Shown piece by piece: positions 1-64,000 of a stretch of 64,000 nt of DNA. Below the pieces are notes generated by a model. That model saw only the letters and a list, made by a program, of their open reading frames with translations, made no database searches and was not told where the DNA came from. The stretch's first letter is position 1. Each line of letters starts with the position of its first letter. The position numbers were made by a program, and so were the translations under genes. The DNA is from an uncultured Tateyamaria sp. (GTDB lineage: Bacteria; Pseudomonadota; Alphaproteobacteria; Rhodobacterales; Rhodobacteraceae): assembly GCF_947503045.1 (NCBI RefSeq), contig NZ_CANNCF010000001.1, forward strand, positions 1 to 64,000, in the 5' to 3' direction.

Positions 1-14
1 CGTTTCGGTCCCAT
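1..14 (-). CDS. Start of a gene running off the left edge
   Basis: Reading leftwards there is an ATG at 14-12, preceded by AAGGAG with an 8-base spacer, a near-ideal ribosome binding site. Only the first codons (Met-Gly-Pro-Lys) are inside the window, so nothing can be said about the product. It would be part of the integrated element. Confidence 0.45.
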
Positions 15-108
15 AGTCGGTCTCCTTTGTTGCAGTAAATGCTATCAAAGGAGCGGCATCAAACCGCGACAGATCCATACGGACCGAGGAATTTGGACGA
101 TCGACGCC

Positions 109-228
109 ATGAGTTTGGCGTCTAGCCATATGACCAAACAGCGAGCTCAAGAGTTCATTTTTGCGCGAGAAACGGAGGCCTTGGCTGCCGCTGATTTGGA
201 TATTCTTAAGCGTGCACTTGATCGCTAA
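109..228 (+). CDS. Possible 39-residue ORF in the element
   Basis: An ATG opens a short frame rich in Ala, Arg, Glu and Leu, ending ...LDILKRALDR, with helix-like amphipathic composition. No strong ribosome binding site sits at the usual distance; a GAGGA lies about 20 bases upstream. It could be a real small protein, the end of a decayed gene, or chance. The rest of the interval from 15 to 333 shows no other convincing gene. Confidence 0.25.
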   Translation: MSLASSHMTKQRAQEFIFARETEALAAADLDILKRALDR

Positions 229-333
229 GAATAGCTGCAAGACACTACAAAAGAAGAGTGTTTCCAGCGGATACGCGGCATCCAACGGCGAACATTCGTT
301 GCTCTATCGGCCGATACTCTCTGAGTTGTGAAG

Positions 334-1233
334 CTATTGCTTGAAGCAATTCTCTCGATGCCAGACCACAAATTCTGTTCTAGGCTGGTTGGCCAGACGC
401 TGAGGTGACAAAAGTCTTCCGGACGCATTGATCATAGCTGTTACGGCTTCTAGGTCGTTGCTTTGCCTCGACACGAGTATGGAAAGATCATCGGCAAGCC
501 CGATCAGGCCTCTGTCAAACATCCAATGCGCGGTTCCGGATAAGGCTAACCCATTGCTCACGATATCAGGGCCGTCACTTTCTACCGGCCTGATATGGGC
601 TGCCTCTACCTCAGCACGCCCGCCGCCATTAATCAGGCGCAGTCCTGTAATCGCGCAACGTTCGCCATAAGCGCGAAGAACATTTTTTCTGAAGTTGCGG
701 TCGCGCACGGCACGGTTGGTCAACTGGTTGACGCGATCCCGCGCTGCAAGATGCTGAAAGGGTTCCTGCGAGTCTTGGAGTCCGGGCATCTGGCTTGTCG
801 GATCTACCCGAGGTAGAAAATCATCGTCTTGGCCAAGCCCACGCTCCACGATCCGGGCGAAATCCTCTGCCGAGAGTGGCCGTACCGCAGCCTGAGCACG
901 TCCGGAAATGTTCCCTAGATCATTCAAGACGCCTTGCTCAACGATGCCGTCAGTATCGCGGAATGGAACCGGGTCGCCAAAGTCGAGATAGGTCCCGGGT
1001 TCGATGACGGCCAGATACATATCTGAGCTGCGCGGATCCTCGATGATTTCTTGCACCTTAGCGACGGCAAAGTAGCCTTTGGTATTTTTTACTTTGGTGG
1101 GTTCAAGGTAGACGATCCAGTCGCCTTCACACTGCTGAACACGCGTCAGGTATTTTTTAGGGAACTGGTATCGTTCCGATGGGACGTCATCGTAGACAGA
1201 GTCTGTCCTGTGGATGAACACCCCGAACGTCAC
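334..1233 (-). CDS. HNH endonuclease domain protein
   Basis: A 299-residue protein. The C-terminal third is an HNH nuclease domain: Cys-Ala-Ile-Thr-Gly, then Ala-Ala-His-Ile, Ser-Asn-Gly-Leu-Ala-Leu and Ala-His-Trp-Met-Phe-Asp-Arg-Gly supply the H, N and H positions. The N-terminal part is a separate domain of the kind found in HNH proteins annotated as restriction-like, and could be a DNA-recognition module. I chose the GTG at 1233 because a GGGGAGG motif lies 9 bases upstream; the longer ATG frame from 1269 would place that site inside the gene. Being cargo of an integrated element, it may serve defence or the element's own DNA metabolism; that is inference. No methylase partner is visible. 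Confidence 0.75.
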   Translation of the reverse strand: MTFGVFIHRTDSVYDDVPSERYQFPKKYLTRVQQCEGDWIVYLEPTKVKNTKGYFAVAKVQEIIEDPRSSDMYLAVIEPGTYLDFGDPVPFRDTDGIVEQGVLNDLGNISGRAQAAVRPLSAEDFARIVERGLGQDDDFLPRVDPTSQMPGLQDSQEPFQHLAARDRVNQLTNRAVRDRNFRKNVLRAYGERCAITGLRLINGGGRAEVEAAHIRPVESDGPDIVSNGLALSGTAHWMFDRGLIGLADDLSILVSRQSNDLEAVTAMINASGRLLSPQRLANQPRTEFVVWHRENCFKQ

Positions 1234-1335
1234 GCGAATTGGCCTCCCCGGCAGACAGGTTGGAGCCAAGACTTAATCGCATTGGACCGTTCCCCGCATG
1301 CCTGAAGAGCTGTGAAGCAGCGTTTTGTGTTTTGC

Positions 1336-1632
1336 TCACTCAGCAATCAAACGTTCCATTTTTTTGCTCGCGAAATGCAAGGTCAGAACTGAGCCGGTCA
1401 GCAATGGAACGAGAGCGCCCGCCACGGCAACACAGACGATCAGGCATGCTGTGAACCAACTGAAGTCGGTGCCGTTGGTAAAAAGGCTGAAATGAAGAAA
1501 GCCCGCCAGATACAAGGCGCTGACGCCCACATATACATCGTACAGAGGAGATAGCGGGTCGATAGCAGATCGTTGCGCTCGTTCCAAAGCCGCCCGGCGG
1601 ATACGCTTCCAGCTTTCGCTTGGTTTTTGCAT
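1336..1632 (-). CDS. Small membrane protein of unknown function
   Basis: A 98-residue protein with a basic N-terminus followed by two predicted membrane helices, roughly residues 33-52 (around Tyr-Leu-Ala-Gly-Phe-Leu-His-Phe) and 58-85 (around Leu-Ile-Val-Cys-Val-Ala-Val-Ala-Gly-Ala-Leu), then a short basic tail. AAGGGAG stands 7 bases before the ATG, inside the end of the upstream regulator gene, so the two are probably co-transcribed. I recognise no family. Its position behind an XRE regulator in a mobile element would suit an accessory or toxin-like role, but nothing in the sequence proves that. Confidence 0.6.
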   Translation of the reverse strand: MQKPSESWKRIRRAALERAQRSAIDPLSPLYDVYVGVSALYLAGFLHFSLFTNGTDFSWFTACLIVCVAVAGALVPLLTGSVLTLHFASKKMERLIAE

Positions 1633-1636
1633 TTGC

Positions 1637-2059
1637 TTACTCCCTTACAAGTTCGATCCATGTGTGAACGTCATCGTCGGTTACTTCACGCCCTTCTATG
1701 TGTGACTGGTACCAGCGGGCGACGATGGCCCCGCGTTTCTCGCTTTTGATTTTGATGGCTTCCTCGTTGAGATGTTGATCGAGCGAGGTCTCAATCCTCT
1801 TGAGCGCGTCGAAGTCGTGGGCTGCGCGGACCGCCTTGGTTCCTAAGAGTATCCAGGCTGCGTCCACGTCGAACCGTTCAGCCATAGCGACCAGAGCTTC
1901 AATCGGCAGGCCGCGCTGGCCCTTTTCATAGCTGTGATATGCGCGATGAGAGACCCCAATCGCCTCTGCCATGGCGGTTTGAGTCAGGCCGACTTCATTG
2001 CGCGCAATCGCAAGGCGCGCACCCATGGCAGTGAAGACAGACTTAGAATCCTGCGCCAT
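1637..2059 (-). CDS. XRE-family helix-turn-helix repressor
   Basis: A 140-residue protein with an N-terminal Cro/CI-type helix-turn-helix (about residues 10-65), with the characteristic pattern Gly-Leu-Thr-Gln-Thr-Ala-Met-Ala-Glu-Ala-Ile-Gly-Val-Ser...Tyr-Glu-Lys-Gly. The C-terminal half is charged and helical, with no peptidase residues, so it is not a LexA/CI self-cleaving type. The start at 2059 is preceded by AGGAAA; the frame stays open for 16 more codons upstream but without a better site. It is divergent from the excisionase/integrase pair, so it probably represses those genes and itself. A palindrome lies just upstream of its start. Confidence 0.8.
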   Translation of the reverse strand: MAQDSKSVFTAMGARLAIARNEVGLTQTAMAEAIGVSHRAYHSYEKGQRGLPIEALVAMAERFDVDAAWILLGTKAVRAAHDFDALKRIETSLDQHLNEEAIKIKSEKRGAIVARWYQSHIEGREVTDDDVHTWIELVRE

Positions 2060-2072
2060 GCAAGGTTTCCTA

Positions 2073-2088
2073 TTGACGAGACTGTCAA
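2073..2088. promoter_or_regulatory. Palindrome between repressor and excisionase genes, candidate operator
   Basis: TTGAC-N6-GTCAA, an inverted repeat with 5-base arms, sits 14 bases upstream of the XRE gene start. On the other side, a consensus-like TATAAT at 2115-2120 could be the -10 of the rightward excisionase/integrase promoter, though no good -35 is seen 17 bases before it. The site is well placed for binding by the adjacent XRE protein, which is inference. Confidence 0.4.
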
Positions 2089-2213
2089 ATCGCGCGAAAC
2101 TGCACAAAATGACGTATAATTACATTCAAACCCATCTGACCACGTCAGAAGGTGCGGAACAAGCGATTCCATGCGTACAGCGAATTCAACTCTTCTGGAT
2201 AAGGACGACTGAA

Positions 2214-2561
2214 ATGGCAGAGATCGATAAAACAGACAGCTCGCAAATCTTAGGACTTGGGAAGACACCAGCTCAATGGGTTGAGATTATGGCAGAGCGA
2301 GAGATTGAAATCTCCGAACGCACATTGCGTGAGCGGGCAAATGACACCGGCGCGTTTTATCGGCTGGGGCGCACCATGCTGATCACACCTGCACAGATCG
2401 ACACCATTTTTGAGAGAGGCCCGTCATGCCGACCAAAATCTATAAGCGGGGCCGATACTACTATGTCTACGGGACGATCGAATACAACGGCAGACCGATC
2501 TCACGTAAATACCGCGACAGCACTGGGTCGACTACAGAAGCAGGTGCACGGGACTGGCTAG
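2214..2561 (+). CDS. Excisionase-like small DNA-binding protein
   Basis: A 115-residue frame. The first 70 residues look like a MerR/excisionase-type winged helix-turn-helix: 'Ile-Ser-Glu-Arg-Thr-Leu-Arg-Glu-Arg-Ala-Asn-Asp-Thr-Gly-Ala-Phe-Tyr' followed by 'Arg-Thr-Met-Leu-Ile-Thr-Pro' as the wing. The last 45 residues overlap the integrase frame and look like shadow translation, so the functional part is probably the N-terminal domain. AAGGAC lies 7 bases before the ATG. The overlap with the integrase suggests translational coupling, as expected for a recombination directionality factor. Confidence 0.6.
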   Translation: MAEIDKTDSSQILGLGKTPAQWVEIMAEREIEISERTLRERANDTGAFYRLGRTMLITPAQIDTIFERGPSCRPKSISGADTTMSTGRSNTTADRSHVNTATALGRLQKQVHGTG

Positions 2562-3520
2562 CGCATGAGACCGAGTATCAAATTCGTCAGTACTTGCTTG
2601 GAGATGAGCCAAGCAAAACGTTTTCAGATGCCATCATGCTTTACAATGCCTCTCCGAAAGCGGCCAAGCAGTTGATCGAAATTGTTAAGGAGATTGGCGA
2701 TACGCCACTAAGAGCAATTTCTGGTGCGCTGCTAAAAGGGTTAGGGCCAAAGCTGAAGCCGAAGGCATCTACCGATACATGGTGGCGTGAGATTGTGACA
2801 CCCGCCAGTGCGGTGATCAACAACGCGCATGAGTTGGAGGGTACGCCGCTGATACGGGTGAAGCCGTATGACAAGTTCGAACGGATTGCCCAAGACAGGC
2901 GGCGTGGGAAGCTCAGCAGGGTGGAACGAACCCCAGCGGACAAGGAGTGGATCGAGGCATTTTGCAGCGCAGCCGATCCGTACAACGCGGCGTTGGTCCG
3001 GTTCATGTTCGAGACGGCGGCACGGATCGATCAAGCCGTGTCGTTGGAGCCTGACGATCTGCGGCCCGCCGAGAACAAGGTCAGGGTGAAGGCACAGAAG
3101 GGACACCCCGAGAGCTGGATCACCGTTTCGCCTCAAATGATGGACGAGCTGCTGGCATTGCCAGCGAAGCGGCCCAAGAATCGCAAGACTGGCAAGTTCA
3201 TGAAGCCGCGTGTGTTCGGCTATGGAAGCTCGACTGGCTACAACACGCGATGGAAGACCATCTGCAAGCGTGCAGGCATCCAGTACCTGTCAGCCCACCC
3301 AGCGGGGCGACACGGGTTCTTCACTGAATTGGTAGTCCGCCAAGGGGTCGATCCAGTCACTGCAGCCAAGGCTGGACGCTGGTCAGACCCGAATTTACCC
3401 ATGCGCATTTATGCCCACGCAGAGACAGATGAGGCTGATGTCAGGGCTCGTTTTCGTACAAACCATGTACAGGAAGACCTTGTACAGACACCCAAGAAAC
3501 GGAAATCAAAGAAGGAATAG
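2426..3520 (+). CDS. Tyrosine-family site-specific integrase
   Basis: A 364-residue phage-type integrase. The N-terminal region has an AP2-like or arm-binding segment (basic, residues 1-30), then a core-binding helical domain, and a C-terminal catalytic domain. Catalytic residues can be placed as Arg200 (Thr-Ala-Ala-Arg), Lys225, His291-x3-Arg295 (His-Pro-Ala-Gly-Arg-His), Trp319 at the usual His/Trp position, and the nucleophile Tyr329 (Arg-Ile-Tyr-Ala-His). All are present, so it should be active. It ends 11 bases before the tRNA fragment, the classic int-att arrangement. The 3' tail is Lys-rich. Confidence 0.92.
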   Translation: MPTKIYKRGRYYYVYGTIEYNGRPISRKYRDSTGSTTEAGARDWLAHETEYQIRQYLLGDEPSKTFSDAIMLYNASPKAAKQLIEIVKEIGDTPLRAISGALLKGLGPKLKPKASTDTWWREIVTPASAVINNAHELEGTPLIRVKPYDKFERIAQDRRRGKLSRVERTPADKEWIEAFCSAADPYNAALVRFMFETAARIDQAVSLEPDDLRPAENKVRVKAQKGHPESWITVSPQMMDELLALPAKRPKNRKTGKFMKPRVFGYGSSTGYNTRWKTICKRAGIQYLSAHPAGRHGFFTELVVRQGVDPVTAAKAGRWSDPNLPMRIYAHAETDEADVRARFRTNHVQEDLVQTPKKRKSKKE

Positions 3521-3531
3521 CGATATGAACG

Positions 3532-3581
3532 GTTCCCTCCTAAGGGGCAGGTTGCAGGTTCGAATCCTGCCGGGGTCGCCA
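3532..3581 (+). pseudogene. 3' fragment of tRNA-Arg(CCT), element attachment site
   Basis: The sequence runs from an anticodon stem-loop with loop CTCCTAA (anticodon CCT, arginine) through a 5-base variable loop, a perfect T-arm (GCAGG-TTCGAAT-CCTGC), the acceptor 3' strand CGGGGTC, discriminator G and the encoded CCA at 3579-3581. There is no matching D-arm or 5' acceptor strand (GACCCCG) upstream; instead the integrase ends there. This is the displaced 3' end of the target gene, so the core attachment repeat lies within or near it. The anticodon stem is partly G-T paired (GTTCC/GGGGC), suggesting the element-derived sequence begins in that stem. Confidence 0.85.
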
Positions 3582-3735
3582 GATGTGCTGAAAAACCGGG
3601 CAAAACCAGCATGTGACAGATGTGCGCTGCGTTGGCGGGCAGCAGGTGCCAAGTGATCGCAATTTGGTTCTGCACCGGTCGTTTAGACTTTGTTGATCAG
3701 AAAAAGCGCGTTCAATAACTATTTAGAAACAAGGT

Positions 3736-4422
3736 TCACTCCAGCCACGTCCGATAGTCGCTGACCAGCAGGCGCGTGGGGTCGACGTCTTCTTCGATGT
3801 TGGCAAAACGGCCAATCGGTTCTCGGAAAATATTATCCGTTTCATCGTCGTTCACGGTCGAGACTTCGCCAATCAGCACGTCGCCGCCGTCGCCCCAAAA
3901 GGCGTGCCAGTGGCCGGGCAACAGCGTGACGCTTTCTCCGGGGGCGAGGCGCAGTTTTTCACCGGGGCCAAAGTCGCGCCGGATGCCATCGCAATAGACC
4001 GTGCCGCCCTGATCTTCTGCAAACTGGCCTTGAGGGTCCGAGCCGAACAGTTCGACCACAAGCGTGGCGCCGCCACGGTTGATGATGTCCTCGGCCTTCA
4101 GGATATGGGTGTGCATCGGGCTGATCTGGTCCTGTTTGGAGATCAGCAGCTTTTCCGCATAACACATGCCACCACCGAGCTGCAGGTCGGCCAGCCGCCC
4201 ATTGCGCAGGGTGAACAGGAACAGACCCATTGTGTCGTACTGGCCCGCGCCATAGTCGGTGATGTCCCAGCCGCACCGTGCATCGATCACGTTTTTCGCA
4301 ACGTCCTTTTGGGCTTTGAACGCATCGGGGCTCCAATAGGCGAAGGGCGGCATGACAAACCCGAAAGAGCGCATGAAAGTGTCGGACTCGGCAATGATGT
4401 CGTTAATGCGAGAGCGTTTCAT
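3736..4422 (-). CDS. D-lyxose ketol-isomerase (cupin sugar isomerase)
   Basis: A 228-residue cupin-fold protein resembling the D-lyxose/D-mannose isomerases, which interconvert D-lyxose and D-xylulose or D-mannose and D-fructose with a divalent metal. The motif His-Thr-His (Met-His-Thr-His-Ile-Leu-Lys-Ala-Glu, about residues 102-110) and a second-cupin histidine in Leu-Pro-Gly-His-Trp-His give the metal ligands. The Tyr-Trp-Ser-Pro near the N-terminus and Gly-Glu-Val-Ser near the C-terminus also fit the family. AAGGAG lies 11 bases before the ATG. It stands alone beside the integrated element; no sugar transporter or kinase is next to it. Confidence 0.8.
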   Translation of the reverse strand: MKRSRINDIIAESDTFMRSFGFVMPPFAYWSPDAFKAQKDVAKNVIDARCGWDITDYGAGQYDTMGLFLFTLRNGRLADLQLGGGMCYAEKLLISKQDQISPMHTHILKAEDIINRGGATLVVELFGSDPQGQFAEDQGGTVYCDGIRRDFGPGEKLRLAPGESVTLLPGHWHAFWGDGGDVLIGEVSTVNDDETDNIFREPIGRFANIEEDVDPTRLLVSDYRTWLE

Positions 4423-5042
4423 CGGCCGGAAACTCCTTTTGATTCATGCGTATCGGCGCGTCGTCTGCACCGCCATGGGTGTCCGTGCTGGATCATCATA
4501 CAATCATGAGCCGCACTCTGAAATCTGTTTCCATTGGTCTTTTCCCAGCGGGAGGGAGCCGAGGGCGGGCAAGCCAATTGGATAGATAATGTCGGCGGCG
4601 CATCTGGGATTGACGGTGGGAACGGTCAGCCATGCGACCATCGAATACTCGGACATCAGCGTGGCGTCGGTCCATCGAAACACCTGATTCAGTCTGTCTT
4701 GCCTTGTCGCGCAATGCGGATTTGATCGCGCAGACATTTGTGGTCGAGTGGCCACAGAACCTCTGCGAGACGCTAATGGCGGCGGCGGTCGGCCGCCTGG
4801 CTAAGAGGCGCGCAAAGGTGCCATGCATCGCAGTATCCGCCCCGAACACATCGCGGTCACCGATCTGGGCGCGGGTCATCGCTATGGGGTCGCGCAGGTC
4901 AGTGACTGTCTCGGGGCAGACATTCCCACTATGTCGATTGCGCCCCCGCTGGGGTCGCTGACCGTGCGGACATCCGGGGGTACCCGGATGTCGAAGGGCT
5001 ATGCGTTGGAGCAGACCGAACCGCCCTCGAAAGCGCCGCGCT
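4423..5042. other. 620-base stretch with no convincing gene
   Basis: Several frames are open here but none has a good start with a ribosome binding site, normal codon use or a family I recognise; it may hold decayed coding sequence. The one clear structure is a perfect inverted repeat CATCCGGG-GGTA-CCCGGATG at 4971-4990, about 50 bases downstream of the minus-strand gene that ends at 5043. It lacks a T-run on either strand, so it is not a typical intrinsic terminator. Confidence 0.5.
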
Positions 5043-5414
5043 TCAGGACGTTTCGGTGCAATGGCGACGGAAGGCGCGTTTCAGCATATCAAGCTCGGCG
5101 CGCAGCAACTCGACCTCTGCACGCAGATCATCGCCCAGAACCTCACCCGCGATCAGGGTAAAATGCCCAAGGGTCTCGTCATTTGTACCGTCCGAAATCA
5201 CAAAGACCTGCACACCCTCTGAAATCGCCGAAACAGGGATCGGGACCTGCAACAACCACTGCCCCGCAGTGCTGGTTTCCTGCAGGTCGATGTCTGGCAC
5301 GGTCACATCCAGATGGGTGACGCGAATTTGCGGCACGCCGCTGCCAGTCTGTTGCACCAGCCCTTCCCAGACGCCCTGGCGCATTTTGGTCGGTGTCAGT
5401 GTCAGGGTGCTCAT
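5043..5414 (-). CDS. Conserved-looking hypothetical protein, beta-rich with C-terminal coiled coil
   Basis: A 123-residue protein. Residues 1-90 look like a beta-sandwich (alternating hydrophobics, Gln-Trp-Leu-Leu-Gln-Val-Pro-Ile-Pro) and the last 30 residues form a short heptad-type helix (Leu-Arg-Ala-Glu-Val-Glu-Leu-Leu-Arg-Ala-Glu-Leu). AGAGGAA sits 5 bases before the start. It follows the larger protein ending at 5428 by 13 bases on the same strand, so the two are likely one operon and may work together. I do not recognise a function. Confidence 0.65.
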   Translation of the reverse strand: MSTLTLTPTKMRQGVWEGLVQQTGSGVPQIRVTHLDVTVPDIDLQETSTAGQWLLQVPIPVSAISEGVQVFVISDGTNDETLGHFTLIAGEVLGDDLRAEVELLRAELDMLKRAFRRHCTETS

Positions 5415-5427
5415 GCGCGTTCCTCTC

Positions 5428-6201
5428 TCACAATGCCGCGCGCGGGCGGCGCGAGAACGTCAGATCGCGCAGGGTGATCTGGTTCATTTCAGGTCCCTCG
5501 AAAATCAGATCGATCCACGCTTTTTCAATCCGCTTTTCGTTCAGCTTGGAATAGGCGAGGTCAAATTCGACCGTCACATCCTGTTCGTTCAGAGGCAATT
5601 CGCGCACGATCTGTTCTGTATTGGGACCATGGCGGATGTTGAGCCGCCCAAAGATTTCCAGCGGCTTTTCCATCTCGACAATGGCGTTCATGCCCACAAG
5701 GTGGGTTTTGCGCAGCCCCTGCACGGCCACTGGCGGCAGGTCGATCACCAGCGACAGGAACGAGCCGTCGAATTTGAAAACATCCATCCGCAGCCCGTAA
5801 GGCGCGATGTCGCGTTCACGCTGGTTGCGGATCTGGCGCAACGTCAGTTCGCTCAGGGCGCAGTCGTGGAACACGGTCACTTCGCTGCCCAGCATGGATT
5901 TGGATTGCACGGATGACGCACTCGCCCCGGTCAGCGATCCGCGCCACATTTCCGGGCGCCACGCCCAGTCCGAATTATGCGGGCGCGAAAAATTGGTGGA
6001 CCCGATGGCAGGCAGGGCCAGTCGCTCGTCGCCAATGTGGATCAGACGGTCAAGGTGGCTGCGCAGCAACCGGGCCGAACTGCGCAGGGCGCGCAAGTCA
6101 CCAAGGCTGGCATCCTTGGCCGTGCGGGCGGCACGGGCCCAACGGCGCATCGCCCGCTTGTGCGCGAGTTTTTCGATATACCTGATCGTTTTGCCTGCCA
6201 T
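5428..6201 (-). CDS. DUF6478-like conserved protein of Rhodobacterales
   Basis: A 257-residue protein with a very basic helical N-terminus (residues 1-50) and a soluble central and C-terminal region rich in beta pattern, including Asp-Pro-Pro-Val... type loops and a conserved-looking Trp-Arg-Pro-Glu-Met-Trp-Arg-Gly. No signal peptide or membrane helix. I believe it belongs to the roseobacter family DUF6478, from memory of its general character rather than a search. Function unknown. It heads a two-gene operon with the small protein downstream. Confidence 0.65.
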   Translation of the reverse strand: MAGKTIRYIEKLAHKRAMRRWARAARTAKDASLGDLRALRSSARLLRSHLDRLIHIGDERLALPAIGSTNFSRPHNSDWAWRPEMWRGSLTGASASSVQSKSMLGSEVTVFHDCALSELTLRQIRNQRERDIAPYGLRMDVFKFDGSFLSLVIDLPPVAVQGLRKTHLVGMNAIVEMEKPLEIFGRLNIRHGPNTEQIVRELPLNEQDVTVEFDLAYSKLNEKRIEKAWIDLIFEGPEMNQITLRDLTFSRRPRAAL

Positions 6202-6285
6202 GTACCTGCGCCGTCTCTGGCTGCCCCTGCTGTGTGGGCTTTCTTATCTATGCCAAAGGTTTCTTTGAAATAAACTGTGCAATTG

Positions 6286-6888
6286 TCAGTTCACCACGGG
6301 TTTTGCCTGCGTCGTTGCAGAATTGTCCTGAGCTTTGACGGCCTCGGCGGCGGTTTGGGCGCGGGTGCGGCGCATGGTCTGGGCCAGCAGATCCGGCGCG
6401 CGTTCGCCCAGGGCGGCTCCATCGGCGGGCTCGTAAATGGCCAATCCTACAACCTGGCCTCCGACCTGTCCGATGGCCCGCCAGTACACGTCCCGCATTT
6501 CGGCGCTGGGGGGCTTACCCTTGACTTGTAACAAGGTCAGCGTCTGGCCCTGACGGCGATCAAGGATGGTTTCATCTTCCGGTCCGGACACGGAAGCGCT
6601 GTCACCCGGCGCAACGGCGGCGGCGGTGATCAGGGCCAGTGGAGCCCCGAAGGTGGCCGTACCACCCAGCGTGTCACACCGCGCCATCAGCGCAAAGCGG
6701 GCGCGCAGGCTGCGTTTGTCGACGCAATACCCGACCGGAGGCACGATGGTCACCGCCCCCCGCGCCAGTTGCGCAAAGGGCAACCCGCTGCCCGGAGCCG
6801 CGCCGCCTGTGCTGGCGAAGTCATCGCAGCTTGCCAGGGCCAGACATATGGCCCCGGCGCAGAGCGCCTTAGAGATCCATGTAATCAT
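6286..6888 (-). CDS. Predicted lipoprotein downstream of ilvD
   Basis: A 200-residue protein with a lipoprotein signal peptide: hydrophobic stretch followed by the lipobox Leu-Ala-Ser-Cys with Cys21 as the lipidation site. The mature part contains two further cysteines (Tyr-Cys-Val-Asp and Arg-Cys-Asp) that could form a disulfide, and an Ala-rich, low-complexity C-terminus. The start overlaps the last 20 bases of ilvD, with AAGG 8 bases upstream, so it is translated from the same message. The family is not one I can name; it should be anchored in the periplasmic face of the inner or outer membrane. Confidence 0.75.
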
Positions 6889-8632
6889 GGCGTTCGGCCT
6901 TGGCGCCGGGATGAGTCACGGCCCCTTTATACGCGCCCCCGACAAGTTGAGCGTATTTCCACAACGCGCCGGAGCCATAAAGCGTCTCGCGCGGACCTGC
7001 CCACGCGGCTTTGCGTTCGGCCAGTTCCTCGTCCGAAAGATCGACGTTGATCGACCCTTCGATGGCGTTGATGGTGATCACATCCCCGTCTTTCAGCAAC
7101 GCGATGGGTCCGCCATGGGCGGCCTCGGGGCCAACGTGGCCCACGCAGAACCCGCGCGTTGCACCGGAAAAGCGGCCATCGGTGATCAGCGCCACCTTCT
7201 TGCCCATGCCTTGCCCGGACAGGGCGGCAGTTGTGGCCAGCATCTCGCGCATGCCGGGACCGCCTGCAGGGCCTTCATTGCGGATGACGAACACATCGCC
7301 TTCGGCGTAAGTGCGGTTCTGCACGGATTCGAACGCATCCTGTTCGCACTCAAAGATGCGGGCCGGACCGGTAAAGATTTGGTGCTGAGGTTCGATCCCG
7401 GCGACTTTCACGATGGCACCTTCGGGGGCCACATTGCCCTTGAGGCCCACAACGCCGCCAGTCTTGGTGATCGGTGTTTCGACCGGATAGATGACCTTGC
7501 CATCCGCTTCGAGCGTGTTCTTGTCCAGCTCTTCGCCGATGGAATAGCCCGTGGCAGTCATGCAATCCTCGTGAATCAGACCGGCCTTGCGCAGTTCTTT
7601 CATCACCACAGGCACGCCGCCAACCTCATAGAGGTCCTTGGCCACATACTGCCCGCCAGGTTTGAGGTCGACGAAATAAGGCGTGTCGCGGAAGATTTCG
7701 CAGACGTCCTCAAGGAAAAAGTCGATGCCCGCCTCATGCGCCATGGCAGGCAGGTGCAGACCGGCATTGGTGGACCCGCCGGTGCAGGCCACGATGCGCG
7801 CGGCGTTTTCGAATGCTTCGCGGGTGCAGATGTCGCGGGCGCGGATGTTCTTTTCGATCAGGTTCATCACGGCCGCACCAGAAGCCTTGGCGTATTCATC
7901 GCGGGACTCATAAGGGGCGGGCGCGCCGGAGGAGTTGGGTAGCGCAAGGCCAATGGCCTCGGACACGCAGGCCATGGTGTTGGCGGTGAACTGGCCGCCA
8001 CAGGCCCCGGCAGAGGGGCAGGCGACGCGTTCGAGAATTTCCAGCTCGGCCTCGGTCATCGTGCCGTTTTGCTGATGGCCGACAGCTTCGAACATGTCCT
8101 GCACGGTCAGGTCGCGGTCAAGATAGGCGGGGGGCACGGCGGCACCGGATGCCACACGACCCGGCAGAATCGATCCGCCATACAGGAACACGGAGGGCAC
8201 GTTCAGACGGATCATCGCCATCATCATGCCCGGCAAGGATTTGTCGCAACCAGCCAGACCCACAATAGCGTCATAGCAGTGGCCGCGCATGGTCAACTCG
8301 ACCGTGTCCGCAATCGCCTCGCGCGAGGCCAGGGACGAGCGCATGCCCTCATGGCCCATGGCGATGCCGTCGGTCACGGTGATGGTGGTGAATTCGCGCG
8401 GCGTGCCCGCAGCGCCCTTGACCCCGACCTTGACGGACTGGGCCTGACGGTTCAGCGCGATGTTGCAGGGGGCGGCCTCGTTCCAGCAGGTGGCGACACC
8501 AACGAGGGGCTGATGGATTTCTTCCTCGGTCATGCCCATGGCATAGTAATAGGACCGGTGCGGCGCGCGGGCGGGGCCCTCGGTCACATGGCGGCTGGGC
8601 AGCTTGGATTTGTCGAACTTGCCGTTTGGCAT
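6869..8632 (-). CDS. ilvD: Dihydroxy-acid dehydratase
   Basis: A 587-residue IlvD/Edd-family enzyme of valine, isoleucine and pantothenate synthesis; it dehydrates 2,3-dihydroxy-3-methyl acids to 2-oxo acids using an iron-sulfur cluster. Cluster cysteines are visible in Thr-Cys-Trp-Asn-Glu (about residue 49), Ala-Gly-Cys-Asp-Lys-Ser-Leu-Pro-Gly (about 125) and Ala-Cys-Thr-Gly-Gly-Ser-Thr-Asn (about 200). The C-terminal signature [11 protein letters not shown] is intact. Full length for the family. GAGGGAGAGG precedes the start. It runs divergently from the ABC-like gene. Confidence 0.97.
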
Positions 8633-8799
8633 CGGGCCTCTCCCTCAAAACATTTGCACCGGAATAGCCATTGGTCCGCGCCGCCGCAAGCGCCACACGC
8701 GGTTGCATTGCACTGTGGGTGCCACTAGGTAAACCGAACGGTTCAGGCGGGCGCTCGGTCTCTGCCAGACCACCGGGCACAGCCGATCAGGACGATTGC

Positions 8800-11700
8800 A
8801 TGGATTCCAGCCTTTTCGCTTTCATCTGGAAGCATTCCAAACGAGATCAGCTTTTGCTGCTGGCGCTGACCGTCGTGACGTTTCCGTTTCTCTACGTGAC
8901 GCTGGAACTGCCCAAGCGGATCATCAACGATGCCATCGGTGCGACGGACAATATCGTCAATGTCTTCGGCATGGAACTGACCCAGATTCAGTTCCTGTTG
9001 GCGCTGTGCTTTGGTTATCTGGCCTCGGTTGTGTTGCATGGCCTGCTCAAGATGCGCCTGAACACCATGAAAGGTGTAACGGCCGAGCGGCTTTTGCGTC
9101 GCTTCCGGTTCCAATTGATTGCGCGGATGTTGCGCTTCCCGCGCAGTTATTTCCGTTCGACCTCGCAGGGCGAGCTGGTCAGCATGGTCACGTCCGAGGC
9201 CGAGCCTATGGGCGGGCTGATGGGGGATATGGTCGCCCAACCGGTCTTTCAGGCCGGTCAGATGTTCATCATCCTGATCTTTCTTTTTGTGCAATCCTTC
9301 TGGTTCGGGCTGGCCGGCATCGCTCTGATCCCTTTGCAGGCCTGGCTGATCCCGATGCTGCAGCGGCGCATCAACCTGCTGAACAAGGAACGTATCAAGG
9401 AAATGCGCGCGTTTTCGTCCGAGATTGGGGAAAGTGCGGCGGGAATCTCCGATCTGCGCACCAATGGTGGCCTGCGCTATCGCCTTGCGCAGTTCACCGA
9501 CCGGTTGGGGCGGCTGTTCAGCATCCGCTTCCAGATCTACCAAAAGAAATTCTTCATGAAGTTTCTCAACAACTTCATCACCCAACTTACGCCCTTCTTT
9601 TTCTATTCGGTCGGGGGGTATCTCGCCATTCAGGGCGAGATCACGGTGGGCGCGCTGGTCGCGGCCCTCGCGGCCTACAAGGACCTGTCGAGCCCGTGGA
9701 AAGAGCTGTTGTTCTACTACAACCAGACGCAGGACATGGCCGTGCGCTGGGAGGTTGTGACCGAACGCTTTGCCCCCAAGGACATGATCGACGAGACGCT
9801 GTTTGAAGGCGAGCCGGAAGAGGTTCCGCATCTGCGCGGTGACATCGTCCTCAAGGACGTGACGGTGCGCACGTCGGACAACAACCCGGTGCTGGAAAAC
9901 ATCAACCTGACGATCCCGAAAGGCGCGCGCGTCGCCATTCAGGCCAAAAACCAGACCGAACGGACCGCACTGGCCGAATTGCTGACCCGCGAGGTGCTGC
10001 CGACGCGCGGCAAGATCGAAATGGCGGGCAATGATCTGTCCAAAATGCATCAGGCCGTGATCGCGGCGCGGATCGGCTACGCCCACTCGCGCCCCTACCT
10101 GTTTGACGGCACGCTTGGCTCGAACCTGTTGATGCCCCTGATGACCAGCCCACGCACGGTGGAATGGGTGCGCGACAAACGCGACCGCGAACAGAACGAG
10201 GCGATCCGGTCGGGCAACAGCCGTGACCGCATTGATGCCGACTGGGTTGATCCCGCACTTGCTGGCCTCAATGACGCGGACGATATCCGCCAATGGTGGT
10301 TCGAACTGGTGCAGGCGATGGGCATTGATGATTTCATGTTCCGGCGCATGCTGACCAGCCGGATTGACCCGGACATGCATCCGGACCTTGCCAAGGCGAT
10401 TGTGGCCCTGCGCCCGATGGTCGAACAGCGGCTGCAGGACAAGGGTCTGATCGACGAGGTCCACCGCTTTGATCCCGACACTTTTAACCCGGCTGTACCG
10501 CTGGGGGGCAACCTGCTTTTTGCCTCGCCCAAGCGCGAAATCAGCCAGGAAGGGCTGGCCGCGAACACGGTGTTCATCAACCTGCTGTTCGAACACGGGC
10601 TGGCCGAACAGGGCATCGCGATCTCGCAGACCCTGATCGAGACCCTGCACCAGACCTTTGGCCGCGACGGGACGAGTCACCCACTGTTCACCGCGCTCAA
10701 CATTGACGAGGCGATGTATGAGCGGCTAGTCGACATTGCGCAGCGCCGCCGTGAACGGGGCGATGTGGCACTCACGGATGACGAATTCGCGCTGCTGCTG
10801 ACCGTGCCCTTTGCCTTTACCGCCGAACAGATCGGCCCGGCCTTTCCTGACAGCTTCAAGAAAGAGATCGTGGAAATCCGCAAGGCCAGCGGCGTGGCCC
10901 TGCGCTCGCAGACCGAGGATTTCTTTGTCGCCATCGACCCCGAAAACTACCTGCCGCGGCTGACGCTGCTGGAAAACGCGCTTTATGGGCGGATTTCGAT
11001 GGTGGCAGGCCTCAAGGGGGAGTTGATCGAAGACCTCGTGGCCGACCTGATCAAGGACGAAGGGTTGCGTCGGCTCGTGGCGGAAACCGCCTTTGACATT
11101 CCGACCGGCCTTGGTGGCACCAACCTGCCAACCGTCTTTCATGAACGCGCGGCATTTTCACGGGCCGGGATCAAGCGGCCTGATGTCCTTGTGCTGGACC
11201 GGGCCCTTGCCTCGCACAGCGCCGAACAGCGGCGCAAGACACGCAACGCCCTGCGCGATCTGTTGCCCGATTCCACGCTGATCTTTCTCGAAGAGAAGTT
11301 TGATAACCCAGACGCCTACGATCTCTTTGTCGAAATCAAGGATGGGCGCATCGATGGGGTGCAGAGCAATGACGACGAAGAGGGCGATGACCTCAGCCGG
11401 AAATTGCGGGTGATTTCACGGACCGACCTGTTTTCCGAACTCAGCACCCGCAACCAGCGCCTGTTGGCCTTTGCCGCGCAGTGGTACACGGCAAAGGAGG
11501 GGCAGCGCATCTTTTCGATGGGCGAAAAACCGGACGCGGCTTATTTGTGCATCTCGGGTGCGGCGGTGATGACTTATGACACCGAAAATGGCGAACGCCC
11601 CGTCACCACGGTGGAGCCGGGACGGTTGATCGGTGACCTTGCCATCATCACGAATGAACCCCGCCAACTGCACCTGACGGCGACCAAGGAATCCGCCTTC

Positions 11701-11874
11701 CTGCGGATCGGGGCACCTGAATTCCGCGCGGTTGTGGAAAATGATCCGACGGTTTTGTTCAGCCTGTTGCAGACCGTGGCGGGGCACCTGACGGGGGCCG
11801 CCGAATTGTTGCGGCAGGCCAATATCGCCATTCCGCAGGACGAGGGGCCGCCTCCGCCGCCACTGGATGAATGA
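8800..11874 (+). CDS. Degenerate ABC transporter with large insertion and C-terminal cyclic-nucleotide-binding domain
   Basis: A 1024-residue protein. Residues 1-330 are an ABC exporter-type membrane domain with about six helices. Next is an ATP-binding domain whose motifs are all altered: the Walker A position reads Ala-Lys-Asn-Gln-Thr-Glu-Arg-Thr (about 382-389), with no Gly-Lys-Ser; the Q-loop Gln is lost; Walker B reads Val-Leu-Val-Leu-Asp800-Arg801, with Arg in place of the catalytic Glu; the signature is replaced around Val-Phe-His-Glu-Arg-Ala-Ala-Phe-Ser-Arg; and the switch His is absent. Walker A and B are some 415 residues apart instead of about 120, so roughly 290 residues are inserted. 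Residues 880-1005 form a cNMP-binding domain with Gly-Asp-Leu-Ala-Ile...Pro-Arg-Gln. It overlaps the next gene by 4 bases. The start at 8800 has AGGA upstream; longer frames lack one. ATPase activity looks lost. Confidence 0.88.
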   Translation: MDSSLFAFIWKHSKRDQLLLLALTVVTFPFLYVTLELPKRIINDAIGATDNIVNVFGMELTQIQFLLALCFGYLASVVLHGLLKMRLNTMKGVTAERLLRRFRFQLIARMLRFPRSYFRSTSQGELVSMVTSEAEPMGGLMGDMVAQPVFQAGQMFIILIFLFVQSFWFGLAGIALIPLQAWLIPMLQRRINLLNKERIKEMRAFSSEIGESAAGISDLRTNGGLRYRLAQFTDRLGRLFSIRFQIYQKKFFMKFLNNFITQLTPFFFYSVGGYLAIQGEITVGALVAALAAYKDLSSPWKELLFYYNQTQDMAVRWEVVTERFAPKDMIDETLFEGEPEEVPHLRGDIVLKDVTVRTSDNNPVLENINLTIPKGARVAIQAKNQTERTALAELLTREVLPTRGKIEMAGNDLSKMHQAVIAARIGYAHSRPYLFDGTLGSNLLMPLMTSPRTVEWVRDKRDREQNEAIRSGNSRDRIDADWVDPALAGLNDADDIRQWWFELVQAMGIDDFMFRRMLTSRIDPDMHPDLAKAIVALRPMVEQRLQDKGLIDEVHRFDPDTFNPAVPLGGNLLFASPKREISQEGLAANTVFINLLFEHGLAEQGIAISQTLIETLHQTFGRDGTSHPLFTALNIDEAMYERLVDIAQRRRERGDVALTDDEFALLLTVPFAFTAEQIGPAFPDSFKKEIVEIRKASGVALRSQTEDFFVAIDPENYLPRLTLLENALYGRISMVAGLKGELIEDLVADLIKDEGLRRLVAETAFDIPTGLGGTNLPTVFHERAAFSRAGIKRPDVLVLDRALASHSAEQRRKTRNALRDLLPDSTLIFLEEKFDNPDAYDLFVEIKDGRIDGVQSNDDEEGDDLSRKLRVISRTDLFSELSTRNQRLLAFAAQWYTAKEGQRIFSMGEKPDAAYLCISGAAVMTYDTENGERPVTTVEPGRLIGDLAIITNEPRQLHLTATKESAFLRIGAPEFRAVVENDPTVLFSLLQTVAGHLTGAAELLRQANIAIPQDEGPPPPPLDE

Positions 11875-12776
11875 GCGTCTGGTCCTTTGACTATCACCCG
11901 CACGACCGCTTTGTCGCGCCTGCGCGCGGCACGGCGCAGATTTGGCGGTTGTCCTTTGGCCTTGTTTTGGCGGCAGGGATATTCCTTGTCCTGAGCAAGC
12001 TGATGCTTGAGACCATTTTCACGCTGATGGACCCCGTTTCGGTACGCGTGATCCTGTCGGATGGGCCAACTGCGCAGACGGCTGCCGGAATGCTGATCTT
12101 GCTGTGCCAACTGGGTCTTTTGTCAGTGGCCGCGGCCTGTGTAGTCGTCATGGTGCACAGCCGAAGCCCGGCCACGCTGATCGGCGAGCCGGGACTGGCG
12201 CTGCGGCAGTTTGTCGTTGTCGTCCTCGGAATGCTGGTCCTGATTGTGGTCCTTCTGATCTTGCCGCCTTATGGATTTGGCGCGCCACTCGAACTCAACA
12301 TGAACGTGGGGCGCTGGCTGCTGTTGCTGCCCTTTTCACTGATCGCAGTGTTGATACAGACCAGCGCCGAAGAGATCTTTTTCCGTGGCTACATCCAGCA
12401 GCAACTGGCTGCCCGGTTTCGATCCCCGCTGATCTGGCTGATTGTGCCTGCCGTCTTGTTCGGCTTTGCCCACTACTTGCCCGAAAGCACCGGCAGCAAT
12501 GCCTGGACGATTGTGGCCTGGGCCACGCTGTTCGGCATCCTGATGGCCGACCTCACGGCGCGGTCCGGCACGCTGGGTCCGGCCATTGCAGTGCACTTTG
12601 TCAACAACCTGTCGGCCATGCTGATCATCAGCGTTCCGGACGAGATGTCCGGCCTTGCGCTCTACTTGTTGCCCTTTGGCATGGGGGACGAGGCACAGAT
12701 GGCGGCATGGCTTCCCGTCGACTTCGGCTTTGTGCTGGTCAGCTGGCTGGTGGCCCGTCTGGCCATCAGGGCCTGA
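11871..12776 (+). CDS. CPBP-family intramembrane protease (Abi/CAAX type)
   Basis: A 301-residue integral membrane protein with about eight helices. It carries the three CPBP motifs: Glu-Glu-Ile-Phe-Phe-Arg-Gly (Glu-Glu-x3-Arg), Phe-Gly-Phe-Ala-His (Phe-x3-His) and His-Phe-Val-Asn-Asn. In this family (Rce1, MroQ, bacteriocin-immunity proteins) the Glu and His residues form a membrane-embedded active site that cleaves CAAX-type or small membrane peptides. Translation starts at an ATGA overlap with the degenerate ABC gene, so the two are co-translated and probably act on the same pathway or complex. Substrate unknown. Confidence 0.88.
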   Translation: MSVWSFDYHPHDRFVAPARGTAQIWRLSFGLVLAAGIFLVLSKLMLETIFTLMDPVSVRVILSDGPTAQTAAGMLILLCQLGLLSVAAACVVVMVHSRSPATLIGEPGLALRQFVVVVLGMLVLIVVLLILPPYGFGAPLELNMNVGRWLLLLPFSLIAVLIQTSAEEIFFRGYIQQQLAARFRSPLIWLIVPAVLFGFAHYLPESTGSNAWTIVAWATLFGILMADLTARSGTLGPAIAVHFVNNLSAMLIISVPDEMSGLALYLLPFGMGDEAQMAAWLPVDFGFVLVSWLVARLAIRA

Positions 12777-12834
12777 TTGCATTTGCGCCTTGGCCGGATT
12801 ATCTGAAACATGAGCGACGCAGCAGGAAGACCCC

Positions 12835-13770
12835 ATGAACTGGATCAGCAACTATGTCCGGCCCCGGATCAACTCGATCTTTTCGCGTCGCGAAACGCCG
12901 GACAACCTGTGGACCAAATGCGATGAGTGCGGCACGATGCTGTTTCATCGCGAACTCAGTGACAATCTGAACGTCTGCACCAATTGCGATCACCACATGG
13001 CAATCACCCCGCGCGACCGCTTTGGCGCGCTGTTTGATGGCGGGATCTATGCGCAGGTCACTGTGCCAGCGCCCATCGCCGACCCGCTGCAATTCCGCGA
13101 TCAAAAGAAATACCCCGACCGCATGCGTGCCGCCCAAAAGGCCACCGGTGAAAGCGAAGCCATGCTCGTTGCCGCGGGCGAGATTGGCCGCACGCCGGTC
13201 ATTGCGGCCGCGCAGGACTTTTCTTTTATGGGCGGGTCGATGGGCATGTATGTGGGCAACGCCATCATTGCCGCTGCGCAAGAGGCGGTGAAACTCAAGC
13301 GCCCACTGATCCTGTTTTCCGCCGCAGGCGGCGCGCGCATGCAGGAGGGCATCCTGAGCCTGATGCAGATGCCGCGCAGCACCGTTGCTGTACAGATGCT
13401 GAAAGAGGCAGGCCTGCCGTACATCGTCGTGCTGACCCACCCGACGACGGGCGGCGTGACGGCCTCCTATGCGATGCTGGGCGATGTGCATATCGCTGAA
13501 CCCAACGCCCTGATCTGCTTTGCCGGGCCGCGCGTTATCGAACAGACCATCCGCGAAAAGCTGCCCGAAGGGTTCCAGCGCGCTGAATATCTGCTGGATC
13601 ACGGCATGCTCGACCGCGTGACCAAGCGCACCGAAATGCGCGCCGAGCTGATCACGATCACCCGTATGCTGATGGGTCTGCCCCCAGCTGTGATGGCTGA
13701 TCTGCCTGCGCCCACGACCCCGGTGTCCTCGGCCGAGGCCGAAATTGACGGCGACAGCGCCAAGCCATGA
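12835..13770 (+). CDS. accD: Acetyl-CoA carboxylase carboxyltransferase beta subunit
   Basis: A 311-residue AccD; with AccA it moves the carboxyl group from biotin to acetyl-CoA to form malonyl-CoA for fatty acid synthesis. The N-terminal zinc ribbon Cys-x2-Cys-x15-18-Cys-x2-Cys is at about residues 27-49, and the crotonase-like core contains Gly-Gly-Ala-Arg-Met-Gln-Glu-Gly and Thr-Thr-Gly-Gly-Val-Thr-Ala-Ser. AGGA lies 7 bases before the ATG. It overlaps folC by 4 bases; the accD-folC pair is a common alphaproteobacterial operon. Confidence 0.97.
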   Translation: MNWISNYVRPRINSIFSRRETPDNLWTKCDECGTMLFHRELSDNLNVCTNCDHHMAITPRDRFGALFDGGIYAQVTVPAPIADPLQFRDQKKYPDRMRAAQKATGESEAMLVAAGEIGRTPVIAAAQDFSFMGGSMGMYVGNAIIAAAQEAVKLKRPLILFSAAGGARMQEGILSLMQMPRSTVAVQMLKEAGLPYIVVLTHPTTGGVTASYAMLGDVHIAEPNALICFAGPRVIEQTIREKLPEGFQRAEYLLDHGMLDRVTKRTEMRAELITITRMLMGLPPAVMADLPAPTTPVSSAEAEIDGDSAKP

Positions 13771-15047
13771 CGGCCCCCAATTCGGACGCCATCCTTGCCC
13801 GGATGATGGCGTTGCACCCCAAGATCATCGACCTCACGCTGGATCGTGTCTGGCGGCTGCTGGATGCATTGGGCAATCCGCAAAACGACCTGCCGCCCGT
13901 GATCCATATCGCGGGAACCAACGGCAAGGGATCGACTCAAGCGATGATCCGCGCCGGGCTTGAGGCCGTGGGCCATCGTGTCCACGCCTACACCTCGCCG
14001 CATCTGGCCCGCTTTCACGAGCGCATCCGCCTCGCGGGCACCCTGATCACCGAAGAAGCGCTAACCGACCTGCTGGATGAGTGCTACGGTGCGAACGGTG
14101 GCGCGGACATCACCTATTTCGAGATTACGACTTGCGCGGCCATCCTCGCCTTTGCTCGCACGCCCGCGGATTACACGTTGCTTGAGGTTGGCCTTGGCGG
14201 GCGGCTGGACGCCACGAATGTGATCGACGCACCCGCGCTGACCATCATCACTCCCGTCTCGATGGATCACGAGGCCTTTCTGGGCAACACGATCGAGGCC
14301 ATCGCGGGCGAAAAGGCGGGTATCATCAAACGCCGCGTGCCGGTTGTGGTCGGTCCGCAGGACGAGGCTGGGCTTGATGTGATCGAAGACCGCGCCAACC
14401 GCCTTGGCGCGCCGATCCTTGCTTATGGGCAGCACTGGCATGCCAGCCCCGAGCGGGACGGGATGATCTATCAGGATGAAACGGGCCTGCTCGACCTGCC
14501 GCGCCCGGTTTTGCCCGGCGATCACCAGATTCAGAACGCAGGCATGGCGCTAGCGGCCCTGCGGCATTTAGGCTGTGACGAGGCGGCGTGCCAGGCGGCA
14601 GTGACGCGTGCCGCATGGCCGGCCCGGATGCAGCGCCTGCGCACCGGCCCGCTGGCCGAGATGTCGGTCGCATCAGGGGCCGAGCTGTGGCTGGATGGCG
14701 GGCACAATCCGGCTGCAGGTAATGCGCTGGCCTCAACCCTGCGCGGCCTGCCCACGCGGCCCACACATATGATCTGCGGTATGCTGAATACCAAGGACGT
14801 GCGCGGATACCTTGCACCCCTCGCATCGGTTGCCGACAGCCTCACCGCGCTGTCGATCCCGGGTGAGGCGGCGACATTGCCCGCTGCGGACACAGCGCAA
14901 GCCGCGCGCGACGTGGGGTTGGACGCGACGGATGCGCCGGACATCAAGGCCGCATTGTCGTCGATCCTCGAAAAAGAGCCACAAGCGCGCGTACTGATCT
15001 GTGGCTCGCTTTACCTTGCGGGTGCCGTGCTGCGCGAAAACGGTTAG
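13767..15047 (+). CDS. folC: Folylpolyglutamate / dihydrofolate synthase
   Basis: A 426-residue Mur-ligase-fold enzyme that adds Glu to dihydropteroate and extends folate polyglutamate tails, using ATP. The P-loop Ala-Gly-Thr-Asn-Gly-Lys-Gly-Ser-Thr lies at about residues 49-57, and Glu-Val-Gly-Leu-Gly-Gly-Arg-Leu-Asp-Ala-Thr-Asn and Leu-Asp-Gly-Gly-His-Asn-Pro are family hallmarks. It starts in an ATGA overlap with accD and its stop shares the bases TTAG with the stop of the convergent zapE gene. Confidence 0.95.
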   Translation: MTAPNSDAILARMMALHPKIIDLTLDRVWRLLDALGNPQNDLPPVIHIAGTNGKGSTQAMIRAGLEAVGHRVHAYTSPHLARFHERIRLAGTLITEEALTDLLDECYGANGGADITYFEITTCAAILAFARTPADYTLLEVGLGGRLDATNVIDAPALTIITPVSMDHEAFLGNTIEAIAGEKAGIIKRRVPVVVGPQDEAGLDVIEDRANRLGAPILAYGQHWHASPERDGMIYQDETGLLDLPRPVLPGDHQIQNAGMALAALRHLGCDEAACQAAVTRAAWPARMQRLRTGPLAEMSVASGAELWLDGGHNPAAGNALASTLRGLPTRPTHMICGMLNTKDVRGYLAPLASVADSLTALSIPGEAATLPAADTAQAARDVGLDATDAPDIKAALSSILEKEPQARVLICGSLYLAGAVLRENG

Positions 15048-16099
15048 GCAGCCCACCCGTCGCTTTGCATCTCGCGCAGACGCGAGGCGGTGCGCTCAAA
15101 TTCGAACGTGCCTTCGCCTTCGAGATACAGCATTTCCGGAAGTGCCGCGGCGGAACAGATCAGGCGCACATGCGCCTCGTAAAGCGCGTCGATCAGCGTC
15201 ACAAACCGCTTGGCCTCGTTGAAATTGTTTCGCGAAAGACAAGGGATATCGTCGATCATCAGCACCTTGCAGGCCTCTGCAATGGCCAGAAAATCACCCG
15301 GACCCAGCGGCTGGGCGCACAGATCGTAAAAACTGGCGCGGCCCACACCATTGCGGAACTCGGGGATGGTGACGGTGCGCCCTTTCAGGGCGATGCCGAG
15401 AGGCTGCGCCTCGCCGCCCTTGAGGTCGGACCAGATCGCATCCATTTCGCGCCGAGCCGCGCCGCCCAGTGGCGTGAAATAGGTCGGGCTGCCGGTCAGG
15501 CGGTCTTGCCGGTAGTCCGTGGGCGAGGCGAGTTCCCACACCACCATCTTGTCCTTTAAAAGATCGATAAAGGGCACGAATAACTGCCGGTTCAGCCCGT
15601 CCTTGTAGAGGTCATCGGGAATGCGGTTCGATGTGGTCACCACCACGACCCCGGCGGCAAACAGCGCCTCGAACAGGCGCCCCACGATCATCGCGTCCGT
15701 GATGTCGCTGATCTGCATCTCGTCAAAGGCGAGAAGGCGAACCGAGGCGGCCACATCCGCCGCCACAGGTGCAATGGCATCGTCGACACCTGTCTTGCGG
15801 GCCTCGTGCATGGCGGCATGGATTTCCTGCATGAAGGCGTGAAAATGCACGCGCCGCGCCGGAGCCTCGACATGAGAGACAAAGAAATCCATGAGCATGG
15901 ATTTGCCGCGCCCGACCCCGCCCCACAGATAGAGACCCTTGGGCGGCTCGGGTGCCTTGCGGAACAGCCCGCGCTTGACCGGTTCGGCGAGGGCCGCGCG
16001 GATACGCTCGAATTCAGGCAACACGGCCTCTTGGGCGTCGTCGCGTTTCAGCGTGCCTGCGGCGACAAGGGCCTGATATTCTGTGATCAAATCGTTCAT
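15044..16099 (-). CDS. zapE: Cell division AAA ATPase ZapE (AFG1-like)
   Basis: A 351-residue AFG1/ZapE-family ATPase. Walker A is Gly-Val-Gly-Arg-Gly-Lys-Ser (about residues 61-67), and Walker B is Leu-Ala-Phe-Asp-Glu-Met-Gln, followed by Asp-Ile-Thr-Asp-Ala-Met. In bacteria ZapE destabilises FtsZ polymers at the constricting ring; mitochondrial relatives aid respiratory-complex turnover. I use the ATG at 16099; the frame continues 15 codons upstream without a ribosome site. The gene converges on folC with a 4-base stop overlap. Confidence 0.93.
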   Translation of the reverse strand: MNDLITEYQALVAAGTLKRDDAQEAVLPEFERIRAALAEPVKRGLFRKAPEPPKGLYLWGGVGRGKSMLMDFFVSHVEAPARRVHFHAFMQEIHAAMHEARKTGVDDAIAPVAADVAASVRLLAFDEMQISDITDAMIVGRLFEALFAAGVVVVTTSNRIPDDLYKDGLNRQLFVPFIDLLKDKMVVWELASPTDYRQDRLTGSPTYFTPLGGAARREMDAIWSDLKGGEAQPLGIALKGRTVTIPEFRNGVGRASFYDLCAQPLGPGDFLAIAEACKVLMIDDIPCLSRNNFNEAKRFVTLIDALYEAHVRLICSAAALPEMLYLEGEGTFEFERTASRLREMQSDGWAA

Positions 16100-16236
16100 A
16101 CCCGTCCGTCCTAGCGCGCCACTGCCCGGCTGAAAAGCCAACACAGTTCACGGATCGTGATGCGCTGCGAAAATTTCCTGATTTGACGGCCTCCTCGGCT
16201 ACGGTCACTCTGGCCAAACGTATTGGAGACCCGCCC

Positions 16237-17478
16237 ATGACAAGCCGCACGCCCCTGTTCACACCCGTCCTGATCGTGGGCTGTGTGATCATCATCATCA
16301 GCTTTGCGGTGCGCGCGAGTTTCGGTGTCTTCCAGATCCCCATCGCCGACCAGTTCGGATGGGCAAGGACCGAGTTTTCGCTCGCAATCGCCATCCAGAA
16401 CCTTGCCTGGGGCATCGGCCAGCCGCTCTTTGGCGCGCTTGCGGAAAAGATCGGGGATCGCCGCGCCATCATCATCGGGGCGCTGGTCTATGCGGTGGGG
16501 CTTGTGCTGTCGGCCTGGTCGGTGACGCCACTGGAACACCAGCTTTATGCGTGGCTCGTGGGCTTTGGCGTCGCTGGCACCGGCTTTGGCGTCATCCTTG
16601 CCGTGGTGGGTCGCGCCTCAAGCGAGGAAAACCGCTCGATGAGCCTCGCCATCGCAGCCGCCGCCGGGTCCGCCGGTCAGGTCTTTGGCCCGCCCGTGGC
16701 CGAGTGGTTGCTGGGTGTCATGGCCTGGCCCAGCGTGTTCATGATCTTTGCCGCGCTGATCCTCACCACGCTGCTGGCCTTGCCGATGATGCGGGTGCCG
16801 CAACCCGCCAGCAAAGCCGAGCTTGAGGAAAGCATGGGCGAAATCCTGATCAAAGCCCTGCGCGATCCGTCCTATTTCCTGATCTTCATCGGCTTTTTCT
16901 CCTGCGGGTATCAGATTGCGTTCATCACCGCGCACTTCCCCGCCTTCGTGACCGAACTATGCGGCCCGATCTTGCCTGGTGGGACTCTGGACAGTCTGGG
17001 CATCTCGACCACCTCTGCACTTGGGGCGGTGGCTATTTCGCTGATTGGGCTTGCCAACATCGCGGGCACGCTGGCCGCAGGCTGGGCGGGCAAACGCTAT
17101 TCGAAAAAGTACCTGCTGGCGGGCATTTATGCCGGGCGCACGATCGTCGCGTCCCTGTTCATCCTGTTCCCGATCACGCCTACTACGGTGATCATTTTCT
17201 CGGTCGCCATGGGCACGCTGTGGCTGGCCACGGTGCCGCTGACCAGCGGTCTGGTCGCGCATATTTACGGGGTGCGCTACATGGGTACGCTCTATGGGAT
17301 CGTCTTTTTCAGCCACCAGTTGGGTTCGTTTCTGGGGGTGTGGCTGGGTGGTCGGCTCTATGATCTTTATGGCACTTACACGCAGGTCTGGTGGATCGGT
17401 GTCGCCATTGGCGCCTTCAGCGCCATCGTGCACCTGCCGATCCGGGAACGGCCTATGGGCCGGGCGGTTCCGGCCTAA
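16237..17478 (+). CDS. MFS transporter, oxalate/formate-antiporter-like
   Basis: A 413-residue major facilitator with about 12 helices. Between helices 2 and 3 there is Ala-Glu-Lys-Ile-Gly-Asp-Arg-Arg, a variant of the MFS loop motif, and the half-repeats are separated by a loop near residue 205 with Glu-Glu-Ser-Met-Gly-Glu. The first helix with Arg-Ala-Ser-Phe-Gly-Val-Phe is typical of the monocarboxylate/oxalate-formate subgroup. GGAG lies 8 bases before the ATG chosen. Substrate cannot be read from sequence. It converges on the hydrolase gene, with a shared CTAA. Confidence 0.85.
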   Translation: MTSRTPLFTPVLIVGCVIIIISFAVRASFGVFQIPIADQFGWARTEFSLAIAIQNLAWGIGQPLFGALAEKIGDRRAIIIGALVYAVGLVLSAWSVTPLEHQLYAWLVGFGVAGTGFGVILAVVGRASSEENRSMSLAIAAAAGSAGQVFGPPVAEWLLGVMAWPSVFMIFAALILTTLLALPMMRVPQPASKAELEESMGEILIKALRDPSYFLIFIGFFSCGYQIAFITAHFPAFVTELCGPILPGGTLDSLGISTTSALGAVAISLIGLANIAGTLAAGWAGKRYSKKYLLAGIYAGRTIVASLFILFPITPTTVIIFSVAMGTLWLATVPLTSGLVAHIYGVRYMGTLYGIVFFSHQLGSFLGVWLGGRLYDLYGTYTQVWWIGVAIGAFSAIVHLPIRERPMGRAVPA

Positions 17479-18401
17479 CCGCGCGTGGCTTGCATCGCCT
17501 CAAGCACCTGATCAGTATGGGTGTAGGTCAGCCCGTGCCCGGCCCCGGGGATGATCACCTGCCGGGCGCGCGGGTTCCACTTGGCCAGCTTGTCCTTGCC
17601 GGTCGGGGCCACAACGTCATCCGCCGCACCCCAGATCGCGAGCACGGGCAGGCCAGCCTCGGCAATCGCCTTGTGCTCGGCCTTGGCCGTGCCCCTCAGC
17701 ACGCCGCGCAAAGAGGACAGAATGGCCGGAAAATAACCGCGCCGATCCGTCTCGGCGTGCTGCATTTCATTGATCCCTTCGACACTGCCGGACAGGCCCG
17801 CCTCGGCGGCAATCCCCTTGCGCAGGGTGAACGGATACAGCAGCAAGAACAGCCAATCGCCGATCAGGGGCCAGTCAAGTGCTGCCCGGACGCGGCGGCC
17901 GGAGATTTCTTGCATCCCCGCCGGGGCGAGCAGGATCAACTGCCGGACCTTGCCGGGATAGGCGGCGGCAAAATGCGTCGCAATCGCCCCGCCCATGGAA
18001 TAGCCCAGCACCGTCAGCGGCTCGTCCACCTGTTCGTGGGCCAAGAGGTCGGTCATCTGTTGAAGAAAGAATGCCGCGTCCTGTTTGCCCCGCACCGTGT
18101 CCGACAGGCCCCGGCCATAATGGTCATAGACCAGCACCCGGAACCCCATCAGCGCCAACCCCTTGGCCATGCCGCGCCAGACATAGGAGGACGTGCTGAG
18201 CCCATGGATACACAGGGCCACCGGCCCCCGTTCCGGCCCCAGCCAGGCGTAATGGGTGGTGCCCTGGGACAGCAGGGCGAACTTGCCCGGCGCCTCGCGG
18301 CGCTGCCGTTCCGAGACAGGGTTGCGCATCCACTCGATGGTCAGGGGGATCGCAAGGATGCCCAGCAGGATGATCACGACCCACATCACTGCGCGCGCCA
18401 C
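17475..18401 (-). CDS. Alpha/beta hydrolase with N-terminal membrane anchor
   Basis: A 308-residue alpha/beta-hydrolase-fold protein. Residues 3-22 form a hydrophobic anchor or uncleaved signal. The nucleophile elbow is Gly-Tyr-Ser-Met-Gly-Gly (Ser at about 124), the oxyanion loop is His-Gly-Leu-Ser-Thr, and the acid and His are in Trp-Gly-Ala-Ala-Asp-Asp and Gly-Ala-Gly-His-Gly. Substrate unknown. It starts with GTG inside the end of the upstream cyclodeaminase gene (16-base overlap), so it is the last gene of the fghA operon. An ATG at 18386 is an alternative start. Confidence 0.85.
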   Translation of the reverse strand: MARAVMWVVIILLGILAIPLTIEWMRNPVSERQRREAPGKFALLSQGTTHYAWLGPERGPVALCIHGLSTSSYVWRGMAKGLALMGFRVLVYDHYGRGLSDTVRGKQDAAFFLQQMTDLLAHEQVDEPLTVLGYSMGGAIATHFAAAYPGKVRQLILLAPAGMQEISGRRVRAALDWPLIGDWLFLLLYPFTLRKGIAAEAGLSGSVEGINEMQHAETDRRGYFPAILSSLRGVLRGTAKAEHKAIAEAGLPVLAIWGAADDVVAPTGKDKLAKWNPRARQVIIPGAGHGLTYTHTDQVLEAMQATRG

Positions 18402-19297
18402 CGATCAAGGATATAGCGGCTGGTCATCAGGTCCAGATGCGCGCCGCCGCCGTTCTTGAAGAGGGTGATGTCATCCGGCGCGCGCGTGAACGCAGGCAGG
18501 TCATAGTAGTCGGCCAGCAGGTGGTCGCGCGGGATAGTGCCCGCCTCCAGCGGGATTTTGACCTCGCCGATATGGCCCACGGTGGTGTTAAAGCTGTCAA
18601 CAAACACGCGGGAGGCCAGCAAGGCCGCATCATCGACCTCGCGCATGTCAGGGCGATAGGCGCCGATGAGGTCGATATGCTGACCGGGACGCAGCCAAGC
18701 GCCCTTGATCAGCGGCTCGGTGGACATGGTGGCCGAGGTTACGATGTCGGCGGCATGGACCGCGTCGGCCAGATCGTCGGCCACAGCCATACCTGGGCGT
18801 TCCATCGCCATGGCCTCGGCGTTGGCGCGGGTGCGGTTCCACACGGTGAAATGCGCGCCCGGAAAGGCGGCTGAATAGGCGTCGTGAAGGGCGCGCCCCA
18901 CGGTGCCCGCCCCCACGATCAGGATCGAACGGCTCGCCGGGTTGGCGAGGCGCCGGGCGGCCAGCAGACTGTCCCCGGCGGTTTTCCACTTGGTCACGAG
19001 GTGAAAATCGACAATCGCCTCAAGGGTGCCATCGGCGTCGGAATAGAGGGCCACGCCGCCATTGATCATCGGCGCACCCTTGGCCGGATTGCCGGGAAAG
19101 ACGGTGGCGGTTTTGACGGCCATGCCCATCCCGTTGATCCAGGCTGCGCGAGACAAGAGCGTGTCGGGATCGCGATAGAGGAACGTATCGCCGATTTCCG
19201 CCTTGGGCAGTTCGTGCCCGGCCGCCAGCGCATCCGTCAGGCCAATCCAGTCGAGCAGCGCCTCGCCTTCTTCAAAGGGGATAAAAGGAATGTTCAT
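18386..19297 (-). CDS. Ornithine cyclodeaminase / mu-crystallin family protein
   Basis: A 303-residue NAD(P)-dependent protein of the ornithine cyclodeaminase, alanine dehydrogenase (archaeal type) and ketimine reductase family. The Rossmann motif Ile-Val-Gly-Ala-Gly-Thr-Val-Gly-Arg is at about residues 125-133, and the conserved substrate-binding Lys is in Met-Ala-Val-Lys-Thr-Ala. The exact reaction cannot be told. ATGA overlaps with the HAD gene upstream show tight translational coupling. Confidence 0.88.
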   Translation of the reverse strand: MNIPFIPFEEGEALLDWIGLTDALAAGHELPKAEIGDTFLYRDPDTLLSRAAWINGMGMAVKTATVFPGNPAKGAPMINGGVALYSDADGTLEAIVDFHLVTKWKTAGDSLLAARRLANPASRSILIVGAGTVGRALHDAYSAAFPGAHFTVWNRTRANAEAMAMERPGMAVADDLADAVHAADIVTSATMSTEPLIKGAWLRPGQHIDLIGAYRPDMREVDDAALLASRVFVDSFNTTVGHIGEVKIPLEAGTIPRDHLLADYYDLPAFTRAPDDITLFKNGGGAHLDLMTSRYILDRWRAQ

Positions 19298-19914
19298 GCG
19301 GCCTCTGCCCTGTCCAGCAACCCTTCGTCGACCAGACGGTCGGCCCAGCCTTGCGGGCCCTCAAACAGATGCGTGCGCCAGCCGCGCGCGTCGGCCGCAG
19401 CGATGTTGTCGGCCCGGTCGTCGGTAAAGATGAGGTCGGCCCCACCCATCCCGCTGGCCTCTTCGAGCATCTCATAGATCTGGGCGGCAGGCTTGATCAC
19501 AGCCATATGCCCCGAGATGAAATCGCGGTCAAAGGCGCGCAGGAACGGGTAGTGGGTAGCGGCAAAGTCATAGCTTTGGATGCCGAAATTCGTGAGGGAA
19601 AAGACCGGGATTCCCTTGGCCTGCAACGCGCCCATCAGGCGGACGGAATGGTCGATCACGGGCGAGGCCATCTCGATCCAGCGGTCGTGCCACATGCGGA
19701 TTTCGCTGTGCCAGTCGGGGTATTCCTCGGCCGCGGCATAAATCGTGTCGGTGAAGTGGTGGCCCAGATCCACCTTGTCGTTCATCGCGTGCAGATCGAC
19801 GGCGGCGAACATGGCGCGACGCCGCTCCTCGCCGATGACGCTGTCATAGAACCGCTCGGGCTGCCATTCGATCAGCACATTGCCGATGTCGAAAACCACT
19901 GCCTTGATGCTCAT
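19294..19914 (-). CDS. HAD-superfamily hydrolase
   Basis: A 206-residue haloacid dehalogenase-like protein. Motif I is Val-Phe-Asp-Ile-Gly-Asn-Val-Leu, motif II is Ser-Leu-Thr-Asn-Phe, the motif III Lys is in Ala-Val-Ile-Lys-Pro, and motif IV is Ile-Phe-Thr-Asp-Asp-Arg-Ala-Asp-Asn. The second Asp of motif I is replaced by Gly, as in dehalogenase and epoxide-hydrolase-N-like branches and YihX-type sugar phosphatases, so phosphatase activity is not assured. It overlaps neighbours by 4 bases at both ends. Confidence 0.85.
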
Positions 19915-20366
19915 CGCTGTGCTGCCCTCAATTCGCGTTCCAACGCGTCCAGAAAACGCGATCTGTCGGCTTTGGTAAAGCCTTTGCCGCCGCCCTGGCG
20001 GAATGGATCAGCTGCGCGCAGGTCGGCCATCAGGTCGCGGGTGGCCAGGACGTTGCCGATATTGGCCGCCGTCAGCGCCTCGCCGTTGTGTTTGAGAACC
20101 CGTGCGCCGGCCTCGACACATTTGGCGGCGAGCGGGATGTCACCGGTGATCACCACGTCGCCCGGGCCAGCCCGTTCGGCAATCCACATGTCGGCTACAT
20201 CCGGGCCTGCATCCACGATCACGTTTTCAACCAGCGGGTTTTGCGAGGGGCGCAGACCGCCGTTGGAGACGACCTTCATCGCCACCTTGTGCCGCGTCGC
20301 CACGCGCTCGGCCTCGGCCTTGACCGGGCAGGCATCGGCATCAATGAACAGCGTAGTCACGCCCAA
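19911..20366 (-). CDS. YaiI/YqxD family protein (DUF188)
   Basis: A 151-residue member of the YaiI/YqxD family: Phe-Ile-Asp-Ala-Asp-Ala-Cys-Pro-Val at the N-terminus and [12 protein letters not shown] in the middle are hallmarks, with conserved Asp residues in a PIN-like fold. The family has no settled function; a nuclease-like role has been suggested from fold alone. It lies between fghA and the HAD gene, overlapping both. Confidence 0.92.
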
Positions 20367-21187
20367 AGCTGCTCTGCATGAAAGGCCACGTGATCCTCCA
20401 TGAAGGTCGAGATGAAGAAATAAGAGTGGTCATAGCCGGGCTGCATCCGGAACGTCATTTGCTGCCGGCGTGCGGCGGCAGCCTCGGCGAGCGCCTCAGG
20501 TTTGAGCAGGTCAAGGAACTGATCAGACGTGCCGGTATCGATCAGCATCGGTCCGCCAAACCCGTTTGCGCGCATCAGATGGGTGGCATCATGGGGCGAC
20601 CATGCATCTTCATTGTTCCCCAAATATGCACCGAGCTGCTTGCGCCCCCAGTCGCTGGCGCAGGGGTTGGCGATGGGCGCAAAGGCCGACGCGGATGTGA
20701 ACCGTCCCGGCGCGGACATTGCCATGGTCAGCGCCCCGTGCCCGCCCATCGAATGCCCCGTGATCGCCTGGCGGTCCATATCGAGCGCAAAGCTCTCGCC
20801 CAGAACGCCCGGCAATTCGTCCATGATGTAGTCCCACATCCGGTAATGCGGCGCCCACGGCTTTTCGGTGGCATTCACGTAGAACCCGGCGCCCTTGCCC
20901 AGATCATACGCCTCGTCATCGGCTACATCGTCGCCCCGCGGCGAGGTGTCGGGAAAGACCAGTGCGATCCCGTGTTCGGCAGCCCATCCCTGTGCGCCTG
21001 CCTTGGTCATCGCGTTTTCATGGGTGCAGGTCAGACCCGACAGATACCACAGCAGGGGCACCGGCCCCTCGCGCGCTTCGGCGGGCAGGAACAGACCGAA
21101 TGTCATGTCGCAACCGCAGGCGGTCGAGGCGTGGGTGTAGACCCCTTGGGTGCCGTCAAAGCAGGCGTTTTCGGATTGGGTTTTCAT
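20357..21187 (-). CDS. fghA: S-formylglutathione hydrolase
   Basis: A 276-residue esterase-D-family enzyme that hydrolyses S-formylglutathione to formate and glutathione, the second step of glutathione-dependent formaldehyde detoxification. The nucleophile is in [10 protein letters not shown], the His is in Tyr-Asp-His-Ser-Tyr-Phe-Phe, and the N-terminal Leu-Ser-Gly-Leu-Thr-Cys-Thr matches the family. It is the first gene of a five-gene overlapping operon. The usual partner, a glutathione-dependent formaldehyde dehydrogenase, is not in the window. Confidence 0.95.
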
Positions 21188-21249
21188 CGCGCATGTCCTT
21201 TCGTTTGTTCATCGCTAGCGGGCGGGGGCGCATGCGGCAAGTTCAGGAC

Positions 21250-21283
21250 GCCTCCGGCGGGCATATTTATGGAACAATGAAGG
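21250..21283. repeat. Intergenic repeat, short form, overlapping a gene end
   Basis: GCCTCCGGCGGGC, then ATATTTATGGAACAATGAAGG. The same ATATTT...GAACAATGAAG core recurs at 23974-24006, and the CCTCCGGCGG arm recurs in the longer copies near 44.6 and 56.3 kb. Here the repeat supplies the last codons and stop of the AEC carrier (Ala-Phe-Ile-Val-Pro-stop). Confidence 0.55.
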
Positions 21284-22211
21284 CCATGGGGCTGATCCAT
21301 GCGATCACCGCCGTGAGGGTCGCGATGCTGAACGCCGTGGAAAACAGGATCGCTGCAGAGACCCGTTGCGGGGCCACGCCGTAGTGTTGTGCGAGCATGT
21401 AGATATTGCCCGCCACCGGCATTGCTGCGCAGGCGATGATCATGGCCGCCCCGAACGGTTCGACCCGAAACACGAACAGTGCATAGATCGCGACGGCCAG
21501 CGGGTGCAGCACCAGTTTGCAAAAGCTGAGCCAGCCCGCAATCTGTACCCGCTCGGCAGATTTCGAGGCGAGCGAGGCGCCGATGGCAAAGAGCGCGCCG
21601 GGCGTGGCTGCGGCACCAAGGATGCTGAGGAAGTCGTTCATCGGGGCGGGGATCGGGATGCTCAACCCGGCCCAGAGCAGACCGAGCGACATGGCCACGA
21701 TCATCGGGTTCCTGATCAGGCCCAGCCCGATTGTGCGCAGGATCGAAAGGGACATCCGCCCATCCCGCCCGATGGTGATCAGGATCACGATGAGGCTGGA
21801 AAAGACGATCAGATCAGTCGCCAGCACCAGCATCACAGGCCCAATGGCCTCTGGTCCGAACAGCAGCGCAAGCATCGGCAGGCCGAGAAAGCCCGCATTG
21901 CCGATCACGGCGCATTGGGCCTCAACCGCGCCGGTCTGGAGGTCCAGCCGCCTGATCCGCGCCACTGCCGTGGCGATCAGGTAGACGACGAGCGTGCCGC
22001 ACAGATAGGCGCCAACCAGCTTGCCGTCCCAGACCTTGGCCAGTTCCAGATTGGCGGCAAAGCGGAAAATCATCGCGGTCAGGGCAAAGTAGAACACGAA
22101 TTTGGTGAGGTAAGCCGTCGCTTCCTCGGTGAAGAACCGGGTGCGTCCGGCCCAGTAGCCCAGACCGATCAGTGCGAAAAAGGGCAGAGTTTTGAACAGG
22201 ATCGCCAGCAT
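21267..22211 (-). CDS. AEC-family (auxin efflux carrier-like) transporter
   Basis: A 314-residue integral membrane protein with about ten helices in two halves, of the AEC family that also includes bacterial malate/malonate carriers. The start is the ATG at 22211 (Met-Leu-Ala-Ile-Leu-Phe-Lys); the frame continues 50 codons upstream, but that part is Arg-rich and unlike the family. Substrate unknown. The last codons fall in a dispersed repeat. It follows mbfA on the same strand with a 29-base gap, so it could read through from the Irr-controlled promoter. Confidence 0.88.
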   Translation of the reverse strand: MLAILFKTLPFFALIGLGYWAGRTRFFTEEATAYLTKFVFYFALTAMIFRFAANLELAKVWDGKLVGAYLCGTLVVYLIATAVARIRRLDLQTGAVEAQCAVIGNAGFLGLPMLALLFGPEAIGPVMLVLATDLIVFSSLIVILITIGRDGRMSLSILRTIGLGLIRNPMIVAMSLGLLWAGLSIPIPAPMNDFLSILGAAATPGALFAIGASLASKSAERVQIAGWLSFCKLVLHPLAVAIYALFVFRVEPFGAAMIIACAAMPVAGNIYMLAQHYGVAPQRVSAAILFSTAFSIATLTAVIAWISPMAFIVP

Positions 22212-22240
22212 GCGCCCAGCTTTAGCGCGGGCGCGCGCCG

Positions 22241-23215
22241 CTAGCCACTGCCGATCAGCACGCCTGCTGCAAAAACCAGTGCCCCGCCCACGACAACCTG
22301 CAGGGTTGCCCGCCAGAACGGCGTGTCCATGTACTTGTTCTGGATCCATGCGATTGCCCAAAGTTCGATGAACACCACGACGATGGCGATGACCGTGGCC
22401 GTCCAGAAATCGGCAATCAGGTAGGGCAGGGCGTGACCCAATCCGCCCACGGTTGTCATGATCCCAGAGGCAAATCCGCGCTTGACCGGAGAGCCGCGCC
22501 CGGACAATTGCCCGTCATCAGAGGCCGCCTCGGTGAACCCCATCGAGATGCCTGCCCCCACGGAGGCAGCAAGTCCGACAAGGAAGGTGGTCCACGTGTC
22601 CTGCGTGGCAAAAGCGACGGCAAAGATGGGCGCCAGGGTCGACACCGACCCGTCCATCAGCCCGGCCAGACCCGGTTGCACATAGGTCAGAATGAACTGG
22701 CGGCGGTCCTTGTCATCTTCGGCGGCGCGGGTTTCATCATCCAGATGTTTGTCCTTGAGCGTGCCGGCCTTGCGTTCGTGCCCGGCCTCGGCCGCCGCCA
22801 GATCACCCAGCAGCTTGCGGGTGGCGGCATCCGAGGTGCGGGCGGCCGCAGCAGTATAGAACCGTTCGGCCTCGCGCTCCATCGCTTCGGCCTCGGCGCG
22901 GATGCGATCGAGGGACAGCGTCTCCATCAACCAGACGGGGCGGCGGGCATAGTAGCCGGACACATGTTCGCGCCGGATCAGCGGGATCACTTCACCAAAG
23001 CGCGCGCGGTGCAGCTCGATCAGGCGCTGGCGGTGGGTGTCTTCCTCGGCGGCCATGTCGTCAAAGATGGCGGCGCTGGCGGGATAGTCTTCACGCAGCC
23101 GCTCGCCATAGCCGCGATAGATGCTGGCATCGTCCTCTTCGGAGGAGATGGCAAGCGCCAGAATCTCCTGTTCGCTCAGGTCGTCAAAGCGTTTGCGCTG
23201 GGTTGTGAATCGCAT
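22241..23215 (-). CDS. mbfA: Membrane-bound ferritin-like iron exporter MbfA
   Basis: A 324-residue fusion of an N-terminal ferritin-like domain (about 1-165), with di-iron Glu and His pairs such as Ser-Glu-Glu-Asp-Asp-Ala and Glu-Glu-Asp-Thr-His, and a C-terminal VIT1/CCC1-type membrane domain (about 180-324, five helices). In Bradyrhizobium and Agrobacterium this protein exports iron and protects against iron and peroxide stress. A near-perfect iron control element lies 15 bases upstream of the start, so control by Irr is expected. Confidence 0.93.
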   Translation of the reverse strand: MRFTTQRKRFDDLSEQEILALAISSEEDDASIYRGYGERLREDYPASAAIFDDMAAEEDTHRQRLIELHRARFGEVIPLIRREHVSGYYARRPVWLMETLSLDRIRAEAEAMEREAERFYTAAAARTSDAATRKLLGDLAAAEAGHERKAGTLKDKHLDDETRAAEDDKDRRQFILTYVQPGLAGLMDGSVSTLAPIFAVAFATQDTWTTFLVGLAASVGAGISMGFTEAASDDGQLSGRGSPVKRGFASGIMTTVGGLGHALPYLIADFWTATVIAIVVVFIELWAIAWIQNKYMDTPFWRATLQVVVGGALVFAAGVLIGSG

Positions 23216-23229
23216 GTGGTCGCCGTTCG

Positions 23230-23246
23230 TTTAGAATGATTCCAAA
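23230..23246 (-). promoter_or_regulatory. Irr box (iron control element) of mbfA
   Basis: TTTAGAA-TGA-TTCCAAA matches the alphaproteobacterial iron control element TTTAGAA-N3-TTCTAAA at all but one position. In related bacteria Irr binds here under low iron and represses mbfA. It stands between mbfA and the divergent TetR gene. Confidence 0.8.
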
Positions 23247-23348
23247 CTATGATGGCGCGTCTGGCACAAGTTGCAACAGCGCTCACGCGGATTTTTCTGT
23301 CAGAACTGAACGGATCAGTTTATATTGCCTTCTGTCTTGGAGTGAAGG

Positions 23349-23972
23349 ATGCCCATGAACGACGCCACGCCCATAGTCCGCAAGGGCCGGAAATTCGACC
23401 AGGTGCTTGAAGGTGCGCGGACTGTGTTCATGGCGGACGGGTTCGAAGGGGCCAGTGTCGATGACATCGCCAAACAGGCGGAGGTCAGCAAGGCCACCCT
23501 GTACAGTTATTTCCCGGACAAGCGGCTTTTGTTCATGGAAGTGGCCAATCAGGAATGTGCCCGCCAAAGCCGGGCAGCCATCGACACCATCGACATGAGT
23601 GCGGCCCCACGGGCGGTTCTGGCCCAGGTGGGGCGGCATTTCGTGCGCTTTATCACGTCGAAATTCGGCCAGCAGGTGTTTCGCATTTGCGTCGCCGAAT
23701 CGGATCGGTTCCCTGAGATCGGGCGGGCTTTTTATCAGTCGGGCCCGGCCCGCATGCGGGCGGTGATGACCGAGTATTTTGCCGGTGCGATGGCCCGGGG
23801 CGAGTTGCAGATCGAGGATCTGACCCTTGCTGCGGACCAGTTTGGCGAGCTGTGCAAGTCCGACATCTGGCCGCGCCTGATGTTCGGGGTGATCCGCCAG
23901 GTGGACGAGGCCGATATCGACCGGGTGGTGGACGGTGCGGTCGAAACCTTCATGGCCCGCTACGGCACCTGA
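23349..23972 (+). CDS. TetR/AcrR-family transcriptional regulator
   Basis: A 207-residue TetR-family protein. The N-terminal helix-turn-helix (about residues 14-60) reads Ala-Ser-Val-Asp-Asp-Ile-Ala-Lys-Gln-Ala-Glu-Val-Ser-Lys-Ala-Thr-Leu-Tyr-Ser-Tyr-Phe, and the rest is a helical ligand-binding domain of the AcrR C-terminal type. Two ATGs (23349 and 23355) are both served by a GGAGTGAAGG stretch, so the start is uncertain by two residues. Target genes are not clear; divergence from mbfA is a hint at most. Confidence 0.92.
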   Translation: MPMNDATPIVRKGRKFDQVLEGARTVFMADGFEGASVDDIAKQAEVSKATLYSYFPDKRLLFMEVANQECARQSRAAIDTIDMSAAPRAVLAQVGRHFVRFITSKFGQQVFRICVAESDRFPEIGRAFYQSGPARMRAVMTEYFAGAMARGELQIEDLTLAADQFGELCKSDIWPRLMFGVIRQVDEADIDRVVDGAVETFMARYGT

Positions 23973-23973
23973 C

Positions 23974-24006
23974 GCCGGATTTGCATATTTTCAGAACAAT
24001 GAAGCA
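23974..24006. repeat. Intergenic repeat, second short copy
   Basis: CCGGATTTGCATATTTTCAGAACAATGAAGC contains the same ATATTT...GAACAATGAAG core as the copy at 21250-21283. It lies just behind the TetR stop codon and 40 bases before the LexA box of imuB. Confidence 0.45.
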
Positions 24007-24045
24007 GCCTCGACTCGCGGGGGCGACTCGGCGTATTCAAAATGA

Positions 24046-24060
24046 GAACATAATGTGAAC
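24046..24060. promoter_or_regulatory. LexA (SOS) box of imuB
   Basis: GAAC-ATAATGT-GAAC is a perfect direct repeat with 7-base spacing, the alphaproteobacterial LexA site (GTTC-N7-GTTC on the other strand). It ends 8 bases before the imuB start codon, so repressor bound here would block transcription or initiation of imuB directly. Confidence 0.85.
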
Positions 24061-24068
24061 ATCTTGCA

Positions 24069-25727
24069 ATGCCCGACCGCCGTATCCTGTCCCTGTGGTT
24101 TCCCCGATTGGGGGCCGAACGTCTGATCCGGCGCCAGCCGGTGCTGGGCGATCAGCCGCTGGCCGTGGTGCAGGAGCAGCAGAACATGCAGCTTATCACG
24201 GCCCTGAACGCTGTTGCGCAATCCCATGGTTTGCAGGTCGGTCAACCGGTGCGCGACGCCCATGCGATGTGCCCCGGTCTGCTGACCTTTCCGCGCAGTG
24301 TGGCGGGCGAGACCCGGTTTCTGGAGGCCTTGCAGCGCTGGGCGGGCAAGTTTTCCCCATGGGTCGCGCCCGAAGCGGGGGACGCGCTGGTGGTTGATCT
24401 GACGGGCTGTGCCCATCTGTTCGGGGGTGAGGCGCAGTTGATGCAGGTGGTCGAGGATGATTGCACCGATCTGGGCCTCACTGTGCTGATGGGGCTGGCC
24501 GACACCCGCGGGGCCGCCTGGGCGCTGGCGCGTTATGCGGGCCGGGCGACCGGGTCGGACCGGACCGGTGACGCCATCGATCAGGAGGCCCGCGCCACCC
24601 GCTCGCGCGCAGGCAAGCGGCGGCATTGGACCAAGGGGGGTGCAGCCCCCACGGTCCGCACCCGCTTGGACAACACGCAGCGGATTGCGGCCCCCGGTCA
24701 GACCTATGGCGCGCTCAGCCCGCTGCCCATTGCCGCCCTGCGCCTAGAACCGGAGGTGAGCGCGCAGCTGGGCCGGTTGGGTCTGCGCCGGGTGGGTGAT
24801 CTGCTGGGCCAGCCGCGCGCGGGGCTGGCGCGCCGGTTCGGGCGGGGGCTGGTGATGCGCCTTGATCAGGCGATGGGCAGCGCGCCCGAGCCGGTTTCTC
24901 CCGCCAAGCCGCCGGATCATTTTGCCGTTCGCATGACCTTGCCGGACCCCATTGGCCTTGCCGAAGACGTGATGGCTGGGATCGACCGGTTGTTGCCGCG
25001 CCTGTGCAAGGCGTTGGAAGACAAGGGAAAAGGTGCGCGCCGGGTCGCCCTGCAGGCCTATCGCAGTGACCACGGGGTCGAGGTGATCGAGGTGGGGCTG
25101 GCCCGCCCCAGCTTTGATCCTGCCCGCATCCGTCCGCTGCTGGAACTCAAGCTCGACGAGATCGATGCGGGCTTTGGCATCGACATGCTGCGCCTTGTGG
25201 CGGTGCAGGTCGAACCCTTGCATGACGCGGTGGTGGTGGGCCATTTGCAGGCCGGAGCGGCGGTGCAGGCGCGGCTGAACAAGACCAATGCGCTGGACGA
25301 TCTGGTTGGGCGACTGGGCGCGCGGGTGGGGCTGGATGCGATCCGCCGCCTGCACCCGGCTGACAGTCATATCCCTGAAAAGTCACACCACATCCTGTCC
25401 GCTGCCTGGTCCAAACCGCATGAGGGGCCCTGGCCTGCGCCTACCAATCCCCGCCCGCTGCTGCTGTGGCCGCCCGAGCCCGTGCACGCCCCCGCCACCC
25501 CGCGCCTGCCCGAGACGTTCCGCTGGCGTGGGCGCGCGCTGACCCGCCTGCGCGCCATCGGCCCCGAGCGGCTGGCCCCGGAATGGTGGCTGGACGATCC
25601 CAACTGGCGCTCTGGCACGCGGGATTACTGGGTGACGGACACAGCCTGCGGCGCACGGCTGTGGCTGTTTTACGGACATGGCGGGGCGATGTCGGCGGGC
25701 TGGTTCTGTCAGGGCAGTTTTGCCTGA
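24069..25727 (+). CDS. imuB: Y-family polymerase-like mutagenesis protein ImuB
   Basis: A 552-residue Y-family DNA polymerase homologue of the ImuB type, which acts as a hub with ImuA and DnaE2 in SOS mutagenesis and is usually catalytically inactive. The N-terminal Leu-Ser-Leu-Trp-Phe-Pro-Arg-Leu replaces the metal-binding Asp pair of true Y-polymerases, consistent with that. Residues 175-205 form a basic insertion (Thr-Arg-Ser-Arg-Ala-Gly-Lys-Arg-Arg), and the C-terminus ends in the family's Trp-rich region. It has its own LexA box. Neither imuA nor dnaE2 is adjacent, which is unusual. Confidence 0.9.
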   Translation: MPDRRILSLWFPRLGAERLIRRQPVLGDQPLAVVQEQQNMQLITALNAVAQSHGLQVGQPVRDAHAMCPGLLTFPRSVAGETRFLEALQRWAGKFSPWVAPEAGDALVVDLTGCAHLFGGEAQLMQVVEDDCTDLGLTVLMGLADTRGAAWALARYAGRATGSDRTGDAIDQEARATRSRAGKRRHWTKGGAAPTVRTRLDNTQRIAAPGQTYGALSPLPIAALRLEPEVSAQLGRLGLRRVGDLLGQPRAGLARRFGRGLVMRLDQAMGSAPEPVSPAKPPDHFAVRMTLPDPIGLAEDVMAGIDRLLPRLCKALEDKGKGARRVALQAYRSDHGVEVIEVGLARPSFDPARIRPLLELKLDEIDAGFGIDMLRLVAVQVEPLHDAVVVGHLQAGAAVQARLNKTNALDDLVGRLGARVGLDAIRRLHPADSHIPEKSHHILSAAWSKPHEGPWPAPTNPRPLLLWPPEPVHAPATPRLPETFRWRGRALTRLRAIGPERLAPEWWLDDPNWRSGTRDYWVTDTACGARLWLFYGHGGAMSAGWFCQGSFA

Positions 25728-26044
25728 AGCGCGCAACGGGTGGGAACGGGTACGGGTCGTTAGCAGTGGAAGGGCAGGTTAACGTCATGAAAACAAGGCG
25801 AATCGGCGGGTCACAGCCCGTACACAACCTGTGCACACCTTGTGCACCGCATGGCATACGATTGCCGGGAAATGGCCGGGTTAACGGAGCGTGCGGTGGG
25901 GTTTGTTAAGGGAAGGTAAATGGGAAGGTTGCGGGAGTCGTCGTGCCACAGCGACCACTGGCGAACCATCGACAGCGCACTTTCTGACAGTAAAGCACAT
26001 CAATCCGGTCAGCGGAGAGCAGAAGTGCCCGACACACTGCGGTG
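25728..26044. other. 317-base intergenic region between convergent genes
   Basis: No gene is convincing here. It contains two copies of TGTGCAC (25830-25836 and 25841-25847) spaced 11 bases start to start, that is one helical turn on the same face, each with the palindromic GTGCAC core. Two GTTAAC sites also occur. I see no clear intrinsic terminator for imuB or the glycosyltransferase. Confidence 0.5.
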
Positions 26045-26944
26045 TCAGCCCCCGCCAAAAGCCGACTGTGTTCTGGCCACAAACGCCTCGACCGTCTGGC
26101 GGCTGTCACGTTCCTTTTCATCCAGCATGTCGCCGACCTGACTTTGAGTTGCGCGGGCATGATCCAGATCGTCAAGGCCGTAAGCGACGCCATAGCGCCC
26201 CATGGGGTGGGCGGCGACCCAGTCGTCACGGGAGGCATAAAGGCCGGGCACGATCACGCTCAGGCACCCGCAGATGGCCGCGAATTGCGAATACATCGTC
26301 GCCTCGTCATAGCTGTAGAACACGTCGCAGCGGTTAAAGACCTCGGCCACTTCGGCATGAGACATGCCGTCGATGCAGATGGCATTTTCGGTTTCCGGGA
26401 TGCGTGGCTTGTCGTGGCCCTTGCGCACCATGTAGCACGCGCCCGCGCGGTCGGCGCGCTGTTCGTTGCGGTACATCGGGTTGCGGTTCCAGACATAAAG
26501 GTCGGGCGCGCCGCCGGTCAGGTCCGGCAGGTCCGACATCTCGCCGGCGCGAAAGAACATCTCGTTTTCGGTGAATGCGTAGGGGTCCTTGAGGCCGGGC
26601 CGGTACAGCAGCCAGCGCACCACATTGCGCGCACCGAGCGGGTTGCCAAGGGTCACCTCGGGGTAGACGACGATGCTGTCCGGGCGCAGGTCGCCTGACC
26701 GGGCGATACGCGTGTTCAGCTCGGGGTTCAGATCGAACTTTGGGGTCTTCCAGAGCGCGCTGGGCTTGCGCGACAGCTTTTTCAGCCATGCGGGCGTGCT
26801 GAGCTTTTCCATGGTCCAGGGCCATAGCCGCACATCCTCGCCCAGACTGTCCAGCACATGGGCGAGTTGATGCAGAAAGATCGCGCCGCCGCTGTCAGGG
26901 TCAAAGGACGGCGCGAAGATCAGGTAATTGGGCCGCTTTTTCAC
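26045..26944 (-). CDS. Putative GT-B-like glycosyltransferase (WavQ-like)
   Basis: A 299-residue soluble protein that starts with a GT-B-like first strand (Tyr-Leu-Ile-Phe-Ala-Pro-Ser-Phe-Asp-Pro-Asp-Ser-Gly-Gly-Ala) and has a C-terminal half resembling a glycosyltransferase donor site (Asp-Val-Phe-Tyr-Ser-Tyr-Asp-Glu-Ala-Thr-Met-Tyr-Ser). I recall similar alphaproteobacterial proteins named WavQ after a Vibrio LPS core gene, a tentative match. It starts with GTG 3 bases after the acyltransferase stop, so it is the last gene of the amino-sugar cluster and may transfer that sugar to a surface polysaccharide. Confidence 0.65.
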   Translation of the reverse strand: MKKRPNYLIFAPSFDPDSGGAIFLHQLAHVLDSLGEDVRLWPWTMEKLSTPAWLKKLSRKPSALWKTPKFDLNPELNTRIARSGDLRPDSIVVYPEVTLGNPLGARNVVRWLLYRPGLKDPYAFTENEMFFRAGEMSDLPDLTGGAPDLYVWNRNPMYRNEQRADRAGACYMVRKGHDKPRIPETENAICIDGMSHAEVAEVFNRCDVFYSYDEATMYSQFAAICGCLSVIVPGLYASRDDWVAAHPMGRYGVAYGLDDLDHARATQSQVGDMLDEKERDSRQTVEAFVARTQSAFGGG

Positions 26945-26947
26945 AGT

Positions 26948-27511
26948 TCAGCTTTCTTGCTGGTCAAGGTATTGGCGTTCCAGGTCCAGCAAATCCTGTT
27001 TGCGTGTCTTGATGCGTTTGGCGGGGGTGCCTGCGACGATGGTCCACGGTTCGGTCGAGTGTAGAACAACTGACCCCGCCCCGACAGCCGAGCCATCGCC
27101 CAGTTCGACACCCGGCCCGACCACCGCGTTGGTTCCGATGATCACGTGGCGGCCCAGGCGCACTGGCGCCATGTGTTCGGTTTTGAAGCCATCCGGCACC
27201 GTCGGGTTGGTCAGGGTCGCGCCGGAATAGTCGTCCGATTGGGAAAACACCTTGGCTCCATAGGCCATGCCCGCGAAATCACCGAGGGTCACGCCCGGCG
27301 CCCCACCCGCGACCAGACAGAGGGCCGCCACATGCACATTGCGCCCCATCGTAACGCGCCCGGATATGACGCAGAAATCGTCGATCCGGGTGTGATCGCC
27401 CAGCCGCATCTTTTCGGGTTCATAGATCGACGCCCTGTCGCTGATGCGCACGTTCTGGCCCAGGGCGGCAAAGCCCATCCGTGCCAGATCGTCCTCGCTG
27501 AGATATGCCAT
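26948..27511 (-). CDS. Left-handed beta-helix acyltransferase
   Basis: A 187-residue hexapeptide-repeat acyltransferase of the galactoside/xenobiotic acetyltransferase type. Imperfect [Ile/Val/Leu]-Gly-x4 repeats cover about residues 17-75 and 115-160 (Leu-Gly-Arg-His-Val-Ile-Ile-Gly-Thr-Asn-Ala-Val-Val-Gly-Pro-Gly), and the catalytic loop contains Val-Pro-Asp-Gly-Phe-Lys-Thr-Glu-His. Next to an amino-sugar transaminase, the likely job is N-acylation of the dTDP-4-amino-4,6-dideoxyhexose (as in VioB/FdtC-type enzymes). AGGTG precedes the start. Confidence 0.8.
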   Translation of the reverse strand: MAYLSEDDLARMGFAALGQNVRISDRASIYEPEKMRLGDHTRIDDFCVISGRVTMGRNVHVAALCLVAGGAPGVTLGDFAGMAYGAKVFSQSDDYSGATLTNPTVPDGFKTEHMAPVRLGRHVIIGTNAVVGPGVELGDGSAVGAGSVVLHSTEPWTIVAGTPAKRIKTRKQDLLDLERQYLDQQES

Positions 27512-27514
27512 CGC

Positions 27515-28657
27515 CTACACCTGCCTGAACCAGTCGCGCACAACCGCGATGACCTCTTCGATGTCCTGATCCAGTGAAAAGAACATCGGCAGGCGCACGA
27601 GGCGGGCCGAGATATCATCTGTGACGCTCATCGATCCCGCAGTGCGCCCGAATTTCAGCCCCGCCGGTGCCGAATGCAGCGGCACGTAGTGGAACGGGGC
27701 CGTGATGCCGCGCGACTTCAGAAAGGCGATGAACGCGTCCCGCCGGTCGATGTCGGGCATCAAAAGGTAGAACATGTGCCCGTTGCCGGTCGTCTCGGGC
27801 GGCACTTTTGGCAGTTGCACACGGCCTTCTGCCGCGAGCGACGCGAAGGCGTCTTGGTAACGGTTGTATTGGGCCAGGCGGCGTTTGCGGATTTCACCCT
27901 CTTCGGCGAGCTGGCCAAAGAGAAAGGCCGCGATCAGCTCGCCCGGGAGAAAGGAGGAGCCGAGGTCGACCCATGTGTATTTGTCCACCTGTCCGCGAAA
28001 GAAGCGGGCGCGGTTGGTGCCCTTTTCACGAATGATTTCAGCCCGTTCCACCAGATCGGCGCGGTTGACGGTCAGCGCGCCGCCCTCGCCGCTGATGATA
28101 TTCTTGGTCTCGTGAAAGCTAAAGGCAGCCATGTCGCCAAGCGACCCTGCTGGGCGGCCCTTGTAGGTCGAACCATAGGCTTGGGCGGCGTCCTCGATCA
28201 GTACCAGATCATGGTTTTTGGCGATGGCGGCAAGGGCGTCCATGTCGGCGGGAAAGCCTGCATAGTGTACGGCGATGATGGCGCGCGTGTGCGGAGTGAC
28301 CGCAGCGGCAACAGCGGCCGGGTCGATGTTGAGCGTATCGGGGTCGATATCCACAAACACCGGTGTCGCCCCGCGCAGGGCCACGGCATTGGCGGTCGAC
28401 ACGAACGTGAACGAGGGCAGGATCACCTCGTCCCCGACCGTGAGATCACACAGGATTGCCGACATTTCGAGCGCGGCAGTGCAGGAATGGGTCAGCAGGG
28501 CCGCTTTGGCCCCGGTTGTGCGGGCGATTTCGGCGTTGCAGACCTTGGTATAGTGCCCGTCGCCAGACAACTGACCACGCGCGATGGCGTCCTCGACATA
28601 GGCCAGTTCGCGGCCCACGAGGGACGGTCGGTTGAAAGGAATTTTAGGCTGGGCCAC
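27515..28657 (-). CDS. rffA: dTDP-4-amino-4,6-dideoxygalactose transaminase
   Basis: A 380-residue DegT/DnrJ/EryC1/WecE-type PLP transaminase that makes the 4-amino-4,6-dideoxy sugar nucleotide from the 4-keto form. The N-terminal Ile-Pro-Phe-Asn-Arg-Pro resembles WecE/RffA; the PLP Lys is in Ser-Phe-His-Glu-Thr-Lys-Asn (about residue 184), with Glu-Asp-Ala-Ala-Gln-Ala before it. GTG start. The first gene of a three-gene cluster with an acyltransferase and glycosyltransferase; the dTDP-hexose synthesis genes are not in the window. Confidence 0.88.
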   Translation of the reverse strand: MAQPKIPFNRPSLVGRELAYVEDAIARGQLSGDGHYTKVCNAEIARTTGAKAALLTHSCTAALEMSAILCDLTVGDEVILPSFTFVSTANAVALRGATPVFVDIDPDTLNIDPAAVAAAVTPHTRAIIAVHYAGFPADMDALAAIAKNHDLVLIEDAAQAYGSTYKGRPAGSLGDMAAFSFHETKNIISGEGGALTVNRADLVERAEIIREKGTNRARFFRGQVDKYTWVDLGSSFLPGELIAAFLFGQLAEEGEIRKRRLAQYNRYQDAFASLAAEGRVQLPKVPPETTGNGHMFYLLMPDIDRRDAFIAFLKSRGITAPFHYVPLHSAPAGLKFGRTAGSMSVTDDISARLVRLPMFFSLDQDIEEVIAVVRDWFRQV

Positions 28658-28727
28658 CAGAGGCTCGATTTCGGTTGCTTATGACTGGTGGTATTTAAGG
28701 GTATCACTGTCGGAATGACCAGTGCCG

Positions 28728-30026
28728 TCATGTGCCCCGGCGATCCAGGATGCGCACGGCTTTGCCTTCGGAGCGGGCGACGCCGCCGGTTTCGGCCACG
28801 TCCACGCGGACGGATATCCCGATGCTCTGCTTGATCTGAGCGGCCAGTGCCTGACCGGCGGCGTTGCGGTCGGCGGAGTTGTCCGCCGCCTCGCACAGCA
28901 CCCGCATCTGATCCATACGGTCTGGTCTGGTCAGTTCGATCTGGAAGTGGGGCGCGAGGCCGGGGGTGGCCATGATCGCCTCTTCGACCTGCGTGGGAAA
29001 GACGTTGACGCCGCGCAGGATGATCATGTCGTCGCTGCGCCCTGTGACCTTTTCCATCCGACGCATCGACCGCGCCGTTCCGGGCAGCAGGCGCGTGAGG
29101 TCACGGGTGCGGTAGCGGATGATGGGGAACGCCTCTTTGGTCAGCGAGGTGAAGACCAGTTCGCCGAGTTCTCCGTCGGCGACCGGTTCGCCGCTGTCGG
29201 GGTTGATGATTTCGGGGAAAAAGTGGTCTTCCCAGATGTGCAGCCCGTCTTTGGTTTCTACGCACTCCATGGACACGCCGGGGCCGATGACTTCGCTCAG
29301 GCCATAGATGTCGACTGCATGCATATCAAAGGCGGTCTCGATCTCGCGCCGCATGGCGTTGGTCCAGGGTTCGGCGCCGAAAATGCCGACCTGAAGGGAG
29401 GAGGCGCGCGGATCGATGCCCTGGGTGTTGAATTCATCGAGGATCGAGAGCGCGTAAGAGGGCGTCACCGTGATCCCCTTGGGCTGGAAATCGGTGATCA
29501 GACGCACCTGTCGTGGCGTCATCCCGCCCGAGATGGGCACGGTCGTGAGCCCCAGCGCATCGGCGCCAAGATGGATGCCAAGCCCGCCGGTGAACAGCCC
29601 GTAGCCATAGGCGTTGTGCAGCAGATCACCCGGTTGCAGCCCCGCCGCGCGGAGGGAGCGGGCGACCACTTGGCCCCAGTTGGCGAGGTCTTGGTCCGTG
29701 TAGCCGACCACCGTAGGCTGGCCCGTGGTGCCGGAGGAGGCATGAATGCGCGCGACTTCGTCCCGCGGCACGGCGAACATGCCAAACGGGTAATTGTCGC
29801 GCAGGTGCTGTTTGGCGGTGAAGGGGAATTTGGCGAGGTCCGAGAGGGACTTGAGGTCGTCCGGATGAATCCCTGCGGCGTCAAAGGCCGTGCGGTAGTG
29901 GGGGACGTTCTGGTAGGCGTGGGCCAGCGACCATTGCATGCGGGTCAGCTGGAGGGCGGTGATTTCGTCGCGGCTGGCGATCTCGATCGGATCCAGTGTG
30001 CTGCGATCGGGGGTGAGGTCTTTCAT
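28728..30026 (-). CDS. paaK: Phenylacetate-CoA ligase
   Basis: A 432-residue ANL-family enzyme that activates phenylacetate to its CoA thioester at the cost of ATP, the first step of aerobic phenylacetate breakdown. The phosphate loop is Ala-Ser-Ser-Gly-Thr-Thr-Gly-Gln-Pro-Thr (about residues 96-105), the adenylate motif is Tyr-Gly-Leu-Ser-Glu-Val, and the hinge is Gly-Arg-Ser-Asp-Asp-Met-Ile-Ile-Leu-Arg-Gly-Val-Asn-Val-Phe-Pro. It overlaps paaI by ATGA. The multicomponent epoxidase and ring-cleavage genes are not here, so they must be elsewhere. Confidence 0.95.
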   Translation of the reverse strand: MKDLTPDRSTLDPIEIASRDEITALQLTRMQWSLAHAYQNVPHYRTAFDAAGIHPDDLKSLSDLAKFPFTAKQHLRDNYPFGMFAVPRDEVARIHASSGTTGQPTVVGYTDQDLANWGQVVARSLRAAGLQPGDLLHNAYGYGLFTGGLGIHLGADALGLTTVPISGGMTPRQVRLITDFQPKGITVTPSYALSILDEFNTQGIDPRASSLQVGIFGAEPWTNAMRREIETAFDMHAVDIYGLSEVIGPGVSMECVETKDGLHIWEDHFFPEIINPDSGEPVADGELGELVFTSLTKEAFPIIRYRTRDLTRLLPGTARSMRRMEKVTGRSDDMIILRGVNVFPTQVEEAIMATPGLAPHFQIELTRPDRMDQMRVLCEAADNSADRNAAGQALAAQIKQSIGISVRVDVAETGGVARSEGKAVRILDRRGT

Positions 30027-30457
30027 TGTGTATCCTCGTCGAAATGCTGGCCTGCGATGGTGCGTGACAGGCCCCGGAACAGGGCGATTTTCTGCCCCTC
30101 AGAGGTCGTGACCACCACGTCATAGGTACCCGAGCGCCCCGTGCGCGCCACCTCGATGGCGGTGGCGGTCAGGGTGTCGCCCGCCGGGGCAGGCGCGAGA
30201 TAGGTGATCTGGTTGGATTGGGCCACCGTGAGCGCATTGTAGGTGTTGCAGGCAAAGGCAAAGGCGCTGTCGGCGAGGGTAAAGATCATGCCGCCATGGC
30301 AGATGCCATGCCCGTTCAGCATGTCGTCGCGCACAGGCATGGCAAGCGTGGCCGTGCCCGGGCCGATGGCGGTGAGGGTCATGCCAAGTGCCTGGCTGGC
30401 GCGGTCCTTGGCCCACATCCGCTCTGCACAGGTCTGGGCCCGTTGCTGGGGCGTCAT
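30023..30457 (-). CDS. paaI: Hydroxyphenylacetyl-CoA thioesterase
   Basis: A 144-residue hot-dog-fold thioesterase. It has the PaaI motif Gly-His-Gly-Ile-Cys-His-Gly-Gly-Met-Ile-Phe-Thr-Leu-Ala-Asp with the catalytic Asp, and the conserved Asn and His. PaaI removes CoA from dead-end phenylacetyl-CoA pathway products. I use the ATG at 30457 preceded by GAGG; the frame extends 45 codons upstream but that part lacks family character. It is the upstream partner of paaK. Confidence 0.92.
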   Translation of the reverse strand: MTPQQRAQTCAERMWAKDRASQALGMTLTAIGPGTATLAMPVRDDMLNGHGICHGGMIFTLADSAFAFACNTYNALTVAQSNQITYLAPAPAGDTLTATAIEVARTGRSGTYDVVVTTSEGQKIALFRGLSRTIAGQHFDEDTQ

Positions 30458-30573
30458 TGCGGCCTCGTCTTCGTTGTGATTTTGGGCAGTGTTGCCCGGA
30501 TTTGGAGCGCCGTTCAACTGCTCAGGCCACCGAGGACTTGAAATTGCGGCCTGTCCGGGCAAGTGTTGATCCA

Positions 30574-30921
30574 ATGACGCTGCATATCCCACCTCCGTCC
30601 AATTCGGCCCAGATGCCCAGCCCGCAGGTGGCGTTTCACCGCACCGAGCTGGCGGTGATCCTGTCGCTGTACGGGCGCATGGTGGCGGCGGGAGAGTGGC
30701 GGGATTACGGGATTTCCTGTTTGCGCGAGGTGGCCGTGTTTTCGGTGTTTCGGCGCACGGCGGAAAACCCGCTTTACCGAATTGAAAAGCGACCCAAACT
30801 GCGGGACCGGCAGGGGATGTACGCGGTGATCGGGATCGACGGGCAGATCCTGCGCCGGGGCCATGATCTGAAGACCGTGCTGCGGGTGCTGGAGCGCAAG
30901 CTGATCCGCGCAGTGGAGTGA
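30574..30921 (+). CDS. DUF2794 protein
   Basis: A 115-residue protein of the DUF2794 family, common in alphaproteobacteria: the core Leu-Tyr-Gly-Arg-Met-Val-Ala-Ala-Gly-Glu-Trp-Arg-Asp-Tyr and Val-Phe-Ser-Val-Phe-Arg-Arg is intact, followed by Tyr-Arg-Ile-Glu-Lys. No known role. Divergent from paaI. The start at 30574 has no strong ribosome site; 30613 is another possible ATG. Confidence 0.85.
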   Translation: MTLHIPPPSNSAQMPSPQVAFHRTELAVILSLYGRMVAAGEWRDYGISCLREVAVFSVFRRTAENPLYRIEKRPKLRDRQGMYAVIGIDGQILRRGHDLKTVLRVLERKLIRAVE

Positions 30922-31132
30922 TCCAATTGTCCGCTGACGCGGGCGCGATTCATTTTTGCTGATGAAGGGGCTTTGCCCCTTCAAACTTCCCCAGAGTTTT
31001 TTTGAGCCAAGTGAAGATGCAGGCGAGGACCGCTCCGGCTTCTCTGATTTGAAAAAATCCTCGGGGGGAGTCGCCTACAGGGCGACGGGGGGGCAGACAG
31101 CCCCCCTGCTGCGCTCGCCGCAGGCGGAATGT
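30922..31132. repeat. Intergenic hairpins between convergent genes
   Basis: Two strong stem-loops lie here: AAGGGGC-TTT-GCCCCTT at 30965-30981 and GGGGGGGC-AGACA-GCCCCCC at 31087-31106, with a smaller GTCGCC...GGCGAC between. Neither is followed immediately by a T-run, though TTTTTTT occurs 18 bases after the first. They may act as a bidirectional terminator for DUF2794 and the NlpC gene, or be a repeat element. Confidence 0.45.
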
Positions 31133-31921
31133 TCAGATCGTTAGCCGTTTATGGTTGGTCACGGGCCCTGTGTCCGTTGCCGCGATGCGCGCGAGGGCGG
31201 GCGCAATGTCTTCTTCGACCACTGCCATGTGGTGGGCATTGGCGTGGATCATCGTGCTGGGGCTGGTGATCAGGGCCACGTGGCCTTTCCAGAACAGCAG
31301 GTCGCCGGGCTCGTATGCGCTGCCTTCGGGCAAGTCATGGCCGGTATCGGCCTCCTGCATGTCGCTGTCGCCGGGGCAGGGCTGGCCGGCACGCAGCAGG
31401 GCGATCTGGATCAGGCCGGAGCAGTCGATGCCCGCCCGCGTGTTGCCGCCCCAGAGGTAAGGCGTGCCCAGAAACAGCCGCGCGGTTGTGATCGCGTCTG
31501 TGGCAGGTGCGGGGAGAGGGGTGACTTGCGCCTTGGGCACGTGGCCCAGTTCGGTTTCGATGAAATCGTCGCTTTCCCGTCGTGCCGCCAGTCGGGCGCC
31601 AAAGCTGAGCGTGGCGACTTCGGGCGCCTTGATCGAGGCCTTGCGGTAGGCGTGGGCGGCGGGGCGGCTGACCATATGGGTGGCAGCGACGGGGCCGCCG
31701 ACGCTGCGCGCTGGGACAAAGCCGATATAGCCGTCGTGATCTGCGCGCACATAGGCGTGTGTATCATCCTCGCCCATCACCGTTACTTCGGCCCCGGCCA
31801 GCAACTGGCGGTCGCGCGCCCCGGAGGGCGTCCGGCACAGATCCACATGCGGCCAGGCGATGCGCCCGGGGCGGTCGACACCGAGATAGTCGGTGTTGGG
31901 TGTCAGGCGCGGATCGCTCAC
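31133..31921 (-). CDS. NlpC/P60-family cell-wall hydrolase with SH3-like domains
   Basis: A 262-residue protein with SH3-like regions over about residues 25-135 and a C-terminal NlpC/P60 domain (about 140-262). The catalytic Cys is in Gly-Ile-Asp-Cys-Ser-Gly-Leu, with His in Gly-His-Val-Ala-Leu-Ile and a third polar residue in Ile-His-Ala-Asn-Ala-His-His. Such enzymes cut gamma-D-Glu-diamino acid bonds in peptidoglycan peptides. No signal peptide is seen, so a role in recycling in the cytoplasm is likely. GTG start overlapping the aminopeptidase stop, consistent with peptide processing in a shared pathway. Confidence 0.9.
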
Positions 31922-33297
31922 AGCTTGAGCGCGCGGGGCAGGGCGGCCAGCAGTGCCCGCGTGGCCTGTCCGACCCCACCCTTGGCCCGCGCGGGTGCGT
32001 CGCCGGGTTGCCAGCCGTAGATGTCGAAATGCATGTAGGGGCTGTGATCAACGAAACGGCGCAGGAACAGGGCGGCTGTGATCGATCCGGCAAATCCACC
32101 CTTGGGGGCGTTGTCGAGATCGGCGATGCCCGGTTCTATCATCGACTCGTAGGGCGCGTGAAAGGGCATGCGCCAGACGGGATCGGCCTGGGCGATGGCG
32201 GCCTCTTCCAGTGCTGCGGACAGGGCCGCATCATCGGTGTAATAGGGGGCCAGATCGGGGCCGACAGCGACGCGTGCCGCGCCGGTCAGCGTGGCCATCG
32301 AGATGATCAGATCGGGCTTGTCCTCATCCGCCAGCGCCAATGCGTCGGCCAGCACCAGCCGCCCTTCGGCGTCGGTGTTGTTGATTTCGACGGTGAGCCC
32401 TTTGCGCGAGGTCAGGATGTCTTGCGGGCGGAATGCATTGCCCGCCACGCTGTTTTCCACCGCCGGGATCAACACCCGCAGGCGCAGCGGCAATCCGGTG
32501 GCCATGATCATATGCGCAAGGCCGAGAACGGCGGCTGAACCGCCCATGTCCTTTTTCATCAGCCCCATCGACGCCCCGGGTTTGAGGTTGAGCCCGCCGG
32601 TGTCGAAACACACACCCTTGCCCACCAGCACCAGTTGCGGGCCGGAATTGCCCCAGGCCATGTCGATCAGCCGAGGGGCGCGGTCAGCGGCGCGCCCGAC
32701 CGTGTGGATCATGGGGAAGTTGGCGGCCAGCAGGTCGTCGCCGGTGGTCACGCTGATCTCGGCCCCGAACTGGTCGGCGAGCACGCGGGCTGCGGCTTCG
32801 AGGTCCGGCGGGCCCATATCCGAGGCGGGCGTGTTGATCAGGGTACGGGTCAGGGCCTCGCCCTGTGCCTGCGCCTCGACCTGGGCGGCGTCAATGCCAT
32901 CGGGTGCGATCAGTTGCGCGCCCATCGGCAGTTGCGATTTGTAACGGTCATAGCGGTAGCCTGCGAGGAGCCAGCCCAGTGCCTCGACCTCAAGCGTGGC
33001 CACATCAAGATCGGAGTGCAGCGCATAGATGCCGGCAGGCAGCCCTGCGGCCCCGGCGGCCAGATGAAAGCGGGCGCGGCGGCGCGATCTGGCACTGCCA
33101 TAACCCACAGCCGCCATGCCCACGCCCCCTGCTCCGGGAAAGGTCAGCGCCTGCCCGAGCGCGCCGGTAAAACCGTGTACCTTGGCCCAGCCCTGCACCT
33201 CGGCGCCTTGCGCTTCCAACCACGGCGCGACGGCATCCTCGGCCAGCAGGTGCACGGGGATGGCAGCGGGATCATGTGAGGCAAAGGCAAGCGTCAT
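31918..33297 (-). CDS. Leucyl aminopeptidase family protein (M17)
   Basis: A 459-residue M17 metallopeptidase that removes N-terminal residues from peptides using two metal ions. The signature Asn-Thr-Asp-Ala-Glu-Gly-Arg-Leu is intact, as is the Lys in [12 protein letters not shown]. AGGA sits about 8 bases before the ATG chosen; two in-frame ATGs further up are possible. It is about 40 residues shorter than E. coli PepA at the N-terminus. It is co-transcribed with the NlpC/P60 gene. Confidence 0.92.
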
Positions 33298-33435
33298 CGA
33301 AGGCATCCTGTTGTGATGTGATGCGTGCGACCCTACGCGCTTTGACCGTTGCTGCAAGGGCGGGTGGTTGGAATCGCGGATCGCGGCCAGACCCGCCGGG
33401 GTTGGCCGCGATGCGTTCCAGAAATGATTGCGTCC

Positions 33436-33816
33436 CTAGATCGTGATGTCCTGCAAATCCCAGATCGCGGTCAGCGATTCCTCGCCCGTGCGCATCAGGC
33501 GCGACAGGGTGGCGGCCAGCGCGATCTGGTTGCGCGATTTGGCACAGGTCGCGACATCAGCTGCCACCTGCGCCATCACCTTCATCCCGATCTGGTCGGC
33601 AATGGCGATCAGCGACCGGCTTGCCTTGTGCAACCCATCGAGATCCCCGGCCCGGTACAGCCGGTCGCAATGGGCCATGCGCAGGGCAAGTTCCTCCATC
33701 GCGCGGCATACCACATCCTCCGCGGCTGCATGATCCATCTCTGAATAGAGCGCATCCAGGCGGTCGTGATCGACCTGTACATGCTCGGACAGCCGAAGCT
33801 GTGTGACGTTTGACAC
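33436..33816 (-). CDS. Small helical protein, possibly Hpt-like
   Basis: A 126-residue all-helical protein without a signal peptide or membrane segment. The stretch His-Lys-Ala-Ser-Arg-Ser-Leu-Ile-Ala-Ile-Ala-Asp-Gln-Ile-Gly-Met followed by a second long helix is suggestive of a histidine phosphotransfer domain, with the His as the phosphate acceptor; this is weak pattern evidence only. I chose the GTG at 33816, with GAGGTGA 6 bases ahead, over the GTG at 33825 whose spacing is too short. Its neighbours do not suggest a function. Confidence 0.6.
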   Translation of the reverse strand: MSNVTQLRLSEHVQVDHDRLDALYSEMDHAAAEDVVCRAMEELALRMAHCDRLYRAGDLDGLHKASRSLIAIADQIGMKVMAQVAADVATCAKSRNQIALAATLSRLMRTGEESLTAIWDLQDITI

Positions 33817-33985
33817 TTTACTCACCTCTTCTCACCCAATCTGGCGGACCCCCACGGTCTGGTCCGTGATCGCATAGGAGAGTTCCCAAATCGTTATGCC
33901 CGCCCTGTCTTTTCGCTCGAATTTGCCGACAATCCCGGGTAATCACATCCCTCAAAGACACTGAACGGACAGGCAGACTGACGCC

Positions 33986-34636
33986 ATGCACAGGATCAAA
34001 CCCCTTCCGACCTTTCTTTTGCAGCGCTATCAGGGGTGGAAGGCGACCACCTATGCCGAGAATTCGGCGTGGTATCGCCGCCTTGCCACCGAAGGGCAAC
34101 GCCCGCGTGCCATGGTCATTTCCTGCTGTGACAGCCGGGTGCATGTGACCTCGATCTTTGGCGCGGATCAGGGCGAGTTTTTCATTCACCGCAATATCGC
34201 CAATCTGGTGCCCCCGTTCGAACCGGACGGCGATCACCATGGCACCTCGGCAGCGGTCGAATACGCCGTCACCGTCTTGCAGGTCGCCCATATCGTCGTG
34301 CTGGGCCATTCGCGCTGCGGCGGTGTGCAGGGCTGTATCGACATGTGCGAGGGTCGTGCGCCCGAACTGGAGGAAAAGACCAGTTTCGTGGGTAGATGGA
34401 TGGATATTCTGCGCCCGAAATACGAACAGGTCGCCGATATTGCGGTCGAGGATGACAAATCCCAGCGCCTTGAACAGCTGGCCGTCGTCACCTCGATGGA
34501 GAACCTGATGACCTTCCCCTTTGTCGAAAGTCGCGTGAATGACGGCTCGCTCAGCATCCATGGTCTCTGGACGGATATTGCCGAAGGCGGCATGAGCCAG
34601 TTCATGGGCAAGACGCTTGATTTCCAGCCCGTTTAA
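33986..34636 (+). CDS. Beta-class carbonic anhydrase
   Basis: A 216-residue beta-carbonic anhydrase that interconverts CO2 and bicarbonate. The zinc and active-site pattern is Ser-Cys-Cys-Asp-Ser-Arg (about residues 46-51) and Gly-His-Ser-Arg-Cys-Gly-Gly (about 104-110), so the ligands Cys, His, Cys and the Asp-Arg dyad are all present. It is followed after 27 bases by sbtA and then sbtB on the same strand, forming a likely inorganic-carbon operon. Confidence 0.95.
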   Translation: MHRIKPLPTFLLQRYQGWKATTYAENSAWYRRLATEGQRPRAMVISCCDSRVHVTSIFGADQGEFFIHRNIANLVPPFEPDGDHHGTSAAVEYAVTVLQVAHIVVLGHSRCGGVQGCIDMCEGRAPELEEKTSFVGRWMDILRPKYEQVADIAVEDDKSQRLEQLAVVTSMENLMTFPFVESRVNDGSLSIHGLWTDIAEGGMSQFMGKTLDFQPV

Positions 34637-34663
34637 CCTGCCGGACCGTCAAAAGGGGTCCTC

Positions 34664-35641
34664 ATGGATCAGATACTGAGCCTTGCGGCCACGAACCTTC
34701 TTTCGCCGATCATTCTCAGCTTTGCGCTGGGCGTGGCGGCCGCATTGGCCCGGTCCGATCTGAACATTCCCGAGGCGGTGGCCAAGGGCATGTCGATTTA
34801 TCTGCTCTTTGCCATCGGTTTCAAAGGTGGGGTGAGCGTGGCCGATCACGGCATCGACGCCACATTGGCCCTGTCGCTGGTTGCCGGTGTGGTCCTGTCT
34901 GCCGTTTTGCCGCTGATCGCTTTTGCGCTGTTGCAGGTGATGGGCAGCCTGTCCCGCCTCGATGCAGCGGCGGTGGCGGCGCATTATGGTTCGATCTCGA
35001 TCGTGACTTTTGTGGCAGCCACATCCGTGCTGAGTGGCAGCGGGATCGTGTCCGAAGGGTATATGGTTGCGGTGGCCGCAGCGATGGAGGCCCCGGCGAT
35101 CCTGTCAGCCCTTTGGCTGATCACGCGCGGAGGCGATTCCCGGCGCATGGACAATGACCTTTTGCGCGAGATCATGCTGAACGGGTCCATCGTGCTGCTG
35201 GTCGGCAGCTTTTTCATCGGCTGGATCACCGGCGTTGACGGACTGGCCAAGATCGAGGCGTTCATCGTCTCGCCGTTTCAGGGGGTTTTGTGCCTGTTTC
35301 TGCTGGATATGGGCCTTGTTGCGGGGCGCGGCCTGCGCAGCAGTTCGGGTGTGCTGACCCCCGGCGTTCTGGCCTTTGGCGTGGTGATGCCGCTGGTGGG
35401 GGCGACCCTGGGGCTGGCCACGGGCCTTTTGCTGGGCGTCAGCACCGGGGGCGTGGCGCTGTTCATGGTGCTGTCGGCCTCGGCCAGTTACATCGCGGTG
35501 CCTGCGGCCATGCGCGTCGCCCTGCCTGAGGCCAATCCGTCGATCTACCTGACCCTGTCCCTTGGGGTCACCTTTCCGTTCAACCTGACGCTGGGCATCC
35601 CGATTTACGTGGCCGTGGCCAGCGCCCTTACCGGAGGATAG
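34664..35641 (+). CDS. sbtA: Sodium-dependent bicarbonate transporter
   Basis: A 325-residue SbtA-family permease with about ten helices in two halves, a family first studied in cyanobacteria as a high-affinity Na+/HCO3- symporter. The membrane parts contain Gly-Phe-Lys-Gly-Gly and Ala-Ala-His-Tyr-Gly-Ser-Ile-Ser near the substrate site, and in the second half Ala-Ser-Ala-Ser-Tyr-Ile-Ala-Val-Pro-Ala-Ala. AAGGGG precedes the ATG. Lying between carbonic anhydrase and sbtB, it probably imports bicarbonate. Confidence 0.93.
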   Translation: MDQILSLAATNLLSPIILSFALGVAAALARSDLNIPEAVAKGMSIYLLFAIGFKGGVSVADHGIDATLALSLVAGVVLSAVLPLIAFALLQVMGSLSRLDAAAVAAHYGSISIVTFVAATSVLSGSGIVSEGYMVAVAAAMEAPAILSALWLITRGGDSRRMDNDLLREIMLNGSIVLLVGSFFIGWITGVDGLAKIEAFIVSPFQGVLCLFLLDMGLVAGRGLRSSSGVLTPGVLAFGVVMPLVGATLGLATGLLLGVSTGGVALFMVLSASASYIAVPAAMRVALPEANPSIYLTLSLGVTFPFNLTLGIPIYVAVASALTGG

Positions 35642-35646
35642 CCCTG

Positions 35647-35958
35647 ATGGAGACCCACAAGGCCAAACGTGTGGCCATCATCATCGAACAGGTCATGCAG
35701 TCGCGTCTGACCGATGCGATGTCCAAGGCGGGCGTGACGGGGTGGAGCGTGCTGCCTGTGCTGGGCGGGTCCGGCCGATCCGGCGCGTGGAGCCGCGAAG
35801 GGCAGGTCACCCGGGGTGCAGGTATGGTGCAGGTCATTTGCGTGGTGCGTCCCGACCGGATCGACGCGCTGCTGGATGCCGCCTTTTCCGTGGTCGAGCG
35901 TCATATCGGCATTGTCACCATCGGCGATTGCGAAGTGCTGCGGGCCGAACGGTTCTGA
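35647..35958 (+). CDS. sbtB: PII-like bicarbonate-transporter regulator
   Basis: A 103-residue GlnB-like ferredoxin-fold protein matching the SbtB family that binds SbtA and inhibits it depending on adenine nucleotides (AMP, ADP, cAMP). It begins Lys-Arg-Val-Ala-Ile-Ile-Ile-Glu and has a T-loop-like region (Gly-Gly-Ser-Gly-Arg-Ser-Gly-Ala-Trp). It ends Gly-Asp-Cys-Glu-Val-Leu-Arg-Ala-Glu-Arg-Phe, without the two-Cys C-terminal R-loop of cyanobacterial SbtB. GGAGG lies 9 bases upstream, inside the end of sbtA, so the genes are coupled. Confidence 0.85.
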   Translation: METHKAKRVAIIIEQVMQSRLTDAMSKAGVTGWSVLPVLGGSGRSGAWSREGQVTRGAGMVQVICVVRPDRIDALLDAAFSVVERHIGIVTIGDCEVLRAERF

Positions 35959-35978
35959 CCGCTTAGGACGACGCGCGC

Positions 35979-36015
35979 AAAAAAAGGGTGACGCGCCAGT
36001 GCTGGCACGCCACCC
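35979..36015 (-). terminator. Intrinsic terminator, leftward
   Basis: Read on the minus strand there is a stem of 14 positions with two mismatches (GGGTGGCGTGCCAG... paired with CTGGCGCGTCACCC), followed at once by TTTTTTT. It would end the transcript of the small minus-strand gene at 36206-36412, and its hairpin may also help stop the sbt operon from the other side. Confidence 0.75.
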
Positions 36016-36205
36016 CGTCCACTCGTTACCATACTCCCGTCCGTTCGCTTGCATCACCGGCCTGTAGCCTTGGTGGAGCGGTTGGACACCCAATCCATCA
36101 ACGCGCGAGATGGTATTGCGTTCCCTTGGGAATTTGCAGCAGGCCGCATACTGCCCATGCGGCCATGCTGTCACACCGTTTGTCCTGTCTCTGTCTGTGC
36201 GGAGA

Positions 36206-36412
36206 TCAGGCGGCGCAGGGCATGCGGCCTGCAATCAGGCGGCGCGGCTGCTTGCTGACAATCCGAGGGCGCTTGCGCAGGGCAGGGCGCGCCAGATCAT
36301 CTGCAAAAAGATCGCTGAGTTCTTGCCGCGACACGTTTGGCTTGGCCAGCGTGTCGATTGCGGTTTCGCCCTGTGTTACACCACGGACCAGCGTTTTTAC
36401 CCAATTCATCAT
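36206..36412 (-). CDS. Small basic protein of unknown function
   Basis: A 68-residue protein, starting Met-Met-Asn-Trp-Val-Lys, with a helical N-terminal half and a strongly basic C-terminus (Arg-Lys-Arg-Pro-Arg-Ile...Lys-Gln-Pro-Arg-Arg). GAGGTG lies 6 bases before the start, and a good terminator follows 190 bases downstream, both supporting a real gene. It could bind nucleic acid or a membrane surface. I do not recognise a family. About 285 bases upstream of it, up to 36697, contain no gene. Confidence 0.6.
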   Translation of the reverse strand: MMNWVKTLVRGVTQGETAIDTLAKPNVSRQELSDLFADDLARPALRKRPRIVSKQPRRLIAGRMPCAA

Positions 36413-36697
36413 CCCACTCACCTCATTCAATATTGCCAGCCCCCCGGCTGGCTTGTTTCGTCCGATCCCCCGATCGGTTGATGAGACAGTTATGCGGGAG
36501 ACAAATTACTAATTTCTTGCCGTGTTACCGGGGATTGTTCATACCTCTGTTAATCCCTATGGAACCCCATAAAGATCAAAGGCTTAGGTCAGAAAAATAC
36601 ATTGATAAAACTGTCTGGACCGCGGGTTTTCCCGGTTGGGGCATGAAAACACCCCGGTTCTGTTAACCCGCTGGTAACCCGATCCGGTCCGAAAACC

Positions 36698-38314
36698 TTA
36701 CCGAAGCACCATGCCGTCGGGCCAGCGCAGCCGGGTTTCCAGCGTAATGGTCTGGGTCTGGCCTGCGGGCAGCGCGAATTGCCACTCGAGAATGCCGCGC
36801 TGGTCGTCCACCGCCGTCACATCCGGCGCTGGCGTCGCGTCCCAGTTGATCACCAGGTCTTCCTGTTCGGAATAGGGCACCGCGTCCTGCACAGTGACGT
36901 CCCACGTCTGGCCGGTGATGTTTTCGATGTCGATCCGCACGGCCTCGGTCTCTTCGTTGGACCGGCTGATGATGCCGCGATCCCCTTCGTTGCGGTCAAG
37001 CACGGTGCGGGTCAGGCGCAGCCCTTCGATGGGGCCAAAAAAGATGTCCGCATCGGCATTGGGGGGCAGGGTCTCCATCTGGGTTTCGCCCACCAGTTCG
37101 CCATCCACATAAAGAACCGCCTGTCCGGGCAGCAGGATTTCGGGTGATGTGTTGTCGAATTCGACCAGACGATAGGCATTCTCGTTGCGTGCGGGCACCG
37201 CGCGTGCGGACAGGGTGGCGTCAAAGCTGATCGTGTCGAGCGCGACGCGCACCACGTCCTCTTGGGTACGCACGGTGACTTTGCCGGGCAGGGTGTAGGT
37301 GACACCGATGCCAGACAGATCGACCGTCGCGCGTTCTTCGACGATGACGGGCGCTTCCATTTCCGCCATGGAATCCGCCATTACGCTTTGCGACCGCATG
37401 AGCGTGGGCGCGGGAGACGGTTTTTGGGGATCCTCGATCCGGCGCAGGATCGGCCACAGGTTGCCCGGTTCGGAGCCCGAAAACGGCGACAGGGTCGACA
37501 GGGTCAAATCAACGTCGATCCAGTTCTCGGCGCTGTATTGCTCTATATAGGCACCGCGTTCGATGCGCAGCGTGGTGTCGCCCTCCAGAAACAGGTTGTA
37601 GACGGGCGCCCATTTCACAGCACCGGTGGGATAGCGCAGAGTCAGCGTCGCAGGACCCGCCTGCGCGGCGACCACGCTGAGCGTCAATGTGGAGGGGGTG
37701 GTGTTGGGCGGTGTCACGGCCTCAAGCGCGGCGGCGGCCTCTTGCACGGCAAAGGCCAGATCATCGCGATCCTGACGCAAGGCCCGCGCCTCGGCTTCGG
37801 CGGCGCGCATTGCAGAACGTGCGGCGGTGCCGTCGCTGGCGATCAACTGGCCGATGGCGCGCAGGGTTTCCACATCCGTCGCCCCGTCATCGGGCAGGGT
37901 GATGCCGTTCAGAAACTTGATTTGGTCCTGCGCGGCCTGCGCCTGCGCCAATGCGACGGCAATGGCGTCATCGCGCTGGGCGAGCGCTTCGATTGCCTGA
38001 TCCAGTGCGGCCTTAGCCGCCAGCCATTCGGGTGTGCGCGGCGCGCGGTAGGGCCCATCGCCATCCGTGTCCCAACTGCGCGTGGACAGGGTGGCGCCGC
38101 TCAGCGCGATGTCGATCACCGAGGGATCGAGATCGCCGTCCATGTCCGCGATGCGCAGATCGTGTTCCCCTGCAGGCATCTCGAACGTGACTGTGCGGGT
38201 CACGATGGCCCCCTGGGCATAGGCGGTCACTGCCACGGGCGGGGCGTTCAGCGTGATGGTCTCGGCCCAGGCAGGCAAGGGCAGGAACAGGGCAACAAGG
38301 GCAAGAGCGCGCAT
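36698..38314 (-). CDS. DUF4139 secreted/periplasmic protein (MuiA-like)
   Basis: A 538-residue protein with a signal peptide (Met-Arg-Ala-Leu-Ala-Leu-Val-Ala-Leu-Phe-Leu-Pro-Leu-Pro-Ala-Trp-Ala, cut after residue 17). An N-terminal DUF4140-type beta domain (about 20-100) is followed by a coiled coil (about 115-200, Ala/Gln/Arg-rich) and a C-terminal DUF4139 domain of beta repeats (about 210-538). The family includes proteins named mucoidy inhibitor A; the molecular role is not settled. I chose the ATG at 38314, with AAAGG upstream, rather than 38329, which has no site. Confidence 0.9.
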   Translation of the reverse strand: MRALALVALFLPLPAWAETITLNAPPVAVTAYAQGAIVTRTVTFEMPAGEHDLRIADMDGDLDPSVIDIALSGATLSTRSWDTDGDGPYRAPRTPEWLAAKAALDQAIEALAQRDDAIAVALAQAQAAQDQIKFLNGITLPDDGATDVETLRAIGQLIASDGTAARSAMRAAEAEARALRQDRDDLAFAVQEAAAALEAVTPPNTTPSTLTLSVVAAQAGPATLTLRYPTGAVKWAPVYNLFLEGDTTLRIERGAYIEQYSAENWIDVDLTLSTLSPFSGSEPGNLWPILRRIEDPQKPSPAPTLMRSQSVMADSMAEMEAPVIVEERATVDLSGIGVTYTLPGKVTVRTQEDVVRVALDTISFDATLSARAVPARNENAYRLVEFDNTSPEILLPGQAVLYVDGELVGETQMETLPPNADADIFFGPIEGLRLTRTVLDRNEGDRGIISRSNEETEAVRIDIENITGQTWDVTVQDAVPYSEQEDLVINWDATPAPDVTAVDDQRGILEWQFALPAGQTQTITLETRLRWPDGMVLR

Positions 38315-38360
38315 GGGGAGACCTTTCATTGGGACAGGTCCAGTGTGCACCCGTCCGCCC

Positions 38361-38388
38361 AAAAGAAAAGGGGCCATTTGGCCCCTCA
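38361..38388 (-). terminator. Intrinsic terminator of asd
   Basis: Read leftwards: GGGGCC-AAAT-GGCCCC followed by TTTTCTTTT. A second hairpin with an 8-base perfect stem (GGCGGAGG-ACA-CCTCCGCC) at 38407-38425 stands between it and the asd stop codon, so asd ends in two tandem hairpins. Confidence 0.85.
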
Positions 38389-38431
38389 TTCCCCGCTGAT
38401 CCGTAAGGCGGAGGTGTCCTCCGCCCGACTG

Positions 38432-39454
38432 TCAGCCTTTTTTCAGCACCCGGTTGCCCAGCAATTCGGCGATCTGGACCGCATTGAGGGCCGCGCCCTT
38501 GCGCAGGTTGTCCGACACGCACCAGAAGTTCAGCCCGTTTTCAATCGTGCTGTCCTGACGGATGCGGCTGATGAAGGTGGCATAGTCGCCGACGCATTCG
38601 ATGGGCGAGACATAGCCGCCGTCTTCGCGCTTATCGATCACCATGATCCCCGGCGCCTCGCGCAGGATATCGCGGGCCTCATCCTCGTCCAGAAACTCTT
38701 CGAACTCGACGTTGACCGATTCGGAGTGACCGACAAAGACCGGCACCCGCACGCAGGTGGCCGTGACCTTGATGGCGGGGTCGACGATCTTTTTCGTCTC
38801 CACCATCATCTTCCACTCTTCCTTGGTGCTGCCGTCTTCCATGAACACGTCGATCTGCGGGATCACGTTGAAGGCGATCTGCTTTTGGAACTTTTTGGGC
38901 GGCACTTCGGACACCGGGTTGTAGATGGACTTGGTCTGATCCCAAAGCTCATCCGCCCCTTCCTTGCCCGAGCCGGACACCGACTGGTAGGTCGACACCA
39001 CAACGCGCTTGATCGTGGCACGGTCGTGCAGCGGCTTGAGGGCCACAACCATCTGCGCGGTCGAGCAGTTGGGGTTGGCGATGATGTTCTTTTTGGCATA
39101 GCCCATGATCGCGTCCGGGTTTACCTCGGGCACGATCAGCGGGATGTCCGGGTCGTAGCGATAGAGCGACGAGTTATCGATCACCACACAACCTGCCTTG
39201 GCCGCAGCCGGGGCGTATTTCTTGGTCGCCTCCGATCCGACGGCAAACAACGCCATGTCCCAGCCCGTGAAGTCAAACGTATCGAGGTCCTTCGTCTTCA
39301 GCGTCTTGTCACCGAACGACACTTCCGTCCCCAGCGAACGGCGGCTTGCCAGAACGGCCAGCTCGTCCACGGGAAACTGGCGCTCGGCCAGGATGTTCAG
39401 CATTTCGCGGCCCACGTTACCGGTGGCGCCCGCGACGACGACACGATACCCCAT
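38432..39454 (-). CDS. asd: Aspartate-semialdehyde dehydrogenase
   Basis: A 340-residue enzyme that reduces aspartyl phosphate to aspartate semialdehyde with NADPH, on the path to lysine, threonine, methionine and diaminopimelate. The N-terminal Rossmann motif is Val-Val-Ala-Gly-Ala-Thr-Gly-Asn-Val-Gly; the active-site Cys is in Asn-Pro-Asn-Cys-Ser-Thr-Ala-Gln and the catalytic His is in Val-Gly-His-Ser-Glu. Full length. AAGGAG lies 8 bases before the ATG. Confidence 0.97.
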   Translation of the reverse strand: MGYRVVVAGATGNVGREMLNILAERQFPVDELAVLASRRSLGTEVSFGDKTLKTKDLDTFDFTGWDMALFAVGSEATKKYAPAAAKAGCVVIDNSSLYRYDPDIPLIVPEVNPDAIMGYAKKNIIANPNCSTAQMVVALKPLHDRATIKRVVVSTYQSVSGSGKEGADELWDQTKSIYNPVSEVPPKKFQKQIAFNVIPQIDVFMEDGSTKEEWKMMVETKKIVDPAIKVTATCVRVPVFVGHSESVNVEFEEFLDEDEARDILREAPGIMVIDKREDGGYVSPIECVGDYATFISRIRQDSTIENGLNFWCVSDNLRKGAALNAVQIAELLGNRVLKKG

Positions 39455-39521
39455 GATAGTCTCCTTTTTCGGGTAGGTGCGTGGCCTTTATACCCAAAGA
39501 TTGCTGGGGGAAAGGGCCGTC

Positions 39522-40694
39522 TCAGCCGGTTGTGTCACGGCTGCGTGCGTAGATGGCGAGCCCGATGGCAAGGGCGACCGCGAGAAAGGCAAAGATCGCC
39601 ACATATGGCGCATCCGCCGCCCCGCCGGACCAGCTGGTGTGTATGCGCCCCGAGGCGAATTGCATCACCCCCACGCCGCCGATGCCAAAGAGGTTCATCA
39701 GAGTCACCCCGCGCCCGGTCAGGTGATCCGGAAAGAACCCGCGCGCATGGGCGATGATGACCGGAAAGCTGGCCCCGAAGAATCCGATTCCCGCCATGAT
39801 CGCCACCGACAACCACGGATCGGTCGCGCTGAACGCAATCAGCAGGACCAGCAGCGCCGTGGTCATCACATTGCCACCAAAGACCACCCATTTGCGCGTG
39901 CCGAGGATGCGGTCGAGCGGCCCGTAGGCCAGTGTGCCTGCAATCATTGCAAGGCTCATCGCCAATGTGGCGATGCCAACCTGCGACACGGTCAGGGCAA
40001 AGACATCCGTGAGGTAAGGTCCGATCCAGAGGCCCCGCACCGCCCCGATGGGCGCATAGTTCACAAACATGATCGGCAACAGCAGCCACAGGACCGGCAT
40101 GCGCAGCAGATCGAGCAACGATCCCTTGGCCTCTCCTTCGGGCTTGGCCGGGTCGTTTACACTGATCAGGATGCCAAGGGCGACGGCGGCGCAGGCCGCG
40201 GCCAGCACCCAAAGGGACGCACGCCAGCCAATGGTGTCTGCGGCAAAAGCCATCGGGTAAGACGAGATCAGATTGCCCAGCGTGCCCACCCCGATCATCA
40301 TCGCCGCCAGCGTGGCAAACCGTGCGGGGGGAAAGGTGCGGGCAAAGATGTAGAAACTGGCCATCAGCACCGGCGAACAGCCGATGCCGATCAACAACAT
40401 GGCGGCGTGAATATAGAGAGGGCCTTGCGCCACCGCAAACAGGGCGGCCCCGCCTGCGCCGCCGATCAGCAACAGCCAGCCCGCCGTGCGACGTGGCCCC
40501 AGCGTGTCGAGCGCCCAGCCCACGGGTATCTGCATCGCCGCAAAGGACAGGAACCACAGCCCCGACGCGGTTGCCAGCACATCCGGACCGGCCCCCAGAT
40601 CAGCCTGCAACGGGGCGGTCAGAACGGCCAGAAATGCGCGAAAGAATTGGCTCAGCACATAGGCCAAAGCCAACAAGAACAATCCGATTTGCAT
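39522..40694 (-). CDS. MFS transporter
   Basis: A 390-residue major facilitator with 12 predicted helices. The helix 2-3 loop reads Asp-Thr-Leu-Gly-Pro-Arg-Arg-Thr, close to the MFS signature. The N-terminus begins in the first helix (Gln-Ile-Gly-Leu-Phe-Leu-Leu-Ala-Leu-Ala-Tyr). The start at 40694 has GGAGG close by; the frame is open further upstream but its composition is not membrane-like. Substrate unknown; it runs divergently from the DUF3095 gene. Confidence 0.85.
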   Translation of the reverse strand: MQIGLFLLALAYVLSQFFRAFLAVLTAPLQADLGAGPDVLATASGLWFLSFAAMQIPVGWALDTLGPRRTAGWLLLIGGAGGAALFAVAQGPLYIHAAMLLIGIGCSPVLMASFYIFARTFPPARFATLAAMMIGVGTLGNLISSYPMAFAADTIGWRASLWVLAAACAAVALGILISVNDPAKPEGEAKGSLLDLLRMPVLWLLLPIMFVNYAPIGAVRGLWIGPYLTDVFALTVSQVGIATLAMSLAMIAGTLAYGPLDRILGTRKWVVFGGNVMTTALLVLLIAFSATDPWLSVAIMAGIGFFGASFPVIIAHARGFFPDHLTGRGVTLMNLFGIGGVGVMQFASGRIHTSWSGGAADAPYVAIFAFLAVALAIGLAIYARSRDTTG

Positions 40695-40803
40695 AGGCCC
40701 TCCATCCCTGCCGCCTGCCTGACACGGGCAGCGGGGCACGTGCAAGAGAGATTGTCGGGGGGCGGCAGCGTGCTAGTATCCTTCACATATAGAGAGGTGC
40801 GGG

Positions 40804-41934
40804 ATGTTTTATGACGAGTTGCCAAGGCGTGTGGCCTTTTCGGATATGGCGCAACCTGCCCTGTATACACCGCTGCCCGATGACTGGGTTGTGGGCACCT
40901 CGGACATCACCGGATCGACAGCGGCGATTGCCTCGGGCAAGTACAAGGTGGTCAACATGATCGGGGCGGCCGTGATCTCGGCCCAGATCAATGCGGCCGG
41001 GGGCAGGGCCTTTCCTTTTGTGTTTGGTGGCGACGGGGCCGCCTTTGCCCATCCGGCGGAATTCGCGGACGAGGCGCGCGCGGCATTGGCTGCCGTGCAG
41101 GTCTGGGCGCGCGAAGAGTTTGATATGGGTCTGCGGGTGGGTCTGTTTGACGTGGCCGACATCCGCAGGGCAGGGCACGAGGTGGCCGTGGCCCGCTATC
41201 AGGTGAACGATGGTCTGGATTACGCGATGTTCACCGGCGGCGGCGTGGTCTGGGCGGAATCGCAGATGAAAGCGGGTGTGGAGACGGTGCCTGTCGCCCC
41301 ACCGGGCACGCAGCCCGACCTCACCGGTCTCAGTTGCCGCTGGAGCCATATGAAGACCCGCAATGGCACGATCCTGTCACTGCTGATCCAACCCCGCCCC
41401 GGCGTGTCGGCTGAGGCATTCGAAGCGGTCACACGTTCGGTTCTGGAGGCGGTCAGCCATCTGGAGCGCGACGGCCACCCGTCTCCTGCCGAAGGGCCGG
41501 GCACCGGCTGGCCCCCACCCGGTGCGATCCTCGAGGCCCATGCCAGCCACGGGACCATGCCCCTGGCCAAGCGCAAGCGCCAGATCCTGTTTGAGACGGC
41601 GATTGCCTGGGTTCTGCTCAAGACCAAGATCAAGCTGGGCGGGTTTGATCCCGCGCATTATCAGCGCACGGTCGGGAACAACGCCGATTTCCGCAAATTC
41701 GATGATGGTCTGAAAATGACGCTGGATTGCGATGCCGAGACGGTGGCGCGGCTCAAGGAACTGCTGGATGCGGCGCAGGCCGCAGGTACGGTGGATTACG
41801 GGATACACACGCAGGACGAGGCGATGATGACCTGCATCGTGCCCTCCATCATGGAGGACACCCATGTGCACTTTATCGACGGGGCGGCGGGTGGCTATAC
41901 CCAAGCCGCGATGGCGATCAAGGGCTCCGCTTAG
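40804..41934 (+). CDS. DUF3095 protein, resembling a nucleotide cyclase
   Basis: A 376-residue soluble protein of the DUF3095 family. The segment Val-Val-Gly-Thr-Ser-Asp-Ile-Thr-Gly-Ser-Thr near residue 32 and Gly-Gly-Asp-Gly-Ala-Ala-Phe near residue 75 look like the metal-binding Asp motifs of class III adenylate/guanylate cyclases (Ala-Asp-Ile-x-Gly-Phe-Thr and Gly-Asp-Gly). Whether it makes a cyclic nucleotide is not known to me. The C-terminal part has a Phe-Asp-Asp-Gly-Leu motif and a trailing Gly-rich region. GAGGTG precedes the start. Confidence 0.85.
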   Translation: MFYDELPRRVAFSDMAQPALYTPLPDDWVVGTSDITGSTAAIASGKYKVVNMIGAAVISAQINAAGGRAFPFVFGGDGAAFAHPAEFADEARAALAAVQVWAREEFDMGLRVGLFDVADIRRAGHEVAVARYQVNDGLDYAMFTGGGVVWAESQMKAGVETVPVAPPGTQPDLTGLSCRWSHMKTRNGTILSLLIQPRPGVSAEAFEAVTRSVLEAVSHLERDGHPSPAEGPGTGWPPPGAILEAHASHGTMPLAKRKRQILFETAIAWVLLKTKIKLGGFDPAHYQRTVGNNADFRKFDDGLKMTLDCDAETVARLKELLDAAQAAGTVDYGIHTQDEAMMTCIVPSIMEDTHVHFIDGAAGGYTQAAMAIKGSA

Positions 41935-42707
41935 CCGCCCTTGGGCACCCATGTGCCAGCCAGTTCGCGCAGGGATTTGGCGAGGATCAGCAAATCGAGA
42001 CCGGTGGCGACAAACCGTGCGCCCCAGTCGAGGCAATCCTGAGTGAATTCTGGTGTGGTGGCGAGAACGCCGGGCGCTTTGCCTGCGGCTTCGATCCGCT
42101 CGAACGCGCCTTTGATCGTGGCCTGCACCTCGGGATGGGTCAGCTGACCCATGAACCCCATGTCGGCAGAGAGGTCCGCGGGGCCAATGAACACGCCGTC
42201 GATGCCGTCAACCGCGAGGATATCATCCAGATTGGCGATGCCTGCGCGGTTTTCGACCTGAATGAGCAGGCAGACCTGATCATCGGCCGTTGGGCCGTAA
42301 TCGGTGATTGCGCCAAAGCGCGAGCAGCGCGCGCCGGAATAGCCCACCCCGCGCCCGCCGGTCGGGGGGTAGCGCACATCGTTGACCAGTTGGGCCGCCT
42401 GTTCGGCGGTTTCGACCATCGGCACCAGCACGGTTTGCGCGCCTGCATCCAGCACCTGTTTCAAAATCCACGTCTCGCCCACGGGCACACGGACAGCGGC
42501 GTGGCTGTCGGAGGATTCCAGCGCCATCAACTGAAGGCGGATGCGGGTGATGTCATATGGTGTGTGTTCGCTGTCGATCAGCAGCCAGTCAAAGCCAGCG
42601 GTCCCCGCGATTTCGGTGGAGAGCGGGTCGCCAAGGCTGAGCCAGCAGCCGATGGTGGTCTCTCCGTTTTTGAGGGCGGCTTTGAACGGGTTGTGGGGTG
42701 CGGGCAT
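41931..42707 (-). CDS. HpcH/HpaI family aldolase
   Basis: A 258-residue class II pyruvate aldolase resembling 4-hydroxy-2-oxoheptanedioate (HpaI) and 2-keto-3-deoxy-L-rhamnonate aldolases, releasing pyruvate. Motifs include Leu-Leu-Ile-Asp-Ser-Glu-His, Val-Arg-Val-Pro, Val-Pro-Met-Val-Glu-Thr (metal-binding Glu) and Phe-Ile-Gly-Pro-Ala-Asp-Leu-Ser, all typical. No other gene of an aromatic or rhamnose pathway lies nearby, so the substrate is open. GGAGTCACCC lies before the ATG. It converges on DUF3095 with a 4-base stop overlap. Confidence 0.9.
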   Translation of the reverse strand: MPAPHNPFKAALKNGETTIGCWLSLGDPLSTEIAGTAGFDWLLIDSEHTPYDITRIRLQLMALESSDSHAAVRVPVGETWILKQVLDAGAQTVLVPMVETAEQAAQLVNDVRYPPTGGRGVGYSGARCSRFGAITDYGPTADDQVCLLIQVENRAGIANLDDILAVDGIDGVFIGPADLSADMGFMGQLTHPEVQATIKGAFERIEAAGKAPGVLATTPEFTQDCLDWGARFVATGLDLLILAKSLRELAGTWVPKGG

Positions 42708-42771
42708 GGGTGACTCCTTTGATTTGGTCGCACCCTAGACGCAGGTCAGCCCCCGTGACCACTGCAGAAAT

Positions 42772-42860
42772 GCGGCGCTGACGCGCCACGCGATGTTTTG
42801 CATCTGGCTGCGCCAATTGCGTTTTGCGCTCCGCGCGGTGGTATTTTTGGTCAGAAGAAG
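42772..42860. repeat. Intergenic repeat, long form
   Basis: It begins GGCGCTGACGCGCCACGCG, shared with the copy at 56245, and ends GCGGTGGTATTTTTGGTCAGAAGAAG, shared with the copy at 44581 (GCGGTGGTATTTCCGGTCAGAAGAAG). Between, both copies contain GCGTTTTG. It lies between two co-directional minus-strand genes. Confidence 0.7.
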
Positions 42861-42862
42861 CC

Positions 42863-43567
42863 TTAGAGCACTTTGATCACGTCTTTTTCCACGGCGAGCA
42901 TATAGCCACGGCGTGCGATGTTCTTGACCAGCAACTCGCTGACGATCTGGTTGCCCAGCGTGTCGCGCAAGCGTTTGATGCGGGTGGCTCCGGCGGCCTC
43001 TTCGCAGTCGGCGGCATTGCGCCCCGAGATCACGCCTTCGATTTCCGAGCCCGACATGACTTCATCGTCCATCCGTGCCTCGGCCAGCACGGACATCGTT
43101 TCCATCGCGGCATCAGTGAGTTTGAACCCGAGGTTGTTGAGGTAGACGGTGTTTTCCTCGCGGCTGATCAGCAGGGAATTGACCTGAATGCCGACCCGCT
43201 CGATCTGCGCCATGCGCCGGTTGAAACTGACCAGCAGCACAAGAAAGACAAGCGCGGCGATCATCATCGCGGTGGCAAAGACCAGCAGCACGAAAATCAC
43301 CACGCGGTAGCTGGCCAGCGTGTCTGAAAAGGCGGTGCCCGACTGGGCGAGGATTTCCAGCAGCTTGATTTCTGCCGGGCTGGTGAGGTCGGAGTTCTCG
43401 ATGAAGATCCGTTCGACCCGGGCATCAAAGGCCCCTGCATCCGGAAGGGCCAGAAACAACAGCAACGCGGCCACCACCAGCAGCGAGACGATGCCCGCGA
43501 TGCCGAAGGTCACCAGCCGCCCACCGGCGCGCCGCATATCAGAAGCGGAGGAAGTATTGTCCTGCAC
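42863..43567 (-). CDS. Membrane protein with C-terminal winged-helix domain
   Basis: A 234-residue protein with two predicted membrane helices (about residues 17-39 and 85-112) and a cytoplasmic C-terminal domain (about 138-234) that reads like an OmpR/ToxR-type winged helix: Leu-Asn-Asn-Leu-Gly-Phe-Lys-Leu-Thr-Asp-Ala-Ala-Met-Glu-Thr-Met...Lys-Arg-Leu-Arg-Asp-Thr-Leu...Ile-Ala-Arg-Arg-Gly-Tyr-Met-Leu. In ToxR and CadC the winged helix is N-terminal; here it is last. I take the GTG at 43567, with AAGGAAA 6 bases upstream inside the previous gene; the longer ORF overlaps that gene. Confidence 0.75.
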   Translation of the reverse strand: MQDNTSSASDMRRAGGRLVTFGIAGIVSLLVVAALLLFLALPDAGAFDARVERIFIENSDLTSPAEIKLLEILAQSGTAFSDTLASYRVVIFVLLVFATAMMIAALVFLVLLVSFNRRMAQIERVGIQVNSLLISREENTVYLNNLGFKLTDAAMETMSVLAEARMDDEVMSGSEIEGVISGRNAADCEEAAGATRIKRLRDTLGNQIVSELLVKNIARRGYMLAVEKDVIKVL

Positions 43568-43820
43568 TGGCTTTCCTTTTGTCGAGGCCTTCGGGGCCGA
43601 AAACGGATTGGATTTGCAGCAGCGTCCAGCCGCGAGCAGACAGGCGCGGGCCCAGTTGCTGCGCCGCGTTCCTGGCGCTGCAATTGCCCGACACCTGCGC
43701 CACACCGTAATGCAGCCGCAGCGGGTTGTCCTGTTTTGCCTTGTAATCGGCATAGCACTGGGCCTGCGCGGCACTGGCGAGCGCAAGGATCAGGGTGAGG
43801 GAAAGCGTGATCTGTTTCAT
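43539..43820 (-). CDS. Small secreted protein with two cysteines
   Basis: A 93-residue protein with a clear signal peptide (Met-Lys-Gln-Ile-Thr-Leu-Ser-Leu-Thr-Leu-Ile-Leu-Ala-Leu-Ala-Ser-Ala-Ala-Gln-Ala, cut at about residue 20). The mature part is about 70 residues with two cysteines, which may form a disulfide. Function unknown. Its last 29 bases overlap the start of the winged-helix membrane gene, so the two probably form an operon and may be part of one envelope-sensing unit. Confidence 0.7.
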   Translation of the reverse strand: MKQITLSLTLILALASAAQAQCYADYKAKQDNPLRLHYGVAQVSGNCSARNAAQQLGPRLSARGWTLLQIQSVFGPEGLDKRKASAGQYFLRF

Positions 43821-43983
43821 GTGCTCAAACTGCGCCGATTGCGCGAGATATTCAATAACATCAGCGCCCTGCCTGCGATGATATTCGATAACCGGGGGGC
43901 GTTATTGCCTGTCTGAGGGGGGTGCCCCCAATTTGGTTGCATCACAACGCGTTTCCGATCGCTCAGACAAAAGGACTGCCACC

Positions 43984-44481
43984 ATGACCCTCCGTATCCA
44001 CCGCCAATTCATCGCAACAATTGCCGCCATCGCCATTGCCATCACCGGATTTTCCGCCGCCCCCGCCCGTGCGGGCGATGATGAGCTGGCCGCGGCGCTG
44101 GCTGTCATCCTTGGTCTGGCCGTCGTGGGCACCGCGATCAACAAGCGCAAGGATGAGAAAAAGGCCCGCCAGCAGGCCCATACCTATCAGCCGCGGGCCA
44201 AACCGCGTCACGTCCAGCCGCAGCACGGCCATATCCAGCCCCGCCCCTTGCCCCGCCAGGTTGATCGCCGCCTGTTGCCGCAGCGCTGCCTGTTCAACCT
44301 TGAAACCGAGCGCGGTCGCAACATCCAGGGCTTTGGCCAGCGCTGTCTGAACCGCCACTACAACTTTACCAACACGCTGCCCCAGCAATGTCACCGCCGG
44401 GTGTGGACCCGTAACGGTCTGGGCCACGCCTATGGCGCGCGCTGCCTGAACAAGCACGGATACCAATTGGCCCGTCGCTAA
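43984..44481 (+). CDS. Secreted Arg/His/Gln-rich protein
   Basis: A 165-residue protein with a signal peptide (residues 1-31, ending Pro-Ala-Arg-Ala) followed by a hydrophobic stretch (Leu-Ala-Ala-Ala-Leu-Ala-Val-Ile-Leu-Gly-Leu-Ala-Val-Val-Gly) that could be a membrane anchor. The rest is strongly basic and rich in Gln, Pro and His, with four cysteines at the C-terminal half spaced about evenly. AAGGA precedes the ATG. I recognise no family; it could bind a polyanion at the surface. Confidence 0.75.
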   Translation: MTLRIHRQFIATIAAIAIAITGFSAAPARAGDDELAAALAVILGLAVVGTAINKRKDEKKARQQAHTYQPRAKPRHVQPQHGHIQPRPLPRQVDRRLLPQRCLFNLETERGRNIQGFGQRCLNRHYNFTNTLPQQCHRRVWTRNGLGHAYGARCLNKHGYQLARR

Positions 44482-44560
44482 GAGCGGGGCACAAGGCCAC
44501 CCCTTCCCCTTTCGCGGGTGGCCAGACTGAAAGGGCGGTGTTCGGGCATCGCTCTTTTTT
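44480..44560 (+). terminator. Possible complex terminator after the secreted protein
   Basis: AAGAGCG at 44480-44486 can pair with CGCTCTT at 44550-44556, enclosing a smaller stem (GGCCACC at 44495-44501 with GGTGGCC at 44517-44523), and a run of T follows at 44555-44560. It is an unusual branched shape, so the call is tentative. Confidence 0.35.
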
Positions 44561-44580
44561 CTGTTCGGGGTCTGTTGCAT

Positions 44581-44671
44581 TGCGCCACCTTGCGGTGGCA
44601 CGCGATATTTGCACTTTCCTCTGGAAAGTGCGTTTTGTGCCTCCGGCGGTGGTATTTCCGGTCAGAAGAAG
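44581..44671. repeat. Intergenic repeat, long form, ahead of rnhB
   Basis: Contains CGCCACC-TTGC-GGTGGC and GCACTTTCC-TCT-GGAAAGTGC hairpins, then GCGTTTTGTGCCTCCGGCGGTGGTATTTCCGGTCAGAAGAAG, matching the copy at 42772-42860 over its last part. It ends 8 bases before the rnhB start codon, so it forms the 5' leader of that gene. Confidence 0.7.
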
Positions 44672-44679
44672 AGTGTGCT

Positions 44680-45270
44680 GTGCCTGATTTTGAATTCGAG
44701 ACGCGCATCGGCGGCCGGGTGGCTGGTGTGGATGAGGTGGGCCGCGGCCCTTTGGCCGGGCCGGTCACGGCGGCGGCGGTCGTGCTGGATGTGGATGCGA
44801 TCCCCACGGGTCTCGATGATTCCAAGAAGCTGTCGATGAAGAAGCGCGAGGCGCTCTGGGCCGAGATCATTGCGACAGCGGATGTGTCCGTCGCCCATGC
44901 TTCGGTGCGTGAGATCGAAGAGATGAACATTTTGCGCGCCGCCCATCTGGCGATGGTGCGGGCGGTGCGTGGTCTGCGCCACCCCCCCGACCATGTGCTG
45001 GTCGACGGCACCATGTTGCCGCGTGACCTCGCCCTGCCAGCGACCCCGATCGTGCGCGGTGATGCGCGATCTCTGTCCATTGCGGCGGCCTCAATTGTGG
45101 CCAAAATATGTCGCGACCGGATCATGGTGGATTTGGCGCAACAGCATCCCGGCTATGGCTGGGAGACCAACATGGGATACCCGTCAAAAAGCCACAGGTT
45201 GGCGCTGCAAAATCTTGGGGTAAGCCCACACCATAGACGTACCTTCAAGCCTGTCCACAACATGTTGTGA
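44680..45270 (+). CDS. rnhB: Ribonuclease HII
   Basis: A 196-residue RNase HII that removes ribonucleotides from DNA. The active-site motif is Gly-Val-Asp-Glu-Val-Gly-Arg-Gly-Pro-Leu-Ala-Gly (usual form Ile-Asp-Glu-Ala-Gly-Arg-Gly), with further Asp in Val-Asp-Gly-Thr and Gly-Asp-Ala. It ends with the usual His-Arg-Arg-Thr-Phe-Lys-Pro-Val. I chose the GTG at 44680 since the longer ATG frame would run through the repeat and add about 54 unlike residues. Its leader is a dispersed repeat. Confidence 0.95.
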   Translation: MPDFEFETRIGGRVAGVDEVGRGPLAGPVTAAAVVLDVDAIPTGLDDSKKLSMKKREALWAEIIATADVSVAHASVREIEEMNILRAAHLAMVRAVRGLRHPPDHVLVDGTMLPRDLALPATPIVRGDARSLSIAAASIVAKICRDRIMVDLAQQHPGYGWETNMGYPSKSHRLALQNLGVSPHHRRTFKPVHNML

Positions 45271-45292
45271 CAAGGTTTTTTCTTAAGCACTT

Positions 45293-45331
45293 GATTCAAA
45301 AAAGAATTTGACCGCGAATCGTCAATGACTC
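45293..45331 (+). promoter_or_regulatory. Three GANTC sites in the ccrM leader
   Basis: GATTC at 45293, GAATC at 45316 and GACTC at 45327 lie within 39 bases, 52-90 bases before the ccrM start. GANTC is the target of the encoded methylase, so its own leader may be methylated, as in Caulobacter, where the ccrM promoter is sensitive to methylation. A TTAA at 45283-45286 could be half a CtrA site, but the other half is poor. Confidence 0.55.
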
Positions 45332-45382
45332 ATCCTGCTCTCAACCAACGAGTGCATAAAGCACCGGGACAGAGGCAGATAG

Positions 45383-46483
<1,101 letters not shown>

Positions 46484-46553
46484 CACAGTTTTATCCAACA
46501 CCGCCAGGTGCCTGCGGCCTTGATACAAGGTCTCTCTGAGGCATCTCACCTCT

Positions 46554-46581
46554 GCCCCGCCTCTTTTGGCGGGGCTTTTTT
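46554..46581 (+). terminator. Intrinsic terminator of ccrM
   Basis: GCCCCGCC-TCTTTT-GGCGGGGC followed by TTTTTT; an 8-base perfect stem and clean T-run, 70 bases past the ccrM stop. Confidence 0.92.
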
Positions 46582-46630
46582 GTTAATGCGCGTTACATTC
46601 GGCGCGACAGAGGCAAAAGGCGCATGGACC

Positions 46631-47983
46631 ATGGTCGAAATCAGCAACACATTTGTAAGTGCCGGGCGCGCTGCAAACGACAAGCCGGTGCCGCAACACC
46701 GCCACGCGCAGGAAGCGCTGGCACGCAACAAGCGCGAAGGCATGGATCTGGCCGTAAAGGCCCGTGTCGCAGCATTGAGCGTTACGGCGGTGCTCTTGGT
46801 GTTTCTCAATCCGAATTGGGATGTGATCTGGTATTTGGGCCTGCTGGTCTGTCTGGTTCTGGTGGGTCTGGCGCAACGCCGTGTCGGGCAGGTGGGTCAG
46901 TCGCGCGCAGAACTGGGTTTGCTGTTTGTCGACCTCGCATTGATGACTGTGGCGCTGTTGATGCCCAATCCGCTGCAGCGCGAGACTTTGCCGACCGCAT
47001 TGATCTACCAATTTGATGTGTTTCAGTATTTCTACATCCTTCTTGCCGCCGGGGTTCTGTCCTATTCGTGGCGGACCGTTGTAGCCATCGGCACATGGAC
47101 CTGCAGCATGTGGATGGTCGGGGCGACCAGCGTGTGGCTGTTCGGGGTGCAGATACCCTCCGTTTCGGCGGCGGCACTGGGGTTGTTCCCTGCCTCTGCC
47201 GACCTGTCGCGGCAATTGGACCCCAATCTGGTGCATTGGGACTTGCGTATTCAGGAGATCGTGGTGTTTTTCATCGTTGCGGTCATTCTGGCCGTCACGG
47301 TGCGCCGCTATCAGAACCTCGTGCTTAACAGTGCCGAGATGGCCCGCGAACGGGCGAACCTGTCGCGCTATTTCTCACCCACAGTGGTTGACGAGTTGTC
47401 GCACAAGGACGAACCGCTTGGACAGGTGCGCACCCATAACGCTGCGATCCTGTTCGCCGACATCGCCGGGTTTACGGCCTATGCCGACGGGCGCGACCCG
47501 CAGGATGTGATCGACACGCTGCGCGCGTTTCACCGCGAGATGGAGGGCGAAGTGTTCCGCCACGGCGGCACCCTCGACAAGTATCTGGGCGATGGGCTGA
47601 TGGCGAGCTTTGGCACGCCGATGCCCAAACCGGACGATGCCGCGCGCGCCTTGGCTTGCGTGCAGGCGATGGTCGAGCGGATGCAAGAACTGAACGCCAA
47701 GCGCCGTGCGGCGGGGCAGCCCGAAATCGACGCACGGTTCGGGCTGCATTACGGGCAGGTTGTTCTGGGTGACATCGGTGCAAACCGGCTGGAGTTTGCG
47801 GTACTTGGGGACACGGTCAATCTGGCAAGCCGGCTTGAGGCGTTGACGCGCGCCATGAACGTCAGGGTGGTGGCGAGCGACGCGCTTGTGTGTGCTGCGG
47901 GTGCATCCAGGGATTTGCAACGCGCCCCGGATCAGGCCGTTCGCGGCGTGGCACAGCCAGTCGCGGTCTGGGTGCACCAATAG
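46631..47983 (+). CDS. Membrane-bound adenylate/guanylate cyclase
   Basis: A 450-residue protein with about six membrane helices in the first 255 residues and a cytosolic class III cyclase domain (about 280-430). The catalytic parts are Phe-Ala-Asp-Ile-Ala-Gly-Phe-Thr (first metal Asp), Lys-Tyr-Leu-Gly-Asp-Gly-Leu-Met-Ala-Ser-Phe-Gly (second metal Asp and an adenine-selecting Lys) and Gly-Asp-Thr-Val-Asn-Leu-Ala-Ser-Arg-Leu. These features favour cAMP as the product. The ATG at 46631 lies after the ccrM terminator; upstream in-frame ATGs are in or before that hairpin. Confidence 0.9.
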   Translation: MVEISNTFVSAGRAANDKPVPQHRHAQEALARNKREGMDLAVKARVAALSVTAVLLVFLNPNWDVIWYLGLLVCLVLVGLAQRRVGQVGQSRAELGLLFVDLALMTVALLMPNPLQRETLPTALIYQFDVFQYFYILLAAGVLSYSWRTVVAIGTWTCSMWMVGATSVWLFGVQIPSVSAAALGLFPASADLSRQLDPNLVHWDLRIQEIVVFFIVAVILAVTVRRYQNLVLNSAEMARERANLSRYFSPTVVDELSHKDEPLGQVRTHNAAILFADIAGFTAYADGRDPQDVIDTLRAFHREMEGEVFRHGGTLDKYLGDGLMASFGTPMPKPDDAARALACVQAMVERMQELNAKRRAAGQPEIDARFGLHYGQVVLGDIGANRLEFAVLGDTVNLASRLEALTRAMNVRVVASDALVCAAGASRDLQRAPDQAVRGVAQPVAVWVHQ

Positions 47984-48308
47984 GGTCCTGGCGGTCGACA
48001 AGTACCGCAAACAAGGCCAAAGAGTGGTGATTCGGCGTCGAATCCACAGGCAACCTTCAATCTGTGATTGATGTCACGCACGGTCATCCCGTCATGGTTG
48101 TTGTGACACACAGAGATCATCAATCGCGTCCCATCGGCGGATATTGGCCGTCAAAAGTGTGATTTTTTGCATCACTCTTAGTGCAATCGACAGAAAGATT
48201 GGACGCCACAAGATGACTTGGTTTCATTAATGGGCTAAATCTTGCCCAAGATGGATCGCCATAAGCGGGAATTCACAGTTCCCCCCAAGAGAAGAGTGAA
48301 AAGATTAG
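47984..48308. other. 325-base intergenic region with an inverted repeat
   Basis: No gene is evident. An inverted repeat AAGTGTGAT-TTTTTGC-ATCACTCTT lies at 48155-48179 (8 of 9 arm positions match), overlapping a second one, TTGCA-N10-TGCAA, at 48167-48186. Either could be an operator or part of the promoter of the secreted protein that starts at 48309; nothing more specific can be said. Confidence 0.5.
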
Positions 48309-48854
48309 ATGTCCCAAACGTTTTTTGCTTCCGCCGCTGTTGCAACTGCACTTGCCCTTCCTTCGCTTGCGATGGCCGGGTCCACCCCAATCCCGCCCGT
48401 TACCACAACGACGACCACATTCGCTGAAACCAGCGAAACGACCCTCTTTGCCGGGTTCGCGCTGACCATTGGATCTGGCGGTGACGGTGTCGAAGGTATA
48501 CTGGGCGTCGCGCATGGCGACATTGATCTGGATGGTGACGTGACCGGTGCCAAGGCCACGCTGCACTTTGACGTGCTGGGTGGATTTGCGCTGAACAAGG
48601 CGAAACTGACCGGCCTGTTCGGCAATAACTCGATTCAGACCGAAGTCGGTGGCGGTTACAGCTTCAAGAACAGATCGCCATTTGCTGTGCTTGGTACCAA
48701 CGGCGAATATTTCGCCGCCGGATCCGACATCTACTTTGATGGATCGTTCGAAGGCTACCTCGCCCTACACACCATCGGTCAGCTTTCGCTGGATTCGGCG
48801 ACGACAACTACAACCAGCACGCCAATTGCGTCTCCAATTCTCTCTGTCGAATAA
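48309..48854 (+). CDS. Secreted beta-rich protein with Thr-rich ends
   Basis: A 181-residue protein with a signal peptide (cut after Leu-Ala-Met-Ala, about residue 23). The mature protein begins with a stretch Pro-Pro-Val-Thr-Thr-Thr-Thr-Thr-Thr and ends with a second Thr-rich run (Ala-Thr-Thr-Thr-Thr-Thr-Ser-Thr), enclosing a Gly- and Asp-rich beta pattern. It may be a surface or periplasmic protein. No family recognised. A long leader of over 300 bases with an inverted repeat precedes it. Confidence 0.7.
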   Translation: MSQTFFASAAVATALALPSLAMAGSTPIPPVTTTTTTFAETSETTLFAGFALTIGSGGDGVEGILGVAHGDIDLDGDVTGAKATLHFDVLGGFALNKAKLTGLFGNNSIQTEVGGGYSFKNRSPFAVLGTNGEYFAAGSDIYFDGSFEGYLALHTIGQLSLDSATTTTTSTPIASPILSVE

Positions 48855-48916
48855 AAGCCGGACCATTTGCACATGATCCAACGGGTGTCTGACATGAAGA
48901 CGCCAAAGGGGATGTG

Positions 48917-49396
48917 ATGCTTTCGATCTCCCGCAGGCGCGTTCTGATGAGCGCGCTTGCTGCCAGCCTGTCCCCTCCGGCCTTTGCCCAGCAGATTGCG
49001 GCAACCGAAGGCGAAATAGACGCCAAAACCCTCGCCGCATATCTGGACATTCTGCTGCCTGCCGATGAACACACGCCCGCGGCCAGTGCGTTGGGGATCG
49101 AGGGTGACATCATAGGATTTGCCCGGCAACTGACCCAATTCAACCAATTGCTGGTTCTTGGCACACAATGGCTGAACCAGACCGGGCAGGGGCCGTTCCA
49201 TGCCCTGTCGCTGTCCGATCAGGGCCGTGTTGTGGACTGGATGCGCGCCGCGGATCGCAACTTTATCCCCGGGCGCTTCTTTCTGCTGGTGCGGTTGACC
49301 GGGGTGGAATTCTACTATTCGCGCCCCGAGGCTGTCGCCGGGTTTGATCTGAACCCGGCTCCGCAACCGGCTGGATACCCTCCGCCATGGCAATAG
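48917..49396 (+). CDS. Tat-exported small subunit of a GMC dehydrogenase
   Basis: A 159-residue protein whose N-terminus has a twin-arginine signal (Ser-Arg-Arg-Arg-Val-Leu-Met-Ser-Ala-Leu-Ala-Ala-Ser, cut after Phe-Ala). It resembles gluconate 2-dehydrogenase subunit 3, which binds the FAD subunit and carries it across the membrane by the Tat system. AAAGGGG precedes the ATG; a GTG three bases earlier is possible. It overlaps the GMC gene by 10 bases, supporting a complex. Confidence 0.75.
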   Translation: MLSISRRRVLMSALAASLSPPAFAQQIAATEGEIDAKTLAAYLDILLPADEHTPAASALGIEGDIIGFARQLTQFNQLLVLGTQWLNQTGQGPFHALSLSDQGRVVDWMRAADRNFIPGRFFLLVRLTGVEFYYSRPEAVAGFDLNPAPQPAGYPPPWQ

Positions 49397-51015
49397 ATGC
49401 AGTCATTATCGGCGCCGGGGCTGGTGGGGCAGCGGCCGCATGGCGGCTGTGCAATCACGGCCTGAAGGTCCTGATCCTCGAGGCCGGTCCACGCTTTGAT
49501 CCGGCCACGGACTACCCGCTGACCAACACAGATTGGGAACGCACGGGCTTTCCGATCAAACCCGGATCGACCGGAGCCGTGTCTTACGGCGACTTGGGCG
49601 CGCTTGATCCTGCGGATGCGGACCTTGCCTCGTGGAACGCGGTCAGCGGGCGGCAAGTGAACAGCACAAAACGGCCCCCCAGTGCCACGGGCTACGCGCA
49701 TGTGCAGGGCGTCGGCGGCAGCACGCTGCAATATGTCGGCGAAGCGCACCGGCTGAACCCCGCTGCCTTCCGCCTGCAATCGGATCACGGAGCGGGCGCG
49801 GACTGGCCGCTGTCCTTTGCCGATCTCGAGCCCCACTACCGTACAATCGAGGCCGAGATTGGCGTCGCGGGTGCCCCTATCGCCGGCGCCCGTTGGTCTG
49901 CGCAAGACCATCTGCAACCGGCCCACCCGCTCAGCACTTCTGCGCGCGTCTTGCGCGATGCAGGCACGCGGATGGGCATGGCATGGGAAACCAACACCCG
50001 TGCCGCCCTGTCCGAACCCAAGGACAACCGGCCCAATTGCAACTATTGCGGCAACTGCACGCGGGGCTGCCCACTGGGGGATAAGGGATCGGCGGACGTG
50101 ACCTTTATCCGCAAGGCCGAGGCGACGGGGCGATTGACCATCCACACCGGCGCGCAGGTGACCCGGCTGATCATGGGCGCAAACGGGCGGGTGCGCGCGG
50201 TGAGTGGCGTGCGGGACGGCGCGCCGTTTGAACAGGACACCCCGATCCTGATCCTCGCAGGCGGAGCGGTGCAAACCCCGCGCCTGCTGCTGGCCAATGA
50301 CATGGCGAACGGCTCGGGGCAGGTGGGCCGCAACTTTATGGAGACGCTGGCATGGACCAGCGCGGGGCTGCTGCCCGGCCTGACCAACAGCCACAAGGGA
50401 CTGCCTGCAGATGCGGTGTCGTGGACCTACAACGCGCAGGATGCCGTGCCGGGCGTGGTGGGCGGTTGCCGCTTTACCGCCTCGACACAGGAAACCGGGC
50501 TGCTGGGGCCGATGGCCTATGCCAGCCGGATCCTCGATGGCTATGGCCCGGCCTTCAAGGCGCAGATGCGGAACGTTTTCGGCTCGGCCATCGCAGTAGC
50601 GGGCACGGGTGAGACGATCCCTGATGAGCGCAGCTTTGTCGCGCTTGATCCCCAACGGGTGGACGCGGCTGGGGTTCCTTTTGCGCAAATCAACTCGGTG
50701 CTGACGGACAACTCGCTGGCCCTGTTGCGCTTTATGGCCAGCCAATGCCGCGCGATCCTTACAGAGGCAGGCGTGACCGAACTGGCCGAGGAAAACGGGG
50801 TCTGGGACAGGTTCACCTCGACCCACGTTTTTGGCACCTGCCGGATGGGTGCGGATGCGGCCACATCCGTTGTCGACCCGTTCGGGCGGTCCCATGACAT
50901 CGACAACCTCTATATCGTTGATGCCAGCACCTTCCCCAGCAGCGGTGGCGGCGAGGCGCCCGTGTCGACGATTCAGGCGCTGGCGCTGCGCATGGCTGAC
51001 CGGCTGGTGGCCTGA
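49387..51015 (+). CDS. GMC-family FAD oxidoreductase
   Basis: A 542-residue glucose-methanol-choline family flavoprotein. The FAD motif Ile-Ile-Gly-Ala-Gly-Ala-Gly-Gly-Ala is at residues 6-14; a Cys cluster Asn-Cys-Asn-Tyr-Cys-Gly-Asn-Cys-Thr-Arg-Gly-Cys near residue 220 could bind a 3Fe-4S or 4Fe-4S centre as in gluconate or fructose dehydrogenases; the catalytic His is in Ser-Thr-His-Val-Phe-Gly-Thr. No own signal peptide is seen, so it would hitch-hike on the Tat-exported partner. Electrons may go to the c-cytochrome downstream. Substrate unknown. Confidence 0.88.
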   Translation: MAIDAVIIGAGAGGAAAAWRLCNHGLKVLILEAGPRFDPATDYPLTNTDWERTGFPIKPGSTGAVSYGDLGALDPADADLASWNAVSGRQVNSTKRPPSATGYAHVQGVGGSTLQYVGEAHRLNPAAFRLQSDHGAGADWPLSFADLEPHYRTIEAEIGVAGAPIAGARWSAQDHLQPAHPLSTSARVLRDAGTRMGMAWETNTRAALSEPKDNRPNCNYCGNCTRGCPLGDKGSADVTFIRKAEATGRLTIHTGAQVTRLIMGANGRVRAVSGVRDGAPFEQDTPILILAGGAVQTPRLLLANDMANGSGQVGRNFMETLAWTSAGLLPGLTNSHKGLPADAVSWTYNAQDAVPGVVGGCRFTASTQETGLLGPMAYASRILDGYGPAFKAQMRNVFGSAIAVAGTGETIPDERSFVALDPQRVDAAGVPFAQINSVLTDNSLALLRFMASQCRAILTEAGVTELAEENGVWDRFTSTHVFGTCRMGADAATSVVDPFGRSHDIDNLYIVDASTFPSSGGGEAPVSTIQALALRMADRLVA

Positions 51016-51044
51016 GCCACCGCACACATTTTCCCCTCGTCGAA

Positions 51045-51058
51045 TTGATCCTGATCAG
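51045..51058 (+). promoter_or_regulatory. FNR/FnrL-like box upstream of the cytochrome gene
   Basis: TTGAT-CCTG-ATCAG differs by one base from the symmetric consensus TTGAT-N4-ATCAA used by FNR/FnrL. It is 59 bases before the start codon, which suits an oxygen-responsive regulator of a cytochrome. No regulator gene is in the window. Confidence 0.4.
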
Positions 51059-51116
51059 GGCAGGCGATGCCGCACGGCCCTAACCTCATGGTGATCAATT
51101 CCATGGGAGAGCATCA

Positions 51117-51515
51117 ATGAAACATCTGCTTGCTGGCATTCTTGCAGCACTCGGACTGGCAGGCGCGGCCACAGCCGAAGACGCCCAAAACGGAGAGGCC
51201 CTGTTCCAGTCCCATTGTGCCGTCTGCCACGGTCTGGGCGCGCGTGGGGATGGGCCGATGGCGACAGTGCTGCTGATCAAGCCCCCGGACCTCACGCAAC
51301 TGACGGCGCGGAATGGCGGGGTCTATCCCATCGCGCGAATCGTGATGCGCATCGACGGGCGCGACCCGCTGGTCAGCCACGGCTCACCCATGCCGGTCTA
51401 TGGCCCATTTTTTGACGTCGATTTCGTTCCGTTGAAGGCAGAGACGGGACAACCGATCATGACCAGCACGCCGGTTTCTGATCTTTTGGCCTATCTGCGC
51501 GGCGTGCAGGAATAG
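51117..51515 (+). CDS. Periplasmic c-type cytochrome
   Basis: A 132-residue monoheme cytochrome c with a signal peptide (cut after Ala-Thr-Ala, about residue 20). The heme motif is Cys-Ala-Val-Cys-His at about residues 34-38; a distal Met is probably in Ser-Pro-Met-Pro. It lies 100 bases behind the GMC gene and is the likely electron acceptor of that dehydrogenase, though gluconate dehydrogenases usually use a tri-heme subunit. Confidence 0.88.
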   Translation: MKHLLAGILAALGLAGAATAEDAQNGEALFQSHCAVCHGLGARGDGPMATVLLIKPPDLTQLTARNGGVYPIARIVMRIDGRDPLVSHGSPMPVYGPFFDVDFVPLKAETGQPIMTSTPVSDLLAYLRGVQE

Positions 51516-51519
51516 CGCC

Positions 51520-52656
51520 TCAACGAGGCAGCGGGTTGGCTGCCTTGTTATAGGCCGTCCAGTCGGTGATCTCGGGGTAGTACATGCCCCGCCACTTGCG
51601 CACGCGCGGGTTCATCACCCGCCGCCAGACATGGGGCAACATCGCCGCAATGGTCATCACCGAATAGCCATAGGGCAACTGCGGCGCATCCGCTTCGGTA
51701 TAGGTCTGCAGCACCGGAAAACGCCGGTCGGGCTTGTAGTGGTGATCGGAATGGCGCTGCAGGTTGATCAGCAGCCAGTTCGAGACCTTTTGCGCCGAGT
51801 TCCAGGAATGCCGCGGCTGGACGTGCTCATATTTGCCGTCGCCGAGATGTTTGCGGGTCAGCCCGTAATGCTCGACGTAGTTGACCAGCTCAAGCTGCCA
51901 GATCGCGACACCCGCCTGCACGGCAAACAGGCCCACGCCCGACCAGCCCCCAAGGGCAAAGGCCAGCAGCAGGCAGATCAGTTGCAGGTAGGCGTATTTC
52001 CAGAACGGGTTGGAAAAGTCGGTGGCAGAGAGGTTCTTGCGCGCCAGCATCGCCTTTTCCGCATTCCACGCAGACAGGAAGCACTGTTTCAGAACGCGCG
52101 GATAAAAGCGGTAAAAGCTCTCGTTCATGCGCGCGGTGACCGGGTCCCGCGGGGTGGCCACATAACGGTGATGCACCAGCAGATGCTCCGAGCGGAAATG
52201 CGAATACAGCACCATCGCCAGCAGTGCATCAGCCATCCAGCGTTCAACCTTGTTCTTCTGGTGCATCAGCTCGTGGCTGTAGTTGATGCCGATCGTGCCG
52301 GTGATGACGCCGACCCCAAAGAAGACGCCGATCTTTTCCCATGAATTCAAATGCGTGGCCGGGGCAACATAGGCGATCAGGCCAAACAGAAGCACAAACT
52401 GCACAGGGGCCCAAGCGTTGGTGATGGCGCGATACCAGAACAGGTCGTCCTCTGGCGCGTCTGGATCGGCATTGTCGGTGTTCAGTCCGACGGCCAGGTC
52501 AAGAAAGGAAAACAGGTACCACGTGGTCAACGGCAGCAAGAGCAGCGCCCACCCACCATACATGGCCGTGATGATCGCCAGCGGGATCAGCAGAAAGGAC
52601 ATGGCAAAGGGCAGAGCTGGTCCCAGCTTGGCCATGGATTGGGAAGGCTGTGTCAT
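51520..52656 (-). CDS. alkB: Alkane 1-monooxygenase
   Basis: A 378-residue integral-membrane non-heme di-iron hydroxylase with about six helices. The family's His boxes are present: His-Glu-Leu-Met-His-Gln, Glu-His-Leu-Leu-Val-His-His-Arg-Tyr-Val-Ala-Thr-Pro, Asn-Tyr-Val-Glu-His-Tyr-Gly-Leu and Leu-Gln-Arg-His-Ser-Asp-His-His. It oxidises medium-chain alkanes to 1-alkanols with electrons from rubredoxin, which is not nearby. It faces the GMC dehydrogenase, with 4 bases between the cytochrome stop and its own stop. Confidence 0.95.
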   Translation of the reverse strand: MTQPSQSMAKLGPALPFAMSFLLIPLAIITAMYGGWALLLLPLTTWYLFSFLDLAVGLNTDNADPDAPEDDLFWYRAITNAWAPVQFVLLFGLIAYVAPATHLNSWEKIGVFFGVGVITGTIGINYSHELMHQKNKVERWMADALLAMVLYSHFRSEHLLVHHRYVATPRDPVTARMNESFYRFYPRVLKQCFLSAWNAEKAMLARKNLSATDFSNPFWKYAYLQLICLLLAFALGGWSGVGLFAVQAGVAIWQLELVNYVEHYGLTRKHLGDGKYEHVQPRHSWNSAQKVSNWLLINLQRHSDHHYKPDRRFPVLQTYTEADAPQLPYGYSVMTIAAMLPHVWRRVMNPRVRKWRGMYYPEITDWTAYNKAANPLPR

Positions 52657-52732
52657 GTGGGGTCCTCATTGCGCGCGCCGGGATCATAGGCCCAGCCCGC
52701 CACCGCTGCCAAGCGTGACGCAGCGCCGCTAT

Positions 52733-53776
52733 TCAATTGTGCACCAGATCGTAGGCTTTGCGCATCACCGTGGGCAGGTCTGAGGGACGGAACTGGTCGC
52801 GCGGCAAAAACGCACCCACATCGGGCGTTTGCGTTGTGACGGTCGCGGTCATCACATCCAGGATCAGGTGGAAATGGGTGAAGGTGTGGCGCACCTCGTC
52901 ACCTACTTTTTGCCATTCGGTTTCAATCGGTTGGCCGGTGGGCCGGGGCAGGGTGACATCGACCCAGTCCGAACCGGGCCAGCCCAGCATGCCCCCCAAC
53001 AACCCGCTGTCGGGTCGGGTTTCCAGCAGCCACGCCCCGTCACTGCGCTGTGCAAGGTAGACGGTGCCATGGCGCACGGGCTTCGCCTTTTTCGGGGTCT
53101 TCTTGGGCAATTCACCCGCCGTGCCTGCCACCCGCGCCGCACAGGGTTCACGCCATGGGCAAATCCCGCAAGCGGGCGATTTGGGTGAACAGATCGTCGC
53201 CCCAAGGTCCATCACCGCCTGCGCGTAGTCTCCGGGGCGCTGATCGGGGGTCAGACGTTCGGCATGGGCGGTCAGGATGGGCTTGGCCGCAGGCAATGGC
53301 GTGTGTTCATCAAACATGCGTGCCATCACCCGCTCGACGTTGCCGTCGACAACCACGTGGCGCTGATCAAAGGCGATCGAGGAAATGGCAGCAGCGGTAT
53401 AGGGTCCGATCCCCGGCAGCTTCAGCAATGCGGCGTGATCCGCCGGAAAGGCGCCACCATGCTCGGCCACCACAACCCGCGCGCATTTCAGCAGGTTGCG
53501 GGCGCGGGCATAGTACCCAAGGCCCGCCCATTCGCCCATGACGTCACTGTCCTCGGCGGCAGCAAGGTCTGCAACCGTGGGCCAGCGCGCCATGAAGCGT
53601 TGGAAATAAGCGGTGACGGCGGCGACGGTGGTCTGTTGCAGCATGATCTCGGACATCCAGACTGCGTATGGATCGGGGCGGATGCCAGCCTTTTTGTCGG
53701 CAGGCGACACGCGCCACGGCATCGCGCGGGCATGGACATCGTACCAGCCCAGCAGATCGTCGCTCAGGTCACGCAA
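52733..53776 (-). CDS. mutY: A/G-specific adenine DNA glycosylase
   Basis: A 347-residue MutY that removes adenine mispaired with 8-oxoguanine. The catalytic Glu lies in Ser-Glu-Ile-Met-Leu-Gln-Gln-Thr (about residue 43), the Asp in Val-Asp-Gly-Asn-Val-Glu-Arg, the helix-hairpin-helix in Leu-Pro-Gly-Ile-Gly-Pro-Tyr-Thr-Ala, and the 4Fe-4S cysteines in Cys-x6-Cys-x2-Cys-x5-Cys. The C-terminal NUDIX-like domain follows. TTG start with GGAG upstream. Divergent from the DUF721 gene. Confidence 0.95.
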   Translation of the reverse strand: MRDLSDDLLGWYDVHARAMPWRVSPADKKAGIRPDPYAVWMSEIMLQQTTVAAVTAYFQRFMARWPTVADLAAAEDSDVMGEWAGLGYYARARNLLKCARVVVAEHGGAFPADHAALLKLPGIGPYTAAAISSIAFDQRHVVVDGNVERVMARMFDEHTPLPAAKPILTAHAERLTPDQRPGDYAQAVMDLGATICSPKSPACGICPWREPCAARVAGTAGELPKKTPKKAKPVRHGTVYLAQRSDGAWLLETRPDSGLLGGMLGWPGSDWVDVTLPRPTGQPIETEWQKVGDEVRHTFTHFHLILDVMTATVTTQTPDVGAFLPRDQFRPSDLPTVMRKAYDLVHN

Positions 53777-53860
53777 GATTTATGTCTCCCGGCGTTCTCA
53801 CTGCTGGTTGCTCACGCTGTCATCCTCTATGCTCACGGCCAAGTGAAGAGGAACATAGTC

Positions 53861-54382
53861 ATGGCCCCGCGCCGCGCCAGTACAAAAGGGTTCACCCGGA
53901 CAGCATCGCTGCTGACGGGGCGGATTCGCGCGGCGAGCGAAAGCCGGGGCTTTGCCCAAAGCCGCCTGCTGACAGACTGGGCCGAAGTGGCCGGGGCGGA
54001 CGTCGCCGCAGTCTCCCGCCCGGTCGAGGTCAGCTATGGGCGTGGCGGCATGGGGGCGACGCTGACGCTGCTGACCACCGGCGCGCAGGCCCCAATGCTT
54101 GAAATGCAAAAGGAACAGCTGCGCACCCGCGTGAACGCGGTTTATGGCTACAACGCCATCGCGCGCATCCGGATCACACAGACCGCCGCCACCGGATTTG
54201 CCGAGGGGCAGGTGGCGTTTGAGACCAAACCCAAAGACACGACACCCAAGGCGCCAAGCCCGGACATGCAGGCCGCGGCCAGCAGCGTTGTCGCCCCAGT
54301 CGCTGATGACGGGCTGCGCCACGCGCTTGAACAGCTGGGTGCCCACATACTCACGAAAGAAAAGCAAGGAACACGCACATGA
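53861..54382 (+). CDS. DUF721 protein (DciA-like)
   Basis: A 173-residue DUF721 protein. The conserved core (about residues 20-90) has Leu-Thr-Asp-Trp-Ala-Glu-Val-Ala-Gly and Gly-Ala-Thr-Leu-Thr-Leu-Leu. In other bacteria DciA of this family helps load the replicative helicase DnaB, though here the C-terminal region is unlike the typical one. AGAGGA precedes the ATG. It overlaps the dsbA-like gene by ATGA and heads a three-gene operon. Confidence 0.85.
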   Translation: MAPRRASTKGFTRTASLLTGRIRAASESRGFAQSRLLTDWAEVAGADVAAVSRPVEVSYGRGGMGATLTLLTTGAQAPMLEMQKEQLRTRVNAVYGYNAIARIRITQTAATGFAEGQVAFETKPKDTTPKAPSPDMQAAASSVVAPVADDGLRHALEQLGAHILTKEKQGTRT

Positions 54383-55077
54383 ATCGCATTCTCCCCGTGC
54401 TGGCCGTGGCCATCGGTGTGGCCGGATATTTCTGGTACGCCTCGACCTCTGGCAGCGGGCAATCGCCCCAGGAACAGGCCCAGGCCGAACGGCTGCTTGG
54501 CGCGGCCAATGCCCAGACGGCCGATGCGGACGTAGACACCTCCAGTGTCGTCGAAATGCAGCTTGGCAACCCGGATGCGCCGGTCACCGTGATCGAATAC
54601 GCCAGCTACACCTGCCCGCACTGCGCCTCGTTCCACGCGGGCAACTACAAGCAGCTCAAGGCGGATTACATCGACACCGGCAAGATCAACTTTGTCTACC
54701 GCGAAGTCTACTTTGACCGCTTTGGCCTCTGGGCCTCGGCCATCGCGCGCTGCGCAGGCACGCCCGAGGCGTTCTTTGGCATCACCGACATGCTCTATAC
54801 CGCGCAAAGCGATTGGGCCCGTGCGGGTGGCGGAGACCCCGCCGCCATCGCGGATGAATTGCGCAAGATCGGGCGTCTGGCCGGACTGAGTGCGGATACA
54901 ATTGACGGCTGCCTGAACAATGCGGATTCCCTGCGCACGCTGGTGGCGTGGTATCAGGAAAACGCAGCCGAGGACGGCATCCGCTCCACCCCCAGCTTTG
55001 TCATCAATGGCACCACCTACAACAACATGGCCTATCCCGAGATGGCCCGCCTGATCGACGAAGCGGCTGGCAGCTGA
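54379..55077 (+). CDS. DsbA-family thiol-disulfide oxidoreductase
   Basis: A 232-residue DsbA/Com1-type protein. An N-terminal hydrophobic segment (residues 3-22) is a signal or membrane anchor, followed by a thioredoxin fold with an inserted helical domain. The active site is Cys-Pro-His-Cys in Tyr-Thr-Cys-Pro-His-Cys-Ala-Ser-Phe, with the cis-Pro in Ser-Thr-Pro-Ser-Phe-Val-Ile. It should form disulfides in periplasmic proteins. Overlaps upstream and downstream genes. Confidence 0.92.
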   Translation: MNRILPVLAVAIGVAGYFWYASTSGSGQSPQEQAQAERLLGAANAQTADADVDTSSVVEMQLGNPDAPVTVIEYASYTCPHCASFHAGNYKQLKADYIDTGKINFVYREVYFDRFGLWASAIARCAGTPEAFFGITDMLYTAQSDWARAGGGDPAAIADELRKIGRLAGLSADTIDGCLNNADSLRTLVAWYQENAAEDGIRSTPSFVINGTTYNNMAYPEMARLIDEAAGS

Positions 55078-56228
55078 TGACGAACGAGGGCTTGCCGCAC
55101 CCCAAGTCGGGCGCGGCAGGGCCTCTGGCCGGGCTGCGCGTCATTGAAATGGCGCGGGTGCTGGCGGGCCCATGGGCAGGTCAGACGTTGGCCGACCTCG
55201 GTGCCGAAGTGATCAAGGTCGAGGCCCCGCGCGGCGATGATACCCGCCAGTGGGGCCCGCCCTTTGTGACGAGGGGTGAAGATGTCTCGGCCTCGTATTT
55301 TCATTCCACCAATCGCGGCAAGGCCTCGGTCACCATCGATTTCCGCGACGCAGCGGGCAAGGCGCGCCTGTTCGAGCTGCTGGATGGCGCCGATATCCTG
55401 ATCGAGAACTACAAGGTCGGCGGCCTTGCGAAATACGGGCTGGACTATGACAGCCTCAAGGACCGGTTCCCGCGGCTGATCTATTGCTCGATCACCGGGT
55501 TTGGCCAGACTGGCCCCTATGCCCGCCGGGCGGGCTATGATTTCATCATTCAGGGCATGTCCGGGTTGATGTCCGTCACCGGCGATCCCGAGGGTCAGCC
55601 GCAGAAATCCGGCGTGGCGATCACCGATCTGTTCACCGGGGTCTATGCGACCACCGCTATTCTGGCGGCCGTCCATGCGCGCGCCACCACGGGCAAGGGG
55701 CAACAGGTGGACATGTCCCTGCTGGACACGGCGGTCGCGATGACGTCGAACCAGGGGATGAATTACCTGACCAGCGGCACGGTGCCGGGGCGGATGGGCA
55801 ATGCCCATGTGAACCTCACCCCCTATCAGGTGTTTGACTGCGCCGACGGGCATATCATCATCGCGACCGGCAATGACGGTCAGTATCAGCGTCTGTGCCA
55901 TCTGCTGGGATTGGAAGAGATGGCAGAAGCGCCGGAGTTCCTGCGCAACTCCGACCGCATCGCGAACCGGGCCGAGATGACCCGCCGACTGACCGAAGCG
56001 ACCCTGCAGCGCAGTCGCGCCGACTTGCTGGCCGCCTGCGAGGCCAGCGGTGTGCCCGCAGGGCCGATCAACGATATGGCCGAGGTGATGGCGGACCCGC
56101 AGGTCATTGCCCGGGGCATGCAGATCGACACGGATGGCGTGCCCGGCGTGCGCACACCGATCCGGTTTTCAGACAGTGATCTGGTGCTGGGTCGACCCGC
56201 GCCGAAACTGGGCGAAGACGACGCCTGA
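55077..56228 (+). CDS. Family III CoA transferase (CaiB/BaiF)
   Basis: A 383-residue enzyme of the CaiB/BaiF family, which moves CoA between acyl groups. Markers are Val-Ile-Glu-Met-Ala-Arg-Val-Leu-Ala-Gly-Pro, the catalytic Asp in Gln-Gln-Val-Asp-Met-Ser-Leu-Leu-Asp, and Gly-Val-Pro-Ala-Gly-Pro-Ile-Asn. Substrate unknown. The start overlaps the DsbA stop by one base (TGATG). Its job is unrelated to disulfide bonds, so the operon appears mixed. Confidence 0.9.
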   Translation: MTNEGLPHPKSGAAGPLAGLRVIEMARVLAGPWAGQTLADLGAEVIKVEAPRGDDTRQWGPPFVTRGEDVSASYFHSTNRGKASVTIDFRDAAGKARLFELLDGADILIENYKVGGLAKYGLDYDSLKDRFPRLIYCSITGFGQTGPYARRAGYDFIIQGMSGLMSVTGDPEGQPQKSGVAITDLFTGVYATTAILAAVHARATTGKGQQVDMSLLDTAVAMTSNQGMNYLTSGTVPGRMGNAHVNLTPYQVFDCADGHIIIATGNDGQYQRLCHLLGLEEMAEAPEFLRNSDRIANRAEMTRRLTEATLQRSRADLLAACEASGVPAGPINDMAEVMADPQVIARGMQIDTDGVPGVRTPIRFSDSDLVLGRPAPKLGEDDA

Positions 56229-56244
56229 GCGATCTGTTGAAATG

Positions 56245-56326
56245 AGGCGCTGACGCGCCACGCGTTTTTTTGCAGCCACCTCCGGCGGCTGCGCCCTCCG
56301 GGGGGGATTTTTTTCAATCAGAGAAG
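56245..56326. repeat. Intergenic repeat, long form, between convergent genes
   Basis: AGGCGCTGACGCGCCACGCG at the left is shared with the copy at 42772-42860; the following CCTCCGGCGG and GGATTTTTTTCAATCAGAGAAG are variants of the same family. It lies between the CoA transferase and lpxK genes, 17 bases past one stop and 2 bases short of the other. Confidence 0.65.
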
Positions 56327-56327
56327 C

Positions 56328-57320
56328 TCAGGGTTTGGGTAGGGAGGCCAGTGCTGTGTCCAAAGCTGTAGCGTCATCGAACGCGAGCCGCACGGGCAGT
56401 GTGATGACCTTTTGGCGAAAGGCCGGGGGCAGGCGCACCGCGTCCTTTTCGGTGGTGACCAGTTGCGCGCCTCTCAGCTTGGCCTCGCCTTCCAGTCGGG
56501 TGAGAAAGGTCGCTGACAGCGGTTGATGATCAGCCAGGGCCTCGGCCCGGATCAGGGTCGCACCCAGACTGTGCAGGGTGTCAAAGAACTTTTGCGGGCG
56601 ACCGATCCCGGCAAAGGCAATGATCGGTGCATCGGCCCAATCCATGCCGGTCTGCAAGGGCGCGAGATGGGCGCGGATGCGAGGCAAGCCTGCTGGCAGG
56701 GGGGTGGCATCGAATGCGACCTGCGCTGCCTCAGGCCCGATGGAGATCAGCAAGTCGGCCCGTTGCAACCCCACCTCGGCTGGTTCGCGCAAAGGGCCTG
56801 CAGGCAGGCACAGCCCGTTGCCAAAGCCTGTTTCGGCGTCCACCACCACGATAGACAGGGCATGGGTCAGGGCCGGGTTCTGGAACCCGTCATCCAGCAC
56901 GATGACGCTCGCCCCGGCCTCTTTCGCGGCCTTGGCCCCGGCTGCGCGATCGCGCGCCACCCAGGTGTGGGCAAAGGCCGACAGCAGCAGCGGCTCGTCC
57001 CCGACCTCCGCGGCGCTGTGTTTGGCCGGATTGACTTCGACAGGGCCGGTCAGGCTGCCGCCATAGCCCCGGCTGACGATATGAGGTGTATGAAAGGCGC
57101 CCTGCAACCGTTCGATCAACGCAATCACGGTGGGGGTCTTGCCGGTTCCGCCCGCATTGATGTTGCCCACGCAGATCACCGGCACGCCGGGATCAAGACG
57201 CGCGCCCGTCGCAAGACGGCGTGCCGTTGCCCGCCCATAGAGAAGCCCCAGCGGCGCCAGCAGCCGCGCGCGCCAATCCCGCGCGCCCCGGTCCGAAGCC
57301 CAGAAGGCGGGTGTGCGCAT
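56328..57320 (-). CDS. lpxK: Tetraacyldisaccharide 4'-kinase
   Basis: A 330-residue LpxK that phosphorylates the lipid A disaccharide precursor. The P-loop [12 protein letters not shown] is at about residues 52-63, and the membrane-facing N-terminal helix (Ala-Pro-Leu-Gly-Leu-Leu-Tyr) and Val-Leu-Asp-Asp-Gly-Phe-Gln are as expected. It follows the KdtA-like gene with a 1-base overlap, the usual pair in this order of bacteria. Confidence 0.95.
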
Positions 57321-58540
57321 CAGGCCGCGCCGCCGTCGATGGCATCCAGATGCGACTGGGTCAGATCAATCACCCGATCAAGGCTGAGGGCGGCCTGCGT
57401 GACCACATCCCATCCCGCCATCGCCATCATCGCCGCCTGATCCGGGGCGGTCATCTGGCTGACGGCGCGGCCCAGCGACTTTTTGTCGTTCACCATGCGC
57501 GCGGCGCGGGCCTTGACCAGCCGGGCAAAGGCATCGCCGTACTTGCCGACATGCGGGCCATAGATCAGGGCCGTGCCGTGGCTGGCGGCGATATAAGGAT
57601 CGTAAACCTCATTGCCCGGATGCATGGACCCGCCCAGAAAGGTGACGGGCGCAATGCGCAACCACAGGCCAAGCTCGTCATCGGCGTCTGCCACCAACAC
57701 CTGACAATTGTCATCGGGCAATTGACCTTCGCCCCAATAGACCGCGCGCATGCCCGCCGCGTGGGCCAGATCCATGGAATGGGCACTGTCGGCGGCAGAT
57801 GTGGCGTGCAGGATCAGCAGCAAGCGGTGCGATGTGCTCACCGCCAGTTTGTGCGCGCCCAGCAAAACACGCTCTTCGGCGCGGGTGGTCTGGGCGGCAA
57901 GCCAGGTGGGGCGGCCAGCCAGGGCCTCGGTCACGTCCGCGATATCGCTGTCATTGGCCAGCAGCATCCGCCCCGAAGGGTGCAAAGGCGCGGCCAGCTC
58001 AACGCGCGAGGCCGGGCGGCCCAATTGGATCAGCCGCGCGCGCGAGTCCGCATCGCGGGCAATCACATGATCAAACGCCCCAAGAAGGCGGCGGGGCACA
58101 TCCGGCAACCAGCGGTCGCGGCGCCCGTCGAACCCGTCGCTGGCGGCATCCACCAGCAACATGTGGGCGCCGGACCTGTCGGCCTCGTGCACGAGGTTGG
58201 GCTGCAGATCGCCCCAGGCCCAGATCACCACATCAGGTTGCCAGTGGTGGATAAAGGCGCGGGCGGTGGCCGGGTGATCCTCGGGGGCTGCGTCGACCAG
58301 TATGCCGTCGACACAGAACGGGTCAAACCCGCCCTCGGTGGCGGTCAGCACCACATGGGTGCCGTGGCGCACGGTGATCAGACGCTGTGCAAGGTCAGCG
58401 ATGGCGCGGTTGTTGCCCGCTTCGGCGGCGTGGATCCAGACGACTTCGCCGGAGGGGCGGGGATGCGCGGGTGCATAGGCCGGGACAGCGCGCCGACCGG
58501 ACAGGCTCCGGTATGCGGCCAACCCGATGGACTCGCGCAT
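57320..58540 (-). CDS. KdtA-like KDO transferase homologue
   Basis: A 406-residue protein like 3-deoxy-D-manno-octulosonic acid transferase, with a GT-B fold and Leu-Gly-Gly-Ser-Met-His-Pro-Gly in the C-terminal half. In the usual enzyme the motif His-Ala-Ala-Ser-x-Gly-Glu near residue 30 carries the catalytic Glu; here it reads His-Ala-Ala-Glu-Ala-Gly-Asn, so that Glu is missing, unless a neighbouring Glu (in the same segment) substitutes. No N-terminal membrane anchor is visible, which is also unusual. It may be a divergent transferase or a second paralogue. Confidence 0.8.
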
Positions 58541-58548
58541 CGGTCTGC

Positions 58549-58791
58549 TCAGCCCAGTTCTTCGGTGGGCGTGGCGGCGTTTTCCTCGTCTCGCAGACGG
58601 TGCAGGTGCGCGATGAAATAGCGCATATGGGCGTTATCCACGGTCCGCTGGGCCTCGGATTTCCACGCATTGTAGGCGGTGGCGTAATCGGGAAAAATCC
58701 CCACGATGTGCAGCGCGTCCACATCCTTGAACACGTTTTTCGAGGGGTCCACCAATTCACCGCCAAAGACGAGGTGCAGGCGCTGGGTCAT
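58549..58791 (-). CDS. DUF4170 protein
   Basis: An 80-residue protein of the DUF4170 family, small soluble proteins found in alphaproteobacteria next to lipid A genes: Leu-His-Leu-Val-Phe-Gly-Gly-Glu-Leu-Val and Gly-Ile-Phe-Pro-Asp-Tyr-Ala-Thr-Ala-Tyr match. Function unknown. It lies 8 bases before the KdtA-like gene in the same operon. Confidence 0.88.
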   Translation of the reverse strand: MTQRLHLVFGGELVDPSKNVFKDVDALHIVGIFPDYATAYNAWKSEAQRTVDNAHMRYFIAHLHRLRDEENAATPTEELG

Positions 58792-58857
58792 GGGAAATTC
58801 CTTTGATGACAGGGGTTGAGACCGACAAGCGACAGTTTGCCTATATGGCCCGGAGGG

Positions 58858-59643
58858 TCAAGAAGACTGCGGGATCAGCCTGTCGACAAGAGCGCCGTGC
58901 AGGCTGTGCCCACCGGCCACAACACCGTTCAGGGTCGGGTGCGGATTGTTGAACTGCAAGGGTGCGCCATTGCGGTCAGTGATAGTGCCCCCCGCCTCGG
59001 ATACGATCAGCGCACCGGCCGCAATGTCCCATTCCCAACTGGGGCGCAGGGTCAGCATCCCGTCAAAGCGGCCCTCGCCCACCAGCGACAACCGATAGGC
59101 CAGTGACGGGCGGTAGTGGCGGTCGATCTCAGGCGCGCCGCCCTGCCAATGGGCGGCCTCGAAATTGGGACGCGCGGCCAACACTTTGCTGCCCGGGGAC
59201 ATCGGCGAGGCACTGGCGCTCAGGGTTGCACCGTTCAGGGTGGCCCCGATCCCGTGCCCTGCGGCATACAGCTTGTCGCGCCGGGGCAAGTACACCGCCG
59301 CAGCCGTCACCGTACCGCGATGGGCCACGGCAATGGAAATGGCCCAGGTCCGCCCGCCTTCGACAAAACTGCGGGTGCCATCGATCGGGTCGATGATGAA
59401 CACGGTGTCCTGCGCCAGGCGCTGCGCGGAATCCTCGGTCTCTTCGGACAACCAGCCATAGTCGGGCCGGGCGGTGCGCAGGGTCGACATCAGCACATCG
59501 TTCACCGCCAGATCGGCCTCGGTTACCGGGCCTGCGCCACCGGGCTTGTCCCAGCGCTGCGCGGCGGGGCCAGTGAAACTGGTCGCCACACGGCCCGCGA
59601 CCCGGGCCGCGTCGATCAACAGGGGAAGGTCAGCTGCCGGCAA
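58858..59643 (-). CDS. Inositol monophosphatase-family protein (CysQ-like)
   Basis: A 261-residue protein of the inositol-phosphatase/CysQ superfamily. The metal-binding motifs are Leu-Ser-Glu-Glu-Thr, Ile-Asp-Pro-Ile-Asp-Gly-Thr and Trp-Glu-Trp-Asp-Ile-Ala-Ala-Gly. CysQ hydrolyses 3'-phosphoadenosine 5'-phosphate; a sugar- or inositol-phosphatase role cannot be excluded. TTG start within the end of the pmbA-like gene (14-base overlap). Confidence 0.88.
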   Translation of the reverse strand: MPAADLPLLIDAARVAGRVATSFTGPAAQRWDKPGGAGPVTEADLAVNDVLMSTLRTARPDYGWLSEETEDSAQRLAQDTVFIIDPIDGTRSFVEGGRTWAISIAVAHRGTVTAAAVYLPRRDKLYAAGHGIGATLNGATLSASASPMSPGSKVLAARPNFEAAHWQGGAPEIDRHYRPSLAYRLSLVGEGRFDGMLTLRPSWEWDIAAGALIVSEAGGTITDRNGAPLQFNNPHPTLNGVVAGGHSLHGALVDRLIPQSS

Positions 59644-60979
59644 GGGTCATTCCCGACACAAGCAGGGATGGGACAACGCGGCTGAGGTGGGTGCGCGCGT
59701 CATTGGCAGGCACGATGCTGCGCAGCATGTCGGGCAGGCTGCCTGCGATGGTGCATTCGTTGACCGGATAGGCGATCTCGCCGTTCTCGATCCACAAGCC
59801 GGAGGCACCACGCGAATAATCCCCGGTGTTGTGGTTGATGGTCGAGCCGATCATCGACGTGACCAGCAGACCCGTGCCCATATCGCGGATCAGGTCCATC
59901 CGGCTGGCCGTGCCCTGATCCAGCGCCACATTCCAGATCGACGGGCTGGGCGGAGAGGCGGTGCCGCGCGCCGCATTGCCGGTCGATTCCATGCCCAGCT
60001 TGCGCGCGGTGGCCAGATCCAGTGTCCAACCGGTCAGAATGCCACCGTCAACGATGGTGCGCGGTCGTGTGGGCAAACCTTCGGCGTCAAAGGGGCGCGT
60101 CCCGGCGGCGCGGGGGCGGTGCGGGTCTTCGATCAGGTTCAGACCTTCGGGCAGGACCTGCGTGCCCAGACGGTCGCGCAACCACGACGCGCCACGGGCG
60201 ATGCTGCTGCCGTTGGCGGCCACCAACAGATGGCCGATCAGCGAGGACGAGATGCGTTCGTCAAACAGAACAGGGTAGGACCCGGTGGGCGGTTTGCGCG
60301 CGCCCATACGTTCGACCGCGCGGGCGCCGGCGCTGCGGCCAATATCCTCGGGCGCGCGCAGATCGGACTGAAAGATGCGGCTGTCGCCGTCATAGTCCCG
60401 CTCCATATCGGTGCCGACGCCGGAGATGGCCACGCAACTCAGCGCCCGGTCGGTGCGGCGGTAACCGCCGGAAAACCCGTTCGACGCGGCCAGCCAGATG
60501 TCGCGGGCGCCATAGGCCCCGGTGGACTGCTGGACCTGTGCGACGCCGGGAACGGCAAGGGCGGCGGCTTCGGCCTCAAGCGCGTCACGTTGCAGATCGG
60601 CAGGCTGCGGTTCGGGACTGTCATCGGACAGTTCCAGCACGGCCACGTCCCACTCGGTGGCCAGTTGCGACGGGTCGGCAAGACCGGCATGCGGATCATC
60701 GGGCGCCTCGCGGGCCATGGCCACGGCGCGGGCGGCCATTTCGGCCAGTGTCCGCTCCGAAGCATCGGACGAAGATACATTGGCCTGTTTCTGTCCCACA
60801 AACACGCGCAGCCCCAGATCGATCCCTTCGGACCGTTCGGCCTGTTCCAGCGCCCCGGCGCGCACATCCACGGACACGGACGTGCCCTGAATCGCGATGG
60901 CATCGGACGCATCCGCGCCCGCATCTTTGGCCGCAGCCAGCAGGCGGGCCGTAAGGTCGGAAAGATCGGATGGGGTCAT
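59630..60979 (-). CDS. pmbA: PmbA/TldD-family protease
   Basis: A 449-residue protein of the TldD/PmbA family, which in E. coli forms a protease that matures microcin B17 and degrades CcdA. Gly-Ala-Gly-Ala-Leu-Glu and the C-terminal Ile-Gly-Ser-Thr-Ile-Asn-His-Asn-Thr-Gly-Asp-Tyr-Ser-Arg-Gly fit PmbA. The zinc site lies in TldD, so PmbA is the partner subunit; tldD is not in the window. GGAGC lies 7 bases before the ATG chosen; an upstream ATG is 5 codons earlier. Confidence 0.9.
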   Translation of the reverse strand: MTPSDLSDLTARLLAAAKDAGADASDAIAIQGTSVSVDVRAGALEQAERSEGIDLGLRVFVGQKQANVSSSDASERTLAEMAARAVAMAREAPDDPHAGLADPSQLATEWDVAVLELSDDSPEPQPADLQRDALEAEAAALAVPGVAQVQQSTGAYGARDIWLAASNGFSGGYRRTDRALSCVAISGVGTDMERDYDGDSRIFQSDLRAPEDIGRSAGARAVERMGARKPPTGSYPVLFDERISSSLIGHLLVAANGSSIARGASWLRDRLGTQVLPEGLNLIEDPHRPRAAGTRPFDAEGLPTRPRTIVDGGILTGWTLDLATARKLGMESTGNAARGTASPPSPSIWNVALDQGTASRMDLIRDMGTGLLVTSMIGSTINHNTGDYSRGASGLWIENGEIAYPVNECTIAGSLPDMLRSIVPANDARTHLSRVVPSLLVSGMTLAGS

Positions 60980-61069
60980 TGGGCTGCTCCGCACGATTGA
61001 GCCCTCAGGTAACGGCGCGGGCAGCCCTGTGCAAGGGCAGGCCGGATCAGCCTGCCCTGCAAGGTCAAA

Positions 61070-62602
61070 TCAGCGGATGCGCTGCCCGTTTGCGAGCACA
61101 TGGCCCTCGTTATTCACCTCGATGCGGGAATTCAGCGTGTCAGGCGCCTCGCCGGGGACGGCAAACAGACCCATCATCATGCGCGCACCCATGGCCTGAT
61201 CCTGCGGCACGAGGCCCATGCCCACCAGCTTGTCCAGCAGCCCGTTGCCGCCCACCAGCTTGAGGTCGATCCCACCCTCGGGCCGTGGCATGCCATCAAA
61301 GGTCACCACATCGCTGTTGTCAAAGGTGAACTCGCCGGCCCCGGTCAATTGCGCACCAACGGCGTTCAGTTCCAGCTTGTTCAGGGTCAGGGCGTTCAAC
61401 TCACCCGGCGCGGCCCCGGTGGTTTCCAGAATGGCGGCCTGCGAGGGGTCGAGAAAGTTGAACAGCACCTTGGCCTGCCCGCTCAGATCAACGATCAGCG
61501 TGGCGGGATCACGGGGCAACTGGCCCGTGGGGTCAAACAGGCCCCAGATCATGTCGGACATGGTGAAATCACTCAGCGACACACCCAGCCCGAACGGCTG
61601 ATCTTCGGCGGATTTCTGAACCGGCATCAGGAAACTGGTCCCGATCTCGGCTGCGGAAATGGACAGGGGCAGCGGAAATTCCGTAATCAGCATGTTGAAG
61701 TCAACATTGCGCTGCAACACGTCGTAGCTGAGGCCGGCCATGCTCATCGCAAAACCAAACTCGCCGCCTTCAGAGGTGCTGTTGGCTGTGCCGCTGCCGT
61801 CCGGGCCGTTGAAGGTCAGCTCGTAATTGCCGCCGGTCGAGGTGAAAGTCCCGTCAAAGTCGAGGCCCGCGTTCAGCATCGCGTTCATGTCCTGCGGGTC
61901 GCTGTCCAGCGGCAAATCACCGCTGGCGTCCATCGCGATGCCCGTCATGGCGCCAAGCAGTTTGAACGACCCTTCGCCTTCGGGATCGGTAAAGGCGATA
62001 TCGTAGTCCATTGCGTCCACCGTGATGTCCTGCTGGATGGTGCGCAAGGTGCCGACCGTGGTTTGAACCACGTAAGCCATGTTCGACATCTTCAGATCAA
62101 ACTTGGCAATGTCCTGCGGGATGGGCAGGCCGTTGACGGTCAGCCCGTCCATCGCCATGACGGCGGATGCGGACGCATAGGTATAGGTCAGATCGCCCGG
62201 ATCACCTGCCGCACTCATCACCGGGTCTGTCTGATCAAAGCGGATGGTCAGATCGACCTTTTCGCCATTTGGCGGCGTCATGTTCACCACAATCGAGGTT
62301 TGCGTGGGCAGTTCGATGGACACCGACCCGTCCCCCTGCTCGACAAAGGTGATGTCGGGCATGACGATGCGTGCCGTGCCTTCTCCGACATCCTCACCCA
62401 GTTCCATCGCCATGTTCAGGTTCGTCACTGTCAATGTGCCGCCATTGGTAGCCTCGGATGCGGTAAGATCATATCCGGCCGAGGTCATGTAGGATTTCCA
62501 GTCTGACCAGACGTCGGCGCTGGTCAGGTCGGCGAAAGCGGCAGACGCCGGCAGACACAGCGCAATGGCGCTGCTGCGGATCAAAAGAGAAATGCGAGGC
62601 AT
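61070..62602 (-). CDS. DUF2125 protein, secreted
   Basis: A 510-residue protein with a signal peptide (Ile-Ala-Leu-Cys-Leu-Pro-Ala-Ser-Ala-Ala-Phe-Ala, cut about residue 24) and a long beta-rich body, a member of DUF2125, found in alphaproteobacteria. No cysteines in the mature part of note. Probably periplasmic or outer-membrane associated. Function unknown. Confidence 0.85.
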   Translation of the reverse strand: MPRISLLIRSSAIALCLPASAAFADLTSADVWSDWKSYMTSAGYDLTASEATNGGTLTVTNLNMAMELGEDVGEGTARIVMPDITFVEQGDGSVSIELPTQTSIVVNMTPPNGEKVDLTIRFDQTDPVMSAAGDPGDLTYTYASASAVMAMDGLTVNGLPIPQDIAKFDLKMSNMAYVVQTTVGTLRTIQQDITVDAMDYDIAFTDPEGEGSFKLLGAMTGIAMDASGDLPLDSDPQDMNAMLNAGLDFDGTFTSTGGNYELTFNGPDGSGTANSTSEGGEFGFAMSMAGLSYDVLQRNVDFNMLITEFPLPLSISAAEIGTSFLMPVQKSAEDQPFGLGVSLSDFTMSDMIWGLFDPTGQLPRDPATLIVDLSGQAKVLFNFLDPSQAAILETTGAAPGELNALTLNKLELNAVGAQLTGAGEFTFDNSDVVTFDGMPRPEGGIDLKLVGGNGLLDKLVGMGLVPQDQAMGARMMMGLFAVPGEAPDTLNSRIEVNNEGHVLANGQRIR

Positions 62603-62735
62603 GACAGAATCCTTAGGGTCAGAATAGGCCCCTTATCGTCTGGCAGCGCGCCAGAGGCGTCAAGGGCTTGTGCTGAACTGTAGGTATCTGCAATTGACGT
62701 CAGTGCAAGACAGCTCAATGCGAAAGGGGTGCAAC

Positions 62736-63488
62736 ATGCAGGACATGACAGGACAAACGGTGCTGATCACCGGGGCAAGCCGGGGGATCGGGGCGGACAC
62801 GGGCCGCATCTTTGCCAAGGCCGGGGCCAATGTGGTGCTGCTGGCACGCTCGGCTGATGCCATCACCGACCTCGCGGCCGAGATCGGAGAGCGCGCACTG
62901 GCCCTGCCCTGCGATGTCAGCGACTATGACGCGGTGGCCGGGGCGGTTCAGCAGAGCGTCGATCGCTTTGGCAGCCTCGACGTGCTGATCGGCAATGCCG
63001 GTGTCATCGAACCCATCGCACACCTTTCCGAAGCTGACCCCGCCGCATGGGGCCACGTGATCGACATCAACCTCAAGGGCGTCTTTTACGGAATGCGCGC
63101 CGCCTTGCCCGTGATGCTCAAGGCCGGGCGCGGCACGATCCTCACCATCAGCTCGGGGGCGGCGCACGGCCCGGTCGAGGCATGGTCGCATTACTGCGCC
63201 TCCAAGGCGGGGGCCGCGATGCTCACCGCCTGCGCGCACAAGGAAAACGGCGATGCGGGCATCCGCGCCATGGGCCTCAGCCCCGGCACCGTCGCCACCC
63301 AGATGCAGCGTGAGATCAAAGCCAGCGGCATCAACCCGGTCAGCCAGCTCGACTGGTCCGATCATATCCCTCCCGACTGGCCCGCACGAGCGCTCTTGTG
63401 GATGTGCTCGGACGGCGCGGACCCATGGCTGGGGCAGGAAATCTCGTTGCGCGATCCCGAGATTCGGACAGCCGTGGGGCTGGCATGA
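62736..63488 (+). CDS. Short-chain dehydrogenase/reductase (SDR)
   Basis: A 250-residue classical SDR. The NAD(P) motif is Thr-Gly-Ala-Ser-Arg-Gly-Ile-Gly, followed by Gly-Asn-Ala-Gly, the Ser in Ser-Ser-Gly-Ala, and the catalytic Tyr-x3-Lys in Tyr-Cys-Ala-Ser-Lys. AAAGGGG lies 6 bases before this ATG; an earlier one at 62718 lacks it. It overlaps the enoyl-CoA hydratase gene by ATGA, suggesting a fatty-acid or CoA-ester pathway. Confidence 0.92.
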   Translation: MQDMTGQTVLITGASRGIGADTGRIFAKAGANVVLLARSADAITDLAAEIGERALALPCDVSDYDAVAGAVQQSVDRFGSLDVLIGNAGVIEPIAHLSEADPAAWGHVIDINLKGVFYGMRAALPVMLKAGRGTILTISSGAAHGPVEAWSHYCASKAGAAMLTACAHKENGDAGIRAMGLSPGTVATQMQREIKASGINPVSQLDWSDHIPPDWPARALLWMCSDGADPWLGQEISLRDPEIRTAVGLA

Positions 63489-64000
63489 TCGACGTCACAA
63501 CCGATGGCCCCGTCACCACCCTGACCCTGAACCGCCCCGACAAGGCCAACGCCCTGACCGAGGCGATGCTGCGCGACCTGCACGATGCGGTGCAGGACGC
63601 CAAAGACGCCGCCGCCCTCATCCTGACCGGCACAGGCAAGGTGTTCAGTGCAGGTGCCGATCTGGATGCCGCGCGCGCAGGCCTTGCCACCTCGCCCCTG
63701 TGGGAGGAGCTGTCCGGCGCCATCGCTGCCCATCCGGGGCTGACCATCGCGGCCCTCAACGGCACGGTGGCGGGCGGGGCCAACGGCATGGTGCTGGCCT
63801 GCGATCTGCGCATCGCCGTGCCGGGCACCAAATTCTTTTACCCGGTGATGAAGCTGGGCTATCTGCCCCAACCCAGCGATCCGGTGCGCATGGCCGCCCT
63901 GATCGGCCCGGCACGGACCAAATGGATGCTGTTGGCCGGGCAAAAGATCGCCACGGATCAGGCGCTGGCCTGCGGCCTGATCGACGAGATAGTGAGCGCA
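63485..64000 (+). CDS. Enoyl-CoA hydratase/isomerase family protein, truncated by window edge
   Basis: The first 172 residues of a crotonase-fold protein. The start is an ATGA overlap with the SDR. The oxyanion-hole segments Phe-Ser-Ala-Gly-Ala-Asp-Leu and Gly-Thr-Val-Ala-Gly-Gly-Ala-Asn-Gly are present; the Glu residues of true hydratases are not evident at the usual positions, so it may be an isomerase or a divergent member. The frame is open to the last base. Confidence 0.9.
   Translation, partial: MIDVTTDGPVTTLTLNRPDKANALTEAMLRDLHDAVQDAKDAAALILTGTGKVFSAGADLDAARAGLATSPLWEELSGAIAAHPGLTIAALNGTVAGGANGMVLACDLRIAVPGTKFFYPVMKLGYLPQPSDPVRMAALIGPARTKWMLLAGQKIATDQALACGLIDEIVSA

Follow-up and report, generated by a model that had tools for sequence, protein, structure and literature searches.

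A family of alphaproteobacterial ABC-exporter-fold proteins with degenerate ATPase motifs that co-occurs with a glycosyltransferase gene set

The window, a 64,000-nucleotide stretch at the start of contig NZ_CANNCF010000001.1 from an uncultured Tateyamaria sp., encodes a 1024-residue protein that we assign, from its sequence, to clade A of a widespread but unnamed alphaproteobacterial family of ABC-exporter-fold proteins. In the genomes sampled, this family occurs together with a glycosyltransferase (GT) gene set rather than with the CPBP-type protease gene that adjoins it here. In the alignments, the catalytic residues of its nucleotide-binding domain (NBD) are missing altogether from the Rhodobacterales copies and in part from distant members, while the NBD fold is kept. 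We propose that these proteins are non-hydrolysing, nucleotide-regulated membrane components of an uncharacterised glycan pathway, a proposal whose mechanism is inferred and which we regard as evenly poised between right and wrong. In the open-licence literature searched, we recognised no study that deals with this family or with the GT genes.

The gene lies on the forward strand at 8800..11874 (ATG at 8800, stop at 11874), and its domains were delimited by Pfam and motif alignment. The transmembrane domain (TMD) spans about residues 1-330 (8800..9789, forward), with ABC_membrane (PF00664) matching residues 53-290 at 73.2 bits against a cut-off of 28. The degenerate NBD follows in two parts, residues 340-450 (9817..10149, forward) and 726-855 (10975..11364, forward), separated by an insert of about residues 451-725 (10150..10974, forward); the ABC_tran match (26.6 bits, cut-off 25) is restricted to residues 365-460. 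A cNMP-binding domain (PF00027, 50.3 bits) occupies residues 899-982 (11494..11745, forward), and no Pfam match to a C39 peptidase domain was found in the protein up to an E-value of 1, so that it lacks the mark of the PCAT type. The stop codon overlaps, as ATGA, the start of an ORF for a 301-residue CPBP/Rce1-like intramembrane protease (11871..12776, forward), followed by accD (12835..13770, forward) and folC (folylpolyglutamate synthase, 13767..15047, forward), both named from an annotated Ruegeria plasmid; the divergent upstream gene (6869..8632, reverse) is presumably ilvD. These last three genes serve as synteny markers. The ORFs and Pfam matches thus bear out the anatomy given in a first-pass annotation of this DNA, which described an ABC-exporter fold with a C-terminal cNMP domain and a CPBP gene adjoining it through an ATGA overlap.

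The motif columns were read by aligning the window protein with six ABC exporters from the same genome that retain the motifs. Against these controls, the Walker A columns read A-K-N-Q-T-E-R-T (residues 382-389), with Arg388 in place of the P-loop Lys; Ser430 replaces the Q-loop Gln, the signature reads L-P-T-V-F (residues 776-780), Arg801 replaces the catalytic Glu next to a retained Walker B Asp800, and Glu832 stands at the switch His position. The residue readings of the first-pass annotation (A-K-N-Q-T-E-R-T at Walker A, Arg801, and loss of the Q-loop Gln, signature and switch His) match this alignment; its wider statement that every ATPase motif had been lost holds for the P-loop, Q-loop, signature, catalytic Glu and switch His, but not for Asp800 and the signature Leu, which is still present. 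Of the features of an ATP-driven ABC exporter, the window protein therefore has the ABC transmembrane region and the NBD fold, and lacks the Walker A sequence GxxxxGK[ST], the pairing of Asp with catalytic Glu, LSGGQ, the Q-loop Gln and the switch His.

These losses extend across the family. GxxxxGK[ST] was found in none of the 126 aligned members, compared with six of six controls (most new matches from the phylum sample and the plasmid searches lie outside this tally), and a search for an intact ancestor among 58 aligned distant rows likewise found it in none; one of the 58 has a Ser after the P-loop position, without the preceding GK. In the per-column counts, the Q-loop column is free of Gln in all 68 Rhodobacterales rows; at the switch column, the five commonest residues account for 65 of the 68, and His is not one of them. 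A regular-expression tally in clade A gave 14 switch-His and seven Q-loop-Gln matches, at variance with the per-column count. Distant members have kept more: many have a glycine-rich loop, with Lys in 28 of 58, 50 of 58 show an LSxxQ-like signature, and 26 of 58 retain the catalytic Glu. Because loop, signature and catalytic Glu are partly retained there, ATP binding or slow hydrolysis may persist in those proteins.

Could the Rhodobacterales copies still be ATP-driven exporters, working through unusual residues or as heterodimers with a partner that supplies an active site, such as a second family copy or an intact exporter? TM287/288, TAP and CFTR are transporters of the heterodimeric kind with one degenerate site, and they have lost NBD catalytic residues as the window protein has. 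Retention of the NBD fold and of the Walker B Asp (35 of 37 clade A copies by per-column count) would fit such a role, as would one genome (locus L332) in which a full-length-looking ABC exporter, judged by Pfam only, lies one gene from the family copy; a review of heterodimeric exporters is devoted to degenerate sites (PMC7756269). The window genome carries a second copy, paralogue B, 54% identical to the first (paralogue A). Unlike in those heterodimers, neither paralogue keeps a canonical site: both are without P-loop, signature and catalytic Glu, so that an A-B dimer would have no canonical site either, and we consider ATP-driven export unlikely.

The NBD has also been enlarged. The P-loop Lys column and the Walker B Asp are 412 residues apart, as against 121-122 in the six controls, implying an insert of about 290 residues, the size that the first-pass annotation gave for an insertion between Walker A and Walker B. 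It sits between Q-loop and signature. The window insert itself has no Pfam match, a search for an origin of the insert in another domain turned up nothing convincing in Pfam (best TACO1_YebC_N, E 0.03, at locus L030), and a PDB sequence search with one distant insert found no match (best E 0.3). Together with its flanks the insert resembles a triplicated segment, and the likeliest account is that it adds two copies of the stretch from Q-loop to signature, making three in all. The structure model, which shows a monomer, has moderate confidence (mean pLDDT 80, pTM 0.67, with patches of the TMD low).

Loss of so many motifs might suggest a decaying pseudogene carried along within the accD gene run. 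All 20 genomes sampled from the genus, the window's own among them, nevertheless carry an orthologue aligned over residues 1-1016 or more (the shortest over 1-1018). In eight of nine orthologue pairs the two NBD parts have dN/dS values of 0.009-0.081, and the ninth pair gives 0.25 and 0.08; the ratios are rough because dS exceeds 1 in several pairs. The TMD is very conserved: across 126 sequences, 60 of its 330 columns reach 95% conservation or more. Complete orthologues and low NBD dN/dS argue against decay, to which we give almost no credence; the dN/dS values led us to reject it. The conserved part of the family is the TMD and not the NBD, although the NBD, too, is under purifying selection.

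In a tree of the first 345 residues, built with FastTree alone, 36 of 37 A rows form a single group (support 94) with one O row inside, and 25 of 26 B rows form another (support 92) with two O rows inside; the exceptions are L048, labelled A, whose placement is unresolved, and L029, labelled B, which branches below both clades. Presence of the family is closely matched by that of a GT marker. In the GTDB-family sample, the marker (E ≤ 1e-90) occurs in 52 of 52 genomes with the ABC gene and in five of 196 others (12 of 196 at E ≤ 1e-30); two genomes, G023 and G203, were removed from the ABC set before counting, and with both included the figure is 53 of 54, G203 having no marker. G023 and G203 carry TMD-type fragments only. 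In the class sample, the counts are 74 of 78 and three of 162; four genomes there have the ABC gene without the marker and three the reverse. The co-occurrence tests treat genomes as independent. In its full form the set encodes four glycosyltransferases plus a histidine phosphatase, and a methyltransferase gene or one resembling polysaccharide deacetylases is often present as well. A GT28-like gene is absent from the fetched stretch in 12 of 40 class-level loci. Physical linkage varies: of 42 genomes compared, 12 have paralogue B and the marker no more than 60 kb apart, seven have them farther apart on one contig and 23 have them on different contigs. The window genome has its GT set (G000:C2) on a different contig from copies A and B.

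The product of the CPBP gene matches PF02517 (Rce1-like, 65.5 bits) and contains EEIFFR (167-172), FGFAH (197-201) and HFVNN (242-246), so the EExxxR, FxxxH and HxxxN motifs are intact, as first noted. The first-pass annotation had proposed that the ABC part may gate the protease. The overlapping start codon would fit this, and ABC and CPBP genes are indeed adjacent in clade A loci where both are visible (L070 ends at a contig edge). Yet in 36 of 36 Rhodobacterales loci without the ABC gene (L134-L169, hand-picked from CPBP matches), CPBP lies directly upstream of accD-folC on the same strand. Its motif residues E, E, R, F, H and H are unchanged in all 72 aligned sequences, a set that left out L070 and several same-genus loci, and the last Asn in 71; the catalytic residues are alike in 36 of 36 ABC-less and 36 of 36 ABC-bearing loci, apart from one Asn-to-Asp change in the latter. 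Presence of CPBP is associated weakly with the ABC family (44 of 52 genomes versus 132 of 196, the 132 having no full family member), and on the CPBP tree ABC-gene presence needs eight changes, two of them forced by well supported branches. No CPBP match was found in the 16 kb around paralogue B of the window genome (L330), by the Sulfitobacter plasmid copy or at distant loci. Synteny and co-occurrence led us to reject coupling to CPBP as the main reading, and gating we hold to be very improbable; CPBP is, as far as gene order can tell, a separate accD-locus protease sharing at most transcription with the ABC gene. The first-pass annotation had named, as grounds against its model, homologues that keep the Walker motifs intact and lack a CPBP neighbour: many homologues have no such neighbour, but none of the 126 aligned has an intact Walker A. 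What stands of that model is a catalytically degenerate ABC-exporter-fold protein that bears a cNMP domain and may act as scaffold or sensor.

The cNMP module accompanies the family widely, either as a protein encoded directly downstream of the ABC gene (31 of 40 class-level loci) or in fused form. The consensus phosphate-binding cassette of cNMP domains contains Glu and Arg. The cassette is canonical in most stand-alone cNMP proteins of the family, whereas the clade A cassette (GDLAIITNEPRQ in the window copy) has Asp in place of Glu, keeps the Arg and is changed after it, which makes nucleotide binding by the window copy unsure. One stand-alone protein weakly matches TIGR03896 (36.3 bits, cut-off 161), which we take to be tied to NHLM exporters. 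That the module senses a ligand other than cAMP or cGMP (e.g. ppGpp), or in clade A none, is a tentative possibility: the altered clade A cassette would agree with it, as would the HetC exporter, whose cNMP domain is reported to bind ppGpp and not cAMP (PMC10986499), but the textbook cassette of most stand-alone proteins and a class III cyclase domain encoded in the window (Pfam) speak for the usual ligands.

In our preferred reading, that of a non-hydrolysing glycan-pathway component, the family would have given up normal ATP hydrolysis; the TMD dimer, acting on the glycan that the GT set makes, would be a scaffold or a gate of passive kind, either an assembly platform or a pore like that of a flippase; and the cNMP module would bind a cyclic or related nucleotide, the signal passing through the enlarged NBD to set the dimer open or assembled. 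A bolder version, which is possible though we lean against it, is a class-wide family that abandoned ATP hydrolysis and tripled an NBD helical segment as a relay from a cyclic-nucleotide sensor to a conserved membrane pore that would move or assemble an undescribed surface glycan, with copper plasmids carrying pore-only versions without a recognisable NBD.

Compared with known systems, the window protein has TMD and NBD folds in common with exporters of the MsbA, PCAT1 and TmrAB type, but differs in lacking the catalytic motifs and a C39 peptidase match and in having a cNMP module and the insert of about 290 residues that resembles a repeated helical segment. HetC and bacteriocin-type exporters with cNMP proteins likewise combine an ABC exporter with a cNMP-binding domain. 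HetC is reported to need its ATPase residue and a C39 peptidase, and to carry its cNMP domain at the N-terminus (PMC10986499), whereas this family has lost the ATPase motifs and has its cNMP module at the C-terminus or on a separate protein. CPBP/Rce1-like proteases are represented by the neighbouring gene, with PF02517 and the three motifs, linked to accD and not to the ABC gene.

If the proposal is true, an ABC exporter fold works without ATP hydrolysis across much of a class, and the role of the fold would become separable from that of the motor, as pseudokinases made possible for kinases. Because the family and the GT set co-occur almost perfectly, there is a pathway in which its role can be tested; through the cNMP module, second messengers would be linked to the export or assembly of glycans in bacteria of marine and plant-associated habitats.

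The ABC gene (8800..11874, plus strand) encodes a protein of 1024 residues in which an ABC transmembrane region (TMD) is followed by an NBD that is weakly recognised and then by a cNMP-binding domain. It lies in the order ilvD (divergent; the name is presumed), ABC, CPBP, accD, folC, and the nearest named genomes are those of Tateyamaria. Catalytic columns were read after aligning this protein to six further ABC exporters from its own genome. The P-loop Lys column holds Arg388, followed by Thr389, with A, Q and E in place of the three P-loop glycines; the Q-loop Gln column is Ser430, the signature reads LPTVF, the catalytic Glu column is Arg801 and the switch His column is Glu832. The first-pass annotation had described a degenerate ABC-cNMP protein with every ATPase motif lost, and the alignment confirms the degenerate catalytic columns, save that the Walker B Asp survives as Asp800. 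The P-loop-to-Walker B spacing is 412, as against 121-122 in the six control exporters. An antisense ORF of 645 aa (8743-10680, minus strand), probably a by-product of high-GC coding, covers the greater part of the gene's first two thirds.

Matches to the window protein at E<=1e-40 occurred in 54 of 248 GTDB-family genomes and 78 of 240 class-sample genomes, counts that take in TMD-only and partial matches. When a distant member was the query, a phylum sample of 299 genomes gave matches at 1e-60 in 22, all but one from the same class. In the tree a branch with full local support divides 68 Rhodobacterales-type rows from the 58 distant ones, and within the former the two clades A (that of the window protein) and B look like duplication products, some rows deviating. 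Motif loss is graded, being partial across the class and nearly complete in A and B except for the Walker B Asp, and GxxxxGK[ST] was found in none of the 126 aligned members. Distant members often retain the glycine loop (first Gly in 54/58) and the signature Gln (51/58); their P-loop Lys position holds Lys in 28/58 and Arg in 21/58, the normal Ser/Thr position after it holds Glu or Asp in 46/58, and the catalytic Glu is kept in 26/58, the switch His in 18/58 and the Walker B Asp in 9/58. This Asp is retained in 35/37 A and 22/26 B copies. Members in annotated plasmid records are mostly named 'ABC transporter transmembrane domain-containing protein'. One gene upstream of the family copy in genome G098, on the same strand, lies a full-length-looking ABC exporter gene (L332:3276-5003; PF00005, 110 bits), a possible dimer partner there.

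The orthologue and paralogue B, both nearly full length, were present in 20/20 sampled genus genomes (the window's own counted). For nine orthologue pairs, most dN/dS values of the NBD parts and of the insert between them (residues ~451-725) were 0.01-0.1, with dS >1 in several comparisons; the highest values, 0.25 (NBD N-part) and 0.14 (insert), both came from one pair (L014-L022). The mostly low ratios and the near-full-length copies speak strongly against decay of the gene. Ordinary exporters conserve the NBD more than the TMD, and here the pattern is inverted: conservation of at least 95% is reached at 60/330 TMD columns and at only 2/111 and 6/130 columns of the two NBD parts (126 sequences). 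Median identity to distant members is 47% for the window TMD and 29% and 24% for the NBD parts; identity to the six ordinary exporters is 15%, 22% and 20% respectively. TMD-only relatives of 419-434 aa (L098:11773-13077, L099:7773-9077, L102:9773-11032), 39-42% identical to window residues 1-325, sit in copper-resistance clusters on Phaeobacter, Pseudosulfitobacter and Azospirillum plasmids beside copper oxidase, plastocyanin-like and cytochrome c genes; Pfam found no NBD in the two scanned (L098, L102).

The adjoining CPBP protease (11871..12776) had been proposed to be coupled to the ABC-cNMP protein, a reading not supported by a tblastn comparison of six window proteins with all fetched loci. 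Loci with the ABC gene have it flanked by ilvD (where seen) and CPBP, and CPBP is directly upstream of accD and folC; CPBP holds the same place in 36/36 loci without the ABC gene (L134-L169, chosen from CPBP matches, with ilvD inside the fetched stretch in 20/36). Its catalytic residues are the same with (36) and without (36) the ABC gene, apart from one Asn to Asp, and it is matched in 176/248 genomes of the GTDB-family sample (44/52 ABC-family genomes versus 132/196 others). CPBP therefore does not require the ABC gene and is a neighbour by position. In the fetched loci, neither the surroundings of paralogue B nor those of distant members gave a CPBP match. On the CPBP tree ABC presence makes eight label changes, two of them forced by well supported branches; the gene may have entered once and been lost several times, or have been gained repeatedly. 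The CPBP/Rce1-like gene is doubled in L140, L149, L167 and L168; coordinates indicate the same for the genomes G274, G139 and G235.

A glycosyltransferase gene set is the more constant companion. The stretches fetched for the 40 class-level loci contain GT28-like genes in 28 cases, mostly adjoining the ABC gene and divergent from it; GT4-like genes occur in 25 loci, and a histidine phosphatase and a Methyltransf_17 gene in 15 each. One such locus, L308, carries Glyco_tran_28_C, His_Phos_1, Glycos_transf_1 (twice) and Methyltransf_17, a second Glyco_tran_28_C match being sub-threshold (20.4 bits, cut-off 22). Five related genes (36-53% identical) lie directly upstream of the family member on a Sulfitobacter indolifex plasmid, in a set that also includes a polysaccharide-deacetylase-annotated gene. 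In the window genome the set is unlinked to A or B (G000:C2:284001-304000, L329) and lies near an 819-aa MscS-like channel and an SBP_bac_5-type importer. On Rhizobium, Sinorhizobium and Azospirillum plasmids, ABC importer genes and a substrate-binding protein stand beside the family member. The second GT28-like gene served as marker (Sulfitobacter protein in the family sample, L308 protein in the class sample). It was found in 52/52 family-sample genomes whose ABC-family match extends beyond a TMD fragment, versus 12/196 others (E<=1e-30; 5/196 at E<=1e-90), and, in the class sample, in 74/78 ABC genomes versus 3/162 others (Fisher 3e-42 to 7e-53, genomes counted regardless of kinship). The set likely encodes partners of the ABC family.

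The cNMP domain is fused to the ABC protein in Rhodobacterales and some others, and a separate cNMP ORF, detected with a profile built from the family, lies directly downstream in 31/40 class-level loci. Of the 30 readable stand-alone cassettes, 28 have the Glu (GEIAILCDVPRTAT type, read from printed matches); clade B cassettes are VGELGL..EPRALDM-like and those of clade A IGDLAII..EPRQLHL-like. From these cassettes, nucleotide binding looks like an ancestral trait of the family and is uncertain in the window copy. A class III adenylate/guanylate cyclase domain (46508-47983; PF00211, 82 bits) is a possible ligand source for this genome's cNMP domains. HetC is an earlier case of an ABC exporter that carries a cNMP domain; there the domain binds ppGpp and the exporter needs its ATPase residue (PMC10986499). 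Degenerate ABC sites are reviewed for heterodimers in PMC7756269, and the available portions of these two papers describe no exporter family lacking any canonical site.

Fold, motif loss, selection, repeat, sensor and genomic partners are all features read from sequence. As for mechanism, the window protein would work without ATP hydrolysis, its TMD may serve as a pore or platform for a glycan pathway, and the sensor would act on TMD function via the NBD. In place of protease coupling, we assign the window protein to a pseudo-ABC exporter family, as yet without a name, that spans the class and is tied to a set of glycan genes.
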